Assembly (NCBI GenBank): GCA_034520215.1
Contig: JAXHNR010000001.1
Location: 1,106,560 to 1,170,559 of the forward strand
DNA: 64,000 nucleotides
Direction of reading: 5' to 3'
DNA from: Candidatus Krumholzibacteriota bacterium
GTDB lineage: Bacteria > Krumholzibacteriota > Krumholzibacteriia > Krumholzibacteriales > WJIX01
The stretch's first letter is position 1, and every line of letters starts with the position of its first letter. Under the pieces are notes generated by a model, which saw only the letters and a program-made list of their open reading frames with translations, did not search any database and was not told the origin of the DNA. The translations under genes and the position numbers were made by a program. Positions 1 through 64,000 of the stretch are shown here, one piece after another.

Positions 1-664
1 TATCCAGATTACCCTTGAAGAATTCCAGAAACTTCTGCCTGGACCTGCAAGCTGTTTCGGGAGCGTTATGTGCTTCCTTCAAATATAACTTCAGTGAATC
101 AGAAGCCTTTCCAGACAGAGGTAAATATCTTTCCTTACTTCTTTTGCCCAAAACCCTTATGATGCCTTTTTCAAAATTACAGCTTCCTATGTTACAACCC
201 GTAAGCTCAGAAAGTCGCATCCCAGTACCATACAAAAGTTCCAATATTGCTTTGTCTCGCAGTCCTTTACTATTATTCAAATCCGGTAGATCCATAATTC
301 TCTCTATAGCTTTAAGATTCGCGAAGACTGGAAGTTCTTTATCAGCTTTAGGAGTCTGAAGCCCGATTGTTGGATTATGCTCGATAAAGCCTCTCTGCTT
401 ACAAAAAAAGAAAAGACTCTTCAGTGACGCGGATTTTCTCGCAACACTGCTTTTTGAATACCCCTTCTTTAACAGCAGGGCTAGAAATGATTTTACTGTC
501 AAGTAGTCGATATCCACGAGGCTCGCGTTTTCTGAAATCTGCGCCTCAATATATTCAAAAAATTGCTTTATATCACACTGGTACGCCCTGAGTGTCTGAT
601 CAGAGACACTTCTTTCGATTCCAAGGTAAACCAAATATTCCTTCAAAGCTTTATATAATAGCAT
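1..664 (-). CDS. xerC: Tyrosine recombinase, XerC/XerD type (C-terminus beyond left edge)
   Basis: Reading the minus strand from an ATG at 664 gives an open frame of 221 codons that runs off the window edge without a stop; TGA and TAA lie just upstream in frame, fixing the N-terminus. The first ~100 residues match the SAM-like core-binding domain of phage integrases. The catalytic domain follows, with the arginine-I motif GTGMRLSEL near residue 155 and the beta-strand lysine motif GKRSKERYLPL near 185. The H-x-x-R box and nucleophilic tyrosine lie outside the window. Xer recombinases resolve chromosome dimers at dif. It lies 148 bp downstream of topA on the same strand, a common neighbourhood for xerC. 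XerC versus XerD cannot be separated from this fragment. Confidence 0.85.
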   Translation of the reverse strand, partial: MLLYKALKEYLVYLGIERSVSDQTLRAYQCDIKQFFEYIEAQISENASLVDIDYLTVKSFLALLLKKGYSKSSVARKSASLKSLFFFCKQRGFIEHNPTIGLQTPKADKELPVFANLKAIERIMDLPDLNNSKGLRDKAILELLYGTGMRLSELTGCNIGSCNFEKGIIRVLGKRSKERYLPLSGKASDSLKLYLKEAHNAPETACRSRQKFLEFFKGNLD

Positions 665-812
665 AACGGAAGTTTATCACAGTATTCAATAATCGTTCAA
701 GTCTTGATAATAAAAGAGATACTGCCACAAATAAAAATATCGTTTTATCTCTATTTGCATTCTTAATATTAATTCTGTCAGCTAATATTCTTCTTAAGTA
801 TCAGTTTATTTA

Positions 813-3002
813 TCAAGAATAAACTTCATGCTTACAGGCGGGACATTTAAAGAAATCGCCCTTACTTTTTGTTGATTTTTCAAGAAGAATGCTGCCTCCG
901 CACTGAGGACATTCTCTGTCAACTGGTTTATCCCAGGAGGCAAAATCGCATTTTGGATAATTGCTGCATCCGTAGAATATCTTTCCCCTGCGCGTCCTTT
1001 TTTCAATAATATCTCCATTGCAATCATCACGGGGACACTTCACTCCTATTTTAACAGGTTCTGTATACTTACAATCGGGATAATTTGAACACGCGATAAA
1101 ACGGCCAAACCTACCATTTTTATATTTTAACTTTCCGCCGCACCTGGGGCATTCTCGGTCGAGGTCCTCCTCGTCGAGAGATTTCGTAAATTTACATTCA
1201 GGATATCCCGGGCATGCCAGAAACTGGCCATTTCTACTCCACTTCTTTATAAGCTTTTTCCCACACTTTTCGCAAACTTCATCCGTCTCCTCCTGAACCA
1301 GTTTTTTAGCATCACTTTTTTCAACCTCGAATTTTTCAAGATCAATTTTCAAATGGCTGTAATAATCCTCTATCACATCCTGCCATTCTGTCTTGGCCAT
1401 TTCAATTTCGTCCAGTTTATTTTCCATCCCCGCGGTAAACTCAATTTCGAATATATCATTAAATAGCTTATCGAGTATCCTCCAGACCTCTTCACCGAGT
1501 TTAGTAGGATAAAGTGTTCTTTTTTCCTTGGACGCGTATCCCCTGGTTTGGATTATAGCCAGAATACTCGCGTATGTGCTCGGACGTCCAATTCCGTTCT
1601 CTTCAAGTGTTTTAATAAGAGCGGATTCTGAAAATCTTGCCGGCGGTTCTGTATAGTGCTGTTTCCCCTCGAGTTTTTTTATCGTAATTACTTCCCCCTC
1701 GGAAATATCAGGAAGCTGAACATCTTCCTCTTTCTTTCTGTCAGGCATAATATCAAGAAATCCCTTTTTTTTAAGCACTCTGCCGTTTGACCTCAGCTGA
1801 TAAATTCCCGCTTTTAGATCGGCGCTAATTGTTTGATAGACCGCGGGTGTGGAAAGGGAAGCTAAAAAACGCTGCCAGATCAGTTTGTAAAGAGCAAGTT
1901 GATTTTTCCCAAGATGCCTTGATAATGAACCGGGTGTTTTGAAACAATCGGTAGGTCTTATTGCTTCATGGGCGTCTTGAGCCGATTTGTTCTTCTTAAA
2001 ATGCCTTCTCTTTCCGATAATACTTTCTTCTGCGAATTCCTTTTTTAAGTATGAAACACCGTTTTTATAAGCGTCATCACTTATTCGTGTAGAGTCAGTT
2101 CTCATATAACTTATGAGGCCGAATGAGCCTTCGCTGCCCAGCTCCACACCTTCGTAAAGCTGCTGAGCGAGAACCATCGTTTTCTTGGCTGAAAAACCCA
2201 GCCTTGAAGCGGCGTCACGCTGCATTGTGCTTGTAATGTAGGCTGGATAAGGATTCCTCTTCTTCTCCTTTTTAGAAATTTTATTCACATAGACTTTTTC
2301 CGCTTTGATAGCCGCGACCGCGGATTCGGATTCTTTTCTGTTCTTTATATCAGCCTTTTTGCCGTCTATCTTTACTAACTTGGTATCAAATGAATCGCCT
2401 TGGGCGTTCATTAATTCACCTTCAACAGTCCAATATTCAACCGGGGTGAATATTCTTATTTGATTTTCTCTTTCACATAATAGCCTGAGACCAATAGTCT
2501 GAACTCTGCCGGCGCTTAACCCCCTGTAAAAAACCTTCCACAGAACTGGACTGATAAGATATCCAACAAGTCTGTCCAATATTCTGCGTGCCTGCTGAGC
2601 TTTAACCTTGTTCATATCGATATTGCCCGGATCCGCTACAGCTCTCTCTATTGCTTTTTGTGTAATCTCGTTAAATACTATTCTCTTTATATCTACACCG
2701 CAATTATCAAGTATAGTGCTCAAATGCCAAGCAATAGCCTCCCCTTCGCGGTCCATATCAGTCGCGATCATTATATACTCACTTGATAGGGCCGACTTTT
2801 TGAGCTTTTTAATAACTTTAGTTTTGTCCTTCATATTCACATATTCAGGATTAAAACCATTTTCGATATCAATACCCAGCTTCTTCTTCGGAAGATCTCT
2901 AATATGCCCTACAGAAGCTATAACATCGTAATTATTATCCAAGTACTTCATTATAGTTTTTGCTTTAGCTGGCGATTCGACTATTACAAGCGGCTTGCTC
3001 AT
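813..3002 (-). CDS. topA: DNA topoisomerase I (type IA)
   Basis: A 729-residue type IA topoisomerase, which relaxes negative supercoils by a 5'-phosphotyrosyl strand-passage mechanism. The Toprim domain opens the protein, with the catalytic glutamate at E9 (VIVESPAKAK) and the acidic TDMDREGE motif at 81-88. The active-site tyrosine is Y299 in ISYMRTDS. From about residue 590 there are four consecutive four-cysteine zinc-ribbon modules, the last ending at the C-terminus; all appear to keep their cysteines. The length is normal for bacterial TopA. The ATG lies 10 nt after the DUF494 stop, so it is almost certainly co-transcribed with secA and the smg-like gene. Confidence 0.97.
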   Translation of the reverse strand: MSKPLVIVESPAKAKTIMKYLDNNYDVIASVGHIRDLPKKKLGIDIENGFNPEYVNMKDKTKVIKKLKKSALSSEYIMIATDMDREGEAIAWHLSTILDNCGVDIKRIVFNEITQKAIERAVADPGNIDMNKVKAQQARRILDRLVGYLISPVLWKVFYRGLSAGRVQTIGLRLLCERENQIRIFTPVEYWTVEGELMNAQGDSFDTKLVKIDGKKADIKNRKESESAVAAIKAEKVYVNKISKKEKKRNPYPAYITSTMQRDAASRLGFSAKKTMVLAQQLYEGVELGSEGSFGLISYMRTDSTRISDDAYKNGVSYLKKEFAEESIIGKRRHFKKNKSAQDAHEAIRPTDCFKTPGSLSRHLGKNQLALYKLIWQRFLASLSTPAVYQTISADLKAGIYQLRSNGRVLKKKGFLDIMPDRKKEEDVQLPDISEGEVITIKKLEGKQHYTEPPARFSESALIKTLEENGIGRPSTYASILAIIQTRGYASKEKRTLYPTKLGEEVWRILDKLFNDIFEIEFTAGMENKLDEIEMAKTEWQDVIEDYYSHLKIDLEKFEVEKSDAKKLVQEETDEVCEKCGKKLIKKWSRNGQFLACPGYPECKFTKSLDEEDLDRECPRCGGKLKYKNGRFGRFIACSNYPDCKYTEPVKIGVKCPRDDCNGDIIEKRTRRGKIFYGCSNYPKCDFASWDKPVDRECPQCGGSILLEKSTKSKGDFFKCPACKHEVYS

Positions 3003-3012
3003 TATCTAATCC

Positions 3013-3435
3013 TTAATTAATTTTGATATTATCCGGTGAATTCTCTTTACTGAAATTATCCATCAAATCACCACTGAAACTCCTAACCATCCTCTTTACA
3101 TCATCGAGGGTAGCGGGGTAAGATCTCTCAATAGAAATAGTTTCTAAGAGAATGCCGAGTTCAGGTTCTGAAATAGCTTCTGAATCGACAAGCTGTAAAA
3201 CATAACCCTGAGCCTCAGTAGAAAGATTTAATTTCTCGGATTCACTCAGAACTCTTTTGAACTTACGGACTGACGGAATATCAAAGTTTCTCCGGAAAAC
3301 TGATTCAATAGCTTCATTGATCTCTTTCTCCGTATAGCCCATTTTCTCCAATTTGTCTATTGGGTCTTCATTATCTGAACATTTATGAACCTCTGATATA
3401 AAAGAGGTGATGAACTTCTTTAAATCTTTTTTCAT
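3013..3435 (-). CDS. DUF494 (Smg-like) protein
   Basis: A 140-residue, mostly helical, soluble protein without signal peptide. The middle resembles the DUF494/Smg family: an R-x-L-S-x-x-E-x-x-x-L segment, then a helix around GYVLQLVDSEAISEPELG that corresponds to the Smg 'GFLLFLEQ' region, and a final DLK/DVK-R helix. Smg has no firmly established biochemical role. In proteobacteria it is encoded close to topA and dprA, and the same pairing with topA is seen here, which supports the assignment. It sits between secA (52 nt upstream) and topA (10 nt downstream). Family membership is inferred by eye, so moderate certainty. Confidence 0.65.
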   Translation of the reverse strand: MKKDLKKFITSFISEVHKCSDNEDPIDKLEKMGYTEKEINEAIESVFRRNFDIPSVRKFKRVLSESEKLNLSTEAQGYVLQLVDSEAISEPELGILLETISIERSYPATLDDVKRMVRSFSGDLMDNFSKENSPDNIKIN

Positions 3436-3487
3436 TATACTTTCCCTTTACAAAAATAGTTCCGAGAAGTATTGAAAATGGTAATTT

Positions 3488-6400
3488 TCACTTTCTTCCG
3501 CAACAGTTTTTATATTTTTTACCGCTTCCGCACGGACAAGGTTCATTTCTTCCTATTTTTCTACGTTTACGCTGTACTGTCTTTCTTCCTGATTTACCGG
3601 CTTCATCGGCACTCATTTGCCTCGCCCTCGTTAATTTATCATCCTTTACGCCGGGACTGCTGTAAGCGTCTGTTACTTCGTGTACTGTACGACCTTTTTC
3701 TTTCTCTTTACGGTCTTTTTCGAGCCTGGCGTGAAACAATCCCCAAAGAACCGACTTGTTTATATCATCCAGAACATCGGTAAAGAGAGCGAAAGCTTCC
3801 TGTTTATATTCTATTACAGGATCTTTCTGGGCGTATGACCTCAAATGTATTCCCTCTTTCAAATTATCAAGTTCGCGCAGATGTTCCATCCACTTAGCGT
3901 CAATACTTTGGAGCATGACCATCTTTTCCAGTTTAGACATTATCTCAGGAGATATTGTAGATTTTCTTATTTCATAGGCTTCGTGAGCTTTTTTCACAAA
4001 AGCGTCTCTTATGGAAACAGGGTCGATAAATTCATCTTCTTTCTCTTCGGGAACTTCAAACGGCACTATGAAGATCTGTTCCAGCTCCAAAGCTGCCGCT
4101 TCAATATCCCAATCTTCCTTATACGCATTTTCAGGAAGATACTTTTCAATTACTGAACCAATATATTCCTCGATGAAAACGCTTACAAGCTGGTCGAGTT
4201 TTTCGCTGCGGAGAATCTCATTACGTTGATCGTATATTACCTCGCGCTGTTTGTTCATAACATCATCATATTCAAGAAGTCTTTTTCTAATACCGAAGTT
4301 ATACATTTCAACACGTTTCTGAGATTTGGATATTGCTTTTGTAATAAAGCTGTGCTGTATTGATTCTCCCTCTTCAAGCCCAAGCTTATCCATAATCGCG
4401 GAAACCCGGTCCGAACCGAAGAGCCTCATAAGGTCATCCTCAAGCGAAATAAAGAATTTTGAAGCTCCCGGATCACCCTGTCTTCCGGATCTTCCTCTAA
4501 GCTGTCTGTCAATTCGACGACTTTCATGCCTCTCGGTTCCTATAATGTGAAGACCGCATGGCATATCTTGAATGCAGGCACTTATTTTGTCATCATCGCA
4601 ATCTTCACACTCTTCGGGATTTTCACAGTCTATACAGCAGTTTTCACACTTTACAACTCCCTTTTCCAGTTTAATATCTGTTCCCCTCCCCGCCATATTT
4701 GTAGCTATAGTTACAGCACCCGTTTTTCCCGCGTACGCTACTATCTCCGCTTCCTTCTTATGATGTTTCGCGTTCAATACGTTATGAGATATCCCCTCTC
4801 TCTTTAACATCCGGCTGAGGGTCTCAGAAAAATCAACAGATATTGTTCCTACAAGTATAGGTAATCCCTTTCCGTTCAGTCTCTTTATTTCATTGATTAT
4901 CGCCTGTACCTTTTCCCTTTTTGTTTTGTATATCTTGTCGTCATAATCTATTCGCCGAACCGGTCTATTGGTAGGAACAACCTCAACATCCAGATCGTAT
5001 ATCTTATGAAATTCTTCTTCTTCTGTTTCAGCGGTTCCAGTCATACCCGCGAGTTTATCATACATTCTAAAATAATTTTGAAGGGTAATTGTAGCGAAGG
5101 TTTGTGTTTCTCCTTCTACTTTTACTCTTTCCTTAGCTTCGAGAGCTTGATGAAGCCCGTCGCTGAATCTTCTGCCCGGCATGAGTCTCCCGGTAAATTC
5201 GTCGACAATCAGCACCTTCCCCTCCTGCACAACGTATTCAACATCTTTTTCAAAGAGTGTGTATGCTTTAAGGAGTTGATTGAAATTATGAATTTTTTCA
5301 CTCTTCGAGGCATATTCACGGTATGCGTTGTCTTTCTTTCTAATTTTTTCTTTGTTGGAGAGTGACGCGTCGGCATCGATTTCATGGAGTTTCTGCCCCA
5401 AGTCAGGAAGAACGAACAATTCTCTGTCAGCGCTGCTAAGTGCCTCTCTCCCCTTCTCAGTAAGATCCACAGTTCCCGCTTTTTCGTCAATTACGATAAA
5501 CAGCTCTTCATCGAGCATGTGGAGTTTCTTCTCCCTCATGTAATCTGCTTCAACAGAAAGCATCATTCTTTCGTATCCTGTCTTTTTCCTCAGTTTCATA
5601 AACCTTTTATTTTTTGGGTCTCCCCTGCGGGCAAGAAGAAGGATCTTCCCAATCTCATATTCATCTTTCCCTTCGTTTTCCGAATCAGATAAGGAAAGAT
5701 CCTTTAAGATATTATTTACCATTCTCTTTTGCTTCTTAACTAAATTCTCCACACGGCTTCTCAGCAATTCAAAATCATCTCTAATAGATGAGCCGGGTAC
5801 AGGACCGGATATAATAAGGGGAGTTCTCGCTTCATCGATTAGAACACTGTCGACCTCGTCAATAATAGCATAGCGGTGTTCCCGTTGAACTTGTTCTTCC
5901 AATTCAAGTTTCATATTATCCCTGAGATAATCGAAGCCGAACTCATTGTTCGTGCCATAAGTAATATCGCAACTATAAGCCTCTCTTCTTTCATCAGTCA
6001 TCATCTCGTTCTGAAGGCATCCCACAGTAACTCCGAGATATTGGTATATCCCCGACATCCATTCAGCGTCTCGTTTGGCTAAATAGTCATTTACGGTTAC
6101 AAGTGAAGCGCCCTTTTTCTCGAGCGCGTTAAGATATAGCGGCATCGTTGCAACAAGTGTCTTGCCTTCTCCGGTGGCCATCTCGACAATAGAGCCTCTG
6201 TGAAGACAAATCGCGCCGGCAATCTGAACATCGTACGGAATCATATCCCATTCTATTTCATGCCCGGCTACGCCCCACTTATTTCCAACATTTCTCCTGC
6301 AAGTTTCATGAACCAAACCGAAGGCTTCATGCATAATATCATCAGTTGTTTCACCTTCCGAAAGCCTGCTTATGAATTCCTCGGTTTTTCTTGAAACTTC

Positions 6401-6523
6401 CTCCTTTGAAAGTTCCCTGTATTTAACACTCCATTCTTTTACAGCTTCTATATCAGGACTGAGTGTCTTCATCAGTCTTGTTTTTCGATCACCGAAGAAT
6501 TTTTCTAGAATACCCTTAAACAC
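3488..6523 (-). CDS. secA: Preprotein translocase ATPase SecA
   Basis: SecA drives Sec-dependent export through SecYEG. Counting from the GTG start, the Walker A motif ATGEGKT is at ~116, DEVD at ~222, the helicase core ends in the GRSGRQGDPG arginine-finger region near 676, and the C-terminal SecB/zinc motif CPCGSGKKYKNCC closes the protein. I place the start at GTG 6523: GGAGGT lies five bases before it, giving an N-terminus MFKGILEKFFG like other SecAs. The longer ATG frame from 6535 contains that Shine-Dalgarno inside its own first codons. Unusual: eight cysteines lie between residues ~626 and 656, between GTDIKL and GLHIIGTERHE. It heads the secA-DUF494-topA operon. Confidence 0.97.
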   Translation of the reverse strand: MFKGILEKFFGDRKTRLMKTLSPDIEAVKEWSVKYRELSKEEVSRKTEEFISRLSEGETTDDIMHEAFGLVHETCRRNVGNKWGVAGHEIEWDMIPYDVQIAGAICLHRGSIVEMATGEGKTLVATMPLYLNALEKKGASLVTVNDYLAKRDAEWMSGIYQYLGVTVGCLQNEMMTDERREAYSCDITYGTNNEFGFDYLRDNMKLELEEQVQREHRYAIIDEVDSVLIDEARTPLIISGPVPGSSIRDDFELLRSRVENLVKKQKRMVNNILKDLSLSDSENEGKDEYEIGKILLLARRGDPKNKRFMKLRKKTGYERMMLSVEADYMREKKLHMLDEELFIVIDEKAGTVDLTEKGREALSSADRELFVLPDLGQKLHEIDADASLSNKEKIRKKDNAYREYASKSEKIHNFNQLLKAYTLFEKDVEYVVQEGKVLIVDEFTGRLMPGRRFSDGLHQALEAKERVKVEGETQTFATITLQNYFRMYDKLAGMTGTAETEEEEFHKIYDLDVEVVPTNRPVRRIDYDDKIYKTKREKVQAIINEIKRLNGKGLPILVGTISVDFSETLSRMLKREGISHNVLNAKHHKKEAEIVAYAGKTGAVTIATNMAGRGTDIKLEKGVVKCENCCIDCENPEECEDCDDDKISACIQDMPCGLHIIGTERHESRRIDRQLRGRSGRQGDPGASKFFISLEDDLMRLFGSDRVSAIMDKLGLEEGESIQHSFITKAISKSQKRVEMYNFGIRKRLLEYDDVMNKQREVIYDQRNEILRSEKLDQLVSVFIEEYIGSVIEKYLPENAYKEDWDIEAAALELEQIFIVPFEVPEEKEDEFIDPVSIRDAFVKKAHEAYEIRKSTISPEIMSKLEKMVMLQSIDAKWMEHLRELDNLKEGIHLRSYAQKDPVIEYKQEAFALFTDVLDDINKSVLWGLFHARLEKDRKEKEKGRTVHEVTDAYSSPGVKDDKLTRARQMSADEAGKSGRKTVQRKRRKIGRNEPCPCGSGKKYKNCCGRK

Positions 6524-6641
6524 ATTTACCTCCATATCATCATCAACCTAATATATGAAGAACCTGTTATCAACAAGCAATAAAATTCCAATCTGAAATG
6601 GAGTCAATAACTCTGAATAATTCGGCTTTGAATATGCTGGA

Positions 6642-8624
6642 TCAGTCATTCTCGGTAATATCGATTGAATGGAATAATCCGTTATTGGAACCAAAATATA
6701 TTTTACCGTTGAAAAATAATGGTGAAGAATAAATTGCCGATCCGGTCGAATAAGTATCTATTATATTCCCGGTTTTAATATCAATTGCACTTAACTTTGT
6801 ATTGTATCCGGTAATGAAAACAACTTCTTTGTGTATTACTGGTTTTGACCTTACAACTCGCCCAATATCCTGCATCCATAAAATCTTACCGCTCATATTA
6901 AGAGAATAAATCATGCCGCTCTCGGTGCCGATTATCACCCTTTTTCCGTCAGTCGCGGGTGTACTTCTTACCTTTCCTATAGCGTTGTGTTGCCAAAGCA
7001 GAGAACCTTCGGAAAAAGAGAAACCTGAAATCAGTTTATTATTTGTTCCTATAATCACTAAATCGTCATTCTCGGAACAGATTGGTGTTGAATAAATTTC
7101 ACCCCCGGGATCTACAGTCCACAGAATATTCCCCTCAAGATCAAGCTTTATTAAATGGCCGTCAACCGTTGCTGTAATAATGTAATCATCTCCGGTAACA
7201 ATAGAAGACCATATAGCTGAACCAAGATGTTTCCTCCATACTTTCTTTCCGCTCCTGACATTCACTGAGTGAAGATCCCCTGTCATAGTGCCTGTAATAA
7301 GAAAATCCCCTGTAATCGAGGGAGTGCTGATAATTTTACTGCCGAGAGAATTCTCCCAATTCAGACTCCCATCTTCCGAATTCAGACACACCACGTTCCC
7401 CTCGTAATCGCACCCAAATACTTCTCCCTCTTTAGAACAAAGTGGTGACGATCCAACACCTGCTCCCAGGTTATATTTCCAAATAAAATCCCCTCTTTGT
7501 GAGAAACTGTATAGAAAACCGTCTCTGCAGCCAAAAATTATATTCTTCCCGCATAAAACGGGAGAAGAGGTTACAGGCCGGCTGAATTTTTTCTTCCAGG
7601 CACTTTTGAGTGCAATATCAGCAAGCTTATTTCCAGATTCTTTAAGGCCTGAATCTTCTTGCTGTTTTACAGTGTATTTCTGTTCTGATCCAGTTATCTC
7701 TGGTCCCGAAGACTCGTCAATGCTACCATCCCCATTTCCATTTATGTTATTTGAAGATCGATTTTCAGAATCAATATTTTCTGAAATATCCCCCGCGGAC
7801 AATAAAACATTTTCCTTCTGATTGTTATTTTCTTTTTTGGTTTTATCGGCAAAGGGCCAGAAGAAAATAACCGCCGCCAGGACTGCAGCCAATATACCGG
7901 ATACCGCAGGTATCGATACCTTCCTCATTTTGTTCATATTCAACCTTTTCTCCTTAGTTACATTCCCTGAGTCCTTGAAATTCCAGTGAATTGACGGTAA
8001 ATGTAAGTCCGTACCAACTCGGATCCCCCCTGAGTCCGGCACTTCAAATGACGGGAAAAAGACACTGTCAAGAAAGAGTTCTCCGTATCTGTCCGCGAAC
8101 TCAGCCGAAGGAGTAAAAATAAGAGTGTGCTTTTCCGGCAATTCTCTTACCTTTCTCAACAAAAATAGCTCCTCGATCGATTTGTTAAAAAGGTCCGGCT
8201 GACCTTTATTTATATTTTCCGTAAGATTTTCTATAGCTGTGAGACGATAAATGTCGCCTGATTGATTTGAACTGTCGCCGCAAACTATGTTTAGCTCTCT
8301 GTTATGAAGAAAATAAATTTCATTTCCGCGTTTTATCAGAAAGAGAATTATAGAGCCTGAAAATATTTCTTTGAGATCCGCCTCTGCGGTTAAACTCTCC
8401 CTGATATTACTCAGCAATCTAATAAAATAGCTTCTTGAAGATCCCATTCTGGATGTTGAAATAGCTATCCTAAAAAACTCTCTAAGCTTAGCACTCCACC
8501 TTGGATTACCGGGAAGTATAAAGACAAAAAACTCCTCACCCTTTTCATTTCTTGGGATCTCGTTATATACAAAAGCCCTGTCTCTCGGGCTGTTTCCATA
8601 ACATACAAATGCTGTTTTCCTCAT
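6642..8624 (-). CDS. Membrane protein with cytoplasmic globular domain and periplasmic PQQ-type beta-propeller
   Basis: About 660 residues in three parts. Residues 1-230 form a soluble domain; a segment near residue 90 (FSGSIILFLIKRG, then FLHNREL) resembles a strongly degenerate PP2C-type phosphatase core, but the metal-binding aspartates are not evident. One transmembrane helix follows (~236-257). After a low-complexity, Asn/Ser/Glu-rich linker comes a beta-propeller of about seven PQQ/BamB-like blades (repeats such as G-D-F-I-W-K-Y and G-x-x-L-W). The topology suggests a cytoplasm-to-periplasm sensor or scaffold. I chose the ATG at 8624 because GAGGTGG sits six bases upstream; a GTG at 8633 is the alternative. 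Exact role unknown. Confidence 0.7.
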   Translation of the reverse strand: MRKTAFVCYGNSPRDRAFVYNEIPRNEKGEEFFVFILPGNPRWSAKLREFFRIAISTSRMGSSRSYFIRLLSNIRESLTAEADLKEIFSGSIILFLIKRGNEIYFLHNRELNIVCGDSSNQSGDIYRLTAIENLTENINKGQPDLFNKSIEELFLLRKVRELPEKHTLIFTPSAEFADRYGELFLDSVFFPSFEVPDSGGIRVGTDLHLPSIHWNFKDSGNVTKEKRLNMNKMRKVSIPAVSGILAAVLAAVIFFWPFADKTKKENNNQKENVLLSAGDISENIDSENRSSNNINGNGDGSIDESSGPEITGSEQKYTVKQQEDSGLKESGNKLADIALKSAWKKKFSRPVTSSPVLCGKNIIFGCRDGFLYSFSQRGDFIWKYNLGAGVGSSPLCSKEGEVFGCDYEGNVVCLNSEDGSLNWENSLGSKIISTPSITGDFLITGTMTGDLHSVNVRSGKKVWRKHLGSAIWSSIVTGDDYIITATVDGHLIKLDLEGNILWTVDPGGEIYSTPICSENDDLVIIGTNNKLISGFSFSEGSLLWQHNAIGKVRSTPATDGKRVIIGTESGMIYSLNMSGKILWMQDIGRVVRSKPVIHKEVVFITGYNTKLSAIDIKTGNIIDTYSTGSAIYSSPLFFNGKIYFGSNNGLFHSIDITEND

Positions 8625-8675
8625 ATATACCACCTCGTATGTAAAGAGTACTCACGGCAACGAAAAAAATCAACA

Positions 8676-8987
8676 GGAATTATAAATTTGGAGTTCCCCC
8701 AATTTTTTACATTCCTTTGTATATCCGGCTATTGGTATTTCAAAACCCTCTCGGAAGACGAGCGGGCATGGTTTTCCCATTTCCTTTAAGGGAAATGGGA
8801 AAGAGCGAGTCTGAGAGCGGGAGACGCTATTTCCTCGCAGGGGAAATAGACGGCGTTTTTGACAATACCAATAGCCGGATAGAAACTAAATGTCAATTCC
8901 ACTTATCATTATGGGTAATTACTCGATAGTTATGCCGTTACTGAAATATTACCCTGATTTTCGGGGAATGTCCTGGAATTATAAATT
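8676..8987. mobile_element. Structured repeat element, subfamily B, copy 1 (MITE-like)
   Basis: A ~286-bp intergenic element (8689-8974) bounded by a perfect 13-bp direct repeat, GGAATTATAAATT, at 8676-8688 and 8975-8987, which looks like a target-site duplication. The ends form an imperfect inverted repeat (TGGAGTTCCCC versus AGGACATTCCCC). Inside is a 17-bp perfect inverted repeat (8723-8739 with 8864-8880) enclosing a core with a 12-bp hairpin (8773-8784 with 8791-8802) and an 8-bp hairpin (8827-8834 with 8842-8849). The short arm is left and the ~95-nt arm is right. Nearly the same sequence recurs at 46422-46706. It has no convincing ORF; a 70-codon frame across it is not conserved in copy 2. 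Confidence 0.85.
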
Positions 8988-9136
8988 ACATATAAAGTCG
9001 CAGCCTGAACTTAATTGTCCGTTGTTAAGCAACTGACTATAATGAACAGAAATAAATTAATGATGTTTGCTCTGAGAAACTTTTGTTAGAGGTAAGATCC
9101 GCCGTATTCAATTCTATTGAGGTTGATGAGAAACTT
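8988..9136. other. Intergenic remainder between repeat element and DnaJ-TPR gene
   Basis: With the element at 8689-8974 this completes a ~500-bp gene-free stretch (8625-9136). The part near 9100 has a local CGGCGG/CCGCCG echo but no clear hairpin terminator. On the minus strand between the element and the propeller gene, TTGATT-N17-TACTCT (about 8646-8674) could be a weak promoter serving the gene starting at 8624. Nothing else is recognised. Confidence 0.3.
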
Positions 9137-9805
9137 CTATCGGCGGTTACTTTTAAAGAAATTGATTATTCTGTCAATTGGTTTTTGATCTCTTCTTTCT
9201 CCCTGTTTTATTTTATAGATATATTTCTTTGCAATTTTGTTTTCGGGATCCCGTTTCAAAGCATCCATAAAATGAGTTAACGCCTGTTTATTCAAACCGG
9301 AATAAAAATACACTACACCCAGATTGACAGTGAATTCCGGATTATAAGAATCCATCTGGACCGCTTTTTTGCATTCTTCGCGGGCTTTGAGAAAACCGGA
9401 ATTAGAAATCGCGAGACTGTACCCATACCAGCTATGATAAGCGGCAACAGAAGAGTCATGTCTTATTGCTGAATCCAATAGTACTACAGCTTGTTCATAC
9501 GCTTTTTTTCTTATTGCCTCTTTGGCCTTTTTAAAGGCGACGGCCGCGGTTTTCTTGTTTTTTTCGATGCAAGCAGAATCTGCTTCCCTTCCAGATTTTA
9601 TAGATTCATCATACTCGCGGCGCTTCTGGCTATCCGATAAAACGGAATAGGCTTCATTTACATCCTTTAATCTTGTGTGATTATCAGGGATATCACCGAC
9701 CACATCGGGATGGATTACTTTTGCAATTGAAAAATAGTTCTTTTGGATTTCAGCTTTTGTGCTCATTGGGTCAAGCTCTAATATTGAATAATAATCCTTG
9801 GTCAC
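9137..9805 (-). CDS. J-domain protein with TPR repeats
   Basis: 222 residues. An N-terminal J domain (1-66) carries the canonical HPD motif at 32-34 (IHPDVVGD) and the EAYxVLSDxxKRREYD ending, so it should stimulate an Hsp70/DnaK ATPase. A lysine/alanine-rich linker follows, then about three tetratricopeptide repeats (~85-205). There is no Gly/Phe or zinc-finger region, so this is a specialised class C J protein rather than DnaJ. It lies 9 nt downstream of another TPR gene on the same strand and probably shares its operon. The client is unknown; the neighbours suggest envelope-linked protein assembly, which is inference. Confidence 0.85.
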   Translation of the reverse strand: MTKDYYSILELDPMSTKAEIQKNYFSIAKVIHPDVVGDIPDNHTRLKDVNEAYSVLSDSQKRREYDESIKSGREADSACIEKNKKTAAVAFKKAKEAIRKKAYEQAVVLLDSAIRHDSSVAAYHSWYGYSLAISNSGFLKAREECKKAVQMDSYNPEFTVNLGVVYFYSGLNKQALTHFMDALKRDPENKIAKKYIYKIKQGERRDQKPIDRIINFFKSNRR

Positions 9806-9814
9806 GAATATTCC

Positions 9815-10759
9815 TTAATTTAAAACACCAACCAGTTCCTTTTTTAGATTGACGGCAAGCTCATTTCCCGGATCAATCTGAAGCACCTTTTCCAGATGCC
9901 TTGAACTTTCTTCGTTAAATCCGCATTCGAAATATGTCAATGCAATGTTGAGGTGCGCCTTCAAATATTGCGGATTTATTTTCAACGCAGTTTTTAATTC
10001 CATTATGGCATCATCTTTTGCCCCTTTATTTGCATAGGCTATCCCCAGTAAGTTGTGCAAATCCGCGAAATCAGGATTCAGTGAGAGAGCCTTCTTCAAC
10101 TCTGATATAGCGGAATCATATTCACCTCTCTGAATATTCTCCAGAGCAATTTGTCTGCTGACTTGAACAGATGAAGGTTTTTCGCGGAGTATGGAGACGA
10201 ACTGTCGTATCACTTCTTCTTTACCGGTGCCGTTTATTATTTCGCGGATGAGTTTATTAACCTTATTAAGATAGAATCCCGGCGCGCGGGATAGACTGTC
10301 TTTAAGTTCGGCAACTGATTTCTCATATCCACTTTCAGATAAATAGAGTAATTTGGCGTGAAAGATCTTCGCGTTGAAAAAATTAGGATTAATCGAAAGA
10401 GCTCTTTTTATATTATTTATAGCTTCTTCAGTTCTGCCTAGTTTTTCATTTAAATTCGCGCACATATAATATACGTCAGAATAATCAGGCGCAATCTTGA
10501 TCATCTTCAAAAGTAAATCATACGCCTCCTGATATTTCCCTTTTCCCTCAAGTGCTTTCGCGTATTCTATATAAGCCTCACTAATATACATTCTAACCAG
10601 TTCATGCTTATCACTATTCCCGTAGAAATAATCATTTTTTGAGATATATCTCTCAAAATAATTACACGCCTTAGCGTAATCACCTTTACTTAGACAATCT
10701 ATAGCTTTTCTCAAGGATGTCCTTGGGAATAAATTCAAAAAACTATGAATAAATGTCAT
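9815..10759 (-). CDS. Tetratricopeptide repeat protein
   Basis: About 314 residues built largely of TPR units (pattern A-x-x-Y/F-x-x-A-L-x-x-x-P-x). At least six repeats are visible: two near the N-terminus (SKGDYAKACNYF, GKYQEAYDLLLKM), then a spaced set ending in KAHLNIALTYFECG. No signal peptide is evident with the chosen start at 10759, which has AGGAAGG upstream. The longer frame beginning at 10888 would overlap the upstream propeller gene by 55 nt and adds a non-TPR tail, so it was not used. It probably acts as a protein-interaction scaffold with the adjacent J-domain TPR protein. Specific function is not deducible. Confidence 0.8.
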   Translation of the reverse strand: MTFIHSFLNLFPRTSLRKAIDCLSKGDYAKACNYFERYISKNDYFYGNSDKHELVRMYISEAYIEYAKALEGKGKYQEAYDLLLKMIKIAPDYSDVYYMCANLNEKLGRTEEAINNIKRALSINPNFFNAKIFHAKLLYLSESGYEKSVAELKDSLSRAPGFYLNKVNKLIREIINGTGKEEVIRQFVSILREKPSSVQVSRQIALENIQRGEYDSAISELKKALSLNPDFADLHNLLGIAYANKGAKDDAIMELKTALKINPQYLKAHLNIALTYFECGFNEESSRHLEKVLQIDPGNELAVNLKKELVGVLN

Positions 10760-10833
10760 CTCCAGTACCTTCCTATCATGGACTTGCCGTATATTGTTAG
10801 CAACAACCAGGCCAATCATTATATTATTGATTT

Positions 10834-12195
10834 TTATTCCCTTAGCCGCATCTGTTTCATCATAGATGCTCTTTTTTCTACTCTGCAAAAATCCACGGAA
10901 GAATATGTTGGACTGGCAATTGCGAGAATGCCTGTTATTTTATTATTAATTTTGTTTTTCCCTTTTAAGCTTCCTTTGACTACCTTGTCATGAATACCGG
11001 GGGGGAACAGATAATCCTCAAAAAGAGTGTATTTTTCATCCTCTTGTTCGGTTTCAAAGTATAACGAAAATGTCGAATATTCAGTAAGAAGGAAAAAGAT
11101 ATTTACCGAAAAATTGCCGCTTTCCTTATCGTAAGATATATTTTTTACTTTTAAATTCTTGATATCCGTTCCAATCCAGAAATACTTGCAGCCATTCCTT
11201 TGAGATACGAATATTTGACCAAACCTCTTGTAAATAGCGATCCCCCGGGGTTGATCAAATGAGATCTTATTATTATCGTTCTCACCTCCTAAACCGATAA
11301 TATACCTGAGATTGCGATCAAATTTATGAACCTTGTTCTCGACAGAGTCAGTTACATAGATATTGCCATAATAATCAATATCAAGATGGCTGAAAAAGCC
11401 GCTTCCCGGCAGGGATTCATATCTGAATACTTCCGGCTCGCCTTCATCCGGAATTTTCCATAGTCTTTGTCCAAAGCTGTCAACAAGTGCGATAAAATAA
11501 TCATCGTAATACAACCACTCATCACTTGAAGAAGCAATCGATATTGCAGTAGGACCAATAAGTTCAGGAGTTAGACTAAAACTGCTTTCAGCCTCCTTAA
11601 TCCTATCACCTATTTCATATATCGCTATTCTGTTATTACCCCGATCTGTCACATAGAGGTGATTGCTGTCGAGGGAAACCCCAAAAGGATTATCGAGCGG
11701 CATACCATTATATTTTCTGATATAATAGAGGGGTATAAGTTTTCCTTCATGTAATTTATAAAGTATAACTCTATCATTTCCGCTGTCTGTTACAAAGAGA
11801 TTTCCGTGCCTGTCGCCAGTGAGGTCCACGGGGTTTTTCAGTCCAGGCTTATTTCTTCCCGATCCGTCGGATATTTCCAGAGACAGCAACCCTTTATTAT
11901 ACAGGATATGTCCAGTTCCCTCGTCTACGCCGTAAATTGTCAGTTCGTCATCGTCGTATGTAGAAGTAGAATCATCCCGAGAGTACAATTTTGTGCAGAA
12001 TAATCCCTGTGGGTTTATGAATTCTTCTTTAAATGCCGAATAAATACTAAGATGGGTTTGACTAACCTTATGAATCCCGAGGCAATGATACCATGGAGGA
12101 TAAACTAATGTTCCTCTGTCATTTTTCTCTCTTGCGACAAAGAAATAAGCCGATACGGTTAAAATAAGGAAATAAACGGCTATTCTGCTTTTCAT
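10834..12195 (-). CDS. Exported NHL-type beta-propeller protein
   Basis: 453 residues beginning with a short N-terminal hydrophobic segment (SRIAVYFLILTVSAYFFVA) that should act as a signal peptide or anchor. The body contains NHL-like repeats with the characteristic blade ending LFVTDSGNDRV, LYVTDRGNNRI and IYVTDSVENKV, spaced ~50-80 residues apart. The last ~90 residues form a separate beta-rich region. NHL propellers mediate protein or ligand binding; no catalytic motif is seen. It is followed by the TPR and J-domain TPR genes, all on the minus strand. Likely a periplasmic or surface-exposed binding protein. Confidence 0.75.
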   Translation of the reverse strand: MKSRIAVYFLILTVSAYFFVAREKNDRGTLVYPPWYHCLGIHKVSQTHLSIYSAFKEEFINPQGLFCTKLYSRDDSTSTYDDDELTIYGVDEGTGHILYNKGLLSLEISDGSGRNKPGLKNPVDLTGDRHGNLFVTDSGNDRVILYKLHEGKLIPLYYIRKYNGMPLDNPFGVSLDSNHLYVTDRGNNRIAIYEIGDRIKEAESSFSLTPELIGPTAISIASSSDEWLYYDDYFIALVDSFGQRLWKIPDEGEPEVFRYESLPGSGFFSHLDIDYYGNIYVTDSVENKVHKFDRNLRYIIGLGGENDNNKISFDQPRGIAIYKRFGQIFVSQRNGCKYFWIGTDIKNLKVKNISYDKESGNFSVNIFFLLTEYSTFSLYFETEQEDEKYTLFEDYLFPPGIHDKVVKGSLKGKNKINNKITGILAIASPTYSSVDFCRVEKRASMMKQMRLRE

Positions 12196-12284
12196 TCTAT
12201 TTCACTTTCGAAATCAAAATCCGGAAAATATTCGATATTATCAATAAATTTCAAAAAACTTATACGAATACTGAACCTTTCAAG

Positions 12285-12322
12285 ATAACTGCGTGCTTCT
12301 TTCCCGGCTTTAATTCACGCAG
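12285..12322 (-). terminator. Possible hairpin downstream of guaA
   Basis: In the 200-bp gap after guaA a 7-bp inverted repeat, CTGCGTG and CACGCAG, encloses a ~19-nt loop. On the minus strand it would follow guaA by about 75 nt. There is no strong U-run after the stem, so an intrinsic terminator is only weakly supported. Confidence 0.25.
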
Positions 12323-12395
12323 AAATCGCGCCAAGAAATTAATTATCATATCTTTTAAATGGATAACTTCTATAACGGCAATAGATATATTTTTG

Positions 12396-13949
12396 CTATT
12401 CCCATTCTATTGTCGCGGGTGGTTTTGAGCTTATATCATAAAGAACTCTGTTTATGCCTCTGACATTATTAATAATTTTGTTGGAGACATATTGGAGAAA
12501 TTCATATGGCAATTTCGCCCAATCCGCGGTCATTCCGTCAACACTCGTTACGGCTCTTAAAACGACAGTTTGTTGATATGTTCTTTCATCCCCCATTACT
12601 CCGACACTTTTTACAGGTAAAAGTACTGAAAATGCCTGCCAAACTTTATCATAGAGTCCATATTCCCTCAATGCTTCAATAAAGAGATGGTCCGCGCTCC
12701 TGAGAAGCTCAAGCTTTTGCGGCAAGATCTCCCCCGGAATTCTTACTGCCAGACCCGGGCCTGGAAAGGGATGCCTGTTGTTCTGGTTCTCAGGAAGTCC
12801 AAGATAAGCTCCGACATTTCGAACCTCATCCTTGAAAAGCAGAGAGAGCGGTTCAATCAATTTGAAATCCATTTCATCCGGAAGTCCGCCGACATTGTGA
12901 TGTGATTTAATTGTATCAGATGGACCAAACGTAGATCGGCTTTCAATTACATCCGGATAAAGTGTACCCTGAGCGAGAAACTCAAAGGGTCCGGATTCAT
13001 TACTTTGTTGATCAAAAATATCAATAAAACAATTCCCTATTATCTTTCTCTTTTCCTCGGCATCAACTACACCCTTCAATCTTGAAAGAAATTCATCAGA
13101 AGCGTCAATAAATACCAGCTCAGACGAAAGGTTATCTGTAAGCATTTCTCTGACTTCTTCAGCTTCTTTGAGTCTTAGAAGACCGTTATCAACGAATACA
13201 GGGCATAATTGTTTCCCTATAGCACGGTCTACCAGAATTGACATGACCGAACTGTCCACCCCCCCGCTTACCGCGCAGAGAACTCTCGAATCGCCAACTA
13301 ATTGTCTGATCCTTTCAATCTCCATATCAACAAATGATGCTGAAGTCCAGTCGGCATTACATCCACATATATCTAAAATAAAATTTTCTATGATCTTATC
13401 CCCGTATTCCGTGTGAAAGACTTCAGGGTGAAATTGAAGACCGTAAATTCTGTCTGAAGTATTACTAAAAGCGGCTATTTTACAGTCATCAGAGGAAGCC
13501 GCCGATATAAAACCTTCAGGTATACTTACAACTTTTACACCATGACTCATCCAGACTCTCTGTTTTTCCGGTGTTTCCTTAAAGATTGGGTTATAACTAT
13601 CAGCTTTAATGATTGTATGACCGAATTCTCCGCTTGAGGATTTCTTTACTTCAGAGCCCAGCATCTTTGCGATAAGCTGCATCCCATAGCAAATGCCGAG
13701 CACTGGAACTTCGAGAGAAAAAATATCAGCTTTTAGCTCCGGCGCGTCACTCTTGCCGACATCCGCCGGCCCCCCTGACAAAATTATTCCGCGCGGGTTC
13801 TCGTCTTTGATCTCTTTCAGCGTTGAATTGAAAGGCAGTATAACTGAAAAAACATTCTTACTCCTTATACTTCTCCCAATGAGCTGAGTATATTGCGAGC
13901 CGAAGTCAAGGATCACAATTGAACTTCCCTGCCACTCCTTGTTTTCCAT
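12396..13949 (-). CDS. guaA: GMP synthase (glutamine-hydrolysing)
   Basis: Converts XMP to GMP using ATP and glutamine. The N-terminal class I amidotransferase has the nucleophile in LGICYGMQ (~residue 87) and the His/Glu pair in GLQFHPEVFH (~172). The ATP pyrophosphatase P-loop is AVSGGVDSS (~230). The dimerisation domain ends with the near-invariant PPATIEWE. Length (~517) is normal. The upstream purH stop overlaps a possible TTG start at 13961; an ATG four codons later (13949) is preferred, though neither has a strong Shine-Dalgarno. Last gene of the purN-purC-purH-guaA purine operon. Confidence 0.97.
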   Translation of the reverse strand: MENKEWQGSSIVILDFGSQYTQLIGRSIRSKNVFSVILPFNSTLKEIKDENPRGIILSGGPADVGKSDAPELKADIFSLEVPVLGICYGMQLIAKMLGSEVKKSSSGEFGHTIIKADSYNPIFKETPEKQRVWMSHGVKVVSIPEGFISAASSDDCKIAAFSNTSDRIYGLQFHPEVFHTEYGDKIIENFILDICGCNADWTSASFVDMEIERIRQLVGDSRVLCAVSGGVDSSVMSILVDRAIGKQLCPVFVDNGLLRLKEAEEVREMLTDNLSSELVFIDASDEFLSRLKGVVDAEEKRKIIGNCFIDIFDQQSNESGPFEFLAQGTLYPDVIESRSTFGPSDTIKSHHNVGGLPDEMDFKLIEPLSLLFKDEVRNVGAYLGLPENQNNRHPFPGPGLAVRIPGEILPQKLELLRSADHLFIEALREYGLYDKVWQAFSVLLPVKSVGVMGDERTYQQTVVLRAVTSVDGMTADWAKLPYEFLQYVSNKIINNVRGINRVLYDISSKPPATIEWE

Positions 13950-13957
13950 AGTATTAC

Positions 13958-15508
13958 TCAATGTTTGAAATGCCTCGTTCCCGTCATTGCCATCGTAATA
14001 CCCATCTCTTCCGCCGCTTTTATCACTTTCTTGTCTCTTATTGAACCGCCTGGTTGTATAACAGCCCTTACTCCAGCTTCAACAAGAACTTCTACTCCGT
14101 CGGGGAAAGGGAAAAAGGCGTCAGATGCCGCGCAGGCACCTTCTATATCGAGTCCACTGCTTCGTGCTTTTTCCACTGAAATCCTGCAGGAATCAACACG
14201 GCTCATTTGACCCGCTCCGACTCCTATTGTTCCATCGCGGTCACATATCACTATAGCATTCGATTTTATATGTTTTACTATTTTCCAGGCGAGTTTAAGA
14301 GATCGTAATTCATCATCACTGGGTTTCCGGGATGTAACAAAATCCAGACGGTCAAGCTCGTCGAAACCTGTATCCCTTTCCTGAACTAATACAAGTCGAC
14401 CTGCTTCCTTTACATCGGTTCCGCCGATCTCTTTTTCCCATTCTGATTCCGGAATAACTATCAATCTCAGATTCTTCTTCTTGCTTAGTATTTCCCTGGC
14501 ACTATCTGTAACACCCCTTGACAGAAGTACTTCGATGAAACCTTCGCCGGCAGCTTTCGCCAGTTTCTCGTCAACCACTCCATTGACCGCAACGACACTC
14601 CCGAATGCTGACATAGGGTCTGTTTTTCGGGCTCTTACGAAACTCTCATAGGGCTTACCGCAAGCTGCCGCGCCACAGGGATTCATATGTTTGTTTACAG
14701 TACAGGAACCGTATCCAATATCTTTTGAGAGCATAAAAGCGGCGTACATATCCATTATATTATTAAAGGAAAGTTCTTTTCCCTGCAACTTTTGAAAATC
14801 AGCAAGGTATTCATTTTGAGAATCCTTTTCATACAACACCGCTTTCAAATGGGGGTTTTCTCCATATCTAAGCCGGCGTAATTTCCGAAATGAAAGAACA
14901 CGCTGCTCTGGAAAGATCTCCCCGCCTTTCAACGAATCGAAGTAATTTGATATAGCGGCGTCATAAGAAGCTGTATGATGGAATGCTTTTGACGCGTATC
15001 CGCGCCTTGCATCTAAGGGAATATCTCCGTCACCACCGGCAAGATGTTCTATTACATCATCGTAATCGGCCGGATCAACGATAACTGCTACTGAATGATA
15101 GTTCTTAGCTGCCGATCTTACTAATGTTGGGCCGCCGATATCAATTTTCTCGACAATTTCCCTCTGACTGAGATTGGAGTTTGAAGCGGCTTCTCTGAAT
15201 TTATAAAGATTAACAACTACCATATCAATCATTTCAATACCGAGATCCTTCGCCTCGTCAAGGTGAATATCTCTGCTTCTGTCGGCAAGAATACCGCCGT
15301 GAACCATAGGATGAAGTGTCTTTACCCGTCCATTCATAATTTCCGGAAAACCTGTAATCTTACTTATTTCAGTCACTTTTATTCCTGATTCCTCTAAAGC
15401 CGACGCGGTTCCACCGGATGCTATAATTTCGATTCCCATTCCGGACAATTTACCCGCAAACTCCGCTATACCCTTTTTATCTGTCACACTGATAAGAACG
15501 CGTTTCAT
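13958..15508 (-). CDS. purH: Bifunctional AICAR transformylase / IMP cyclohydrolase
   Basis: Catalyses the last two steps of IMP synthesis. The N-terminal MGS-like cyclohydrolase domain starts with KRVLISVTDKKGI and contains SGGTASALE and GRVKTLHPMVHGG. The C-terminal AICAR formyltransferase domain starts near residue 200, with LRYGENPHLKA and the catalytic region CTVNKHMNPCGAA. A late FFPFPDGVE and QPGGSIRD segment is typical. At 516 residues it is full length. It overlaps purC by 4 nt and guaA starts at or just after its stop, indicating translational coupling. Confidence 0.97.
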   Translation of the reverse strand: MKRVLISVTDKKGIAEFAGKLSGMGIEIIASGGTASALEESGIKVTEISKITGFPEIMNGRVKTLHPMVHGGILADRSRDIHLDEAKDLGIEMIDMVVVNLYKFREAASNSNLSQREIVEKIDIGGPTLVRSAAKNYHSVAVIVDPADYDDVIEHLAGGDGDIPLDARRGYASKAFHHTASYDAAISNYFDSLKGGEIFPEQRVLSFRKLRRLRYGENPHLKAVLYEKDSQNEYLADFQKLQGKELSFNNIMDMYAAFMLSKDIGYGSCTVNKHMNPCGAAACGKPYESFVRARKTDPMSAFGSVVAVNGVVDEKLAKAAGEGFIEVLLSRGVTDSAREILSKKKNLRLIVIPESEWEKEIGGTDVKEAGRLVLVQERDTGFDELDRLDFVTSRKPSDDELRSLKLAWKIVKHIKSNAIVICDRDGTIGVGAGQMSRVDSCRISVEKARSSGLDIEGACAASDAFFPFPDGVEVLVEAGVRAVIQPGGSIRDKKVIKAAEEMGITMAMTGTRHFKH

Positions 15509-16422
15509 ACTTTTACTCCGTACCTTTCTATATCTATATCGTCAAATAATCTTTCAACAGACATTTTATAACGCTCTGTCGTTTTCCGGACTATCTCAGC
15601 CGGCAATTCTGGAGCGGGAGGATTGTGATCCCATCCCGTTTCATCGAGATAATCTCTTATAAACTGCTTGTCGAGACTACGCTGTTTCCTGCCCGGCTGA
15701 TACTCTTCAGCTAGCCAGAAACGTGATGAATCAGGGGTGAGAATTTCATCTATGACAACAATCTCTCCGTCTATAAAACCAAATTCAAACTTTGTGTCTG
15801 CTATCAATATGCCTTTCTCTGAGGCATATCTGCTGGCTCTATTAAAAATAGTCAAGCTTAATTGTTTTATTCTGTCTATTGTATCTTTCCCCACGATTGT
15901 GGCGGCTCTTTCCACTGTAATATTTTCATCGTGCCCGGAATCCGCTTTTGTAGACGGAGTAAATATAGGTTCCTCTAATTTCTGGGAATTTTCAAGGCCG
16001 GCCGGCAACTTTATTCCGCATACCGACCCATTATCACAGTATTCGCGCCATCCCGACCCGGTGATATAACCCCTGACAATACACTCGAGATCGATCCTTT
16101 CAGCCTTTCTGACAAGCATTGACCTCCCGTGAAGCAATTCTTTGAACTTGTTGAACGGTGCCGGATAATCGTTGACATCGATGCTTATTTTGTGGTTGGG
16201 AATATCTGTAAACCAGTCAAACCATCTTGACGATATAATATTAAGAACAACTCCTTTTCCGGGGATCAAACTCGGAAGAACGGAGTCATAGGCCGACACT
16301 CTGTCCGATACTATAATAAGGAGTTTATCATCAAGGTCATAGATATCCCTCACTTTACCCCTATGAAGAGGGTCAACTCCTAACAACTTTGAATAATCAC
16401 TTATTTCCCTTGCATTTTTCAT
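15505..16422 (-). CDS. purC: SAICAR synthetase
   Basis: Phosphoribosylaminoimidazole-succinocarboxamide synthase joins CAIR and aspartate using ATP. HRGKVRDIYDL near residue 20, SDRVSAYDSVLP, and ECIVRGYITGSGWREY are characteristic, as is the late DTKFEFGF motif. The ~305-residue length matches the longer SAICAR synthetase type found in many bacteria and yeast. The start at 16422 is supported by AAGGAGAG nine bases upstream; the open frame extends further upstream but that part lies inside purN. purC overlaps the 3' end of purN by 26 nt and purH by 4 nt. Confidence 0.96.
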   Translation of the reverse strand: MKNAREISDYSKLLGVDPLHRGKVRDIYDLDDKLLIIVSDRVSAYDSVLPSLIPGKGVVLNIISSRWFDWFTDIPNHKISIDVNDYPAPFNKFKELLHGRSMLVRKAERIDLECIVRGYITGSGWREYCDNGSVCGIKLPAGLENSQKLEEPIFTPSTKADSGHDENITVERAATIVGKDTIDRIKQLSLTIFNRASRYASEKGILIADTKFEFGFIDGEIVVIDEILTPDSSRFWLAEEYQPGRKQRSLDKQFIRDYLDETGWDHNPPAPELPAEIVRKTTERYKMSVERLFDDIDIERYGVKV

Positions 16423-17035
16423 AAATAAAAACTCTCCTTCCTTTTGTCTCAATTCTTGATTCAGCAAACAGCTTAACAGCTTTCACGTAAGCTTTATGCT
16501 CTTCTTTAAGAATCTTCCTGCTCAGTGTTTCTTCGTTATCTTCCTGAGAAACCGGAACCGTTCTTTGTATAATAATGGGGCCTGTATCTATTCCCTTATC
16601 TACAAAATGTACTGTGCAGCCTGAAAAACGGACTCCATAGTCTATTGCTTGTTTCTGAGCGTTTAATCCTTTGAAGCTCGGCAGCAGCGCGGGATGAACA
16701 TTCATTATCCTCCCTTCATATTCATCAAGCAAGTCACCCTTTAAGATCCTCATAAATCCCGCGAGACATATAAGACCAATCTCCAACTCCTGAAAAATAT
16801 CGCTTATGAGACGGCTGGATTCAGAACTCATCGCGCCTCTTATTGGACCACAGTCAACAACAGTGCTTTCTATATTCATCTCTTTCGCTATGTTTAAGGC
16901 TCCCGCTTTGGGATTATCAACTATAAGATGCTTCAATACCGCCGGGAAATCATCCTCGGCGCAGTTTTCCGCAAGTGCCTTGAAATTTGTGCCCCTCCCT
17001 GAGGCCATTACTGCGACATTTATCTGACTGTTCAT
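16397..17035 (-). CDS. purN: Phosphoribosylglycinamide formyltransferase (folate-dependent)
   Basis: Transfers a formyl group from 10-formyl-tetrahydrofolate to GAR. The phosphate-binding ASGRGTNF lies at residues 11-18. The catalytic Asn/His pair is in NVHPALLPSF (~110), and the catalytic aspartate in GIDTGPII (~145). It is a normal 212-residue length. First gene of the four-gene purine cluster that continues with purC, purH and guaA. The 256-bp region upstream carries the remnant of a repeat element (17200-17260) rather than a recognisable purine riboswitch. Confidence 0.96.
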   Translation of the reverse strand: MNSQINVAVMASGRGTNFKALAENCAEDDFPAVLKHLIVDNPKAGALNIAKEMNIESTVVDCGPIRGAMSSESSRLISDIFQELEIGLICLAGFMRILKGDLLDEYEGRIMNVHPALLPSFKGLNAQKQAIDYGVRFSGCTVHFVDKGIDTGPIIIQRTVPVSQEDNEETLSRKILKEEHKAYVKAVKLFAESRIETKGRRVFIYEKCKGNK

Positions 17036-17199
17036 ATGTGTTGCTCCAAAACTCCATTATTGATTGTGTTAGCCATAAAAAACTACAAAACAGGCTCCAC
17101 CTGTTTTCGAATAGATAAGACTTACTTATTTTCAGTTAAGAGGTATTATAGATTTTAATCTGAGGATTTACAATAGAAAAATCAAAAGTGGAGAGTAAC

Positions 17200-17260
17200 T
17201 GGAGTTTCTCCAATTTTTATAACCTATAAGGTAGTCGATGATTTGTAATAGTATACGGCT
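17200..17260. repeat. Remnant of structured repeat, subfamily A (one end only)
   Basis: 61 bp starting TGGAGTTTCTCC and ending GTATACGGCT match, in reverse complement, the short arm of the two intact subfamily A copies (20986-21045 and 25653-25712). Compared with the 25402 copy, only about four positions differ, all C-to-T or G-to-A transitions. The copy stops at the point where the inverted-repeat stem would begin, so the core and the long arm are missing. It lies between purN and the BamE-like lipoprotein gene. Confidence 0.85.
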
Positions 17261-17280
17261 TTGCCGGAAAAGCCTTTTTA
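17257..17280 (+). terminator. Terminator-like hairpin on the plus strand
   Basis: GGCTTT (17257-17262) pairs with AAAGCC (17269-17274) around a 6-nt loop, followed by TTTTTA. This has the form of an intrinsic terminator for plus-strand transcription, although both neighbouring genes read on the minus strand. It begins exactly where the repeat remnant ends. For the minus strand there is no U-run after the stem. Confidence 0.35.
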
Positions 17281-17291
17281 TTCAAAAAAGA

Positions 17292-17735
17292 TTATTTCCC
17301 TCCAGGATCTGATATAGAAACCCTTTCTCTAATTCCACTTATACCGGCAGAATTCTGCATCCTGAAATTTGTAAATCTCTTTATCTCAATATCCCAATCG
17401 TACAAATCTGATCCTGTAAAATCCAGTGTGTAAATTAATACAGAACCTTCGTCTGTTCCTTTGGTGTAATACACCCAGTGCTGGTTGTTTCGTATATCAT
17501 CAGCTAGCAGAACATTTGGAAATCCCCATGAAGCAACCACTTCCTCACGCTTCATACCTCTAATAATCTCTCCATTAACTATTTGGGAACCATAATCACA
17601 GTCGGGATGAGAATTCACATAATCAGCTCTTAATTGATAATCAACACACTCCTCTCTTCCTATAGTTGTCATTTCCGAACAACCAAAGAAAAGAATAAGT
17701 GATCCCAGAAAAACCAATAAAAGGAATTGACGCAT
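17292..17735 (-). CDS. Lipoprotein with BamE/SmpA-like domain
   Basis: 147 residues with a lipoprotein signal: hydrophobic core LLLVFLGSLILF then lipobox FFGC-S, cysteine at residue 19. The mature part contains IIRGMKREEVVASWGFP and HWVYYTKG, which follow the SmpA/OmlA/BamE pattern (I-x-x-GM-x-x-x-EV-x-x-x-WG-x-P, then W-V-Y). It may therefore be a small outer-membrane-anchored accessory factor, but it is too divergent to call BamE. The start has AAAGGAGG five bases upstream. A strong sigma-70-type promoter lies at 17904-17931, predicting a leader of ~160 nt. Confidence 0.7.
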   Translation of the reverse strand: MRQFLLLVFLGSLILFFGCSEMTTIGREECVDYQLRADYVNSHPDCDYGSQIVNGEIIRGMKREEVVASWGFPNVLLADDIRNNQHWVYYTKGTDEGSVLIYTLDFTGSDLYDWDIEIKRFTNFRMQNSAGISGIRERVSISDPGGK

Positions 17736-18056
17736 TCCGGCCTCCTTTCCCTCACTTATGGAGGTCTGGAGTTGTTTCCCGTTTACACATTTGAAAAGCT
17801 AAACCCTAACCCGCATAATACAATCAAAGCGAAACAGGAATTCTAATCTTCGGGGCCTCGTCACTTTTTGCGGTACAGTAAGCAGCCCACCTACCTATTA
17901 AATATTATACCACAGTAAAAGTTATCGTCAACCGCCTCAACCGTAATTATTAGTTATTTTTCTATGTTAATACAAGTATATCATAATATATACACTATAA
18001 TATATCGTTCTAAATGCTATCTCATAAAAAAACTTGATTCAGATTACGATTATTTC
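17736..18056. other. 321-bp gene-free leader and promoter region
   Basis: Holds the promoter at 17904-17931 for the minus-strand lipoprotein gene and its predicted ~160-nt untranslated leader. The leader contains a GC-rich patch (GAGGCCCCG near 17850) but I recognise no riboswitch class in it. The part from 17935 to 18056 is very AT-rich and follows the stop of nothing on the plus strand; it separates the glycosyltransferase 3' end from this promoter. A TGGAGTTGTTTCCC stretch at 17767 faintly echoes the repeat-element terminus. Confidence 0.5.
17904..17931 (-). promoter_or_regulatory. Sigma-70-type promoter for the BamE-like lipoprotein
   Basis: On the minus strand TTGACG (17926-17931) is followed by a 16-bp spacer and a perfect TATAAT (17904-17909). 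It is the best housekeeping-type promoter seen in the window and is correctly oriented toward the gene starting at 17735. Confidence 0.7.
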
Positions 18057-19568
18057 TTATTTATCTGGGTCATTTTTAAAAAGAAATAATTTTATGCCGG
18101 AAAGCTTCCACTCTTTTACCTTCTTCATCCTGCGGGAATAAATCTCTGTAACCGGATCATCTGTCATACGGGCCCATTCTCTACACTTAAAAAGCCAGAC
18201 TCGGTCTGCTTTCTCTGTTATCCTACTTATCTTTCCGATATCAACATCGAGGCCGGAATCCGAGGGGAATATCCTTACTTTAGTATTTTCCCCCCTATAA
18301 TAATGATCAAACCCTTCGTTAACACCAATCAGGGTAATTATGTCACCTTGAATTTCATTTTCCCTTATTATCTCAACAGCTCCCCTGATATTATCCCTGG
18401 AATATTTATCATTCGTGAAATAATTAAAATCTGAGACCAGCATGGGAACAACTAATAAGATAATAACAAAATTGTACTTTGAAGAGCCAAGAGGCAATCC
18501 GGTAGAGAGCAGAGCTATGAAGAATGGGAAGAGAACAGTAAGATATCTAACGTTGAACACTTTTATATTATAAAGCACAATTATTGTTAGAGATAAGATA
18601 ACGCATACCGGTATTACAAGAAAGAACAATAAGAGTTTAAATCTTCTTAATTTCAAATAACCGCTAATTAGAACTCCGCCGAACAATAAATAAACAATAC
18701 CCAGTTCCATCTTAAAATCTTTAATGAGTTCAATCGCGGATGTTATGGAATGAAGCTCTCGCAGACTCGGCCCAAATGAGTAACCTGACGCGAACGCGTA
18801 GAGTATATAAGGATATGACCATATATTAAGCGTCAAATCTCCCCTTAACTTATCCCCTGCTGAAGAACTCGCGATATTTTTAATCTCAATACTCTGCAGA
18901 TATGTGATCTCTCTGTAAATCCAGGGTGAAAGTATGACAACAATTATAAGAACCGCTCCAAAACCATATCGAAGATAATTCCCTTTCAATTTTCCCGCGG
19001 CAACAGAATAAACAAAAAGGCCTATACATAATAATAAAGCGGATGTATGAATTAAGCATGTCAATGCTAAAACAAAACCTAATGCAGCTGCTGATTTTAA
19101 ATTTGGTTTTATATCAAACCTTCTAAATGCTATAAGAGACAATATTACAAAAAGGGTTAGCATCGCGTAGGCGCGAAGTTCCTGCGAATAGTATAAACTG
19201 AATGGACTTATAGCGAGAAAGAGAGAACCGGTCAGAGCGGCTTTTTCGTTAAATCTCTCCTTCAACCACTTATACAGAAAAAGTACTGAAATACCACCCG
19301 CGAGAGCGCTCGGTGTCCTCAGCCAGAATTCTGATTCAGACACCATACTCCAGAAGTGAAGTAAAAGAGAATACAGTGGGGCGTGTACATCCCACAGAAA
19401 CTTACGGAAATATGAAATATCGGAAGGAGGTGATTTAAACATACCTAATGATTTGATTTCATCAACCCAAAATGACTGTCTCCCAAGTTGCCAGAAACGT
19501 ATAAAGAACCCGAAGGCAACAATTAGCCATTTAAGAATATCTTTCCTTCTTCCTTTATAGACATTCAT
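18057..19568 (-). CDS. Membrane glycosyltransferase, GT39/PMT_2-like
   Basis: 503 residues with roughly ten to eleven hydrophobic helices. The first periplasmic loop holds the acidic motif of the GT-C superfamily (RQSFWVDEI, Asp-Glu near residue 36), followed by DVHAPLYSLLLHFW and YYSQELRAYAML, both typical of ArnT/PMT-like transferases. Such enzymes move a sugar from a polyprenyl-phosphate donor to a lipid or protein acceptor on the periplasmic face. The last ~130 residues form a soluble periplasmic tail. It stands apart from its neighbours (128 bp to the next upstream gene). Acceptor unknown. Confidence 0.8.
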   Translation of the reverse strand: MNVYKGRRKDILKWLIVAFGFFIRFWQLGRQSFWVDEIKSLGMFKSPPSDISYFRKFLWDVHAPLYSLLLHFWSMVSESEFWLRTPSALAGGISVLFLYKWLKERFNEKAALTGSLFLAISPFSLYYSQELRAYAMLTLFVILSLIAFRRFDIKPNLKSAAALGFVLALTCLIHTSALLLCIGLFVYSVAAGKLKGNYLRYGFGAVLIIVVILSPWIYREITYLQSIEIKNIASSSAGDKLRGDLTLNIWSYPYILYAFASGYSFGPSLRELHSITSAIELIKDFKMELGIVYLLFGGVLISGYLKLRRFKLLLFFLVIPVCVILSLTIIVLYNIKVFNVRYLTVLFPFFIALLSTGLPLGSSKYNFVIILLVVPMLVSDFNYFTNDKYSRDNIRGAVEIIRENEIQGDIITLIGVNEGFDHYYRGENTKVRIFPSDSGLDVDIGKISRITEKADRVWLFKCREWARMTDDPVTEIYSRRMKKVKEWKLSGIKLFLFKNDPDK

Positions 19569-19696
19569 GGCTTATTTATACCGCAACATCATTATTATTA
19601 CCAGAAAGTATATCGAAGATTTTAGGAAAAATTCAATAAGTTCGTTATTTGTTGAATACAACAACGGTTCAAAAGCGGTCGATATCATATATTAAG

Positions 19697-20107
19697 TCAA
19701 GGCGCGAGTGTAATTCCACACTCAATACCGGTGCGCCAGCCCTCCATATCGTTTGAATCTGCTGCTGAAACTCTAAAACAGAATTCCATATTAGCTGCTA
19801 ACTCAGTGTAGGTAACTTCCTCTGAAACAAGATAATCACTTACTGATATTGTATCAATTGGGTAGAGCATTTCACCATATTGAGTGTAATTTACAAGGTA
19901 AACAAAAAACTCTTCTGTTAAAGCCAAATTCCCGGGTGAATAATCCCAACTAAGTGTTAAACTATAAGTCCCGGCTGTTATTTCAAAATTTTCCGGCGCG
20001 GGAAGCTCTTCATAATCAAAAGAAGTTGGTGATGTTCCATGTTCTTCTGAACAACCGGAAATTACGAGTGCGGTTATTAAAACACAGAATGTTATCTGCC
20101 TGATCAT
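19697..20107 (-). CDS. Small lipoprotein with a fibronectin type III-like domain
   Basis: 136 residues. The lipoprotein signal ends in ALVISGC-S, cysteine at about residue 19. The mature part has the strand pattern of an FN3 module: PAPENFEITAGTYSLTLSWDYS, then a Y/F-x-V-Y-L strand, and a late FRVSAADSNDMEGW. No catalytic motif is visible. The stop is 13 nt... upstream gene end to start distance is small, with the DUF5683-like gene ending at 20121, so the two are probably co-transcribed. Likely a periplasmic or surface-anchored adhesion or structural protein; function unknown. Confidence 0.65.
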   Translation of the reverse strand: MIRQITFCVLITALVISGCSEEHGTSPTSFDYEELPAPENFEITAGTYSLTLSWDYSPGNLALTEEFFVYLVNYTQYGEMLYPIDTISVSDYLVSEEVTYTELAANMEFCFRVSAADSNDMEGWRTGIECGITLAP

Positions 20108-20120
20108 ATCCCAACCCCTT

Positions 20121-20594
20121 CTAGAATTTGAAAGATTTTGTTATGAAAAATTCATTTTTATTAATTCTCATAGAAATAGGTACATTTTCGGGGTCATCTC
20201 CCCATATCATATCAATCATGCTCAAAGACCAGATTCCAATAGCGGCACCAGTCAGGACTTTCCTGTAAGTATTCATCCCATCGGCATCTTCCCAGTTTTT
20301 TTTCATTTGATCGTTATAATACTGAGCATCTCCTATATAGGTAGCGATTTTAAATAAAGATCTGGATCTATCAAGTGCTTCAATATCCCTGTCGTATTGT
20401 ATATTGGCAACAACAATACCTGTTAGAGCGACAACTTCCATCGTCATAAAAAGGGCTCCCCTTCCGTAACGTCCTGATTTAATTTGCCCCCAACCCGGAA
20501 ATATCGCTGAATAAACAATTCCTTCTTCCGTGGCACAATCCGCGGTTGAGCTGAATAACAAAACTAATAAAATCAATACAGTGACAAGGCGCAT
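20121..20594 (-). CDS. DUF5683-like membrane protein
   Basis: 157 residues with an N-terminal signal peptide (LVTVLILLVLLFSSTADC). After it comes YSAIFPGWGQIKSGRYGRG, the P-G-W-G-Q-x-x-x-G-R/K motif of the DUF5683 and related small membrane families in Bacteroidetes-like genomes. Two further hydrophobic segments follow (VVALTGIVVANI and VLTGAAIGIWSLSMIDMI). The C-terminal FITKSFKF resembles outer-membrane-like endings but this is weak. Its 5' side faces the divergent ABC operon, with repeat element A1 filling most of the gap. Function unknown. Confidence 0.6.
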   Translation of the reverse strand: MRLVTVLILLVLLFSSTADCATEEGIVYSAIFPGWGQIKSGRYGRGALFMTMEVVALTGIVVANIQYDRDIEALDRSRSLFKIATYIGDAQYYNDQMKKNWEDADGMNTYRKVLTGAAIGIWSLSMIDMIWGDDPENVPISMRINKNEFFITKSFKF

Positions 20595-20726
20595 TCTTAC
20601 CTTCCTATCCCAAAACGGATCTTCATTTATTGTTTCTACGCGAGTTTATCATCCATTGTTTCATAAAAACAAGATATTTTAATCGTTCATATACCACTCT
20701 GTCGATTCTACGCAAATCATCGTTAA

Positions 20727-21054
20727 ATTAACAGTTGGAGTTCCCTCTGAAAATTCGGCAAGTATTGTAATAACATTTCGAGATACAATCAGTTATCAGG
20801 ATTTGTAAGTGGAATAGGGCTTTCATTGCTTATGAGTGCGGCTGATTGATATTTTCAAAACCCTCCGGAGGGCGAGCGGGCAAGGATTTCTGGCCCGAAG
20901 GGGCAGAAAGAGCGAGCCCGAGGCGCAGAGCCAGCGGTTTCCTCGGCCGGCGAGAAACCGACCACGATTTTGAAAATATCAATCAGCCGCATACTGTTAC
21001 AAATCATCGACTGCCTTATAGGTTGTAAAAATTGGGGAAACTCCACATTAACAG
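20727..21054. mobile_element. Structured repeat element, subfamily A, copy 1, with 8-bp target duplication
   Basis: A 312-bp element (20735-21046) flanked by perfect 8-bp direct repeats ATTAACAG at 20727-20734 and 21047-21054. Terminal inverted repeats are TGGAGTTCCC and its counterpart GGGAAACTCCA. A 24-bp perfect inverted repeat (20837-20860 with 20968-20991) encloses a 107-bp core. Core hairpins: 20887-20896 with 20901-20909, and 20935-20945 with 20951-20960. Long arm left, short arm right. Short ORFs crossing it in both strands are not credible genes: they read through the inverted repeats. It sits between divergent operons, so it could affect either promoter. Confidence 0.9.
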
Positions 21055-21129
21055 ACCTTGAATCTTTAGGTAGAACCTATTATTTTTCATGTAAAATAGG
21101 ACTGAATATTTTTTAACCAAGAGGAAAGA
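21055..21129. promoter_or_regulatory. Short upstream region of the ABC operon with an imperfect palindrome
   Basis: CCTATT-A-TTTT (21076-21086) is complementary, with one bulged A, to AAAATAGG (21093-21100), making a possible operator or hairpin just before the ABC operon start. No consensus promoter is clear. Together with 20595-20734 (no feature seen) and element A1 this accounts for the 535-bp gene-free stretch. Confidence 0.3.
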
Positions 21130-22071
21130 TTGATAAGAGTAAAAAGAATATCTAAGTTCTACGGTTACAAGCCCGCGGTAAGCGATCTGACTTTCAACGT
21201 GGAGAAGGGTGAAATTCTCGGATTCCTTGGGCCGAACGGAGCCGGAAAAACAACCACGATGAGAATGCTGACATGCTATTTACCTCCAACCTCCGGAACC
21301 GCTGAAATATTCGGGCGTGACATTATTAGAGATTCCATGCATGTACGGCGAATGATAGGTTATTTGCCGGAAAAAGCGCCTTCTTACCATGAATTGAACG
21401 TTCACGATTACCTGGAATTTTCAGCGAAAATGAAGAGTATACCAAAAAACAAAATCAAGCAATCAATTGACTATGTAATAGAAAAGTGCGGCCTTACCAA
21501 CGAATTTAAACAGACGATTGGTAATCTTTCAAAAGGTTACCAGCAGAGAGTTGGTCTCGCGCAGGCAATTATCAATGATCCGGAATTTTTGATCCTCGAT
21601 GAACCTACCATAGGCCTTGATCCAAAACAGGTTCTCGAGATAAGAAAATTGATAAAATCGATCGGTTCCCGTACGACCGTTCTACTAAGTAGCCATATCC
21701 TCCCTGAAGTCAGCCAAATATGCGACAGAATAATTATAATAAACAAAGGCAAACTGATCGCGGTCGATTCACCGGAAAACCTTAGAAAGAAATTGAAAAG
21801 TTCAGCATCAACAATAATTAAACTCAGGAAAACTTCAGCTGCTAAGGATATTTCCGATATTCTTCTTGAAATCGGCGGTGTGCTTGATGTCACGGAAACT
21901 GACGGTACGGGGAACACCGTTATAATAACTGTTAAATCAAAACCAGAGAAAGATCTTAGAGAGAAAATGGCGGCTGAAATTGTACAAAATGAATTCCCTC
22001 TTCTTGAAATATACAACGAAGAATTGACTCTGGAAGATATATTCATGGAACTTGTGACGACGGAAAATTAA
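21130..22071 (+). CDS. ABC transporter ATP-binding protein, GldA-like
   Basis: 313 residues. Walker A GPNGAGKTT at ~37, the ABC signature LSKGYQQR at ~137, Walker B FLILDEPTIGLDP near 157 and the switch histidine in LLSSHILPE. The ~90-residue C-terminal extension is usual for GldA/NatA-like ATPases. The start is TTG at 21130 with GAGG and A-rich spacing upstream. It is directly followed by an ABC-2 permease (ATG abuts the stop), a GldG-like protein and a DUF4340 protein. In gliding Bacteroidetes GldA-F-G supports motility; similar sets occur widely in non-gliding bacteria, so a motility role must not be assumed. Substrate unknown. Confidence 0.88.
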   Translation: MIRVKRISKFYGYKPAVSDLTFNVEKGEILGFLGPNGAGKTTTMRMLTCYLPPTSGTAEIFGRDIIRDSMHVRRMIGYLPEKAPSYHELNVHDYLEFSAKMKSIPKNKIKQSIDYVIEKCGLTNEFKQTIGNLSKGYQQRVGLAQAIINDPEFLILDEPTIGLDPKQVLEIRKLIKSIGSRTTVLLSSHILPEVSQICDRIIIINKGKLIAVDSPENLRKKLKSSASTIIKLRKTSAAKDISDILLEIGGVLDVTETDGTGNTVIITVKSKPEKDLREKMAAEIVQNEFPLLEIYNEELTLEDIFMELVTTEN

Positions 22072-22842
22072 ATGAGTAAAATAATCGCAATTTATAAACG
22101 AGAGATGAAATATTATTTCCAGTCGGTCGCGGCGTATGCTTCTATTTCTGTCTTTCTCGCGATATCCGGTTACTTCTTTTCCAGTATTTTCAAATATTAT
22201 AATTTTCTTTCTCTCGAAATGAGAAGATCGGCTGATGTATCTTCTCGACTTAATATTATTGACGGAATAACCAGGCCTCTTCTGGGTAATATCAGTATTC
22301 TTATCCTTTTTACTGTACCGATACTAACTATGAGGCTCCTGTCGGAAGAGAAGAAACAGGGCACTTTTGAACTTCTTATGACTTATCCCGTCAGTGAAAG
22401 TTCTGTGATTGCGGGTAAATTCCTATCAGCTCTAACGATATTTGCCGTCATGATCTTCGGCACTCTTCTATACCCCCTGCTCCTCATTATCTACGCCGAA
22501 CCTGAAATAATGCCGATCTTTTCCGGGTATCTCGGACTTTTCCTGGTTGGCGCCACTTTCATATCAATGGGTTTATTCTTCTCTTCTCTATCTGAGAATC
22601 AACTTGTATCAGGCATATTAACACTTGGAACCGCATTGTTTTTCCTTTTGATAGGCTGGCTCGCGCCCATTCTTGGACCTGATCTTTATCATTCTATATC
22701 TCAGCTTTCAATTCTTTTCCATTTCGAACCGTTCGCTAAGGGGATAATCGATACAAAGGATATTTCATATTACGTATTGCTCACTTCGTTATTCCTCTTT
22801 ATGAGCAAGAAATCCCTTGATTCAACCAGGTATAAGACATGA
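22072..22842 (+). CDS. ABC-2 type permease, GldF-like
   Basis: 256 residues, about six transmembrane helices. It opens with KIIAIYKREMKYYFQSVAAY, the cytoplasmic amphipathic helix typical of GldF/NosY-type permeases, and contains RLLSEEKKQGTFELLMTYPVSE, the conserved R-x-x-x-E-E-x-x-x-G-T-x-E-L-L coupling motif that contacts the ATPase. Its ATG immediately follows the ATPase stop, and it overlaps the GldG-like gene by 4 nt (ATGA type). In the family it forms the membrane pore for the upstream ATPase. Confidence 0.88.
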   Translation: MSKIIAIYKREMKYYFQSVAAYASISVFLAISGYFFSSIFKYYNFLSLEMRRSADVSSRLNIIDGITRPLLGNISILILFTVPILTMRLLSEEKKQGTFELLMTYPVSESSVIAGKFLSALTIFAVMIFGTLLYPLLLIIYAEPEIMPIFSGYLGLFLVGATFISMGLFFSSLSENQLVSGILTLGTALFFLLIGWLAPILGPDLYHSISQLSILFHFEPFAKGIIDTKDISYYVLLTSLFLFMSKKSLDSTRYKT

Positions 22843-24401
22843 GAAAATATTCGGCTGCTTTAAGAATTATATCCGTCATATTGATTGCTGTTAGTGCAAC
22901 ACTCTACACGATATTCGCGAGAAGCGAAACTATCATTTTTATAACTTTTTTTACAGGCATTGTCATTCTCATTTCTAATTCTATATTCAGATATTATCAA
23001 ACAGGAATAGAAGGACACAAGCGCGCGGCTCGCTCCAGAACAGCTATTACCCTCTCGGTAATAATGTATATCATTATTATCGTTTTACTACAGGTAACAT
23101 CAGCCCGCCATAATATCAAATACGATACGACGGCTAACAAGAGATTCTCCCTTTCTCCGCAAACAAAGAAAGTGCTCGGAGGCATTAATGAAGAAATTAA
23201 GATCACTTGCTTCTTTAGTGAAACTGCTGATGAAAAATCAGCCCATGAGGATCTCCTCAAAGAATACACCTATTTAAACAACAACATAAAATACCAGTTT
23301 ATAAACCCCGACAGAGATCCAATGAGCGCCCGACGCTATGGTATAGATTCTTTTGGAATAACAGTTGTGGAAAGTGCAAGGGGACGGGAAAAGATCAAAC
23401 AAATATCAGAAAACAATATAACAAACGCCATATACAGGGCGACACACATAAACAAGAAGAATATTTATTTCACCGTCGGACACGGAGAGAAATCTGTAAA
23501 GAACACGGAAAATAACGGGATCAGTGCTTTAGCCCAAGCCCTGAAATCTGAAAATTATAGAATAAAGGAGTTGCCGCTGGCCACAAGCACAGCTGTTCCA
23601 TCCGACTGTGAAGTATTAATTGTCGCTGGTCCCACGAAAGATATACTTGCTGCTGAAAAAGATCTCATAGCTTCGTATTTGAAAAGTGGAGGAAACGCTC
23701 TTTTCCTCGTCGACCCGGTTATATCCCTTCCCCGTATAGCCGATATCGTTTCGTTTTATGGGATAGAAATTGACAATAATGTAATAGTCGACAGACTTGG
23801 TGTATTGACAAGCGGAACTTATCTGACTCCGGTTATAAACAGATACAGCGACCATCCTATTACAAAAGGTTTTAAATATTTCTCTTTCTTTCCACAGTCA
23901 CGCTCAATATCGATATCACATGATCCCGGCGAAAAATATAAGGTCAATGCCATTTGCTTTACCAACAAAAAAGCATACGGAGAGAGAGACATAGACCTGA
24001 TTCTAAAGGGAAAGACACGATTTGACGAAGGAACAGATAAACCCGGACCCCTTTCTCTCGCGGCGACCTCCAGAGTTCTGACTGACGGAAAATCCGCCGG
24101 ATTTACAAAACAAAACCGAACCCCGAGGATCGCGGTCTACGGCGACAGCGATTTTCTGACAAATAAAATAATTAATCTTTATGGAAACAGAGATCTGATT
24201 ATGAACACCCTTAGCTGGCTTTCCAGAGAAAAAAATCTCGTTTCAATTCGACCTGAAAATCAATTAGTCCAACCCGTTCTGCTGACTATGATAGAGGGAA
24301 GACTGGTTTTCTGGCTATCTGCTGTAGTTATGCCGGCTCTTATAGCAATTATAGGTTCAATAACTCTCGCGCGTAGGAGAAGAAAGTCTGAAAGCAATTG
24401 A
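22839..24401 (+). CDS. GldG-like auxiliary ABC component
   Basis: 520 residues. Three hydrophobic N-terminal segments (to ~residue 90) precede a large extracytoplasmic domain of the ABC_transp_aux/GldG type: ANKRFSLSPQTKKVL near 105, then VGHGEKS near 215, LIVAGPTK and SGGNALFLVDP, which are landmarks of the family. A last transmembrane helix near the C-terminus (LSAVVMPALIAIIGSITLA) is followed by a basic tail. It follows the permease with a 4-nt overlap. Probably binds the exported substrate or the cell wall; exact function unknown even in the family. Confidence 0.85.
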   Translation: MRKYSAALRIISVILIAVSATLYTIFARSETIIFITFFTGIVILISNSIFRYYQTGIEGHKRAARSRTAITLSVIMYIIIIVLLQVTSARHNIKYDTTANKRFSLSPQTKKVLGGINEEIKITCFFSETADEKSAHEDLLKEYTYLNNNIKYQFINPDRDPMSARRYGIDSFGITVVESARGREKIKQISENNITNAIYRATHINKKNIYFTVGHGEKSVKNTENNGISALAQALKSENYRIKELPLATSTAVPSDCEVLIVAGPTKDILAAEKDLIASYLKSGGNALFLVDPVISLPRIADIVSFYGIEIDNNVIVDRLGVLTSGTYLTPVINRYSDHPITKGFKYFSFFPQSRSISISHDPGEKYKVNAICFTNKKAYGERDIDLILKGKTRFDEGTDKPGPLSLAATSRVLTDGKSAGFTKQNRTPRIAVYGDSDFLTNKIINLYGNRDLIMNTLSWLSREKNLVSIRPENQLVQPVLLTMIEGRLVFWLSAVVMPALIAIIGSITLARRRRKSESN

Positions 24402-24405
24402 TCTT

Positions 24406-25302
24406 ATGAAAATAAAATCAGTATATGTTCTTCTTATTATTTTGTTCATCTCTACCCTATTCGTATTCTCGGTTTATCGACCTACCGGAAGTGATGATAA
24501 TTATAGGGATCAAAGGCGGCTTCTATCAACAAATAACCCCCTGGATATCACTAAGTTAGTTTTTAAAAAGAGTAAAGAAAAGAGGATTGAGATTGAACAA
24601 AGTAATTCCGGATGGATTATAACATATCCGATAAAAACAAAGGGATCGAAATTCTCAATAGATCTTATGATCAAAAGTGTTTTTGCCAGCCGCCTGAGAG
24701 CTGTTTTCCCCAATGTTCAGGATCTTTCACTATACGGCCTTGAAGATCCGGAATGTCAAATTCTGCTCTTTTCGAAGAATTCATCTAAACCGGACACGCT
24801 TCATATCGGAGATAAGACGCCCACCAGCAAAGAATGCTATTTCAGAATTAATTCTTCAAATGATGTGATTCTCTCGCCTGAAATTTCAATACTACTTAAA
24901 GAAAAAACCCTTTTCCATTTTAGAAATAAAAAGCTTATCGATATTGAAAACTACAATATCAATAAACTCACCTTCAGATCATCTAAAGGGGAGTTTACAT
25001 TAAAGAAATCAAATAACGACTGGAATTCTGATGATATTTCCGTTCCTTTAAAAAACGTATCTATAGACAATTTTCTGGAAACACTACCCAAAGCTCTTAT
25101 CTACAAATTCCCCTCTGAGAATAATGATAACCTCGCGGCATTCGGACTTGAAAACCCCGACTATTCAATTACGATTGGAACCCTTGATGAAGATATAACA
25201 ATATACTTCGGAAACCGCGTGAGCGATAAGATTTACGCAAGAAAAAGCAACCGAGCCGGAGTACTTCTTATAAAGAGCGATATCCTGACAGTTTTTAATT
25301 GA
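24406..25302 (+). CDS. DUF4340 protein
   Basis: 298 residues with an N-terminal membrane anchor (VYVLLIILFISTLFVFSVY). The rest is an extracytoplasmic beta-rich domain with paired repeats: LSLYGLEDPECQILLF and LAAFGLENPDYSITIG, the G-L-x-x-P motif typical of DUF4340, each followed by an H/Y-I/F-G-x-x-x-S/T strand. DUF4340 genes regularly follow gldG-like genes, as here (4 nt after the previous stop). It completes the ABC operon. Function unknown beyond this association. Confidence 0.8.
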   Translation: MKIKSVYVLLIILFISTLFVFSVYRPTGSDDNYRDQRRLLSTNNPLDITKLVFKKSKEKRIEIEQSNSGWIITYPIKTKGSKFSIDLMIKSVFASRLRAVFPNVQDLSLYGLEDPECQILLFSKNSSKPDTLHIGDKTPTSKECYFRINSSNDVILSPEISILLKEKTLFHFRNKKLIDIENYNINKLTFRSSKGEFTLKKSNNDWNSDDISVPLKNVSIDNFLETLPKALIYKFPSENNDNLAAFGLENPDYSITIGTLDEDITIYFGNRVSDKIYARKSNRAGVLLIKSDILTVFN

Positions 25303-25393
25303 AACTTTCTCTGCGCTCATTATCAGCCGGTGCATCCATTATAAAGAAAATTCTTCAAAAACAAAATATAGTCATATATTTAAAAAAGTACCG
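25303..25393. other. Spacer between the ABC operon and element A2
   Basis: 91 bp, AT-rich, no hairpin terminator seen after the DUF4340 stop. With element A2 and the 53-bp ribosome-binding region before 25775 it makes up a 472-bp gene-free stretch. Confidence 0.3.
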
Positions 25394-25721
25394 TTCCAAG
25401 TAGTGGAGTTCCCTCTGAAAATTCGGCAAGTATTGTAATAACATTGCGAGATACAATCAGTTATCAGGATTGGTAAGTGGAATAGGGCTTTCATTGCTGA
25501 TGAGTGCGGCTGATTGATATTTTCAAAACCCTCGCCGAGTGGCGAGCGGGCAAGGATTTCTGGCCCGAAGGGGCAGAAAGAGCGAGCCCGAGGCGCAGAG
25601 CGTACAATTCCCTCGCCGGGGGAATTGACCACGATTTTGAAAATATCAATCAGCCGCATACTGTTACAAATCATCGACTGCCTTATAGGTTATAAAAATT
25701 GGGGAAACTCCACTTCCAAGT
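25394..25721. mobile_element. Structured repeat element, subfamily A, copy 2, with 8-bp target duplication
   Basis: A 312-bp element (25402-25713) flanked by perfect 8-bp direct repeats TTCCAAGT at 25394-25401 and 25714-25721. Terminal repeats are GTGGAGTTCCC and GGGGAAACTCCAC. The perfect 24-bp stem is 25505-25528 with 25635-25658. Core hairpins: CTCGCC/GGCGAG (25531-25536 with 25541-25546), TTTCTG.../...CAGAAA at ~25557-25577, and CAATTCCC/GGGAATTG (25605-25612 with 25620-25627). Arms differ from copy 1 at only about five bases, but the last hairpin and the first one have quite different sequences with pairing kept. Confidence 0.9.
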
Positions 25722-25774
25722 GTACTTGCGAAATATTCACTTCTAGTGTATTTTTATACTGGAGGGTTAATTAA

Positions 25775-26932
25775 ATGCCGATACGATCCGATGAATATAT
25801 CAAGGGAAAGAAACACCCCGCGGAAGTTCCCATATCCCGCCGAACTTTTCTTATGGCAACTGGTTCTCTAATAGCTTCAGGAACTTTAGGAATACCTTTC
25901 GGCAGCACATTTGCTGAAAACGCTGATTTCGAAGCCCGGTATTATGAAATAGCAGGCAGCGATAAGGTGCGCTGTCTTCTATGTCCGAGAGGATGCGTAA
26001 TATCAGAAAACAAAAAAGGTTACTGCGGTGTCAGAAAGAACATAGGAGGAAAACTCTTCACGCTTACGTATGGCCGGGCATGCTCACTACATTTTGACCC
26101 TATTGAAAAAAAACCGTTCTTTCATGTTCTTCCGGGGACAAAATCATTTTCTCTTTCAACTGTCGGATGTAATCTAGAATGTAAATTCTGCCAGAACTGG
26201 CAAATATCCCAATCATCACCGGAGATGATAGAAACTAAATGGCGCTCACCGGAACAAATTGTAAAAAAGGCTGTTTCAGTCAAAGCTCCATCTATTTCCT
26301 TCACATACGGTGAACCTGTTGTATTTATAGAATACGCGCAAGATATAGCAGAAGAAGCTGCTTCGAAGAATATAAAATCATTCGTTGTTACAAATGGTTT
26401 CTACAGGCAGAAGCCTCTTGAAGACCTCTGTAGAATAACTGACGCCATTAAGATTGATCTCAAATCATTTACGGATAAATACTATCGCGATATCTGCGGC
26501 GGAAAACTAAAACCTGTTTTAGACTCTATTGTTAAAATAAGATCCGAAGGTGTATGGCTTGAAATAGTTTACCTGATGCTTCCCTCCCTAAATGATTCTC
26601 CTTCTGAAATACGAGATATGGCGCGCTGGCTGGTCAGAAACGTCGGTGAAGATACACCTCTGCACCTTTCAAGATTCTTTCCGCAGTACAAACTTAAAGA
26701 TCTTCCGCCAACTCCCGTGTCATCCCTCGAGACCGCATACAAAATATGCAGAGAAGAGGGGTTAAAATTCGTTTATATCGGAAATGTCCCAGGTCACAGA
26801 ACTGAAGACACCTTCTGTCCCGCCTGTTCAAAACCGATTATAGAAAGAAGAGGTTACAATGTAAATGTACATATTAATAATGGGCATTGCGCTTTCTGCA
26901 GAGAACCTATTCCGGGAATATGGGAGGTTTGA
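25775..26932 (+). CDS. AmmeMemoRadiSam-type radical SAM protein with a twin-arginine signal
   Basis: 385 residues. The radical SAM cluster motif is TVGCNLECKFCQNW (CxxxCxxC near residue 129), preceded by a CLLCPRGC...GYCGVR region and followed by a C-terminal CPAC and HCAFCREP pair, the arrangement of the AMMECR1-associated, PflA-like radical SAM family. Uncommon for this enzyme class, residues 21-45 form a twin-arginine signal: ISRRTFLM, then a mildly hydrophobic stretch ending near FGSTFAEN. SD GGAGGG precedes the ATG. Seven bases after its stop comes the MEMO-AMMECR1 gene. The reaction is not known. The signal implies export of a folded, cluster-loaded protein, which is inference. Confidence 0.85.
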   Translation: MPIRSDEYIKGKKHPAEVPISRRTFLMATGSLIASGTLGIPFGSTFAENADFEARYYEIAGSDKVRCLLCPRGCVISENKKGYCGVRKNIGGKLFTLTYGRACSLHFDPIEKKPFFHVLPGTKSFSLSTVGCNLECKFCQNWQISQSSPEMIETKWRSPEQIVKKAVSVKAPSISFTYGEPVVFIEYAQDIAEEAASKNIKSFVVTNGFYRQKPLEDLCRITDAIKIDLKSFTDKYYRDICGGKLKPVLDSIVKIRSEGVWLEIVYLMLPSLNDSPSEIRDMARWLVRNVGEDTPLHLSRFFPQYKLKDLPPTPVSSLETAYKICREEGLKFVYIGNVPGHRTEDTFCPACSKPIIERRGYNVNVHINNGHCAFCREPIPGIWEV

Positions 26933-26938
26933 TTAATA

Positions 26939-28498
26939 TTGAAATATTTGAAGCTATTGATATTAACATTTATTATTCTATTAGTCCAAAGCAGATCCAG
27001 CAGCATGGAAGAAAAGAGGGATAAAATGCAAAAATCAGTTCGTAATCCAATTGTAGCGGGCTCATTCTATCCCGCTGATTCCACCATACTTAGAAATATG
27101 ATAAAAGGGTTTTTCGAGGAAGCTGACACGGGTAGATTTAGTGGTAAAATCTTATCTCTTGTTTCCCCGCACGCTGGATACATCTACTCCGGCTCCGTTG
27201 CCTCTCACGGTTACAAAATAATTACAGGACAAAATTACGAAACGGTTGTCGTCATTTCCCCCAGCCACACGGACCTCTTCGATTACTCCTCCATCTTCAA
27301 TGGCACAGCATATCGAACACCCCTGGGTGATATACCTGTCGACAGGGAAATCGTTGATAAAATTACATCTTACGATGATAATATACGCATAGACACTAAA
27401 GGTCACATAAAATCAGCTAAAGGCAGAGGTGAGCATTCATTGGAAGTTCAGCTCCCTTTCCTGCAAGTTGCTCTTAATGAATTCAAGTTGGTCCCTGTTG
27501 TAATGGGAAATCAAAATAGCAAAAATATTGAATCTCTTGCCGAAGCACTCATCGATGCTCTCAGGGGAAAAAATTTTCTTATTGTCGCAAGCACCGATCT
27601 TTCTCATTTTCATAACAGCAACGAGGCTGACCGGCTGGACAGCACCTTCATAGGCCATCTTGAAAAGCTTGACACTGATGGCTTAGCAAAATCCCTCGAT
27701 TCAGGAGTTGCTGAAGCATGCGGCGGAGGCCCTGTCCTGGTTGCTTTAATGGCCTCTATCGGATTAGGCGCTGACAAATGCTCCATTCTTAAACATGCTG
27801 ATTCCGGAGATGTATCCGGTGATACGAGCAGTGTTGTAGGTTATGTATCCGCGGCTATTTTTAACGATAATGAAAAAGAAGAAACCGCGCTTTCGGACGA
27901 GAAACACAGTAATAATCCAGCTGCCGTCACTGAGGATCATTCTCTCTCTCAAGATGATAAGGTATTTCTTCTGAAGCTTGCCAGGGAAGTTATCAGAACA
28001 AAATTATCAGGTCATAAATTAGATATTGAAATCCCTTCTTCTCCTATTATCAAAGAGATGCGGGGCGCTTTCGTTACACTTAAAAAGAGGGGCCGGTTAA
28101 GAGGCTGCATAGGATATATTGAAGCAGTAAAACCTCTAGTCGATACCATTTCTGATATGGCCGAATCGGCGGCTTTCAACGATTACAGATTCCCTCCCGT
28201 CAAAGCCGGTGAGATCTCAGAGCTCAGCATTGAAATATCAGTGCTCAGCCCTATTACAGAAATCGATGATCCTTCAAAAGTAAAAGTTGGACAGCATGGA
28301 CTGATTATAAGCCGAGGTGCAAAAAGAGGATTGCTTTTACCCCAGGTTCCCGTTGAATGGGGATGGGACAGAGAAAAATTCTTGAACCAGACATGCATCA
28401 AAGCAAATCTTCCGGAAGAAGCCTGGAAAAGCCCCGACACAAAAATAGAAATTTTTACGGCTGATGTTTTTTCAGAAGAGGAATTTGATCTTCACTGA
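26939..28498 (+). CDS. MEMO1-AMMECR1 fusion protein with N-terminal signal
   Basis: 519 residues. An N-terminal hydrophobic segment (LKLLILTFIILLVQS) looks like a Sec signal or anchor. Residues ~35-305 form a MEMO domain: VAGSFYPAD, SPHAGYIYSG and ISPSHTDLF, whose histidines match the metal-site histidines of the dioxygenase-like fold. After an acidic linker, residues ~340-519 form an AMMECR1 domain with the conserved RGCIGYIE. The usual set is separate AMMECR1, MEMO and radical SAM genes; here two are fused and both products carry export signals. The start is TTG with GGAGG 11 bases upstream. It ends 20 bp from a convergent gene. Biological role unknown. Confidence 0.87.
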   Translation: MKYLKLLILTFIILLVQSRSSSMEEKRDKMQKSVRNPIVAGSFYPADSTILRNMIKGFFEEADTGRFSGKILSLVSPHAGYIYSGSVASHGYKIITGQNYETVVVISPSHTDLFDYSSIFNGTAYRTPLGDIPVDREIVDKITSYDDNIRIDTKGHIKSAKGRGEHSLEVQLPFLQVALNEFKLVPVVMGNQNSKNIESLAEALIDALRGKNFLIVASTDLSHFHNSNEADRLDSTFIGHLEKLDTDGLAKSLDSGVAEACGGGPVLVALMASIGLGADKCSILKHADSGDVSGDTSSVVGYVSAAIFNDNEKEETALSDEKHSNNPAAVTEDHSLSQDDKVFLLKLAREVIRTKLSGHKLDIEIPSSPIIKEMRGAFVTLKKRGRLRGCIGYIEAVKPLVDTISDMAESAAFNDYRFPPVKAGEISELSIEISVLSPITEIDDPSKVKVGQHGLIISRGAKRGLLLPQVPVEWGWDREKFLNQTCIKANLPEEAWKSPDTKIEIFTADVFSEEEFDLH

Positions 28499-28517
28499 AC
28501 CAACTGTTTATTACCTG

Positions 28518-30755
28518 TCAGTTGTCAGACAAATAAGCTTTCTTCCATTTTTTTGTCAGCAGCAGCATACTGGCGATGTGTATAAAAACAAAAAGAGCTA
28601 TAGCGCCGGGGCTTCCCGAGAATGGATAAATAAATATTCCGCCCAGGATACCTCCAACACAGGCACCGAACATATCCCACGCGTAAAATACCGCCGGCTG
28701 CTGATTTGGTAACCTGTCGAGGGCTGAAGAAACAACAACTCTGTAAAATGTCCCCGTAAAAAAACCTCCAACGAAAGAAGCGGCAATAAAAGCAATCGAA
28801 CCTGTTATTATGCCTATAGCAATCCTGCCTATAACTAACAGCCAGATAATATAGAAGAGAGAAAATACAATGAAAGCGGCGTGTATACCCTGCGGATCTC
28901 TCGAGAATTTAAAAGGGGTTTTGTAAGTACTCCAGGTCCCGATAGATATACCAGCCATAAAGAAAGCTGTAAGAAAAACAATCCCGTTGTACAAATAACC
29001 TGAAAATGACTGGTAAGCTAAAAGCAGATTAATCTGAAAGAGAAAACTCGTCAACCCTACCCCCCATACATCCAATTTAGCAGCAACTTCCTCTCCGGGG
29101 ATCAGGAAAATCAGGGCAATAATGACAGCTCCGGCAAAAACGGGAAACCACTTGCTAACCGCGGTAATTTCGCCGAACCGCTCTGTTAAGTTTAACCCCT
29201 TTTTTTTTAACTCCAGAAACATTTCGTAAGCGGTTAAAATCGGGATGAGATCACTATTTACATCAACATCAGAGAGATCGTTAATCTTTGAAGATAAGAC
29301 ATTCAGTCTATCTTCTGAGAATCTGTATGGAATATAATCCATGTTTATGAATTTTGTATCCAATCCGCGCCTTTTCAGATTATCCAATATTTCATTCGCG
29401 CTTACTTTTTTTTCGGATCCGATAAAATGAACTACCGTTCCCGGCATAAGACTTACACCGCTAAAAACAACATCAAGGGACTTCTTGATCGTTCGCAATA
29501 CCATTGACTGAGCGTCCGAGATGAAATTCTCGGAGGAAGAATGCGAAATTGAAAAAATTCCGTCAGGCATAAGCGCGCTCCTTGCCGTATGGAAGAATTC
29601 CTTTGTATAGTACCTGTTTAATTCGAGGTTCAATGGATCCGGAGTATTAACAATAATAACATCGTATTTGTAATTTGTTGATTTTAAAAACAATCTGCCG
29701 TCACCTACGAAATAATTCACTCTATCATCTTCAGTAAAATCTTCTATATCTAAGTTATCTTTCTTTGATATCTTAAGTACCATCTTCATAAGACGGTCAT
29801 CAAGCTGAACACAATCTACACTTTCGACAGAATTATGTTTAAATATCTCCTTTATTTCGCCCGCCAATCCTCCACCTATAATTAAAACCCGTCTTGGATT
29901 CTTGTGAGAAAGGAGAGGAATATGAACAACCTCTTCAATGTTCTGAATATCGGGAATAGTAAAATATCTTGAACCGCCGGAGAAATAAGAGACAGCTTCG
30001 CCGTTTTGAACAGCTGCAATTTCGCCGTATCTGGATGAACCAAAACCTCTTATATTAAATTCAGGGAAAAGCCAGTTTATACTTCTATAATCAAGTTTAT
30101 TGGAGAAAAACAGCATCCCCGATCCCAATATGATAATAAATATTATTCTACACCAGAACCTGCCTTCCATTCTAAAAGGACGTAGAATAACCGTTATGAT
30201 TATAAAGGAGATTATCAATGAAATTTCAAACTGAGTAAAAAATTCTAACAGTACAAAAGAGAACAGCAATCCTCCCACCACTGAACCTGCCGCTTCCAGT
30301 ATATAGACCCATGAAACACCAGTTGAGATAACTCCTGTTTTCTCTCCCCACCATTTACTTGCCGCGTTGTATATTAATCCATTAGCGAAGGCAACGGGAA
30401 ACATAGCTAAAACACAAAACAGGATAGATTTGAAAAAGGGGGGCATTTCTCCGGGGGAAGTAACGAGTAGCCCTCTTCCGTACCTAATAAACAGAATAGT
30501 CGCTGGAAATATTAATGCGGCGAAAACTATCAATCCCCGAAAAGCTGAAAACCGTTTGGCGAATATGCCTTTGAACAGCCTCCCGCCTTTAATTCCCCCC
30601 ACGCCAACCCAAAGAAGCCAACTTGAAATTAATAGACTTACAACAAATTCAGTCCCACTGAAAAGCCCAAGCATCTCTCTTATGAAAATAGCCTGGGAGC
30701 ATATAGCATAAGCCCCTACGGCAAGCAGATCACGTTTTTTGATTATTGTCTTCAC
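28518..30755 (-). CDS. Membrane-embedded spermidine-synthase-like protein (catalytic residues changed)
   Basis: About 745 residues: six to seven N-terminal transmembrane helices, a soluble domain (~220-470) with an aminopropyltransferase/Rossmann fold, and roughly seven C-terminal helices. The soluble part has VLIIGGGLAGE where spermidine synthases have G-G-G-D-G-G, and VIIVNTPDP where the catalytic D-S/T-x-D-P is expected; so Asp is replaced by Asn. It may have lost aminopropyl transfer and act on another substrate. The start is uncertain: an ATG at 30833 would overlap the upstream gene by 62 nt, so I chose GTG 30755, though without a clear Shine-Dalgarno. Probably co-transcribed with nadB and the Minf_1886-like gene. 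Confidence 0.75.
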   Translation of the reverse strand: MKTIIKKRDLLAVGAYAICSQAIFIREMLGLFSGTEFVVSLLISSWLLWVGVGGIKGGRLFKGIFAKRFSAFRGLIVFAALIFPATILFIRYGRGLLVTSPGEMPPFFKSILFCVLAMFPVAFANGLIYNAASKWWGEKTGVISTGVSWVYILEAAGSVVGGLLFSFVLLEFFTQFEISLIISFIIITVILRPFRMEGRFWCRIIFIIILGSGMLFFSNKLDYRSINWLFPEFNIRGFGSSRYGEIAAVQNGEAVSYFSGGSRYFTIPDIQNIEEVVHIPLLSHKNPRRVLIIGGGLAGEIKEIFKHNSVESVDCVQLDDRLMKMVLKISKKDNLDIEDFTEDDRVNYFVGDGRLFLKSTNYKYDVIIVNTPDPLNLELNRYYTKEFFHTARSALMPDGIFSISHSSSENFISDAQSMVLRTIKKSLDVVFSGVSLMPGTVVHFIGSEKKVSANEILDNLKRRGLDTKFINMDYIPYRFSEDRLNVLSSKINDLSDVDVNSDLIPILTAYEMFLELKKKGLNLTERFGEITAVSKWFPVFAGAVIIALIFLIPGEEVAAKLDVWGVGLTSFLFQINLLLAYQSFSGYLYNGIVFLTAFFMAGISIGTWSTYKTPFKFSRDPQGIHAAFIVFSLFYIIWLLVIGRIAIGIITGSIAFIAASFVGGFFTGTFYRVVVSSALDRLPNQQPAVFYAWDMFGACVGGILGGIFIYPFSGSPGAIALFVFIHIASMLLLTKKWKKAYLSDN

Positions 30756-30771
30756 ATCGGCAATTCTATTT

Positions 30772-31176
30772 CTATCTCTTAAAATATTCCTCTTCAAAAA
30801 TCTTCTTAAAATTCGCTCCGTTTTTAAAATCATCTATTGAATCTTCAGCTGTCTTTGTTAACAAACCTGCTTCAATAAGATTAAAGACAATATTACCAAA
30901 ATCTGTTGATTTCTTTATACCCCAGAAATTAAAAACCTCTTTTGACATAGGTCCAAACTGTTCTATAGCGTAATCTGTTATTCCAGCGAGTAATTCCTTT
31001 CCGGAAATGTGCCTTACAGACGAAAGTGCACTTATAGTTCTTTCAACTGCTACAATAACAAAGATATAGGCGTTCACCTTATATCTCGGGTCAACTTTAC
31101 TAATCTCTTCAACAACCTTAAGGTGTTCTTCAATATCCACTTGAGCTTCCTTTAAAAAATTAGGTTCTATCCTCAA
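30772..31176 (-). CDS. Minf_1886 family (TIGR04138-type) protein
   Basis: 134 residues, soluble, no signal. The sequence matches the uncharacterised Minf_1886 family of Planctomycetes/Verrucomicrobia and related genomes: a helix with Y-I-F-V-I-V-A-V-E-R-T, then R-H-I-S-G-K-E-L-L-x-G-I, A-I-E-Q-F-G-P-M-S, W-G-I-K-K-S-T-D-F-G-x-I-V-F-N-L-I-E-A-G-L and a D-S-I-D-D-F end. It starts 13 nt after the nadB stop. No function is known. Family assignment is from recall of these motifs. Confidence 0.7.
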   Translation of the reverse strand: MRIEPNFLKEAQVDIEEHLKVVEEISKVDPRYKVNAYIFVIVAVERTISALSSVRHISGKELLAGITDYAIEQFGPMSKEVFNFWGIKKSTDFGNIVFNLIEAGLLTKTAEDSIDDFKNGANFKKIFEEEYFKR

Positions 31177-31189
31177 AATGGTAAAAAAT

Positions 31190-32770
31190 TTATATTACAC
31201 CCGGTTCGAGGATCGTATCTTTTTTCCATGCCGGGTTAGTGTATGGATAATCAGAATTGTAGTGCAGCCCGCGCGACTCTTTTCTTAATATCGCCGAATA
31301 AACTACAAGACTGCTGACCAGCACAATATTACGCAGTTCAACCATGTCAACAGAAACGCCATATCTGGAGTAAATCTTATTTATTGTCTCTCTTATCTGA
31401 TAGACCCTCTTCCTGGCTATGTTCAATCTCTCGTCACTGCGGACAATCCCCACATAATCCCACATAATTCTCCTTACAAGATCCCAATCATGATCCAGGA
31501 TTACAGTCTGAATGCGATGCGCGTCACCCAAGACCGGATAAGACAATTGATTTTTACTCAATATCAGATGATCCTTAATACAGTCTTTCAATACCTTCGA
31601 GCACTCATCGGCCATAACCAATGCCTCAAGAAGGGAATTGCTCGCAAGCCTGTTAGCACCGTGAACGCCAGAACAGGCGACCTCCCCTATCGCATAAAGT
31701 CCCTCGACATTTGTTCTTCCCTTTATATCTGTCTTTACACCTCCAACCATATAATGAGCGGCCGGTACAACCGGTATCATATCCTTTCCAATATTTATCC
31801 CAAATTCAGCGCATCTCTGATGAACAGACGGAAAACGCTTCTTGAGCCAGCTTGACGATTTGTGCGTAATATCGAGATAAACAAATTTAGCTCCGCTTCT
31901 TTTCATCTCACTGTCTATGGCTCTGGCAACAATATCACGCGGCGCGAGTTCTCTTAAAGGGTCTTTGCCCTCCATAAATTCAATACCCTTAATATTCTTA
32001 AGTATAGCTCCCTCGCCCCGCAGGGCCTCTGATATCAAAAATGACTTTGCTTCGGGATGATACAGACATGTGGGATGAAATTGAACAAATTCCAGATTAG
32101 ATAATCTCGCACCAGCCATATATGCCATAGCGATTCCATCTCCCGAAGCCACATCAGGGTTTGAAGTATAAAGGTATATTTTGCCCGCTCCTCCCGTGGC
32201 AAGGACAGTTGATTTTGCTCTGACGGCTTTTATCTTATTTTTTCTCCTGTCCAGGACAAAACATCCTTTAACTGCGCCTTTATTATCTTTAATGAGATCA
32301 ATCGCGAAATAAAACTCATTTATCTTAATCGATGAAATATTTTTTACGGTACTTATAACCTTTTCTGATATCTCAAAGCCCGTAAAATCACGATAATGGA
32401 TAACCCTGGCATTACTATGTCCTCCTTCCCTTGTCAAATCCAGCAACCCCGTCTCTTTATCTAAATCGAAACGCACACCGATATTCATAAGATCTTCTAT
32501 TTTGTCTTTTGCCCCGTGAACCATTGTCTTAACAGCATTTAAATCAGATAGTCCCTTCCCGGTTGTCATTGTATCTCTGAGATGACTGTCATATGAATCG
32601 TTCACGTCTAAAACAGCCGCTATTCCACCCTGAGCCTTAGTTGTGTTGGATGAATTTATTTCTCTCTTGGTTATAACTGTTACTTTCGCGTATGAAGACG
32701 CTTTGTAGGCTAGAAAAAGCCCCGCCAGTCCGCTTCCTATTATAAGAATATCAGTTTCTTCAATAGTCAA
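31190..32770 (-). CDS. nadB: L-aspartate oxidase
   Basis: Flavoenzyme of de novo NAD synthesis, oxidising aspartate to iminoaspartate. The FAD-binding GSGLAGLFLA lies at residues 12-21, the succinate-dehydrogenase-like motifs TKAQGGIAAV, QFHPTCLYHP, SEALRGEGA and RELAPRDIVARAI follow, and HGANRLASNSLLEAL is near 380. It is a normal 526 residues and includes the C-terminal helical region. The TTG start has GGAG six bases before it. nadA and nadC are not in the window; nadD is at 58813. It begins a minus-strand group with the Minf_1886-like gene. Confidence 0.95.
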   Translation of the reverse strand: MTIEETDILIIGSGLAGLFLAYKASSYAKVTVITKREINSSNTTKAQGGIAAVLDVNDSYDSHLRDTMTTGKGLSDLNAVKTMVHGAKDKIEDLMNIGVRFDLDKETGLLDLTREGGHSNARVIHYRDFTGFEISEKVISTVKNISSIKINEFYFAIDLIKDNKGAVKGCFVLDRRKNKIKAVRAKSTVLATGGAGKIYLYTSNPDVASGDGIAMAYMAGARLSNLEFVQFHPTCLYHPEAKSFLISEALRGEGAILKNIKGIEFMEGKDPLRELAPRDIVARAIDSEMKRSGAKFVYLDITHKSSSWLKKRFPSVHQRCAEFGINIGKDMIPVVPAAHYMVGGVKTDIKGRTNVEGLYAIGEVACSGVHGANRLASNSLLEALVMADECSKVLKDCIKDHLILSKNQLSYPVLGDAHRIQTVILDHDWDLVRRIMWDYVGIVRSDERLNIARKRVYQIRETINKIYSRYGVSVDMVELRNIVLVSSLVVYSAILRKESRGLHYNSDYPYTNPAWKKDTILEPGVI

Positions 32771-32942
32771 AGTTTACTCCAATTACTTTAAATTCTATTG
32801 AAATTCTATAAAATAAAGATAAATTCCGCAACAATTAACTGCAATTTGCACAAAAACGGATAACTAAAGAATCATATCAAGTTAAAGAATCATGTATCTA
32901 TATATTATAATATTAGTTACCACATATCTAAGCTGCCGGTGT

Positions 32943-32959
32943 TTGGCATAATCATTGCT
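32943..32959 (+). promoter_or_regulatory. Sigma-54-type (-24/-12) promoter
   Basis: TTGGCATAATCATTGCT matches the RpoN consensus (TTGGCAC-N5-TTGCA): GG and GC are separated by exactly 10 bp. It points toward the lipoprotein gene at 33009, giving an expected start near 32970 and a ~40-nt leader. No enhancer-binding regulator is encoded nearby. Confidence 0.6.
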
Positions 32960-33008
32960 TAAGCTTATATATAAAAAGTGAGCAGTATCTATTAGAGGAG
33001 GTCACCTG

Positions 33009-33581
33009 ATGTTGTCAAAGAAAATATTTATTATAATTATACTACCGGTCGTCGCCTTTGCGGCTTTTCAACTGGGTTGTGATAAAGATTCTACCTATAG
33101 CCAGCGAACTGTCTTATATGTAAGCAACATCAATGAAGGTGCCCCGTTTACAAGTGACGTTGTAAATGTAAATTCGGGAGATTCTACTGTTGTTGAAGAT
33201 TTTACTACTGTCACCATTACAAATAGACCGTATTCCAGTATAGTCGATGTAGATGAAACATCTCTTGGAGATTTCCTTGTTACCGGTTACAGGGTTGAAT
33301 ATGAAACAACAGATGCAGGCATACCTGTCGAATCTTTTTCCGGAAATACCAGCATTCTTGTACCGGCAAATTCAACAGTTGAGGCAACAATTCTTCTTGT
33401 ACCCCTTTCCGACAAAAACCAGCTCCCTCTCTATGGAATTAGGAATACAAATACGGAGTTAATCTCAAACGCCCGTATTACATTCGTAGGACATGAAGTA
33501 CAGGCGGAAGACAGAACTATGAGCTTTGATGCTGGATTACAGGTAGGATTCGCTGATTATCTTGATGATTCCGGGAGTTAA
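33009..33581 (+). CDS. Exported lipoprotein of unknown function
   Basis: 190 residues. A lipoprotein signal ends in FQLGC-D, with the cysteine at residue 24. The mature protein is rich in Thr, Ser, Val and acidic residues and is predicted beta-rich, with alternating strands (TVTITNRPYSSIVDVDE, TSILVPANSTVEATILLVPL), as in an Ig-like or all-beta adhesin fold. No family recognised. It is preceded by GAGGAGGT and a sigma-54-like promoter, and followed by a hairpin (33625-33658), so it looks like a single-gene transcription unit divergent from nadB. Confidence 0.7.
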   Translation: MLSKKIFIIIILPVVAFAAFQLGCDKDSTYSQRTVLYVSNINEGAPFTSDVVNVNSGDSTVVEDFTTVTITNRPYSSIVDVDETSLGDFLVTGYRVEYETTDAGIPVESFSGNTSILVPANSTVEATILLVPLSDKNQLPLYGIRNTNTELISNARITFVGHEVQAEDRTMSFDAGLQVGFADYLDDSGS

Positions 33582-33624
33582 AAATATCTGTCAAAGAGAA
33601 CAAATATATATTATATACTACTAC

Positions 33625-33658
33625 AATGACCCTTACACCAAAGAAATTAAGGGTCATT
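33625..33658 (+). terminator. Hairpin after the lipoprotein gene
   Basis: AATGACCCTTA (33625-33635) pairs perfectly with TAAGGGTCATT (33648-33658) around a 12-nt loop. It is 43 nt past the stop at 33581. The following sequence is U-rich but not a clean run, so termination is likely but not certain. Confidence 0.6.
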
Positions 33659-33703
33659 TAATTATGTATTTTGCTATTTTTTCTTTTATGTTTATTATGA
33701 ATT

Positions 33704-34852
33704 ATGAAAGTAAAGAATACCGATAAGTCATTGATAAATCTTAGAAGGAAACTTCACAGCCATCCTGATCTTTCCTGGTATGAACAAAAAACCGCGGGTG
33801 AAATATTTGATTTTCTCTCTCTTTATGAACCAGACGACATTATTACAGAAATTGCCGGTACCGGCCTCGCGGCAGTTTATAATGGAAAAAGGGGCGGCCC
33901 GACTTTATTAGTACGCTGTGAACTTGACGCTCTCCCCATAGACGAAATTAATGATGTAAGTTATCGCTCTGTGAATCCCGGCTGTTCACACAAATGCGGA
34001 CACGACGGACATATGACAATAATCGCCGGACTTGCTGCTATTCTTTCCTCCTCAAGGCCAAACCGTGGAAAAGTAGTTCTTCTTTTCCAGCCCGCGGAGG
34101 AAAGAGGTGAAGGTGCCGCTCGCGTGATCGAGGATAAAAAATTCAATCGAATCAAACCTGATTACACTTTCTCCCTGCATAATCTCCCCGGCTTTGACCT
34201 TAATAGCATTGTTTTAAGCAATGGGATATTTGCTTCCGCGTCAAGCGGCATGGCAGTTGAACTATCTGGGAAGACCTCACACGCGGCCGAGCCGGAGAGG
34301 GGAAAGAGCCCCGCCCTCGCAATGGCGGATATCGTAAAGAATATCACGCTTATGCCCTCTAAAGAGACCGATTACAAAGATTTTGTTCTCTCAACTGTAG
34401 TATTCGCCAAACTTGGCGAAATCGCCCTTGGAACATCACCCGGTTACGCTAAAATAATTACAACCCTCAGGGCATTTCGCGAAGATGATATGAAATTACT
34501 TTCATCTCGGTCCATGAAGCTCGCGGAGAATACTTGCGGAGAATATGGAATAGACATAAAGATTGACTGGATGGAAGAGTTTCCATCAACTGTCAATGAC
34601 CCCGGCTGCGTGAAAATATTATCAGAAGCGGCCTCTTTGAATGGCTTCAATACTGTTCTTATAGATGAGCCGTTTCGTTGGTCAGAAGATTTTGGACATT
34701 TTACAAAACTTTGCCCCGGTGCTATGTTCGGTATAGGGGCTGGACGAAACCACCCCCGTCTCCATAATCCTGATTATGATTTTCCGGAAGAAATAATTCC
34801 AACCGGTATCAAAATGTTCAGTGAAATAATAAATTTGATATTAAGCAGGTGA
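33704..34852 (+). CDS. M20-family amidohydrolase
   Basis: 382 residues, M20D amidohydrolase/hippuricase-like zinc enzyme. Features: RRKLHSHPDLSWYEQKT at the N-terminus, ELDALPI, the metal-binding CGHDGHM near residue 102, PAEERGEGA near 137, the lid-domain SGKTSHAAEPERG, and the C-terminal P-R-L-H-N metal ligand. Such enzymes hydrolyse N-acyl amino acids or similar amides. No signal peptide is present. The stop is five bases before alr, so the two are probably translated from one message. Natural substrate cannot be inferred. Confidence 0.88.
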   Translation: MKVKNTDKSLINLRRKLHSHPDLSWYEQKTAGEIFDFLSLYEPDDIITEIAGTGLAAVYNGKRGGPTLLVRCELDALPIDEINDVSYRSVNPGCSHKCGHDGHMTIIAGLAAILSSSRPNRGKVVLLFQPAEERGEGAARVIEDKKFNRIKPDYTFSLHNLPGFDLNSIVLSNGIFASASSGMAVELSGKTSHAAEPERGKSPALAMADIVKNITLMPSKETDYKDFVLSTVVFAKLGEIALGTSPGYAKIITTLRAFREDDMKLLSSRSMKLAENTCGEYGIDIKIDWMEEFPSTVNDPGCVKILSEAASLNGFNTVLIDEPFRWSEDFGHFTKLCPGAMFGIGAGRNHPRLHNPDYDFPEEIIPTGIKMFSEIINLILSR

Positions 34853-34856
34853 TTAC

Positions 34857-36008
34857 ATGTTCAATACATCATATATTGAAATAAGCAAATCCGCGTTAAG
34901 AAATAATATAATATTCCTTAGATGTTATTTCGGCAACAAGATCCGGCTATCTTCAGTAATCAAGGGGAACGCTTACGGCCATTGTATTTCAAAGTTTGTT
35001 CCCCTGGCAGAAGAGTGCGGCATTGATCATTTCTCTGTTTTCAGCGCGTGCGAAGCCCTGGAAGCATTTAATGTCAGCAGCGGAAGCACAATACTGATTA
35101 TGGGTTACATCAACGATGAGGAAATAGCCTGGGCTATTGAAAATGATATAGAGTTCTTTGTTTCCGATCCGGATAATCTAAACAAATCTTTGGAGATTGC
35201 AAAAAAAATAAAAAAGAAAGCAAAACTGCATATAGATATTGAAACAGGTATGAACCGTACTGGATTCCAAGCCCGTGAATTAAAGAAGGTTCGTGAAGTG
35301 CTTAAATCAAACGGGGAATATCTAATATTCAAAGGACTTTGTACCCATTATGCCGGAGCTGAAAGTATAGCGAATTACGTCAGAGTGAAAAAGCAGATAA
35401 GGAGATACAAACGGATTTTAAAAGGATTTATAAAGTCAGATATCACTCCCCAACTGTGTCATACCGCTTCTTCAGCCGCCGCGATTGCCTATCCGGAAAG
35501 CAGGATGGATCTTGTTAGAATAGGAATTATGCAATACGGATTCTGGCCAAGCATGGAAACTTATATTTATTATCTAAGCCGCAACAACGTAAAGGTCAAT
35601 CCATTAAAGCGGGTTCTTACATGGAAAAGCGCTGTCATGGGGGTTAAAAGTGTAAAACGAGGAGAATTTATTGGATATAACACATCCTTTCAAGCTCCGG
35701 CAAATATGAAAATCGCCACGATACCTGTTGGATATTCTGACGGCTACAGCCGTTCGCTTAGCAATTACGGCCACGTTCTTATTAATGGATACAGGGCCAA
35801 TGTTATAGGTCTTGTAAGTATGAACATGATGATTGTGGAAGTATCAAAAATACCTCAGATAAATAAAGGGGATGAAGTAGTTCTGATAGGTAAACAGAAA
35901 AACCGTTCGATATCCGTCTCATCATTCAGCAAATTTACCAGCCACGATATAAATTACGAACTTCTTGCCAGATTAACTGAACACATTCCCCGTATAATAA
36001 CCGATTAA
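34857..36008 (+). CDS. alr: Alanine racemase
   Basis: 383 residues, PLP-dependent racemase supplying D-alanine for peptidoglycan. The PLP lysine is in SVIKGNAYGHC (~residue 37); the common form is V-K-A-D-A-Y-G-H, so this one has Gly-Asn for Ala-Asp. Met/Arg motif ETGMNRTGF near 129, then IPVGYSDGYSR with the C-terminal phosphate region. The residue contributing the second catalytic tyrosine is probably in EFIGYNTSF. It ends with a 4-bp overlap with the convergent lpxK. Co-transcribed with the M20 gene. Confidence 0.92.
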   Translation: MFNTSYIEISKSALRNNIIFLRCYFGNKIRLSSVIKGNAYGHCISKFVPLAEECGIDHFSVFSACEALEAFNVSSGSTILIMGYINDEEIAWAIENDIEFFVSDPDNLNKSLEIAKKIKKKAKLHIDIETGMNRTGFQARELKKVREVLKSNGEYLIFKGLCTHYAGAESIANYVRVKKQIRRYKRILKGFIKSDITPQLCHTASSAAAIAYPESRMDLVRIGIMQYGFWPSMETYIYYLSRNNVKVNPLKRVLTWKSAVMGVKSVKRGEFIGYNTSFQAPANMKIATIPVGYSDGYSRSLSNYGHVLINGYRANVIGLVSMNMMIVEVSKIPQINKGDEVVLIGKQKNRSISVSSFSKFTSHDINYELLARLTEHIPRIITD

Positions 36009-37177
36009 TCTCCGGAACAAATCTCCCGTAAATCACTTTTTCTGAATACCATTTTCATGCTGACAGCATAAAGCTCTATACTTTCCGGAAACAATTCATG
36101 CGTCTTAAACCAGTCCTTCTCAGTAGTAAGATAACAGGCGCCTTTACCGGCTTCTGTTATCATAGATTCAATATCATCCTTATTGTAACGATAGTGATCT
36201 GAATATCTGAAGGAAGCCGAGGGGATTGAAATCTCATTTGACACCATATCTTCAAATGAAGCGTGAAAAGCGATTCCTGAATATAGAACGAGTCTTCTTT
36301 GCTTTAGCTTCCAGGGACTGATTCTTTGTCCGTTACGTCCGTAAAGACAGCAAAATTCGTGTCTTGAGAAATATACTCTCTTTCCTCGAATTAACCCTGA
36401 TACCTCAGGCGGGACTTCCTCCCCTTCCGCTCTGGTAAATATTATCAGATCCGCTCTTTTGACAGCTTCAGGTTTTTCCCTGAGCGATCCCAGCGGGAGT
36501 ACTCTTCCTCCGTCAAACGGGAGTTTGTAATCAAGAAGCAGTATATTCTTATCCTTCTTCAGAGATTTATTTTGATAAGCGTCGTCTAGAAGTATATCTG
36601 TCGGATTAAGTAATTTATCGGCTAATTCAGCTCCTCTGGCTCTATTGAAGTCAATTACAACGGATATACCAAGTTGTTTGTATATAGAAACTTCGTCTCC
36701 GAATCTCCTGGCGAAGAGTCTATCACTTAGGATGCTTTCCCTCTCATCGGCAAAATCAGCTTCCGTAAGATAATCACCTTCTCTACAATTGAGGTTTATA
36801 CCCTTTGATATTACAATAGGTCTTTTCACTTTCTCGGCAAGGCTGCCATATCCCCTTGTAATAACAACCGGCATGCCGTCATTTCTCTTTATTTCCTCAG
36901 CTATGGCGATAACGCAGGGCGTTTTGCCGCCTCCCCCCACGACGATATTGCCGACAGAAATAACACGTGAAGAAAGATCTTTGACTTTGGAAACCTCATT
37001 CTTTCTTTTTAATAATCCAGTTTGGTTGTCATTAAATTGCCATTTTATTTTAAGCCATGAGATAAAAAAAAGGGACAAAAGAAACCTGAGCGGCAGAAAT
37101 ACGATCCAAAAACCTTTCCCCATGAACATCTTTTCAGCAATCGAGTATCTTTCATGAATTTTCATGAGGCCACACAT
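36005..37177 (-). CDS. lpxK: Tetraacyldisaccharide 4'-kinase
   Basis: 390 residues. Phosphorylates the 4' position of the lipid A precursor. An N-terminal membrane-proximal helix (WIVFLPLRFLLSLFFISWL) is followed by the P-loop VGNIVVGGGGKTP (~75-87). The late motif LTTEKDWFKTHEL is characteristic. Two nearby starts exist: ATG 37177 (AAAGGATCGG just before it) and ATG 37165; both overlap the upstream acyltransferase gene (ends 37152). Last gene of the lpx cluster, converging on alr with a 4-bp overlap. Confidence 0.92.
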   Translation of the reverse strand: MCGLMKIHERYSIAEKMFMGKGFWIVFLPLRFLLSLFFISWLKIKWQFNDNQTGLLKRKNEVSKVKDLSSRVISVGNIVVGGGGKTPCVIAIAEEIKRNDGMPVVITRGYGSLAEKVKRPIVISKGINLNCREGDYLTEADFADERESILSDRLFARRFGDEVSIYKQLGISVVIDFNRARGAELADKLLNPTDILLDDAYQNKSLKKDKNILLLDYKLPFDGGRVLPLGSLREKPEAVKRADLIIFTRAEGEEVPPEVSGLIRGKRVYFSRHEFCCLYGRNGQRISPWKLKQRRLVLYSGIAFHASFEDMVSNEISIPSASFRYSDHYRYNKDDIESMITEAGKGACYLTTEKDWFKTHELFPESIELYAVSMKMVFRKSDLREICSGD

Positions 37178-37835
37178 CCGATCCTTTATGCCCGGCTTTT
37201 CTATCCAGAGAAGATGTCATTTCATTTAATCTGTCCTGAATTAGTATTCTTTTTTTCTCACGTTCTTCACTTCCCGCTCCCTGCCCCACAACGACCGGTT
37301 CCCCGTAAGAAACAATAACTTCAGTAAATGGAAATGGTAACTGAAATTTATCCCATGAATTAAACAAAATTCTCCTCCGTGCTGTACTTGAAATAGGTAT
37401 TACTGCACTTCCGGTCATTCTGCTTATCTCGACAGCGCCCTGTTGGACTACACCCTTTGGGCCGGTAGGTCCGTCAACGGTCAGACCAACATCCAGACCA
37501 CGCTTTAAAACAGATACGAGCTGACGTATCGCGCCTGCTCCGCCTCTTGTAGTTGACCCCTTAAGATGACCATATTGAAGCCATCTTATCGTTCTTCCCA
37601 TCAAATCCCCGTCTGAGTGTTGTGAAGCCAACACCTGAATATTTTCTCCCCTGTGCGTGTAGCTCAATACAAGAAGCCGGCTGTGCCAGAAAGAAAATAT
37701 CACGTTACCGGAGAGCTCTCTCGCTCTCCTTAGATTATCCTGTCCCTCAAACCTGAATCTCCAGGTGAACCCCAACAGACGGATGAAGATTGCACCGAGG
37801 AAACTCATTATTCCCGGATGTATTCTAACTTTCAT
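37152..37835 (-). CDS. Lysophospholipid acyltransferase family protein (DUF374)
   Basis: 227 residues. The DUF374 type of LPLAT: FSFWHSRLLVL (the H-x-x-x-x-D-like box near residue 50), ASQHSDGDLMG, TVDGPTGPKG and the T-G-S-A-V-I-P motif. A hydrophobic N-terminal helix anchors it. In organisms with lpx clusters of this kind such genes often act as late (LpxL/M-equivalent) acyltransferases of lipid A; no separate lpxL is seen here, so that role is plausible but inferred. It lies between lpxB and lpxK. Confidence 0.85.
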   Translation of the reverse strand: MKVRIHPGIMSFLGAIFIRLLGFTWRFRFEGQDNLRRARELSGNVIFSFWHSRLLVLSYTHRGENIQVLASQHSDGDLMGRTIRWLQYGHLKGSTTRGGAGAIRQLVSVLKRGLDVGLTVDGPTGPKGVVQQGAVEISRMTGSAVIPISSTARRRILFNSWDKFQLPFPFTEVIVSYGEPVVVGQGAGSEEREKKRILIQDRLNEMTSSLDRKAGHKGSDVWPHENS

Positions 37836-37901
37836 AAACTTCCCTTAAAAAATATATCTATCACAGATTCCGGTAAGCCCCTATCCCGAAACAATTGCCT
37901 T

Positions 37902-39053
37902 TTAATAAAATGCCCTTCTTGTTTTTTTAGCTTCTATATTCTCCCCTCTTGCCAATTTAAAAGCCATTTCCGCCACATCGCTCAATTTACCCCCGCCTTT
38001 GAGTTTTTCTCTAATATTCAGCAGTTCTCCCGAAACCTTTCTGTACCTATCCGCGTCAGTTAAAAGGTCCAGAGCTTCGGTAGCAATATTTTCGCCATCG
38101 GCTCGACCCTGTATCATTTCCGGCACTATCATTCTTCCGGCGAGAACATTCGGCAAAGCTACGTATGGAATCTGTATAAGAATTTTTCCTAGCAGATAGT
38201 TAAACACGGATGTTTTATAGATAGTAATCATAGGTGTCCCAGAAATAGCAGTCTGAAGAGTAACCGTGCCGGATGCGGCTAGAACAAGAGTTACTTCTTT
38301 TAACTTGGTAAGGCCTTTTCTTGATACTTTAATGTAGGGATAAATATCGGCCGGGATTTCAATATCGTTCTCCTTTATCATAGGAGCAAGTCCCAATATG
38401 AAACTGGCGGAGGGAAATTTTTTGTGAATATTTCGTGCTCCTTCGAGTATTGGAGGCAGTATTCTCTTAACCTCCTGCAATCGGCTGCCGGGAAATAAAA
38501 GTACCTTAAAATCCTTTTGGTCCTCGGGTAATTCCTTTTTACCCCCGGGGTGAGCAATTTCTTCGAGAGCGGGATGCCGCGCGAAATAAACAGGAATCCG
38601 TGCATCTTCATAGAGACGCTTTTCAAAGGGTAATATTACCGTCATAAGGTCTATATTCCCCTTCATCTTTTTTATACGCCATTTTCCCCAAGCCCAAACC
38701 TGGGGGCTTATAAAGTACAAAACAGGTACGCCTCTTCGGTGAGCAAACTTAGCCAATCTTAAATTCATCCCCGGATAATCGACCGGGATAAACAGATCAA
38801 TATTTCCTTTTTCTATGACCGCTTTTAGTTTTCTCTCAAGGGAAATTATCCCGGGAAGACCGGATATTATTTCTGAAAAACCCATAAGAGCGTATCGTTC
38901 CATGGGAAAGGAAACTTCCGCTCCCGCACGCCTGAGTTTTTCTCCTCCAAGCGCGATAATACGACAATTATTTTCAATTTTTTTAAGTTCTGAAACAAGG
39001 AGTCCAGCGTGATATTCCCCACTCGTTTCACCACAGGTAAGAAGAATATTCAT
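37902..39053 (-). CDS. lpxB: Lipid-A-disaccharide synthase
   Basis: Condenses UDP-diacylglucosamine with lipid X. The N-terminus MNILLTCGETSGEYHAG holds the family's G-E-T-S-G-E/D motif; then PVDYPGMNLRLA, ISPQVWAWGKWR and LFPGSRLQEVKR, all standard for LpxB, and GTVTLQTA near 280. The start is set at ATG 39053; an upstream TTG (39065) overlaps the Gfo/Idh stop by four bases and is the alternative. About 383 residues, normal length. Confidence 0.94.
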   Translation of the reverse strand: MNILLTCGETSGEYHAGLLVSELKKIENNCRIIALGGEKLRRAGAEVSFPMERYALMGFSEIISGLPGIISLERKLKAVIEKGNIDLFIPVDYPGMNLRLAKFAHRRGVPVLYFISPQVWAWGKWRIKKMKGNIDLMTVILPFEKRLYEDARIPVYFARHPALEEIAHPGGKKELPEDQKDFKVLLFPGSRLQEVKRILPPILEGARNIHKKFPSASFILGLAPMIKENDIEIPADIYPYIKVSRKGLTKLKEVTLVLAASGTVTLQTAISGTPMITIYKTSVFNYLLGKILIQIPYVALPNVLAGRMIVPEMIQGRADGENIATEALDLLTDADRYRKVSGELLNIREKLKGGGKLSDVAEMAFKLARGENIEAKKTRRAFY

Positions 39054-39061
39054 GATCTCAC

Positions 39062-40030
39062 TCAACCAATTTTTATACCTTCGATTATTTTTTCCGCTAC
39101 TTTCAGGGCTTTTACCGCCTGTGCCGCTGTGACAACAACATCTGTGCTGTTTCTCACCGCGCTGATAAATGAATAAATCTCTTTTTTCAAGGGCTCTTCC
39201 ATATCAACATCAACACGTAGAGGATCTATAAACGATGTGGGGTCTTCCGATACTGTATTAAAATCAATTCCATCCGCTTTACGAAATGCTTTCACCTCTT
39301 TCTTTCTAAAATCAGCTGAAAGATACAGATTTTCCTGGAAGAACCGTATTTTTCGAAACGGCTCCGGTGAAATTCTGCTGGCTGTAATATTCGCCACGCA
39401 ACCACCCTCGAACTCAAGCCTTGCATTTACAATATCCGCGTATTCAGTTATCACCCCGGCTCCCGAGGACCGTGTTTCAACCAATTCATCATTACCCAGA
39501 ATTGTGAGTATAATATCAATATCGTGTATCATTAGATCGACAATAACCGACACGTCTGTTCCTCTGGGAGTAAATGTCCCCAACCTGTGACATTCTATAA
39601 ACATCGGGTTTCTGATCAGAGGAAAAATCGATTCAAACACTCCATTGAATCTCTCAATGTGTCCAACCTGCAAGATTCTATTTTTCTCTTTCGCTTTATC
39701 AACAAGTTTCTCTCCATCTCTCCAATCTGAAACGATAGGTTTTTCCACCAGAACATCCACTCCGCTATCTAGAGCTTTAGAGACAATATCAAAATGAGTA
39801 GTAGCGGGAGTGCAGACACTCACTATATCACATTCTTTGAACAATTGACTTACAGAAGAGGAAAATTCCGCGTTGTACTTGACGGCGGTTTTCTTGGCTC
39901 TTTCGCGATCAATATCATATAGGTATACAGAATCTATATCATTACAGCCTGAATATATTCTAACGTGGTTTTTCCCCAGATTCCCGGTACCAATTACACC
40001 TGCTTTAAGTCTACTGTTTGAAAGACTCAA
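39062..40030 (-). CDS. Gfo/Idh/MocA family oxidoreductase in the lpx cluster
   Basis: 322 residues. Rossmann NAD(P) site GVIGTGNLGKNHVRIY (residues 11-26), the family's LVEKPIV near 94, and a C-terminal Gfo/Idh substrate domain (MIHDIDIIL near 169). Its position between lpxA and lpxB is where gnnA, a UDP-GlcNAc 3-dehydrogenase for amide-linked lipid A, lies in Acidithiobacillus; but the partner aminotransferase gnnB is absent here. Other UDP-sugar dehydrogenations are equally possible. It abuts lpxA (31 nt) and lpxB (overlap). Confidence 0.85.
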   Translation of the reverse strand: MSLSNSRLKAGVIGTGNLGKNHVRIYSGCNDIDSVYLYDIDRERAKKTAVKYNAEFSSSVSQLFKECDIVSVCTPATTHFDIVSKALDSGVDVLVEKPIVSDWRDGEKLVDKAKEKNRILQVGHIERFNGVFESIFPLIRNPMFIECHRLGTFTPRGTDVSVIVDLMIHDIDIILTILGNDELVETRSSGAGVITEYADIVNARLEFEGGCVANITASRISPEPFRKIRFFQENLYLSADFRKKEVKAFRKADGIDFNTVSEDPTSFIDPLRVDVDMEEPLKKEIYSFISAVRNSTDVVVTAAQAVKALKVAEKIIEGIKIG

Positions 40031-40060
40031 TTGAACCCCCGGATTGTCTAGAAAGATATA

Positions 40061-40837
40061 TTATTTAGTGATTCCCCGCCGGCTGCTGGCGATAAAATCC
40101 ACAATCATCTTAGTTTCAGTAGTTTGAGCAAGGTCATTATTTATTTTATCGATTGCCTGGGAAACATTAAGTCCATTCCTATAGAGAATGTTATAAGCTC
40201 TTTTTATGACTTCTCTCTGTTTTGATGTAAAACCCCTTCGCTGAAGGCCTATGCTATTTATGCCGTTGACCTTAGGCGGAATACCAGCAGCCTTCACAAA
40301 CGGAGGAATATCCTTTGATATTCTAGTGCCTCCTCCCACGAAGGCGTGCGCTCCTATCGAGACGAACTGATGTACCGGTACCATTCCTCCTATTATAACA
40401 TGTTCGTAAAGTTTAATATGGCCAGCCAGATTTACGGCATTTGCAAGAATTACGTTGTCTGAGAGAATGCAATTATGCGCTATATGAACATATGCCATCA
40501 AAAGACAGTTATTGCCGACAACAGTACTTTCACCCTCTTCTGTGGCGCTGTTTATTGTAACATATTCACGGATCGTGTTGTTATCTCCTACCTTTACATA
40601 ACTTTTTTCACCCGCGTATTTTAGGTCCTGAGGTTGCGTACCGATCGAAGCACCGTGAAATATTTCATTATTTCTTCCTATCTCCGTGTTGCCGCTCAAA
40701 AGAACATTACTGCCTATCTTAGTATCCTTACCAACACGAACGTTCTCTTCTATTAAAGAAAAAGGCCCCACACTGACATCTTTATCCAGTACAGCTCCCT
40801 CCTTTACTATCGCCATCTTATCTATATATACTGCCAT
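40061..40837 (-). CDS. lpxA: UDP-N-acetylglucosamine O-acyltransferase
   Basis: 258 residues. First lipid A enzyme, transferring a 3-hydroxyacyl chain from ACP. Left-handed beta-helix of hexapeptide repeats (V-x-V-G-x-x-T/N-x-I) covers residues ~5-185, with catalytic-histidine region AYVHIAHNC near 120. The C-terminal helical domain begins with GINSIGLQRRGF and ends normally. Preceded by the lpxC-fabZ fusion (10 nt) and followed by the Gfo/Idh gene. Confidence 0.95.
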   Translation of the reverse strand: MAVYIDKMAIVKEGAVLDKDVSVGPFSLIEENVRVGKDTKIGSNVLLSGNTEIGRNNEIFHGASIGTQPQDLKYAGEKSYVKVGDNNTIREYVTINSATEEGESTVVGNNCLLMAYVHIAHNCILSDNVILANAVNLAGHIKLYEHVIIGGMVPVHQFVSIGAHAFVGGGTRISKDIPPFVKAAGIPPKVNGINSIGLQRRGFTSKQREVIKRAYNILYRNGLNVSQAIDKINNDLAQTTETKMIVDFIASSRRGITK

Positions 40838-40846
40838 TAATACCTC

Positions 40847-42157
40847 TCAACGTTTTATTATCGATGATGTAAGTACCGCTTCAGCCACAAGTTTACCGTC
40901 AACATAGGCTTTACCCTTCATCTTGCAAAATTTCCTTTTAAGTGAAACCATCTCCAGCTCAAAGCGGATTTGATCTCCGGGAGCAACAGGTTTTCTGAAC
41001 TTCGCTTTATCAATGCCAATAAAATATACGAGGTGTTTATCTGGATTATCAACAGAGGAGAGCAGAAGAAAACCTCCAACCTGTGCCATAGCTTCAACGA
41101 TCAAAACGGCGGGCATTATCGGGTGCCCGGGAAAATGACCAATAAAAAAGGGTTCATTTATAGTAACATTTTTAATTCCCACAACCTTCTTGTCATCTTC
41201 AAGTTCCAATATCCTGTCAACAAGCAAAAATGGATACCTGTGAGGCATAATGTCCATTATATCATTTATGTTCCACGACTTATCCTTTTTTGCGTCAGAT
41301 TTTTTCATGCCGGACTTATATGCTTCAGACAATTTTTTGGCGAATTTAAGATTATAGTCATGGCCTGATTTTATTGCTATAATATGAGCTTGCATAGGAG
41401 CGCCGGCAAATACGGTGTCTCCTATAAGATCGAGAATCTTGTGCCGTACGAATTCATCATCGTATCTCAATGGCTTTTCATTTAGAATCTTATTGTCTTC
41501 CACAACAATAGCGTTATCAAGATTCCCACCCTTTATAAGTCCCTGAGATTTCAGTAACTCCACATCGGACATAAGGGCAAATGTCCTCGAAGGCGCAATC
41601 TCTTTTCTGAATACTTCCGGATTGATTTCGAATGAAGCGTACTGCGTACCTATACATGTGCTATTATATTCAATTGTAAAACTGATTCTAAAGCCATTAT
41701 AAGGAAGGGCAATTAATTCAATATCACCCTCCCTGTATGACACAGGTTCTGTTACTTTAAATAAATTTGCAGGAATTCCCTGACTTTTATATCCTATACT
41801 GTCAAATAATTTTACTATCTCCTCGCAACTTCCGTCGGAGGGTTCGGGGGGTTCCACCGCATCCAATTCAACAATCAAGTTATCGATATTAAGACCTGAA
41901 ATCGCGGCCAGAACGTGTTCAACAGTTTGTATTTTATGACCCTCTTTTGATAATGTTGTATTGCGAATATTCTTCCCGGAATAAATAAACTCCGCTTTCG
42001 CCGGGATTTCCACCACGGGATCAAGATCAACTCTTCTGAAGATTATCCCTGTATCCGGGCCAGCCGGGTTAAAGACCATATTAACCTTATTCCCGGTGTG
42101 AAGCCCGATACCGCGGTAGGAAAACGACTTTTTAATCGTCCTCTGTTGACGAACCAC
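40847..42157 (-). CDS. LpxC deacetylase fused to FabZ dehydratase
   Basis: 436 residues. Residues ~1-285 are LpxC, the zinc UDP-3-O-acyl-GlcNAc deacetylase: [11 protein letters not shown] (first zinc histidine), [18 protein letters not shown] (second histidine and aspartate) and SGHDYN (catalytic-site histidine). After a lysine-rich linker, residues ~295-436 are Fab[13 protein letters not shown] with the catalytic His and [20 protein letters not shown] with the Glu. The fusion is known from Bacteroidetes and relatives and couples lipid A and fatty-acid steps. Overlaps lpxD by 26 nt. Confidence 0.96.
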
Positions 42158-43196
42158 TCTTATATCCTTTCTCGAGTTTTTCGATTTTTTCCTTCAACCT
42201 CCTAAATTCCTTAACTAGAGCCGGAAGACGTGCTGTCGCCGCGTAAATCTTACGTGCCTTCTTATGCTCTCTGGCCGGATAACCTGAAACGCTCGTATCC
42301 TCAGGAATAGATTTGGTTACCCCCCCCTGCGCTCCTACTTTAGCGTTATCTCCTATTTTAATATGTCCTACCAGCCCTGACTGTCCGGCGAGAATCACAT
42401 TTCTTCCTAATTCCGTGCTCCCTGATATGCCCGACTGAGCGGCAACTATACAATTTTCACCAATAACAACATTGTGAGCTACCTGAACCAAATTATCGAT
42501 CTTTGCCCCTTTCCCAATAACGGTCTGGCCTGTTGTTGCCCTGTCAATCGTGCTGTTAGCTCCAATTTCCACATCATCCTCGATTCTTACAATACCTATC
42601 TGCGGAATCTTCTTATGGACACTGCCCTCCTTTGCATATCCGAATCCATCGCTCCCAACTACGGCCCCCGAATGAATAATTACTCTTTTCCCAATACTGC
42701 AGCCTTCACGTATAGTAACGCCGGGATAGATCAGGCAATCGTCTCCAATTTCCACTCCATCCCCTAAATATACGAACGGTAAAATAGTCGTCCTGCTGCC
42801 TACACTCACACCTTTGCCGATGCAGACATTCTTCCCAATATGTATATCCTCTCCAAGTTCAACACTTTCATCAATAGATATTGATTTATCTATCTCTCTT
42901 TTGTATTTCTCAGTGTGGGGAGAATCAAAAAGCTTGACGATCTTTAAGAACGCGAGATAGGGATTCTCTGTTTTTATGAAAGATCCCGAATATTCGTCCG
43001 ATATATCATTTGAAGTAATAATTGCCGATGCTTTAGTGACGCTCAAAAAGGATTCATATTTTGGATTGGCCAGGAATGTTATCTCCCCTTTAGTCGAACT
43101 TTTTATCCCGGATACTCCTGTAATCTCGAGATTATCATCTCCGATGAGCTTTCCGCCTACTATTTCAGCAAGTTCTCCAAGTATAAATGAAGACAT
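42132..43196 (-). CDS. lpxD: UDP-3-O-acylglucosamine N-acyltransferase
   Basis: 354 residues. Adds the amide-linked acyl chain to UDP-3-acyl-GlcN. An N-terminal uridine-binding domain (~1-100, ITFLANPKY) precedes a left-handed beta-helix of hexapeptide repeats (~105-300). GSDGFGYA and the QVAHNVVIG region carry the catalytic histidine. The C-terminus is a basic, coiled-coil-like tail. First lpx gene after the skp-like chaperone, overlapping lpxC-fabZ at its 3' end. Confidence 0.95.
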
Positions 43197-43262
43197 AACT
43201 ATTTTCCGATCAAGTACAGTTTCCTTACGAATTAATTATTAATAAAATTTATCAGCTTACGG

Positions 43263-43805
43263 CTACTGAACAGTTGAATATTCTTTTTTGAGCCTTTCTA
43301 TTGTTTTATCTGTCAGATCAATAGAATCTTTTCCATACAACACGGCACCCTGAGCTGCGTCGAGCACTAATGTATATCCTTCTTCTTCCGCAATCTTTGC
43401 GATCACAGTGTTTATTTTTTCAACGATAGGTTCTGTCAATTCCTTGTTTCTTCTTGCTGCTTCGCCATTGTCTCCAAATATTTCCTGCATATACGCACGA
43501 TATTCTTCAACCTTTTTATTCAGATCAAGCTGTTTCTCCTGAATTTTCGCTTCGCTCAGCATCAATTGCTGAGATTGAATTTCCTCTCTCATCTGTGCTA
43601 TCTCAGCTTCCATCTCTTCAGCCTTCTTCCTCCAGTTCTGTACTTCTTTCTGATAGGTTTCTTCAGCTTCGATGGTTTCACTAAAATTAGCGAATATCTT
43701 CACAGTATCGATATATCCGATTTTGACTTCCTCGGACACGGCCAGACTGGCGGGTACTACTGTGAGCAAATAAACAAAAACTATTACTAATGATAACTTT
43801 TTCAT
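43263..43805 (-). CDS. OmpH/Skp-family periplasmic chaperone
   Basis: 180 residues with a signal peptide (KKLSLVIVFVYLLTVVPASLA). The mature protein starts with the conserved KIGYIDTVKIF, then a long charged coiled coil (~45-125, EEMEAEIAQMREEIQSQQ), and ends with LVLDAAQGAVLYGKDSIDLT, as in OmpH/Skp. It holds unfolded outer-membrane proteins in the periplasm. The position between bamA and lpxD is the classical one. Confidence 0.93.
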   Translation of the reverse strand: MKKLSLVIVFVYLLTVVPASLAVSEEVKIGYIDTVKIFANFSETIEAEETYQKEVQNWRKKAEEMEAEIAQMREEIQSQQLMLSEAKIQEKQLDLNKKVEEYRAYMQEIFGDNGEAARRNKELTEPIVEKINTVIAKIAEEEGYTLVLDAAQGAVLYGKDSIDLTDKTIERLKKEYSTVQ

Positions 43806-43874
43806 AACAACTCTCCTTTCTTTAACCCTTCGTTAATACAATATATCACTTTTAAGAAATTACAAAACAACTTT

Positions 43875-46133
43875 TTAAAAGAATGTCCCAAAATTAAAAT
43901 GCGGTTCCCAACTACCTCCACCCTCTTTGTCAAAACCATAACCGTAATCAAGGCCGAGATTTCCCATACCTGGTATTTCTACCCTTACACCAACGCCAAG
44001 GCCCCTTCTTAAATTAAAGGGATTCGCCTCTCTAAAAGAATTCCATGTATTCCCTGAATCGAAGAATAGAAGGCCGTGGATCTGTCTGGAAAAGGGAAAT
44101 ACTATTTCCTGCGTATATTTTACCATAAACCTTCCTCCGACATAAGGGTCATTGCCCTCCGGAACGACTCTATAGTAATCATATCCCCTTAACGGATAAG
44201 TTCGATTGCCGCCAAGCCTGAACTTTTCAAAATCTTCTACCACGGATCCTCCATAACCGTCAATCAAACCGGCATCAACATCAAGATGGAATGTAAACTT
44301 CCAGAAGAGATTCCTAAACCATGACATACCGGCTTTATACCTGATGAATTTTACATTTCCCAACAGGGGACCTCCGGCAAGCTCAGCGCTTAATCTTGAA
44401 ATCGAACCTTTTGTCGGGTGAAAAGGGTTGTCTGTAGAATTTCTTACAATAGTCAAAGTAGCCGTGCTCTTATTCATTGGCCACTGAACATTTCTAAGAG
44501 TTCCGTAGACAGGATAAGCCTCATCAAAATTAGACAGCTCAACCTGCTCAAACCTGTAACCCAGGAGTATTCTAGTATAATCCAGAACGGGCATGGGGTG
44601 ACCGAGCTGCAGAGAGAACCCCTTTCTTCTGTCTGTATAGTACTGTTGGTGAATTCGATCCTGCACCCAGTTAAAAACAGATACTGACAGTGCTGTCTCA
44701 CTGTTAAATAAATGGGGTTCAGAATACTGGACATTCAAATTCTTCCTGTATTTTCCGAATTCCCAGTTAATACTGACATTCTTCCCTCTTCCGAAGAGAT
44801 TATTTTCAGAAAGTCCTATAAATCCACTTAGTTTGTTTAGTTGTGAAAAACCGAACCCCAGCTTGAAATTTCCCGTTTGTTTTTCTTCAACACTTAAAAG
44901 AAGATTTATATCACCTTCATCATTTATCTTCTTAGGATCAAGTTTAGGCGGCTCCTTGAAATATCCGGATTGAAATACCTCTCTTACACTTCTCTGAACG
45001 TCCTTTAAAACAAAAAGGTCTCCCGGATAAATATCAAGTTCCCTGCGTATGACATTCTCATAGGTTTTTGTGTTGCCGCTTATCTTGATCTCATTTATTC
45101 TTGCCTGCTCATTCTCCTCTATAAGCAATTCAAGATTTATCTTCCGGCCATCCAATGTCTGGGAGGGAGTAATACGGCTCCATATATAACCCTTCTCCCA
45201 ATAGAGACTATTTATCATCATCTGAGTATTTTCAATCATTGCTATCGAGAAGGGCTCGCCCTTTTTAAGCATAATAGATCTACTAATTTTTGAGTCACTT
45301 ATTACATTATTCCCGGACCAGGTAATATCCCCCGCATAAAACTTTCTCCCTTCATCGATTTTGATAAAAATATCTATATGTTCACCGTCATCTCTCTGAA
45401 CTTTTTTGTAGAGCTTTGCTTCAGCCTCGATATAACCCATATCGGCATATTCTTTCTCTATTTTCCCGAGGTCCTCTTCGAATATTTTTGGCTTGAACTC
45501 TCCTCCGCTTATCCATCCCTCTTCGCTTGTTTCGATAATATCCCGCAGTTCATCCGATTCGATCGCCCCGTTTCCAATGAAATCTATATGGGATATCTTA
45601 ACCTTTTCACCTTCGAAAATCCTATATTCTAATTCAACTTTATGTTCTTCTTTGATATTTGATTTTTCCACTCTTGCACGCGCGTTGTTATAGCCCTTCT
45701 CACCGTACATTTCTTCTATCGACATAACATCGCGTGAAATAGCTTCAGGCCTGGCAAACAATCCTTCTCTCAATCTTAATTTTCCCCTTATCTCGCTTGT
45801 TTCAATTTTCTCATTTCCCAGCACACGAATTTTGCTGATTCGAGGATACTCTTCAACCCTCAGAGTTATTACAGCCTCCCCTTCTTCTTCACTGTAAAGC
45901 GCCTCAATATCTGAGAAATTCTTTGTTTGAACCAGTCTCTTAAGGCCTTGTGACACTTTTGCCGCTTCATATTCCTCGCCGGGTTTAAGACCGCAGATTA
46001 GTAGTATCTCTTTCGCGGAAACGTAGACATTCCCTTCAATTTCCACATCTCCTATAACAATTGCCATGGAATTTGAAGAGAAGAAAGAAATCAATATCAA
46101 CGTTACGGCCAATAAGAAACTTGTCTTTTTCAT
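43875..46133 (-). CDS. bamA: Outer-membrane assembly factor BamA
   Basis: 752 residues with a signal peptide (FLLAVTLILISFFSSNSMA). Five POTRA-like domains occupy ~25-345 (each with an I-x-G-N/D-x-x-I/Y pattern), then an Omp85 beta-barrel (~400-752) with FNRG-type motif replaced by FGLG/GFGF strands, FRLGGNRTYPLRGY near 640 and a terminal phenylalanine (FNFGTFF) as used by the Bam signal. It inserts outer-membrane beta-barrels and starts the bamA-skp-lpx operon. Upstream lies a 601-bp gene-free region including repeat element B2. Confidence 0.95.
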   Translation of the reverse strand: MKKTSFLLAVTLILISFFSSNSMAIVIGDVEIEGNVYVSAKEILLICGLKPGEEYEAAKVSQGLKRLVQTKNFSDIEALYSEEEGEAVITLRVEEYPRISKIRVLGNEKIETSEIRGKLRLREGLFARPEAISRDVMSIEEMYGEKGYNNARARVEKSNIKEEHKVELEYRIFEGEKVKISHIDFIGNGAIESDELRDIIETSEEGWISGGEFKPKIFEEDLGKIEKEYADMGYIEAEAKLYKKVQRDDGEHIDIFIKIDEGRKFYAGDITWSGNNVISDSKISRSIMLKKGEPFSIAMIENTQMMINSLYWEKGYIWSRITPSQTLDGRKINLELLIEENEQARINEIKISGNTKTYENVIRRELDIYPGDLFVLKDVQRSVREVFQSGYFKEPPKLDPKKINDEGDINLLLSVEEKQTGNFKLGFGFSQLNKLSGFIGLSENNLFGRGKNVSINWEFGKYRKNLNVQYSEPHLFNSETALSVSVFNWVQDRIHQQYYTDRRKGFSLQLGHPMPVLDYTRILLGYRFEQVELSNFDEAYPVYGTLRNVQWPMNKSTATLTIVRNSTDNPFHPTKGSISRLSAELAGGPLLGNVKFIRYKAGMSWFRNLFWKFTFHLDVDAGLIDGYGGSVVEDFEKFRLGGNRTYPLRGYDYYRVVPEGNDPYVGGRFMVKYTQEIVFPFSRQIHGLLFFDSGNTWNSFREANPFNLRRGLGVGVRVEIPGMGNLGLDYGYGFDKEGGGSWEPHFNFGTFF

Positions 46134-46421
46134 CCAATACCCTTTTACTATTCTAATTTGATGAATCCTACCATATAAGCTCTATACACACAATCAAATG
46201 ATAAAATTTCAGTCAACTAATTTATTATAAATTATTTATAAATTATCGGCGGCACTGCCGCCGTATTCAATATATATACATTAATCGTACATTGTAACCT
46301 TAATAATTTTATACTTATATAGCAAAGTATAGTTCCTGTGTATATTCCCGGCTTTAAAGGAAATTACACTTATGAATTTTACCAAACTACAAGATTGTAA
46401 CTTATTACATAATATTAGAAT
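46134..46421. promoter_or_regulatory. AT-rich upstream region of bamA with a GC-rich palindrome
   Basis: The only GC-rich spot is CGGCGGC-ACT-GCCGCCG at 46247-46263, a 7-bp stem with a 3-nt loop. Around it the sequence is mostly A and T. On the minus strand TTGATT-N16-TATGGT (about 46160-46190) is a possible bamA promoter. The hairpin could be a terminator of the clpC transcript but no clean U-run follows it. Confidence 0.35.
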
Positions 46422-46706
46422 TGGAGTTTCCCCTATTTTTAACATTCCTTTGTATATCCGGCTATTGGTATTTCAAAACCCTCTCGGAAGACGAGCGGGC
46501 ATGGATTCTTGATTTCCACAAGGAAATGGGGAAGAGCGAGTCCTAAGAGCGGGAGACGCTATTTCCTCGCAGGGGAAATAGACGGCGTTTTTGACAATAC
46601 CAATAGCCGGATAGAAACTAAATGTCAATTCCACTTATAATTATGGGTAATTACTTGATAGTTATGCCATTACTAAAATATTGCCCTGATTTTTGGAGAA
46701 TGTCCT
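46422..46706. mobile_element. Structured repeat element, subfamily B, copy 2 (MITE-like)
   Basis: 285 bp, nearly identical in arms and outer stem to the element at 8689-8974. Ends: TGGAGTTTCCCC and GGAGAATGTCCT. The 17-bp stem is 46456-46472 with 46596-46612. The second core hairpin (CTATTTCC...GGAAATAG) is identical to copy 1, while the first is changed to ATTTCC/GGAAAT (46512-46517 with 46522-46527) extended by T-G pairs. No clear target-site duplication is seen. Its right end is ~28 bp from the clpC stop, so it separates clpC from bamA. Confidence 0.85.
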
Positions 46707-46734
46707 GTGATCAGTATTTATTACTATTTAAATT

Positions 46735-49185
46735 TCAGGAAAGCACTTTTTTACCGTTCTTAAAGATCAGCTTTTTCTTTTCTGGGTCATCGGATATAAC
46801 AAGCTTTTCACTCTTATTAATTTCACCGCTTAATAATTTTTCACTCAAGGGGTTTTCAAGCAGTCTCTGTATTGCTCTTTTCAAAGGCCTTGCTCCGAGA
46901 GTTGGATCATATCCGTTAGCTAAAATTACTTCTTTCGCTCCTTTAGTAATCTCAAATTTAAAATTCTGAGTTTTGAGTCTTGAATAAAGATCTCTTAACA
47001 GAATGTCAATAATCTTCATCAGATCATCCTTGTTCAACTGACGGAAGACTATAAGTTCATCAAGTCTATTTATAAATTCAGGATTAAAAATCTGCTTTGT
47101 GGCTTCCAGCACTTTTGTTTTCATATGTTCGTAGCCTGATTTTTCTTCATCCTCCATCGATACAAAGCCCATACCCTTCTTACCCTTAATATCCTTTACT
47201 CCGGCATTCGAAGTCATAATAATTACTGTGTTTTTAAAATCAACTCTTCTGCCGAATGAATCTGTAATATTTCCCTCTTCAAATATTTGCAGAAGGATGT
47301 TAAAAACATCCGGGTGAGCCTTTTCAATTTCATCCAGGAGAACCACTGAGTAAGGCCTTCTTCTGACCTTCTCAGTTAACTGTCCGCCTTCTTCATAACC
47401 GACATACCCAGGTGGAGCGCCAACAAGCCGGGAAACTGAAAACTTCTCCATATACTCAGACATATCAATCTGAATAAGGGCGTCCTGGTTTTCGAATAAG
47501 GTAGCCGACAAAGTCCTTGCCAGTTCAGTTTTCCCCACACCCGTGGGGCCAAGAAAGACAAATGAACCTATTGGTCTTTTGGGGTCCCTCAATCCGGCTC
47601 TGTTTCTTCTAACAGCCCTGGCTACTACTTCCAGAGCTTCCTCCTGACCCACTACCCTCTTTCTCAGTTCATCTTCGAGATTGAGAAGTTTTATCGTTTC
47701 TTCCTCCTCTACGTCTGAGACGGGTATTCCGGTAATTTCAGCAATTACAGTCGCTATATCTTTATCAGTAACTATCGAGCTGCTTTCCCTTCTGCTTTCA
47801 CGCCATTTCCTCTGCATATCCTCTAATTCTTTTTTTATTTCCTTTTCAGTATCTCTGAAAGAAGCCGCCTTTTCAAATTCCTGGGCCTGGATTGCCGATT
47901 CTTTCTCTTTTGTTATATTTTCAATCTTTTCCATTATTTCGATCTGTTCTTCAGGCATAGTTGAAATAGAAAGCCTCGCCCTGGAGCCGGCTTCATCAAT
48001 AATATCTATCGCTTTATCCGGCAGGAATCTGCCCTGTACATACCTCTGGGACAGATATACCGCCTGCGCTATAGCTTCCTTTGTAAATTTAGTCCTGTGA
48101 TGGGCTTCATACTTGTCACGCAGTCCCATAATAATATTTATTGTTTCCTCTTCATTGGGAGGATTTATCAGTATCGACTGGAACCTTCTTTCAAGAGCTC
48201 CGTCTTTTTCAATGTATTTTCTGTATTCGTCAAGTGTAGTGGCTCCGATACACTGAATTTCACCTCGCGCTAGAGCCGGTTTGAGCATATTTGAAGCATC
48301 TATAGCTCCTTCCGCCCCGCCTGCACCGACTATTGTATGAATTTCATCTATAAAAATGATTATCTGATCGTTATTGCTTATTTCATTTATTATAGTTTTA
48401 AGCCGTTCCTCAAATTGCCCTCTATATTTAGTCCCGGCCACGACACTTGACAAATCAAGATTTATAATTCTCTTGTCTCTTAAAAGTCCCGGAGTTTCCT
48501 TGTTGACGATCTTCTGTGCTAATCCTTCAAGAATAGCCGTTTTGCCAACACCCGGCTCACCAATCAGTACAGGATTATTTTTCTTCCTCCGGCATAAAAT
48601 CTGAATAATTCTATTGATTTCAATCTCTCTGCCGATTATCGGATCAAGTTTGTTTTCTTTAGCAAGTTTGGTGATATCACGCCCGAACTGATTTAGATTC
48701 GGCGTTTCTCTATGGATTTTGGATTCTTTGTGAGCCCCCATGCCGCCGGAGCTCTGAAGGAGCTTCATTATTTCATTCCTGACCTTTTTTCTGTCCACAC
48801 CCAATTCCAGCAAAACCCTCGCCGCCACTCCTTCACCCTCTCTTATCAATCCCAGTAGAAGATGTTCCGTACCAACGTAATTATGACTTAGCAGCCTCGC
48901 CTCTTCCACGGACAATTCCAGAATTCTCTTAGCTCTTGGTGTCAGAGGTATCTCTCCCAGAGTCAAAGTGCCGCCTGTGGGACGAACTATGTTCTCTATT
49001 GCTTTTTGTACTTGCTCGAGATTAAGGCCTAATTTTTTCAGAACTCTAGCGGCAATCCCCTCTCCCTCACGCACTATTCCCAAAAGGATATGTTCGGTTC
49101 CAATATAATCGTGCTGAAGCCTGTTCGCTTCATCACGGGCGAGATATATAACTTTCCTTACTCTTTCTGTAAATTTGTCATTCAT
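46735..49185 (-). CDS. clpC: ATP-dependent Clp protease ATP-binding subunit ClpC
   Basis: About 816 residues from the preferred ATG at 49185 (MNDKFTERVRKVIYLA, which matches ClpC N-termini); an earlier ATG at 49227 overlaps mcsB. Two Clp_N repeats lie at ~3-145 (GTEHILLGIVREGEGIA and GTEHLLLGLIREGEGVA). AAA-1 has Walker A GEPGVGKTA near 200, a UVR-like segment follows (AQEFEKAASFRDTEKEI), and AAA-2 has GPTGVGKTE near 530. It unfolds substrates for ClpP; clpP is not in the window. With mcsA and mcsB it forms the arginine-phosphorylation-marked degradation module, although no ctsR is present. Confidence 0.95.
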   Translation of the reverse strand: MNDKFTERVRKVIYLARDEANRLQHDYIGTEHILLGIVREGEGIAARVLKKLGLNLEQVQKAIENIVRPTGGTLTLGEIPLTPRAKRILELSVEEARLLSHNYVGTEHLLLGLIREGEGVAARVLLELGVDRKKVRNEIMKLLQSSGGMGAHKESKIHRETPNLNQFGRDITKLAKENKLDPIIGREIEINRIIQILCRRKKNNPVLIGEPGVGKTAILEGLAQKIVNKETPGLLRDKRIINLDLSSVVAGTKYRGQFEERLKTIINEISNNDQIIIFIDEIHTIVGAGGAEGAIDASNMLKPALARGEIQCIGATTLDEYRKYIEKDGALERRFQSILINPPNEEETINIIMGLRDKYEAHHRTKFTKEAIAQAVYLSQRYVQGRFLPDKAIDIIDEAGSRARLSISTMPEEQIEIMEKIENITKEKESAIQAQEFEKAASFRDTEKEIKKELEDMQRKWRESRRESSSIVTDKDIATVIAEITGIPVSDVEEEETIKLLNLEDELRKRVVGQEEALEVVARAVRRNRAGLRDPKRPIGSFVFLGPTGVGKTELARTLSATLFENQDALIQIDMSEYMEKFSVSRLVGAPPGYVGYEEGGQLTEKVRRRPYSVVLLDEIEKAHPDVFNILLQIFEEGNITDSFGRRVDFKNTVIIMTSNAGVKDIKGKKGMGFVSMEDEEKSGYEHMKTKVLEATKQIFNPEFINRLDELIVFRQLNKDDLMKIIDILLRDLYSRLKTQNFKFEITKGAKEVILANGYDPTLGARPLKRAIQRLLENPLSEKLLSGEINKSEKLVISDDPEKKKLIFKNGKKVLS

Positions 49186-49213
49186 AATCTCTGTTTCATC
49201 CTTTCGAGTGTAT

Positions 49214-50281
49214 TCACCTGTTTCCATTCTCCTTTAAAATAGACCTTATTAAATCCGCCCGCGCTATATCCCTTTCATCTGGAGTCATTGCTTTTCCGGA
49301 ATATTGCTGTAGATGAATCGGCTGAATCCTGCTCAGCATCTCATTAAGATTATTCAACTTAACTCCGGAGACAATTCCCATACCAACACCCATGCGAACT
49401 TCCGATATCAACTTCATGGCTTCTTTGGAACTTATAATTCTCGCGTTCTTTAATACTCCAAAAGACCTGCATATTCTATCTTCAAGCAAAGTGTGTGCCT
49501 CTTTCATCAAACTGTCACGAGCCTTTTTTTCAAACTCAATTACTTTCTTTATATGCATCTCCATATTTTCAGCTGTTTCTATCTCAGAGAGGCCCAGGGT
49601 AACGCTGTTGGATATCTGGAAAAAGTTACCTATCACTTCACTCCCTTCCCCATATGTTCCTCTTACTGAAAGTCTCACATGCCTCAAACCGTCAACGACC
49701 TGTCTTATATCATTATTGCTGACCAGTCCCGGAAGGTGAACAAGCGTTGATATACGGAGGCCGGTTCCTACATTTGTGGGACAGGCGGTCAAATAACCGA
49801 ACCTTGCGGAAAAAGCGAAGTTTAGTTTTTTATCAAGCTGATTGTCCAAAGAATTAACCAGTGAAAAAACTTTCTTGACAGATAACCCCGCGTCAGTCGC
49901 GTATAACCTTAAATGATCTTCTTCATTTATCATAACTCCGAGACGTTCATCTTCAGAAACAATGAGACTCCTGTTTTTAAAAAACTTGACCATATTTCGA
50001 GAAATCAATCTTCTTTCAGCCAGTACCATTCTTTCCATATCTGACAGTTCGTCCATGTCAATAACTAACGCATCGCTTAAAAGTTTTGTCTTAAGTACCG
50101 CCTTCTTGATTTTGCTGTCTAATTTCTCCAGCAAACCTTCTTTTGACCAGTGGGGAAAAGCCCAATCCTCGAGATTTCTCGCTAATCTAACACGAGTTGA
50201 AAGAACTATATCATCTTCGAAGCTGCCATTTACAATCCAATCGACAGATTCGCCGGTTAATCTTTCAAAATCTTCTTTCAT
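49214..50281 (-). CDS. mcsB: Protein arginine kinase McsB
   Basis: 355 residues with the guanido-phosphotransferase fold: the nucleotide-binding LSTRVRLARN near residue 27, then the conserved YLTACPTNVGTGLR around 163. The catalytic cysteine is in the TACPTN motif. In Firmicutes McsB phosphorylates arginines, including those of CtsR and misfolded proteins, marking them for ClpCP. Here it lies between mcsA (12 nt before) and clpC. A C-terminal helical region ending in DLIRSILKENGNR completes it. Confidence 0.92.
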   Translation of the reverse strand: MKEDFERLTGESVDWIVNGSFEDDIVLSTRVRLARNLEDWAFPHWSKEGLLEKLDSKIKKAVLKTKLLSDALVIDMDELSDMERMVLAERRLISRNMVKFFKNRSLIVSEDERLGVMINEEDHLRLYATDAGLSVKKVFSLVNSLDNQLDKKLNFAFSARFGYLTACPTNVGTGLRISTLVHLPGLVSNNDIRQVVDGLRHVRLSVRGTYGEGSEVIGNFFQISNSVTLGLSEIETAENMEMHIKKVIEFEKKARDSLMKEAHTLLEDRICRSFGVLKNARIISSKEAMKLISEVRMGVGMGIVSGVKLNNLNEMLSRIQPIHLQQYSGKAMTPDERDIARADLIRSILKENGNR

Positions 50282-50292
50282 CTCTACCCGTC

Positions 50293-50790
50293 TTATGTTG
50301 AATTCTTAAGTCTATTTATTTTATCCCTGATTTGCGCTGCTTTTTCATAATTTTCGATTTCCACGGCACTGTTTAACTCTTCACGCAACTTGATCATTTT
50401 TCTTTCAAGGCTGACCTCTTTCCCAAACCTTGAAGGAATTTTACCCATATGTCTCGTGTCGCCATGTATACTTTTCAAAAGCGGAAATAACTGGTCGGCA
50501 AATGACTTGTAGCATTGCGAACAACCCATCAACCCTTCTTTTTTAAGGAAAGTGTATTTCATCGAGCAATTTGGACAGGTTTTACCGGCTTTCGTTTTTG
50601 AAACAGCATCGTTTGAAAACCCCATAAGCCCTCCCAGAAGGTCCCCTTTTTCTATATTACTCTTCTTAAGATAATCAAAACCCTTTTCTTCAGCACATTT
50701 TCTGCACAAATGAATCTTCTGAACCTTATTCCCCACAACATTCGTAAAATGAATCGTTGCTTGTCTTTTATTGCAGAATTGGCAGAGCAT
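50293..50790 (-). CDS. mcsA: McsA-type zinc and UVR-motif protein
   Basis: 165 residues. Two CXXC zinc-finger pairs (CQFCNKRQ...HLCRKCAEEKG and CPNCSMKY...GCSQCYKSF) and a C-terminal UVR motif (LREELNSAVEIENYEKAAQIRDKINRL). McsA activates the kinase McsB. It is the first gene of mcsA-mcsB-clpC, and is only 3 nt after lolD, so the group may share the lysS-lol message. Confidence 0.92.
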   Translation of the reverse strand: MLCQFCNKRQATIHFTNVVGNKVQKIHLCRKCAEEKGFDYLKKSNIEKGDLLGGLMGFSNDAVSKTKAGKTCPNCSMKYTFLKKEGLMGCSQCYKSFADQLFPLLKSIHGDTRHMGKIPSRFGKEVSLERKMIKLREELNSAVEIENYEKAAQIRDKINRLKNST

Positions 50791-50793
50791 TAA

Positions 50794-51471
50794 TTATTCT
50801 CCTTCGACTAGTACTCCATTCTCGAGCACAAGGCATTTATCAGCCTTATCCACTAGTTCCTTTTTGTGAGTAACTATAATAAAAGTTTGATTCTTGGTCT
50901 TACTGAGTCTGAAAATCATCGAATGCAGTAAATCACTGTTTTTATCATCAAGATTTCCCGAGGGTTCATCCCCGAGAATTATAGCTGGATCATTCATCAA
51001 TCCTCTCGCTACAGCCACCCTCTGCTGTTCACCTCCCGATAACTCCGCCGGACGGTGAGAAAACCTTTTCGAAAGTCCAACTTCAGATAATAACTCCTCC
51101 GCTCTATCTATTAAAAGTTTCTTATCATTTCCGGATATAAGCGCGGGCATAATCACATTTTCTATAGCGCTGAACTCAGGGAGAAGGTGATGGAACTGAA
51201 AGACAAATCCAAAACAGCGGTTGCGCAGCTCATTTATTTCAGAACTTGTTGAATCAGCCGTGCCGTTGCCGCAAACCGTTAAATCGCCGCTGTCGGGAAG
51301 ATCAAGTGTGCCGAGGATATGAAGGAGAGTGCTTTTTCCGGCACCGGAAACTCCATAAATTACTATAACTTCTCCTTCTTCAGCTTTAAAATTTACACCC
51401 TTGAGTACATCTATCCGTTCATTTTTTCCCTCAAAGGATTTAAAAATATCTTTTGCTGTAATAACACTCAT
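50794..51471 (-). CDS. lolD: Lipoprotein-releasing ABC transporter ATPase
   Basis: 225 residues, LolD-type ATPase. Walker A GVSGAGKST near 39, signature LSGGEQQRVAVARG near 143, Walker B AIILGDEPSGNLD near 163, switch His in IIVTHKKE. It powers extraction of lipoproteins from the inner membrane with the LolC/E partner, encoded immediately upstream (75 nt). Confidence 0.93.
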   Translation of the reverse strand: MSVITAKDIFKSFEGKNERIDVLKGVNFKAEEGEVIVIYGVSGAGKSTLLHILGTLDLPDSGDLTVCGNGTADSTSSEINELRNRCFGFVFQFHHLLPEFSAIENVIMPALISGNDKKLLIDRAEELLSEVGLSKRFSHRPAELSGGEQQRVAVARGLMNDPAIILGDEPSGNLDDKNSDLLHSMIFRLSKTKNQTFIIVTHKKELVDKADKCLVLENGVLVEGE

Positions 51472-51546
51472 ATTTACCCCATACTAAATATAATTAATCA
51501 AAATAATAGACGCAAGATGGCAGTGTATAATTCAGGCATCTCCTTA

Positions 51547-52803
51547 CTATTCATACTGAATAGCATCAAGTGGAAGAACGTGACATGCTTCCCAACTTGG
51601 ATAGACAGTAGCTATAATGGAAATTACGAGAGAAGCGACACTTATCATAAAAATATCAAGCCCTTTCACTACAACAGGCAGAGTGTTTATAAAATAAACA
51701 TCCGGAGGCAGATCAAGTTGAATCTGTTTTAATATGACAGTTGCGGTCAAGCCTCCTATTACTCCCAGAAAAGTACCTATAAAACCAATGATAGTACCTT
51801 CGATCATAAAAATTGACATTATTCCTCCCGAAGACGCACCCATAGAACGGAGAATCCCGATCTCAGCTCTCTTTTCCATTATCACCATAGTCAGCATACC
51901 GACAAGATTAAAAGCGGCAACTAGAATAATTAAGCCGAGAAGCAAAAACATCAGTATCTTTTCTACTTTGATATAGCTGAATAGATTTCTGTTCATATTT
52001 ATCCAATTGTTTGTACCGTATTCAAATGAGTGCAGTAAATCCTGGATTTTTGAGTCAACCTTGTCAGCCCGGTATATATCGCGGAGTTTTATACCGAACC
52101 CCCTTGTAGAAGCCTCAAAGTCAAAAAAGTCTTTCGCTTCTTTTATACTAATATAGGCAAACCGCGAATCAAATTCGTATACACCTGTTTTGAAAAAGGA
52201 AATAACTCTAAATTCTCTAGTACTGGGTTTCATCACACCCGCCTGAAGCTGAGTTGGGGCGCTTACCAGGCTGACTTTTTCACCAATTGAAATCCTTAAT
52301 GACTTCGCGAGTTCTTCTCCCAACACAATCCCGGGAACCTGTGTTTGATCCTCAAACCATTTCACATCAAATGATTTGACTTCTGGGTTGAAAGAATCAA
52401 TCACAGCGGAAACATTACGTTCTCTCTCAAGATCCACACCCTTAACAATTACTCCCTTGATGTTTGCTTTCACACCCGGAATAAGTTCATAGTAAATGAG
52501 TGATTCGCTCCTTACAAAGGGCGATGTATCTATAACTTCGGGCAGTTTTTCAACTTCCACCGCGACAGAGTCGATCTTGGTCCAGGCACTTTTCGTCCTT
52601 GTAAAAACGAGGGCGTGTGTGTTGAACTCAACGATACGGTTTCTCAGTTCCTCCTCGAATCCGTTCATAAGAGAAAGAACTATTATCAGAGTAGCAACAC
52701 CTACAAATGTGCCGCCCACAGCGATTATAGTAACTCTTGAAACAAAACCGCTGCGCCGTTTTGTTCTCAGGTGTCTCATTGCTATATACAGTGAATAGTG
52801 CAT
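51547..52803 (-). CDS. Lipoprotein-releasing ABC transporter permease (LolC/LolE type)
   Basis: 418 residues. The MacB-like architecture: one N-terminal helix (ITIIAVGGTFVGVATLIIVLSL, after the cytoplasmic IAMRHLRTKRRSGF), a large periplasmic domain (~45-270) and three C-terminal helices, with EIGILRSMGASSGG near 325 forming the ATPase-coupling loop. One permease gene is present, so it may serve as a LolC/E hybrid (LolF-like). Followed by lolD. Confidence 0.9.
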   Translation of the reverse strand: MHYSLYIAMRHLRTKRRSGFVSRVTIIAVGGTFVGVATLIIVLSLMNGFEEELRNRIVEFNTHALVFTRTKSAWTKIDSVAVEVEKLPEVIDTSPFVRSESLIYYELIPGVKANIKGVIVKGVDLERERNVSAVIDSFNPEVKSFDVKWFEDQTQVPGIVLGEELAKSLRISIGEKVSLVSAPTQLQAGVMKPSTREFRVISFFKTGVYEFDSRFAYISIKEAKDFFDFEASTRGFGIKLRDIYRADKVDSKIQDLLHSFEYGTNNWINMNRNLFSYIKVEKILMFLLLGLIILVAAFNLVGMLTMVIMEKRAEIGILRSMGASSGGIMSIFMIEGTIIGFIGTFLGVIGGLTATVILKQIQLDLPPDVYFINTLPVVVKGLDIFMISVASLVISIIATVYPSWEACHVLPLDAIQYE

Positions 52804-52816
52804 ATTTCCACCTGTC

Positions 52817-54301
52817 TTAATCTCTGCCCTCTTCGGGCCTCATTTGGGGAAAAAGAATCACGTCTCGAATAGAATGTGAATTCGTAAGGAGCATAACAAG
52901 CCGATCTATTCCAACCCCTAATCCGCCTGTAGGAGGCAGTCCATGCTCAAGAGCCAAAATATAATCCTCATCGAGAGGATAGGATTCTCCGCCGCTCTCA
53001 TCGCGCTCGGTCATCTGATCTTCGAACCGGCGGCGCTGATCAATCGGGTCGTTCAATTCACTGAAGGCGTTGGCAATTTCAAATCCCGCAATATATGGTT
53101 CGAACCTTTCTACAAGCCCTTCTCGTTCCCTGTGCTTCTTTGCCAATGGAGAAATCTCAATGGGATGGTCCATAATAAAAACAGGCTGGATAAGTTTAGG
53201 TTCTACCAGTTCAGAAAAAAGAAGATCTAAAATTTCTCCCCTGGACAATCCTTTGTCCACAGCGAGCTTATTATCCAGAGCGGTCTTCACAAGCCCCTCT
53301 TTGCTTGTATCAGTAAGATCTTTACCCGTCATTTCCTCGAGTACTCCAAAAAATGTCTTCTTTTCCCAGGGTGGAGTAAGATCTATTTCGTGTTCCCCGT
53401 AAGATATTTTATTATAACCATATAGGGCATCGCAAATAAAAACAAACATATCCTCTAAGAATTTCATTATATCATTATAATCCCAGTAAGCGGCATAACA
53501 CTCCATCATTGTGAATTCGGGATTATGAGATCTGTCCATTCCCTCATTCCTGAAATCCCTTGAAAATTCGAAGACCCTTTCCATCCCTCCAACAACAAGC
53601 CTCTTTAAGTAGAGCTCATCTGCAATTCTAAGATAGAGATCCATATCAAGAGAATTATGGTGAGTTTTGAACGGTCTGGCTGAAGCGCCTCCATATATGG
53701 GCTGAAGTATTGGAGTATCCACTTCCAGAAAGTCATATTTCTTCAAATACTCTCTCATGGAATCTATAATCTTTGATCTCTTGATGAAAATATCCATTAC
53801 ATCTTCATTTACTATCAGATCCAGATACCTTCTTCTGTACCTCAGTTCTTTATTCTGAAGACCATGGTACTTTTCCGGAAGGGGAAGCAGCGACTTGCTG
53901 AGTAATTCAATCTCTTTTACTCTTATTGTAAGTTCTCCGGTGCGCGTTTTAAATAACACTCCATTTATGCCTATGATATCCCCAACGTCAAGCAGTTTGA
54001 AAAGTTCAAAATCACTTTCCTTAACCTTTTCATCTTTGATATAAAATTGGATTTTTCCACTATAATCCTTAATATCTCCAAAAGAAGTATGGCCGTGCCC
54101 CCTTAAGGCCATGATCCTTCCGCAAACTGATACCTCATCTTCTCCTATTAATTCCTTCCGGTCTTTCTGTAATTGTTCTATTAAGTGTGATCTTTCAAAG
54201 GTGTATGGATATGGTACTACACCCATCTTTCTGATCTTTTCCAGTTTAAGGATTCTCTGTTCTCTCTCTTGTATTCCGTCCTTTTTAATCTTTTTCCCCA
54301 C
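52817..54301 (-). CDS. lysS: Lysyl-tRNA synthetase, class II
   Basis: 494 residues. An N-terminal OB-fold (anticodon-binding, ~60-150, VCGRIMALRGHGHTSFGDIKD) precedes the class II core: motif 2 EFSRDFRNEGMDRSHNPEFTMMECYAAYWD near 250 and motif 3 GLGVGIDRLVMLLTNS near 470. The very basic N-terminal helix (GKKIKKDG) is normal. Followed by the lol genes, preceded by prfB with a single intervening base. Confidence 0.96.
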   Translation of the reverse strand: MGKKIKKDGIQEREQRILKLEKIRKMGVVPYPYTFERSHLIEQLQKDRKELIGEDEVSVCGRIMALRGHGHTSFGDIKDYSGKIQFYIKDEKVKESDFELFKLLDVGDIIGINGVLFKTRTGELTIRVKEIELLSKSLLPLPEKYHGLQNKELRYRRRYLDLIVNEDVMDIFIKRSKIIDSMREYLKKYDFLEVDTPILQPIYGGASARPFKTHHNSLDMDLYLRIADELYLKRLVVGGMERVFEFSRDFRNEGMDRSHNPEFTMMECYAAYWDYNDIMKFLEDMFVFICDALYGYNKISYGEHEIDLTPPWEKKTFFGVLEEMTGKDLTDTSKEGLVKTALDNKLAVDKGLSRGEILDLLFSELVEPKLIQPVFIMDHPIEISPLAKKHREREGLVERFEPYIAGFEIANAFSELNDPIDQRRRFEDQMTERDESGGESYPLDEDYILALEHGLPPTGGLGVGIDRLVMLLTNSHSIRDVILFPQMRPEEGRD

Positions 54302-54302
54302 T

Positions 54303-55419
54303 TTATTCTTTCCTTTCCTTCCACCTTAGATAAGCGTCTATAAACTCTTCAATTTTCCCGTCCATTACCGCCATAACATTGCCGGTCTGAAGATCCGTTC
54401 TGTGATCCTTGACTAAAGTATACGGATGGAACACATAACTTCGGATCTGGTGCCCCCAGGATATATCCTGCTTCTCTCCAGCCAGTTTGGCCTTCTCCTT
54501 TTCCTCCTCTTCAAGCAGTTTGGCGTATATCCTCGATCTCAACACCTTCATTGCCATCTCCCTGTTTCTGTGCTGAGAACGTTCGTTCTGGCACTGAACT
54601 ACTATCCCCGTCGGGTGGTGAGTTATTCTAATCGCCGAAGATGTCTTGTTAACATGCTGTCCTCCGGCACCACTGGCACGGTATGTATCTATCCTTATAT
54701 CATCCGGTTTTATATCAATTTCAATCTCTTCATCGATCTCAGGCCAGACCATAACTGAAGCAAATGAAGTATGTCTTCTGTGGCCCGCGTCAAAAGGTGA
54801 TATCCTGACCAGTCTGTGTATACCGCTTTCAGCACTCAGTTTACCATAGGCAAAATCTCCTTTTACCTCCAGAGTCACATTCTTTATTCCCGCTTCATCG
54901 CCCGGCTGCATATCAAGAAACCTGTAAGTGAAATCATTATTCTCAAGATACTTAGTATACAATCTGAGCAGCATCTCGGTCCAATCCTGCGACTCGGTTC
55001 CCCCCGCCCCTGGATGGATGTTAATCAAAGCGTTATCATTATCATGTTCGCCGGAGAGAAGAATACGCAACTCGAACTTATCAACCTCACTGTTGAGCCT
55101 TTCGAGTTCCGGCGCTATTTCGGCTAATATTGACTCATCTTCTTCATTATTACTCAGGGCTACAAGCTCCTTTACAGAATTTATACGGTTGTTGATATCA
55201 CTGTATGGTTCAATGACAGATTTTTTTTCTTTAAGCTCTTTTACAAGCTTTTCAGCTTGTACCCTGTTATCCCAGAAACCCGGATCCGACATCTTCTTTT
55301 CTATCTCGAAGATCCTCTTGCTTAAAAACTCAAGGTCAAAGATACCCCCGCACTTTATCGATTCTCTCTATTATTTTTTCCATATTTTCATTTATTTCAT
55401 TTATACTGATCGAACTCAT
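54303..55419 (-). CDS. prfB: Peptide chain release factor 2, translated through a programmed +1 frameshift
   Basis: About 371 residues in two frames. ORF1 starts at ATG 55419 (GGAGGTAATAG before it) and reaches a TGA codon at 55338-55336 after 27 codons; shifting forward by one base at CTTTGAC continues directly into the long frame and gives LEFLSKRIF...MSDPGFWD, aligning with the family N-terminus. The site is preceded by GGGGGTAT, the Shine-Dalgarno-like stimulator. Downstream: GAGGTESQDW and the peptidyl-tRNA hydrolysis motif GAGGQHVNKT (GGQ). RF2 recognises UGA and UAA, so low RF2 increases shifting and thus its own production. Starting at MSDP (55292) truncates it. Confidence 0.93.
55335..55349 (-). 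promoter_or_regulatory. prfB programmed frameshift site
   Basis: Minus strand reads GGGGGTATCTTTGAC: a Shine-Dalgarno-like GGGGG, spacer TAT, slippery CTT followed by in-frame UGA and C, as in the classical RF2 autoregulatory element. Confidence 0.92.
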
Positions 55420-55491
55420 CTATTACCTCCACAGTTTATCCGATTGATTCACCGCCTGTATTTTCCACGACTTATGTCAGGAAAATTATAA

Positions 55492-56097
55492 TTACTTTAC
55501 ACTCTTATCGATAAAATCAGCTCTCAACTTAAGAGCATAATCTTTCACTTCCTCTATAGAGCAATCTGTATCTATTACTATATCGCCTTTTTCCCAATCT
55601 TTGTAAATAGGCCTTTGCGATCTAACCCTCTTCTCAGCTTCTTCTTTATCTATGCCGTCTCTTGCCGCGAGTCTGGCTTTCCTGACATTTTCAGGTGCTC
55701 TTGTGACAACTACAAGTTTTTCCTCAAAGTCGAATTTATACTGAAAAAAGAGCACGGCATCAAGTACAATATACTTTACGGAGCCGTCAACGGATAATAT
55801 TTCTTCTTCAACTCTCCTCTTTAAATAAGGATAAAGGATTCTGTTAAGCAACTCGAGTTTTTCTCTGTCTGAGAAGACGATTCTCCCAAGTTTTTCCCTT
55901 GAGATCAAACCGCTGTCATCAGTAACTTTCTTTCCAAATTCCCGCAGGACTCTCTCTCTGACCTTCCTATCCTCGAGAAGAAGATTTGCTATTTTATCCG
56001 CGTCAAGCAGAACCCCTCCATTATCAGCTATAATTCTCGCAACTGTGCTTTTACCGGAGGCGATAGGGCCGGTTACAACTACCACTGGCGTATCCAT
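55492..56097 (-). CDS. coaE: Dephospho-CoA kinase
   Basis: About 201 residues. P-loop GPIASGKST at ~10-18, the DADKIANLL acidic motif near 33 and FDFEEKLVVVTRAPE near 126 identify the last enzyme of CoA synthesis. The preferred ATG (56097) overlaps the last base of the polA stop, with GGAGG seven bases upstream inside polA; longer frame from 56115 lies in polA. It closes the bamD-nadD-polA-coaE group. Confidence 0.92.
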   Translation of the reverse strand: MDTPVVVVTGPIASGKSTVARIIADNGGVLLDADKIANLLLEDRKVRERVLREFGKKVTDDSGLISREKLGRIVFSDREKLELLNRILYPYLKRRVEEEILSVDGSVKYIVLDAVLFFQYKFDFEEKLVVVTRAPENVRKARLAARDGIDKEEAEKRVRSQRPIYKDWEKGDIVIDTDCSIEEVKDYALKLRADFIDKSVK

Positions 56098-58808
56098 TAA
56101 TGCGCCTCCAGCCAATTATTTCCGGTATGAATACTTACTTTCAAAGGAACTTTAAGCTCAACCGCGGACTCCATCTCACCTCTTACAATTTCCAGCATCA
56201 TATCTTCTTCTTGGGGAGGTACTTCAAAAATAAGTTCATCGTGAACCTGCAGAATCATTCTGCTGTCAAGTTTCTCTTCGCGCAGCAGTTTGTCGATATT
56301 TACCATAGCTATCTTTATCATGTCCGCGGCTGTACCCTGTATCGGCATATTAACGGCTATCCTTTCGGAAAAACTCCGCAGCCTGCCGTTTTCACTTGAT
56401 ATATCTCTAAGTTCCCTTCTTCTGCCGAAAATGGTCTCGGCGTACCCTGTCTGACGAGCCTTTTCTTTGTACTCTTCCGTGAATTTTCTTACTCCGGGAT
56501 ACTTATCGAAATAATTCTCGATGAATTCAGAAGCTTCTTCAACCGTCACACCTATCTGTTTAGAAAGCCCCCTCGGACCAAGTCCGTAAATAACACCGAA
56601 ATTTATGGTTTTAGCTACAGCCCTCATCTCATCAGTTATATTTTCTTCTTCAAGCTGATAAACCATTGCGGCTGTCCTGCTGTGAATGTCAGCTCCTTCC
56701 CGGAAGGCATTAATGAGATTCTTATCTCCGGATATATGAGCAAGTATCCTAAGCTCAACCTGAGAATAATCAGCATCCATAAGCAGGTTTCCCCTGCGGG
56801 GCACAAAAGCGCTTCGTATCTTCTTTCCAAGTTCTGAGCGTATGGGAATATTTTGCAGATTAGGGTTACTTGAGGAGAGTCTGCCCGTGGCAGTGACAGT
56901 TTGATTAAATGACGTGTGAATCCTGCCGGTCTTCTTATTCACCAGGTCCGGCAGAGAATCAATATAAGTGTTTGAAAGTTTAGAAAGCTGCCTGTAATCA
57001 ATAATGCGCTTTGCGACCGGATGGATAGAGGAAAGTTCATTTAAGACTTCCATATTGGTTGAATATCCGGTTTTTGTCTTTTTGATTACAGGAAGTTCAA
57101 GTTTATCAAAAAGGATGCCCTGCAGCTGCTTGTTGGAATTAATATTAAATTCTTCGCCCGCGTATTTGTATATCTCATCGCGAACTTCCTTGATTTTGCC
57201 TGAAATTTCATCTGACAGATGCTTAAGTTGGTCCCGATCTATCGCGACTCCTTCAAACTCCATCCTCATAAGAACGAAAAGCAGAGGCATTTCTATTTCG
57301 TTGAATAATTTTTCAGTGCCTGAACCTGAAAGGAATTCGCTAAAAATATTCTTAAGCCTTAGCGTAAAATCCGAATCTTCAGAGGCATAATTTTTCAATC
57401 TCTCTGAGGGGACTTTCCTTATATCTTTCTTCTTATCTCCTTTCTCAAATAAATCCTTGTACGCGATCATTCTATGCCTGCAGAATTCAAGAGACAGATT
57501 ATCAAGGGAATGAGACCTTCTGGAAGGATCGAGACAATAGGATGCTATCATAGTGTCGAATGATACACCTCTAACCTCTATACCGGCAGTCTTTAACACC
57601 ATAAGATCGTATTTGATATTATGCCCGGCCTTCTTTATTTCTTTATTCAGAAGAACAGGGCCCAATTTTTCCTTTACCCTTTCAATCGGAATCCCCGCAG
57701 AGGATTCATCATCCAGCTCTAATAATCCATTTCTTGAGTCCTCATCTGAATCAAGCACCGGTAAATAGAAGGCCTTTCCCTCTTCAGCGCAGAAAGATAT
57801 TCCTACAACCTCCGCCTCTATGGGATTGAGCGATGTTGTCTCTACGTCAAATACAAACTCTCCGGCAGAGACAAGATAAGATACAAGGTCGTCGAGTTCG
57901 TCGATATTTACCGCGGAATAATCAAGCTTTTTAATTTTTTCATCTTGCTCTGGAATTATACTCTTTAGAATTCCGTGAAATTCCAGCTTGAGAAGCATCT
58001 CAGTTAGTTTCTCCACATCGTATTCTTTTACTTTCATGTCTTCGAGATCAAAACCTTCAGGAACATCTATCAACTCAATGAGGTTCTTGGAAAAAAGGGC
58101 GTCTTCTCCGCCTTCTTTTATCTTATTTCTTATGCTCTTGGCTTTTATTTCATTTGAGTTGTCAAGTATTTTTTCGAGGGAACCAAACTCATTCAGCAGC
58201 TTCAGGGCGGTTTTTTCACCTACCCCTTTTACTCCGGGAATATTGTCAGCGCTGTCGCCCGTTAAAGCCAAAAAATCCGTTATCTGGTCGGGAGTTAATG
58301 AATACCTCTCTTTTAAATATTCAGGGCCCACCTGATCAGATAGATTCGTACCCTTTCCCGGCCTGATCAAATGTATCCTGTCAGAAAGGATTTGAAAAAG
58401 ATCTTTGTCCCCTGTCACAATCTTCACGTCCATCTTCTTCCTTGAAGCATCCCGGGCGATTGTGGCTATAATATCATCTGCTTCATATCCGGAAATCTCA
58501 TAAACAGAAATACCGAAAGCCTCAACGAGGTCATGCATGACTGGAACCTGTCTCGCGAGGTCATCGGGCATTTTGTCTCTATGGGCTTTATATTCGGGAA
58601 ACAGCTTATGCCTTTCCGTCGGTTTATCACTGTCAAATACAACGGCCAGATATTCAGGATTGTAATGATTTAATATCTGAAGTAAAACCCTTGTAAAACC
58701 GTATAAGGCGCTTGTATTTTCTCCTCTGGAATTAGTCAGAGGATTCTTGATAAAAGCGTAATACGACCTGTAAGCAATTGCGTGACCGTCTACGAGAATA
58801 AGATTCAT
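56097..58808 (-). CDS. polA: DNA polymerase I
   Basis: About 903 residues with all three domains. 5'-nuclease: MNLILVDGHAIAYR at the start, GYEADDIIATIA, TGDKDLFQ, TGDSADNIPGV. 3'-5' exonuclease with all residues present: FDVETTSL, HNIKYDLMVL and YASEDSD (so proofreading should be intact). Polymerase: DYSQVELRIL (motif A), RAVAKTINFGVIYGLGPRG (O helix) and VHDELIFEVP (motif C). Start taken at the second ATG (58808); the first (58823) overlaps nadD. Replaces RNA primers and repairs gaps. Confidence 0.96.
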   Translation of the reverse strand: MNLILVDGHAIAYRSYYAFIKNPLTNSRGENTSALYGFTRVLLQILNHYNPEYLAVVFDSDKPTERHKLFPEYKAHRDKMPDDLARQVPVMHDLVEAFGISVYEISGYEADDIIATIARDASRKKMDVKIVTGDKDLFQILSDRIHLIRPGKGTNLSDQVGPEYLKERYSLTPDQITDFLALTGDSADNIPGVKGVGEKTALKLLNEFGSLEKILDNSNEIKAKSIRNKIKEGGEDALFSKNLIELIDVPEGFDLEDMKVKEYDVEKLTEMLLKLEFHGILKSIIPEQDEKIKKLDYSAVNIDELDDLVSYLVSAGEFVFDVETTSLNPIEAEVVGISFCAEEGKAFYLPVLDSDEDSRNGLLELDDESSAGIPIERVKEKLGPVLLNKEIKKAGHNIKYDLMVLKTAGIEVRGVSFDTMIASYCLDPSRRSHSLDNLSLEFCRHRMIAYKDLFEKGDKKKDIRKVPSERLKNYASEDSDFTLRLKNIFSEFLSGSGTEKLFNEIEMPLLFVLMRMEFEGVAIDRDQLKHLSDEISGKIKEVRDEIYKYAGEEFNINSNKQLQGILFDKLELPVIKKTKTGYSTNMEVLNELSSIHPVAKRIIDYRQLSKLSNTYIDSLPDLVNKKTGRIHTSFNQTVTATGRLSSSNPNLQNIPIRSELGKKIRSAFVPRRGNLLMDADYSQVELRILAHISGDKNLINAFREGADIHSRTAAMVYQLEEENITDEMRAVAKTINFGVIYGLGPRGLSKQIGVTVEEASEFIENYFDKYPGVRKFTEEYKEKARQTGYAETIFGRRRELRDISSENGRLRSFSERIAVNMPIQGTAADMIKIAMVNIDKLLREEKLDSRMILQVHDELIFEVPPQEEDMMLEIVRGEMESAVELKVPLKVSIHTGNNWLEAH

Positions 58809-58812
58809 GTCA

Positions 58813-59406
58813 TTATCGCCCATGCTTGTATAAAGAGTTCCTTTTTATAAAAAGCTCAACTTCCCTCGGTACAAGATAACGTACCGAATCGCCTTTGCTG
58901 ACCAATCTTCTTATTTCACTTGAAGATATTGTATTCCGCCCCGATGTAAGTACGATAAGCGCCGCGTCCTCAGCAACACGCTCGGCTGAATGGCCCGGAC
59001 GCGGCATAGATACAATAGTTGTGTTATCATAAATTACCTCGGGATTTTTCCAGCCGGGGATGTCAGCAAGCGAATCGCTTCCTATAAGCAGATGCAATTG
59101 ATCCTGACTGTATCCCTTTTCTTTGAAAAAGAGCACGGATTGATATGTAAAAGAGATTTCCTCTCTTTCCTCAAAAAGAGATATTTCAAATTTCTTGTTG
59201 TCTTTTATCGCGAGCTGGACCATTTCTTTCCGTAATTTATAATCACTGAGAGCCTCGTTGTTCTTATGAGGGGGGTTTGCTGTAGGTATAAAATAAACTC
59301 GATCCAAAGAAACGAAATCCATAGCTCTTTGAGCGAGGATCATATGGCCGGTATGAATTGGGTCGAAAGATCCTCCGAATAAACCTATTTTCTCTCTAAT
59401 AGCCAT
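58813..59406 (-). CDS. nadD: Nicotinate-nucleotide adenylyltransferase
   Basis: About 197 residues. GLFGGSFDPIHTGHMIL gives the nucleotidyltransferase G-x-F-D-P-x-H-x-G-H at ~7-20; SSSEIRRLVSKG holds the C-terminal S-S-T/S-x-I-R motif. It makes NaAD for NAD synthesis (nadB is at 31190). ATG 59406 has GAGG with six bases of spacing and overlaps bamD by 11 nt; an extended frame to 59463 lies wholly in bamD. Coupled with polA downstream. Confidence 0.94.
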   Translation of the reverse strand: MAIREKIGLFGGSFDPIHTGHMILAQRAMDFVSLDRVYFIPTANPPHKNNEALSDYKLRKEMVQLAIKDNKKFEISLFEEREEISFTYQSVLFFKEKGYSQDQLHLLIGSDSLADIPGWKNPEVIYDNTTIVSMPRPGHSAERVAEDAALIVLTSGRNTISSSEIRRLVSKGDSVRYLVPREVELFIKRNSLYKHGR

Positions 59407-60187
59407 CTGTTTCCTCAGCAAGTAATCTTTTAAGATGCTTTTCGGCATAACGTTTTTCATCAATATCTATACCGAACGAGGTTACCTTTTTATATTCATC
59501 AATAGCTTTTTCCTTTTGATCTCTTTTTTCAAAAATCCTTCCCATAAAATAATGGCTTTTCACCCCGGGAATTGTGCCCCCGTACGTGCTGGCGGTCTTA
59601 TCTAAATACAGTAATGCCGCGTCATAATGCCCCAGCGAATAATAGAGCTTAGCGCTCATAAACTTCTTTTTGGCAAGTTTTGTGTTAATTTTTTTAAGAA
59701 GCGCTTTTGCTTCATCCCTTTTAGGACTATTGGGAAAGAGGCGCATAAAACGCTCTATTCTGCTTTTAGCTTCAAATGTCTTTGTCTGATCCCTTTCAAC
59801 CCTTTTCGACTGCTTGAAAAAACACAAACCCTCCAGGTAAAAGGCGTCATCTACGTACTCGCTGTATCCATAATCATTGATAAGAACCCTGTACTCCACA
59901 GAAGCAAGAGGATATTCTTCGTTCATTCTATAACACTCGGCTACTTTAAACTGAGCGTAATCACAGCGTTCGTCGCCGGCAAATGTTGTCAAGTAATCCT
60001 TAAATTCGAGAGCGGCGTTATTATACTCCCCCTTTTCGAACAGTTCGTCCGCGATTTCAAGCTTTCTGGTCGGTTGGTTTAATTTTACCGCCTTGTACGG
60101 CCCGCCACACGAAATAGTGAAAAGAAATACTGAAATTATAAAGCAATATTTAAACTTGTAATCAACGTAATTCTTCAAGTTCCTCAA
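59396..60187 (-). CDS. bamD: Outer-membrane assembly lipoprotein BamD
   Basis: 263 residues with a lipoprotein signal ending FLFTISC-G (cysteine ~27). Five TPR-like repeats follow, with the BamD-typical AALEFKDYLTTF, AQFKVAECYRMNEEY and the last pair at YFMGRIFEKRDQKEKAIDEYKK. Matches YfiO/ComL family; it delivers substrates to BamA. The frame starts with TTG codons overlapping the previous gene, so the exact first residue is unsettled. It lies upstream of nadD, with which it overlaps by 11 nt. Confidence 0.88.
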   Translation of the reverse strand: MRNLKNYVDYKFKYCFIISVFLFTISCGGPYKAVKLNQPTRKLEIADELFEKGEYNNAALEFKDYLTTFAGDERCDYAQFKVAECYRMNEEYPLASVEYRVLINDYGYSEYVDDAFYLEGLCFFKQSKRVERDQTKTFEAKSRIERFMRLFPNSPKRDEAKALLKKINTKLAKKKFMSAKLYYSLGHYDAALLYLDKTASTYGGTIPGVKSHYFMGRIFEKRDQKEKAIDEYKKVTSFGIDIDEKRYAEKHLKRLLAEETDGY

Positions 60188-61091
60188 TCCTTTCTTTTGC
60201 TCTCTCGGAATATCTTCCGCTCGATCCTAAATTAAGATTTAATACTTCTTTATAAGAATCGATTGCTTTCTTGATAAACTTCTGGCTCGCGAACACCTCT
60301 CCCAGCATGAAATTAGCTCGAACGAGATTAAGCGTGTTGGCGGAAGAATCCTTCATTAAGATCAGTATATTTTTTGCTTCCTCAAATTCACCCGATTTTA
60401 TAGCTTTTTCGGCCAGTTCAATTGAAAGAATTTCATAATTCCAGCGCGCGGTGGAAACAAAACGGCTTGCGGGATATTTGTTGATGAGAGCCCTGAATAT
60501 ATCGATCGCTTTTCCATTTCGTCCAGTCTCTTTATACGCAAATCCGAGGTTAAGCATAGCTTCTGCCGAGCCCGACGAATCCGCGTAACTGCTGTGATAT
60601 CTCTTCAAGAAGCCTATCGCTTCATCAAATTTCCTTTCCTCCATCAGGAATTTTCCCGCTTCGAGATCATATTCACCAAAAGTAATATTTGGATTATAAC
60701 TTACGGCTTGGACAATAAACCTTCTTCCGCTTGTAATTAATCCTTCATCCATATACTTAATGGCTTTATCCTGAAGGATCGAAGCAATTTCAGCCCCCCA
60801 GGTAGAATCGGCTTTGTAAATTTCACTGAAATACTCTTCGGCTTCACTCTCAACTCCGAGTCTGAGAAGAGACTCGGCGCCGAAAAGTAATAATTTCGGA
60901 TCTCTCCCGCCGCCCCTTCTGAGGTGATGCCTGACTAGAAAAACAACCTGTTTATAGTTTTTATCTTTATACTCTCTCTCTACCTTTTCGATAACGGAAT
61001 CCTGCCCGCATGAAACAAACAGAAGAGAGGTCAACAACGCCGGCAATGTCAGATTGAAAATAATATTACGCACCATACCCGTGCTACTCAT
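60162..61091 (-). CDS. TPR-containing lipoprotein
   Basis: 309 residues. Lipobox LLFVSC-G follows a hydrophobic stretch (cysteine ~28). Most of the rest is TPR: DKNYKQVVFLVRHHL, KLLLFGAESLLRLG, RKFDEAIGFLKRYH, AEAMLNLGFAYKETG, NLVRANFMLGEVFAS and IDSYKEVLNL. An outer-membrane-anchored scaffold, probably cooperating with the adjacent bamD, whose start it overlaps by 26 nt. No function can be assigned. Confidence 0.8.
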   Translation of the reverse strand: MSSTGMVRNIIFNLTLPALLTSLLFVSCGQDSVIEKVEREYKDKNYKQVVFLVRHHLRRGGGRDPKLLLFGAESLLRLGVESEAEEYFSEIYKADSTWGAEIASILQDKAIKYMDEGLITSGRRFIVQAVSYNPNITFGEYDLEAGKFLMEERKFDEAIGFLKRYHSSYADSSGSAEAMLNLGFAYKETGRNGKAIDIFRALINKYPASRFVSTARWNYEILSIELAEKAIKSGEFEEAKNILILMKDSSANTLNLVRANFMLGEVFASQKFIKKAIDSYKEVLNLNLGSSGRYSERAKERIEELEELR

Positions 61092-61779
61092 CGGATTGAT
61101 TGGAGAAAAAGAGATAAACCAGACCGCTTACAATACCGGTTACGATAACCGGCTGTATTAATTTGCCCACTGAGAATTCGTCTCTTTCAGGTTTTGTAAA
61201 ACTGTAAGTTTCATTTTCCACCTTATCAAGAGATGAATATGGAATTACATCATCAAATTTCTTTTCTGTCTCACCAATCCATATTATATCTCCGGACCGA
61301 TTGTCAATAAGTTGAACAAAGAGATGTAAATTGGCATATCTTTCCACTTCTTTAGCGCCTATCCACCAGCTTCTGTTTATCTCCGGATATGTCAGCGACA
61401 TTTCAATTATCTGATAATTAAATTCATAATCAGGCTGAACAGCTAGAGCGGTGTCGGACTCACTCGCCTTTTCCCTCGATACATTTATCCCCTCGTCGGC
61501 TGTTTGTTTAAGAAGAACGTTATCGAAAACAAAATCAATTTCACCAACACCTCTGCTTTTAATGAAAGCAACTCGTTTTTCATTACCAATAGGTGGCATA
61601 TTATCGAGTATTTCATCTAAAGCCCTGCCGGAAAGATTCTTGAGTAAATCAAAATTAGACTGTATCTGCTCGCCTGTTTTCTGTGGAGCGCTTGAAGCTG
61701 AAAGGGAACAGAAGAGAAATATTATAACAAGAATATCTATAATCTTCTGTGTTTTACCATATTTTCTAAATATCCTCAC
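61084..61779 (-). CDS. Exported protein of unknown function, envelope-associated context
   Basis: 231 residues with a signal peptide (IDILVIIFLFCSLSASSA). Mature region: mixed alpha/beta, with a central YQIIEMSLTYPEINRSWWIGAKEVERYANLHLFVQLID and DIIWIGETEKKFDDVIPY; I see no confident family although the pattern of a conserved IIW-x-G recalls CsgG/LpoB-like proteins. A C-terminal hydrophobic helix (LIQPVIVTGIVSGLVYLFF) precedes a short tail. Start codon region matches a possible promoter at 61831-61861. It overlaps the TPR lipoprotein by 8 nt. Confidence 0.6.
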   Translation of the reverse strand: MRIFRKYGKTQKIIDILVIIFLFCSLSASSAPQKTGEQIQSNFDLLKNLSGRALDEILDNMPPIGNEKRVAFIKSRGVGEIDFVFDNVLLKQTADEGINVSREKASESDTALAVQPDYEFNYQIIEMSLTYPEINRSWWIGAKEVERYANLHLFVQLIDNRSGDIIWIGETEKKFDDVIPYSSLDKVENETYSFTKPERDEFSVGKLIQPVIVTGIVSGLVYLFFSNQSDE

Positions 61780-61830
61780 ACTTAACCTCCATCACATATT
61801 GTATACGATTACTTGTGTAACTTAACATCT

Positions 61831-61861
61831 TTTATAATCGATATCCACACTAAAATGTCAA
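61831..61861 (-). promoter_or_regulatory. Candidate promoter for the envelope-bamD-polA group
   Basis: Minus strand TTGACA (61856-61861) is perfect. A TATAAA (61831-61836) lies 19 bp away and an ATTATA 17 bp away, so the spacing is not ideal. Correctly placed upstream of 61779. Confidence 0.4.
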
Positions 61862-61929
61862 TAAAAATATGACGCACGCCTACTTTAGGAGATTGATACA
61901 AATACGTCAATAAATAGACTCAGGTCTTA

Positions 61930-63285
61930 TTAAAGTATCCCGCCAAAAAGGTCGTACGCCTCAGCTTTATCAATACGAACTTCAGCAAATTCACCGGGTT
62001 CGGCGTATTTACCTGACAGAAAAACCACTCCATCGATTTCATACGCCTGGCCGTAAAACCTGCCCTGCCCCCAAACCCCTTCTCGCGGACGTAAGTCTGG
62101 ATCGATTATTTCATCAACCAGTACACGCTCGACAGCACCTGTTCTCTCAGCGAGATGATCGTTAGAAATATCCATTTGAATATCATCGATAATGTTTTTT
62201 CTTTCTTCAGCTGTCTTAATGTTTACAGCGCCCTGGTAGTTTAATGCTTTGGTTCCTTCTTCAGCTGAATACACGAATACGCCAACATGATCAATTTCAA
62301 ACCTTTCTAAGAATTCTACAAGTTCTTCGAAATCATCTTCATTTTCTCCCGGGAATCCAACCATAACTGTTGTCCTGATCACCAGATTATCCACTTCCGA
62401 CTTGAGACGGCTGAATAGTCTCATTAGATAATCTTTCCCATACCCTCTTCCCATCGCAGATAGAATCCTGCCGGAAACATGCTGAATAGGAATATCAAGA
62501 TAAGGCAATATTTTCCCTTCAGAATAAATTCTCAATAATTCATCAACATCCACATGACCGGGATGAAGATACATCAGCCTGATCCATTCTGAGCTTACCG
62601 CTGAGGAGAGGTCTTCAAGAAGACCGCACAAGCCTGAATCACCTTCTAAGTCCTTTCCCCATACACCGGTATCCTGAGCTATCACAACAAGCTCTCTAAC
62701 TCCTTTCTGACTCAGCCTGGAAGCTTCACTTAGTATATCATCCTTTTTTCGGCTGGAAAGCGGTCCTCTGATAGAAGGAATCAAACAATAGGAACAATTA
62801 TTTGAACATCCGTCAGAAATTTTAAGGTAGGCGATATGACGCGGTGTAAACAATTTATTTAGAATCAGCCCATCCTGCAGGTTAAGAGCTTGAAGGTCCG
62901 GCCCCTCTATCAGCCCCTCTTCGGCCAGTTTTTCCGGCAGTCTTACCATCTCTGAAGCGGAAAGAAAAATATCTACCTCACTGAAAAGATCAAGGAGCTT
63001 ATCGCCCTCTCTGGAAACGAGACATCCCAGTACAGCGAAAACCTGTTTTTCACCTTTAGCCATACCTATCCTGAGAATCTCATCAACTGATTCCTCCTCG
63101 GCCGCTTCAATAAACGCGCAGGTCGTAAGTACAATCAGATCGGCCTTCTCAACTTCCTTCTCCTCCTCGAATCCCGCGATTTCAAGTCTGTCCGCTACAC
63201 GTTGAGCATCTACGATATTCTTGGGACATCCTAGATTTATAAAGTGAAATGTGGGAATATAAGAAGATTTATCCCTTTTCCTCAT
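61930..63285 (-). CDS. rimO: Ribosomal protein uS12 methylthiotransferase RimO
   Basis: 451 residues. The UPF0004 domain (~10-140) has the conserved cysteines in FINLGCPKN, LTTCAFIE and LGCLVSR. The radical SAM cluster is SDGCSNNCSYCLIP. RimO-like rather than MiaB-like: the motif LGCPKN and the short end of the UPF0004 domain. A C-terminal TRAM-like region follows (VERVLVDEI...GQGRFYGQA). It overlaps the end of ftsK by 17 nt on the same strand. Confidence 0.93.
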   Translation of the reverse strand: MRKRDKSSYIPTFHFINLGCPKNIVDAQRVADRLEIAGFEEEKEVEKADLIVLTTCAFIEAAEEESVDEILRIGMAKGEKQVFAVLGCLVSREGDKLLDLFSEVDIFLSASEMVRLPEKLAEEGLIEGPDLQALNLQDGLILNKLFTPRHIAYLKISDGCSNNCSYCLIPSIRGPLSSRKKDDILSEASRLSQKGVRELVVIAQDTGVWGKDLEGDSGLCGLLEDLSSAVSSEWIRLMYLHPGHVDVDELLRIYSEGKILPYLDIPIQHVSGRILSAMGRGYGKDYLMRLFSRLKSEVDNLVIRTTVMVGFPGENEDDFEELVEFLERFEIDHVGVFVYSAEEGTKALNYQGAVNIKTAEERKNIIDDIQMDISNDHLAERTGAVERVLVDEIIDPDLRPREGVWGQGRFYGQAYEIDGVVFLSGKYAEPGEFAEVRIDKAEAYDLFGGIL

Positions 63286-64000
63286 ACTCTTCCCTCGTTA
63301 CAAGAACTTTTCTCGCCTTACTGCCTTCGAATGGTCCCACAACACCTGACTGTTCAAGCATATCAATCAATCTGGCAGCTCTCGCGTAACCAACCCTCAA
63401 ACGCCTCTGTATAAGAGAAATAGAGCCCTGCTGGTGTGTAATTACAAGTTCTCTTGCTTCATCAAACAATTCATCATCACAATCGGTAATACCAACTTCA
63501 TTTTTATTTCTAATCTCTGCGAGATCTATTTTTTCATTGTCCCCTTGAAAATGTCTCCAGTAATCAGCTGTCTTCCTTGCGTCCTTCTCAGATATATAAG
63601 ACCCCTGAAGTCTAACCGGCGCGGGAAGATTCTTCGGCAGATAAAGCATATCTCCATTTCCCAGAAGTTTCTCAGCACCGTTTGAGTCAAGTATTGTTCG
63701 CGAATCTGTCTTAGATGTAACCTGAAATGCAATTCTCGAAGGGAAATTCGCCTTTATCAGGCCTGTGACAATATCCACAGAGGGACGTTGTGTGGCAAAA
63801 ATAAGATGTATGCCTACAGCTCGCGCCATTTGCGACAGGCGTGTAATTGAAGGATAAATCTCATTGCCCGTTGAAATCATAATATCGGCAAGCTCATCAA
63901 TTATAGTCACATAATAGGGAAGAATATTTACTTTCTCTTCGGTTTCCTGAGATACAGGCTTTTCCTTTTCTACAAATTCGTTAAATCCCGCTATGTTTTT
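63269..64000 (-). CDS. ftsK: DNA translocase FtsK/SpoIIIE (N-terminal part beyond right edge)
   Basis: The frame is open to the window edge (64000), so only ~243 C-terminal residues are seen. VTIIDELADIM is the Walker B of the motor, followed by ATQRPSVDIVTGLIKANFPSRIAF and SRTILDSNGAEKLLGNGDML, standard in FtsK. The last ~65 residues form the winged-helix gamma domain (SISLIQRRLRVGYARAARLIDML) which recognises KOPS. It moves chromosome termini and activates XerCD at dif; an Xer recombinase is at the other end of the window. Walker A lies outside. Confidence 0.93.
   Translation of the reverse strand, partial: KNIAGFNEFVEKEKPVSQETEEKVNILPYYVTIIDELADIMISTGNEIYPSITRLSQMARAVGIHLIFATQRPSVDIVTGLIKANFPSRIAFQVTSKTDSRTILDSNGAEKLLGNGDMLYLPKNLPAPVRLQGSYISEKDARKTADYWRHFQGDNEKIDLAEIRNKNEVGITDCDDELFDEARELVITHQQGSISLIQRRLRVGYARAARLIDMLEQSGVVGPFEGSKARKVLVTREEYEEKG

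Follow-up and report, generated by a model that had tools for sequence, protein, structure and literature searches.

A predicted extracytoplasmic version of the AmmeMemoRadiSam system

Because they depend on SAM and on strong reductants, radical SAM enzymes are generally assigned to the cytoplasm. The human relatives of MEMO and AMMECR1 are linked to disease, and we know of no established molecular function for either protein. That Memo, AMMECR1 and radical SAM domains go together is already on record: a passage in PMC7159879 refers to Memo-Ammecr1 systems with a radical SAM domain and attributes them to Burroughs et al. 2019. The locus analyzed here shares that three-way association with the systems mentioned in that passage.

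Here, we describe a variant of this association for which the sequence predicts a role beyond the cytoplasm; such an extracytoplasmic AmmeMemoRadiSam system is, in our judgment, the probable reading of the data. In the one literature library searched, no paper on an exported radical SAM enzyme came up, whether described as periplasmic, extracytoplasmic, secreted, exported or extracellular. A broad and conserved exported clade would break the cytoplasm-only rule for these enzymes and would make one ask how SAM and electrons are supplied beyond the cytoplasm. An exported version would also offer a new handle on MEMO and AMMECR1, since candidate substrates would be narrowed to those present outside the cytoplasm. 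The presence of leaders on both proteins, in many bacterial groups, suggests that chemistry of the cytoplasmic type may also happen outside the cell.

Two adjacent genes with N-terminal leaders

The window, that is, the whole stretch of 64,000 nucleotides that was analyzed, contains a gene for an AmmeMemoRadiSam radical SAM enzyme of 385 amino acids, hereafter rS (25775..26932, plus strand, ATG start), and six bases past its end, on the same strand, a gene for a MEMO-AMMECR1 fusion of 519 amino acids (26939..28498, outer start TTG). In NCBIfam profile searches, rS scored 362.7 bits against TIGR04337 (cut-off 220), and the fusion scored 272.3 bits against TIGR04336 (cut-off 26) and 185.4 bits against TIGR04335 (cut-off 99). 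Membership of rS in the radical SAM superfamily is indicated by a PF04055 match of 78.9 bits and by the CxxxCxxC motif of the radical SAM cluster (C132, C136 and C139; 26168..26191, plus strand), all three cysteines being invariant alignment columns. The Pfam search matched the fusion to both Memo (PF01875) and AMMECR1 (PF01871, 190.1 bits).

Within the fusion, the MEMO domain spans residues 35-306 (27041..27856, plus strand) and was recognized by TIGR04336, with H78, H110, D220, H223 and C261 invariant in the fusion alignment (A2); the AMMECR1 domain spans residues 345-511 (27971..28471, plus strand) and carries an LRGCIG motif at residues 387-392 (28097..28114, plus strand). Across 38 fusions, the invariant columns include histidines and a cysteine that align with residues of human MEMO1, which we take to be metal binders, together with LRGC-G of AMMECR1 (L387, R388, C390 and G392). 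A structure model of the fusion has confident domains joined by a disordered linker (residues 314-331), with a pTM of 0.61; because the linker is disordered, the mutual position of the two domains is left free in the model. The earlier proposal, made from the window's letters, that the fusion supports a direct MEMO-AMMECR1 complex thus holds in part: the fusion suggests joint action, but a fixed interface is not supported, given the disordered linker and the pTM. Elsewhere, one record (L152) joins MEMO, AMMECR1 and rS in a single frame; the MEMO-AMMECR1 rows are 12-19% identical to it in alignment A4, alignment A3 set AMMECR1 residues on rS columns, and alignment A5 is sparse over the AMMECR1 part.

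Both proteins begin with a leader, as the sequence-only reading had claimed. The N-terminus of rS, PISRRTFLMATGSLIASGTLGIPFGSTFAENA, combines a twin arginine (residues 22-23) with a hydrophobic stretch and an AxA-like end; we assign residues 1-47 (25775..25915, plus strand) to a Tat signal, with cleavage after A47 as an estimate, and the structure model shows residues 1-48 as disordered. The genome has one match to TatC (218.6 bits), which, together with the twin arginine and the hydrophobic stretch, makes rS a predicted Tat substrate. The other such rS of the window's order have the same Tat motif in their N-termini, and the leaderless paralogues from the same genomes lack it. In the fusion, the hydrophobic Sec-type leader covers approximately residues 1-22 (26939..27004, plus strand), where hydropathy reaches 2.94 in the coding frame versus 0.22 and 0.98 in the other two, so that the fusion is a predicted Sec substrate.

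An N-terminal extension of this kind could be a frame misread upstream of the true start or could be missing from orthologues. Neither is the case here: GGAGGG followed by 8 bases precedes the ATG of rS, GGAGGT followed by 10 bases precedes the TTG of the fusion, and the extension is kept in rS orthologues. Because both outer starts have Shine-Dalgarno sites and the extensions are conserved, we regard them as real.

Leaders and motifs across the relatives

A match to rS above the cut-off is present in 73 of 80 genomes of the phylum. Among 92 rS loci of the phylum, a subset of these matches, 29 have a Tat leader by rule and 63 have none; throughout, leaders were assigned with simple rules and inspection by eye, not by a trained predictor. 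The usual pattern in the window's order is one Tat and one leaderless rS per genome. The genome of the window conforms to it: the second rS (locus L002, protein P0001, 330 amino acids), which is devoid of any leader, lies about 1.3 kb after tatC, and its flanking genes, recognized by eye, are presumably those for a polyprenyl synthase and an RsfS-like protein.

A scan of public genomes with rS alignment A1 yielded 568 confirmed candidates. Among the best 80 of these, ranked by similarity to the window rS, the rules assigned a Tat leader to 56 and a Sec-like leader to 7, and left 17 unlabeled, of which 11 have RR, KR or RK leaders by eye that the rules missed. The record titles of these best 80 name Acidobacteria, KSB1, Latescibacterota, Aminicenantes, Neomarinimicrobiota, Zixibacteria, Planctomycetota, Omnitrophota, Elusimicrobia, Deltaproteobacteria, Chloroflexi and others.

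When 171 rS cores, with the leaders excluded, were placed in a tree, the window rS grouped within a single clade of 109 rows drawn from many phyla (SH-aLRT 95), separate from 62 leaderless rows and from the leaderless paralogue of its own genome; this is a quick tree without bootstrap, its leaderless rows come from one phylum, and its named rows were picked by similarity to the window rS. Of the 109 rows, 96 have Tat leaders, 8 Sec-like leaders and 5 none. One rule call of Tat (L080) was judged an artifact of translating from upstream of the real start; this row is labeled as "none" in the tree and counted as leaderless. As far as the sequences tell, then, the leaders are conserved across the relatives of the window rS.

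The partner gene shows the same tendency. An in-frame hydrophobic leader is found in 58 of the 59 MEMO genes that adjoin an rS of the exported clade, the exception being L160, compared with 8/59 and 2/59 when the same DNA is read in the two other frames; chance hydrophobicity can hence be dismissed. The survey of co-occurrence called for at the outset therefore came out in favor of the claim, with fusions next to a leader-bearing rS carrying leaders too. A cultured example is Desulfoferrobacter suflitae DRH4 (locus L164), in which an rS with an RR leader adjoins a fusion that also has a leader. In addition to the leader-bearing gene (L230; for G079, L039), two genomes (G074 and G079) possess a second MEMO-AMMECR1 fusion that lacks a leader, a natural contrast that favors the predicted export, and several other genomes of the phylum have leaderless MEMO or AMMECR1 genes. 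A further apparent leaderless fusion (L210) was rejected because it is cut by a contig end.

A subclade of the exported rS (L038, L039, L042, L043, L044, L157 and L142, the latter identical to L039 in the tree) contains a CxxCH motif within the exported N-terminal extension, with further histidines after it, so that heme c binding is predicted for these proteins. The motif is absent from L165, another member of the subclade, and from the window rS. Covalent attachment of heme c occurs outside the cytoplasm. Cytochrome c assembly proteins were found in all five CxxCH-rS genomes searched, in the genome of the window and in 9 of 14 controls; being so common, they do not discriminate.

These observations bear on the possibility that the leaders are only membrane anchors or are poorly used, with the active domains facing the cytoplasm. 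Some leaders have weak cleavage sites by eye, and both cleavage and localization are predicted from sequence, which leaves room for such an arrangement. However, a Tat or Sec leader, even an uncleaved one, directs the rest of the protein outwards, lipobox-like motifs occur in six MEMO leaders, and CxxCH in the extension makes sense only as heme c outside the cytoplasm. We consider cytoplasm-facing domains very unlikely.

A second possibility is that the exported rS has ceased to be a radical SAM catalyst and instead plays a redox or structural part as an Fe-S protein, its clusters being loaded in the cytoplasm before export. SAM would then not be needed outside, which would remove the problem of its supply there, and the association with Fe-S and NapGH-like proteins (see below) would fit such a role. 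Yet the catalytic motifs are retained: C...C..C[QR]N is present in 108/109 exported-clade rows and 62/62 leaderless rows, and TYxEP in 107/109 and 52/62, respectively. Moreover, the rS model (pLDDT 85, pTM 0.83, leader disordered) is closest, in a Foldseek search, to the AdoMet-bound pyruvate formate-lyase (PFL) activating enzyme (3cb8, TMt 0.82). A non-catalytic rS is accordingly an unlikely explanation, and we retain the extracytoplasmic enzyme as the preferred reading.

An inner start in the fusion gene

The window fusion contains an inner in-frame ATG (M30, MQKSVRN; 27026..27028, plus strand), preceded by GAGG at 27016-27019, which is a candidate second start and would yield a leaderless product. 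An ATG at this boundary of the mature MEMO domain is present in all 20 scored fusion genes of the window's order, and its mean anti-Shine-Dalgarno energy (-6.7 kcal/mol) lies between those of 109 other internal ATGs (-2.7) and of the outer starts (-9.4). The genome of the window encodes two rS proteins and one AMMECR1, and 14 genomes of the order have two rS above the cut-off and one AMMECR1 match. Because the inner start is conserved and two rS are present per AMMECR1, one fusion gene may serve both compartments, the outer start supplying the Tat rS with an exported form and the inner start supplying the cytoplasmic paralogue with a leaderless one. This arrangement, suggested here by the conserved inner ATG and the single MEMO-AMMECR1 gene beside both kinds of rS, would refine the extracytoplasmic reading and not replace it. 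It also tempers the claim that both proteins act outside the cytoplasm: the leaders are supported and export is predicted, but the inner start suggests a cytoplasmic form of MEMO-AMMECR1 as well.

We regard the two-start arrangement as quite possible, if somewhat short of an even chance. It gains from the fact that where a genome has an additional fusion without a leader, as G074 and G079 do, the leader-bearing gene lacks an ATG near the domain. It also gains from L119, L105, L106 and L029, each of which has an independent inner ATG with a strong energy, although in the last three about 14 bases separate the strong site from the ATG, a longer spacing than usual. On the other hand, synonymous-codon shuffles nearly match the energies (sum -129.3 versus -116.3, sd 9.5, p 0.08), so that extra selection on the inner Shine-Dalgarno site is unsupported, and the genes of the order are related and hence not independent. 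The genomic correspondence is also imperfect: in six genomes with two rS and one AMMECR1 (G075 and those of L133, L135, L146, L156 and L163) no inner start is convincing, whereas three with two AMMECR1 matches do have one (those of L029, L106 and L165).

Neighbors, proposed mechanism and comparison with known systems

Convergent with the fusion gene lies a gene for a membrane protein with a spermidine-synthase-like domain, here called SpeE-TM (28518..30833, minus strand; PF01564, 104.3 bits). The order rS, MEMO-AMMECR1 and then SpeE-TM on the opposite strand recurs in 13 of the 18 loci of the window's order, and in the remaining five the contig ends inside the fusion or less than 0.7 kb from its AMMECR1 domain. 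Among exported-clade loci, SpeE-TM occurs in 37/89 (1/52 of the others), DUF362 in 32/89 (0/52) and NapG/NapH-like polyferredoxins near rS in 6/89 (0/52), a comparison that is uneven in that most leaderless loci had 3 kb flanks and named loci 6 kb. MEMO or AMMECR1 genes were found in 65/109 exported-clade loci compared with 2/63 others; the 44/109 exported-clade loci in which neither was found include many short sequence stretches. From this gene association, SpeE-TM appears to be a third member of the module, newly recognized here and often accompanied by a DUF362 protein. Judged by the loop charges of 19 SpeE-TM proteins, the SpeE domain would lie outside, but this prediction is weak and varies with the way the helices are counted.

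Several of the DUF362 proteins have RR leaders of their own and others do not. In four records (L141, L148, L155 and L174), rS has a further radical SAM-like neighbor that bears a Tat-like leader; that of L174 matches PF04055 with 42.4 bits. One neighborhood cluster (cluster 3) was dropped as a family because it resembles antisense shadow frames.

A possible sequence of events is as follows. rS would fold and acquire its Fe-S clusters in the cytoplasm and then exit, folded, via Tat, and the MEMO-AMMECR1 fusion would take the Sec route, apparently becoming a lipoprotein in some lineages. Both would come together at the outer surface of the cell membrane, where they would be joined by the spermidine-synthase-like protein embedded in it and, in many cases, by a DUF362 protein. 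At this site rS, resembling the PFL activase, would cleave SAM reductively and abstract a hydrogen atom. The target may be held by the fusion, as the invariant LRGCIG loop of AMMECR1 or as a small substrate at the MEMO metal pocket, but this part of the scheme we consider doubtful. The membrane would supply the electrons, by way of NapGH-like ferredoxins or, in the one subclade, of heme c on rS itself. Both the CxxCH motif on rS and the nearby NapGH-like ferredoxins, which came to light in this analysis, suggest a candidate electron source; no NapGH-like protein was found beside the window genes.

Two considerations count against extracytoplasmic catalysis: we know of no extracytoplasmic pool of SAM, and quinols have little reducing power for the cluster of a radical SAM enzyme. 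If radical SAM chemistry does take place on the outer face, it needs a supply of SAM there, for which the SpeE-like membrane protein is a tentative candidate. The scheme in full, with outer-face radical SAM chemistry in many phyla fed by quinol ferredoxins or by heme c borne on rS, and with one two-start MEMO-AMMECR1 gene serving the exported and cytoplasmic systems in the window's order, strikes us as doubtful, though conceivable.

Each component can be set against a described relative. The PFL activating enzyme (PDB 3cb8 and 8fo0) is the closest solved fold to the rS model and the closest PDB sequence, but the two are only 18% identical in the Foldseek alignment, and rS has extra cysteine motifs at both ends as well as the leader. 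The quinol dehydrogenase ferredoxins NapG and NapH have relatives near exported rS in the six loci; these score below the curated cut-offs for NapG and NapH and fuse both in one protein. SpeE-TM shares with the polyamine aminopropyltransferase PRK03612/NF002956 a spermidine-synthase domain between two blocks of hydrophobic segments, but the window protein scores 117.2 bits against a curated cut-off of 472, and in part of the family (L113 and L124) the glycine-rich motif is degenerate.

The nearest relative of the whole locus is the AmmeMemoRadiSam system (TIGR04335/TIGR04336/TIGR04337) itself. The likeness consists in three adjacent domains, each above its curated cut-off, and in the retention of the catalytic and LRGCIG motifs. 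The window-type genes differ in the Tat leader on rS and the Sec-type leader on the MEMO-AMMECR1 fusion, and the loci differ in having SpeE-TM and often DUF362 as neighbors. We therefore regard the locus as a variant of that system that is predicted to operate beyond the cytoplasm.

Genomic surroundings of the leader-bearing gene

Upstream of the gene for the AmmeMemoRadiSam radical SAM enzyme lies an operon (window 21130-25302) that comprises ABC transporter genes resembling gldA, gldF and gldG, every one of which scores below the equivalog cut-off, together with a gene for a DUF4340 protein. A dispersed repeat of 156 bases with inverted ends of 24 bases occurs immediately upstream of the radical SAM gene (window 25505-25660) and again at 20837-20993. 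A first pass over the 2.6 Mb genome yielded 101 candidates, and the matches listed include at least 40 near-full copies with 90-100% identity; the repeat looks like a MITE family.

Other MEMO and radical SAM genes of the same genome

The genome also encodes a divergent second MEMO-like protein of 392 aa (L004 1273-2451; PF01875, 70.9 bits), which has a leader-like N-terminus and lacks the AMMECR1 part. At L002/L005, tatC and a polyprenyl-synthase-like gene are followed, a short way downstream, by the leaderless radical SAM paralogue, a gene order conserved among related genomes.

Predicted exported radical SAM enzymes in other genomes

Neighbours of the predicted exported enzymes include DUF6599 proteins (L113 2025-2921 and L123 4013-4939) and, at L159 4257-6005, a protein that combines FMN-binding and 4Fe-4S domains. 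One leader-bearing frame of 767 residues in a Planctomycetota record (L152 4568-6868) joins MEMO to a shortened AMMECR1 and the radical SAM enzyme; it is either an assembly artefact or a true triple fusion.

At four loci (L141, L148, L155 and L174), the predicted exported enzyme is adjoined by another radical SAM-like protein, which carries a Tat-like leader and was judged by eye to be kin of PflX. Because of this adjoining protein, export of radical SAM proteins, as predicted from sequence, may extend beyond one family.
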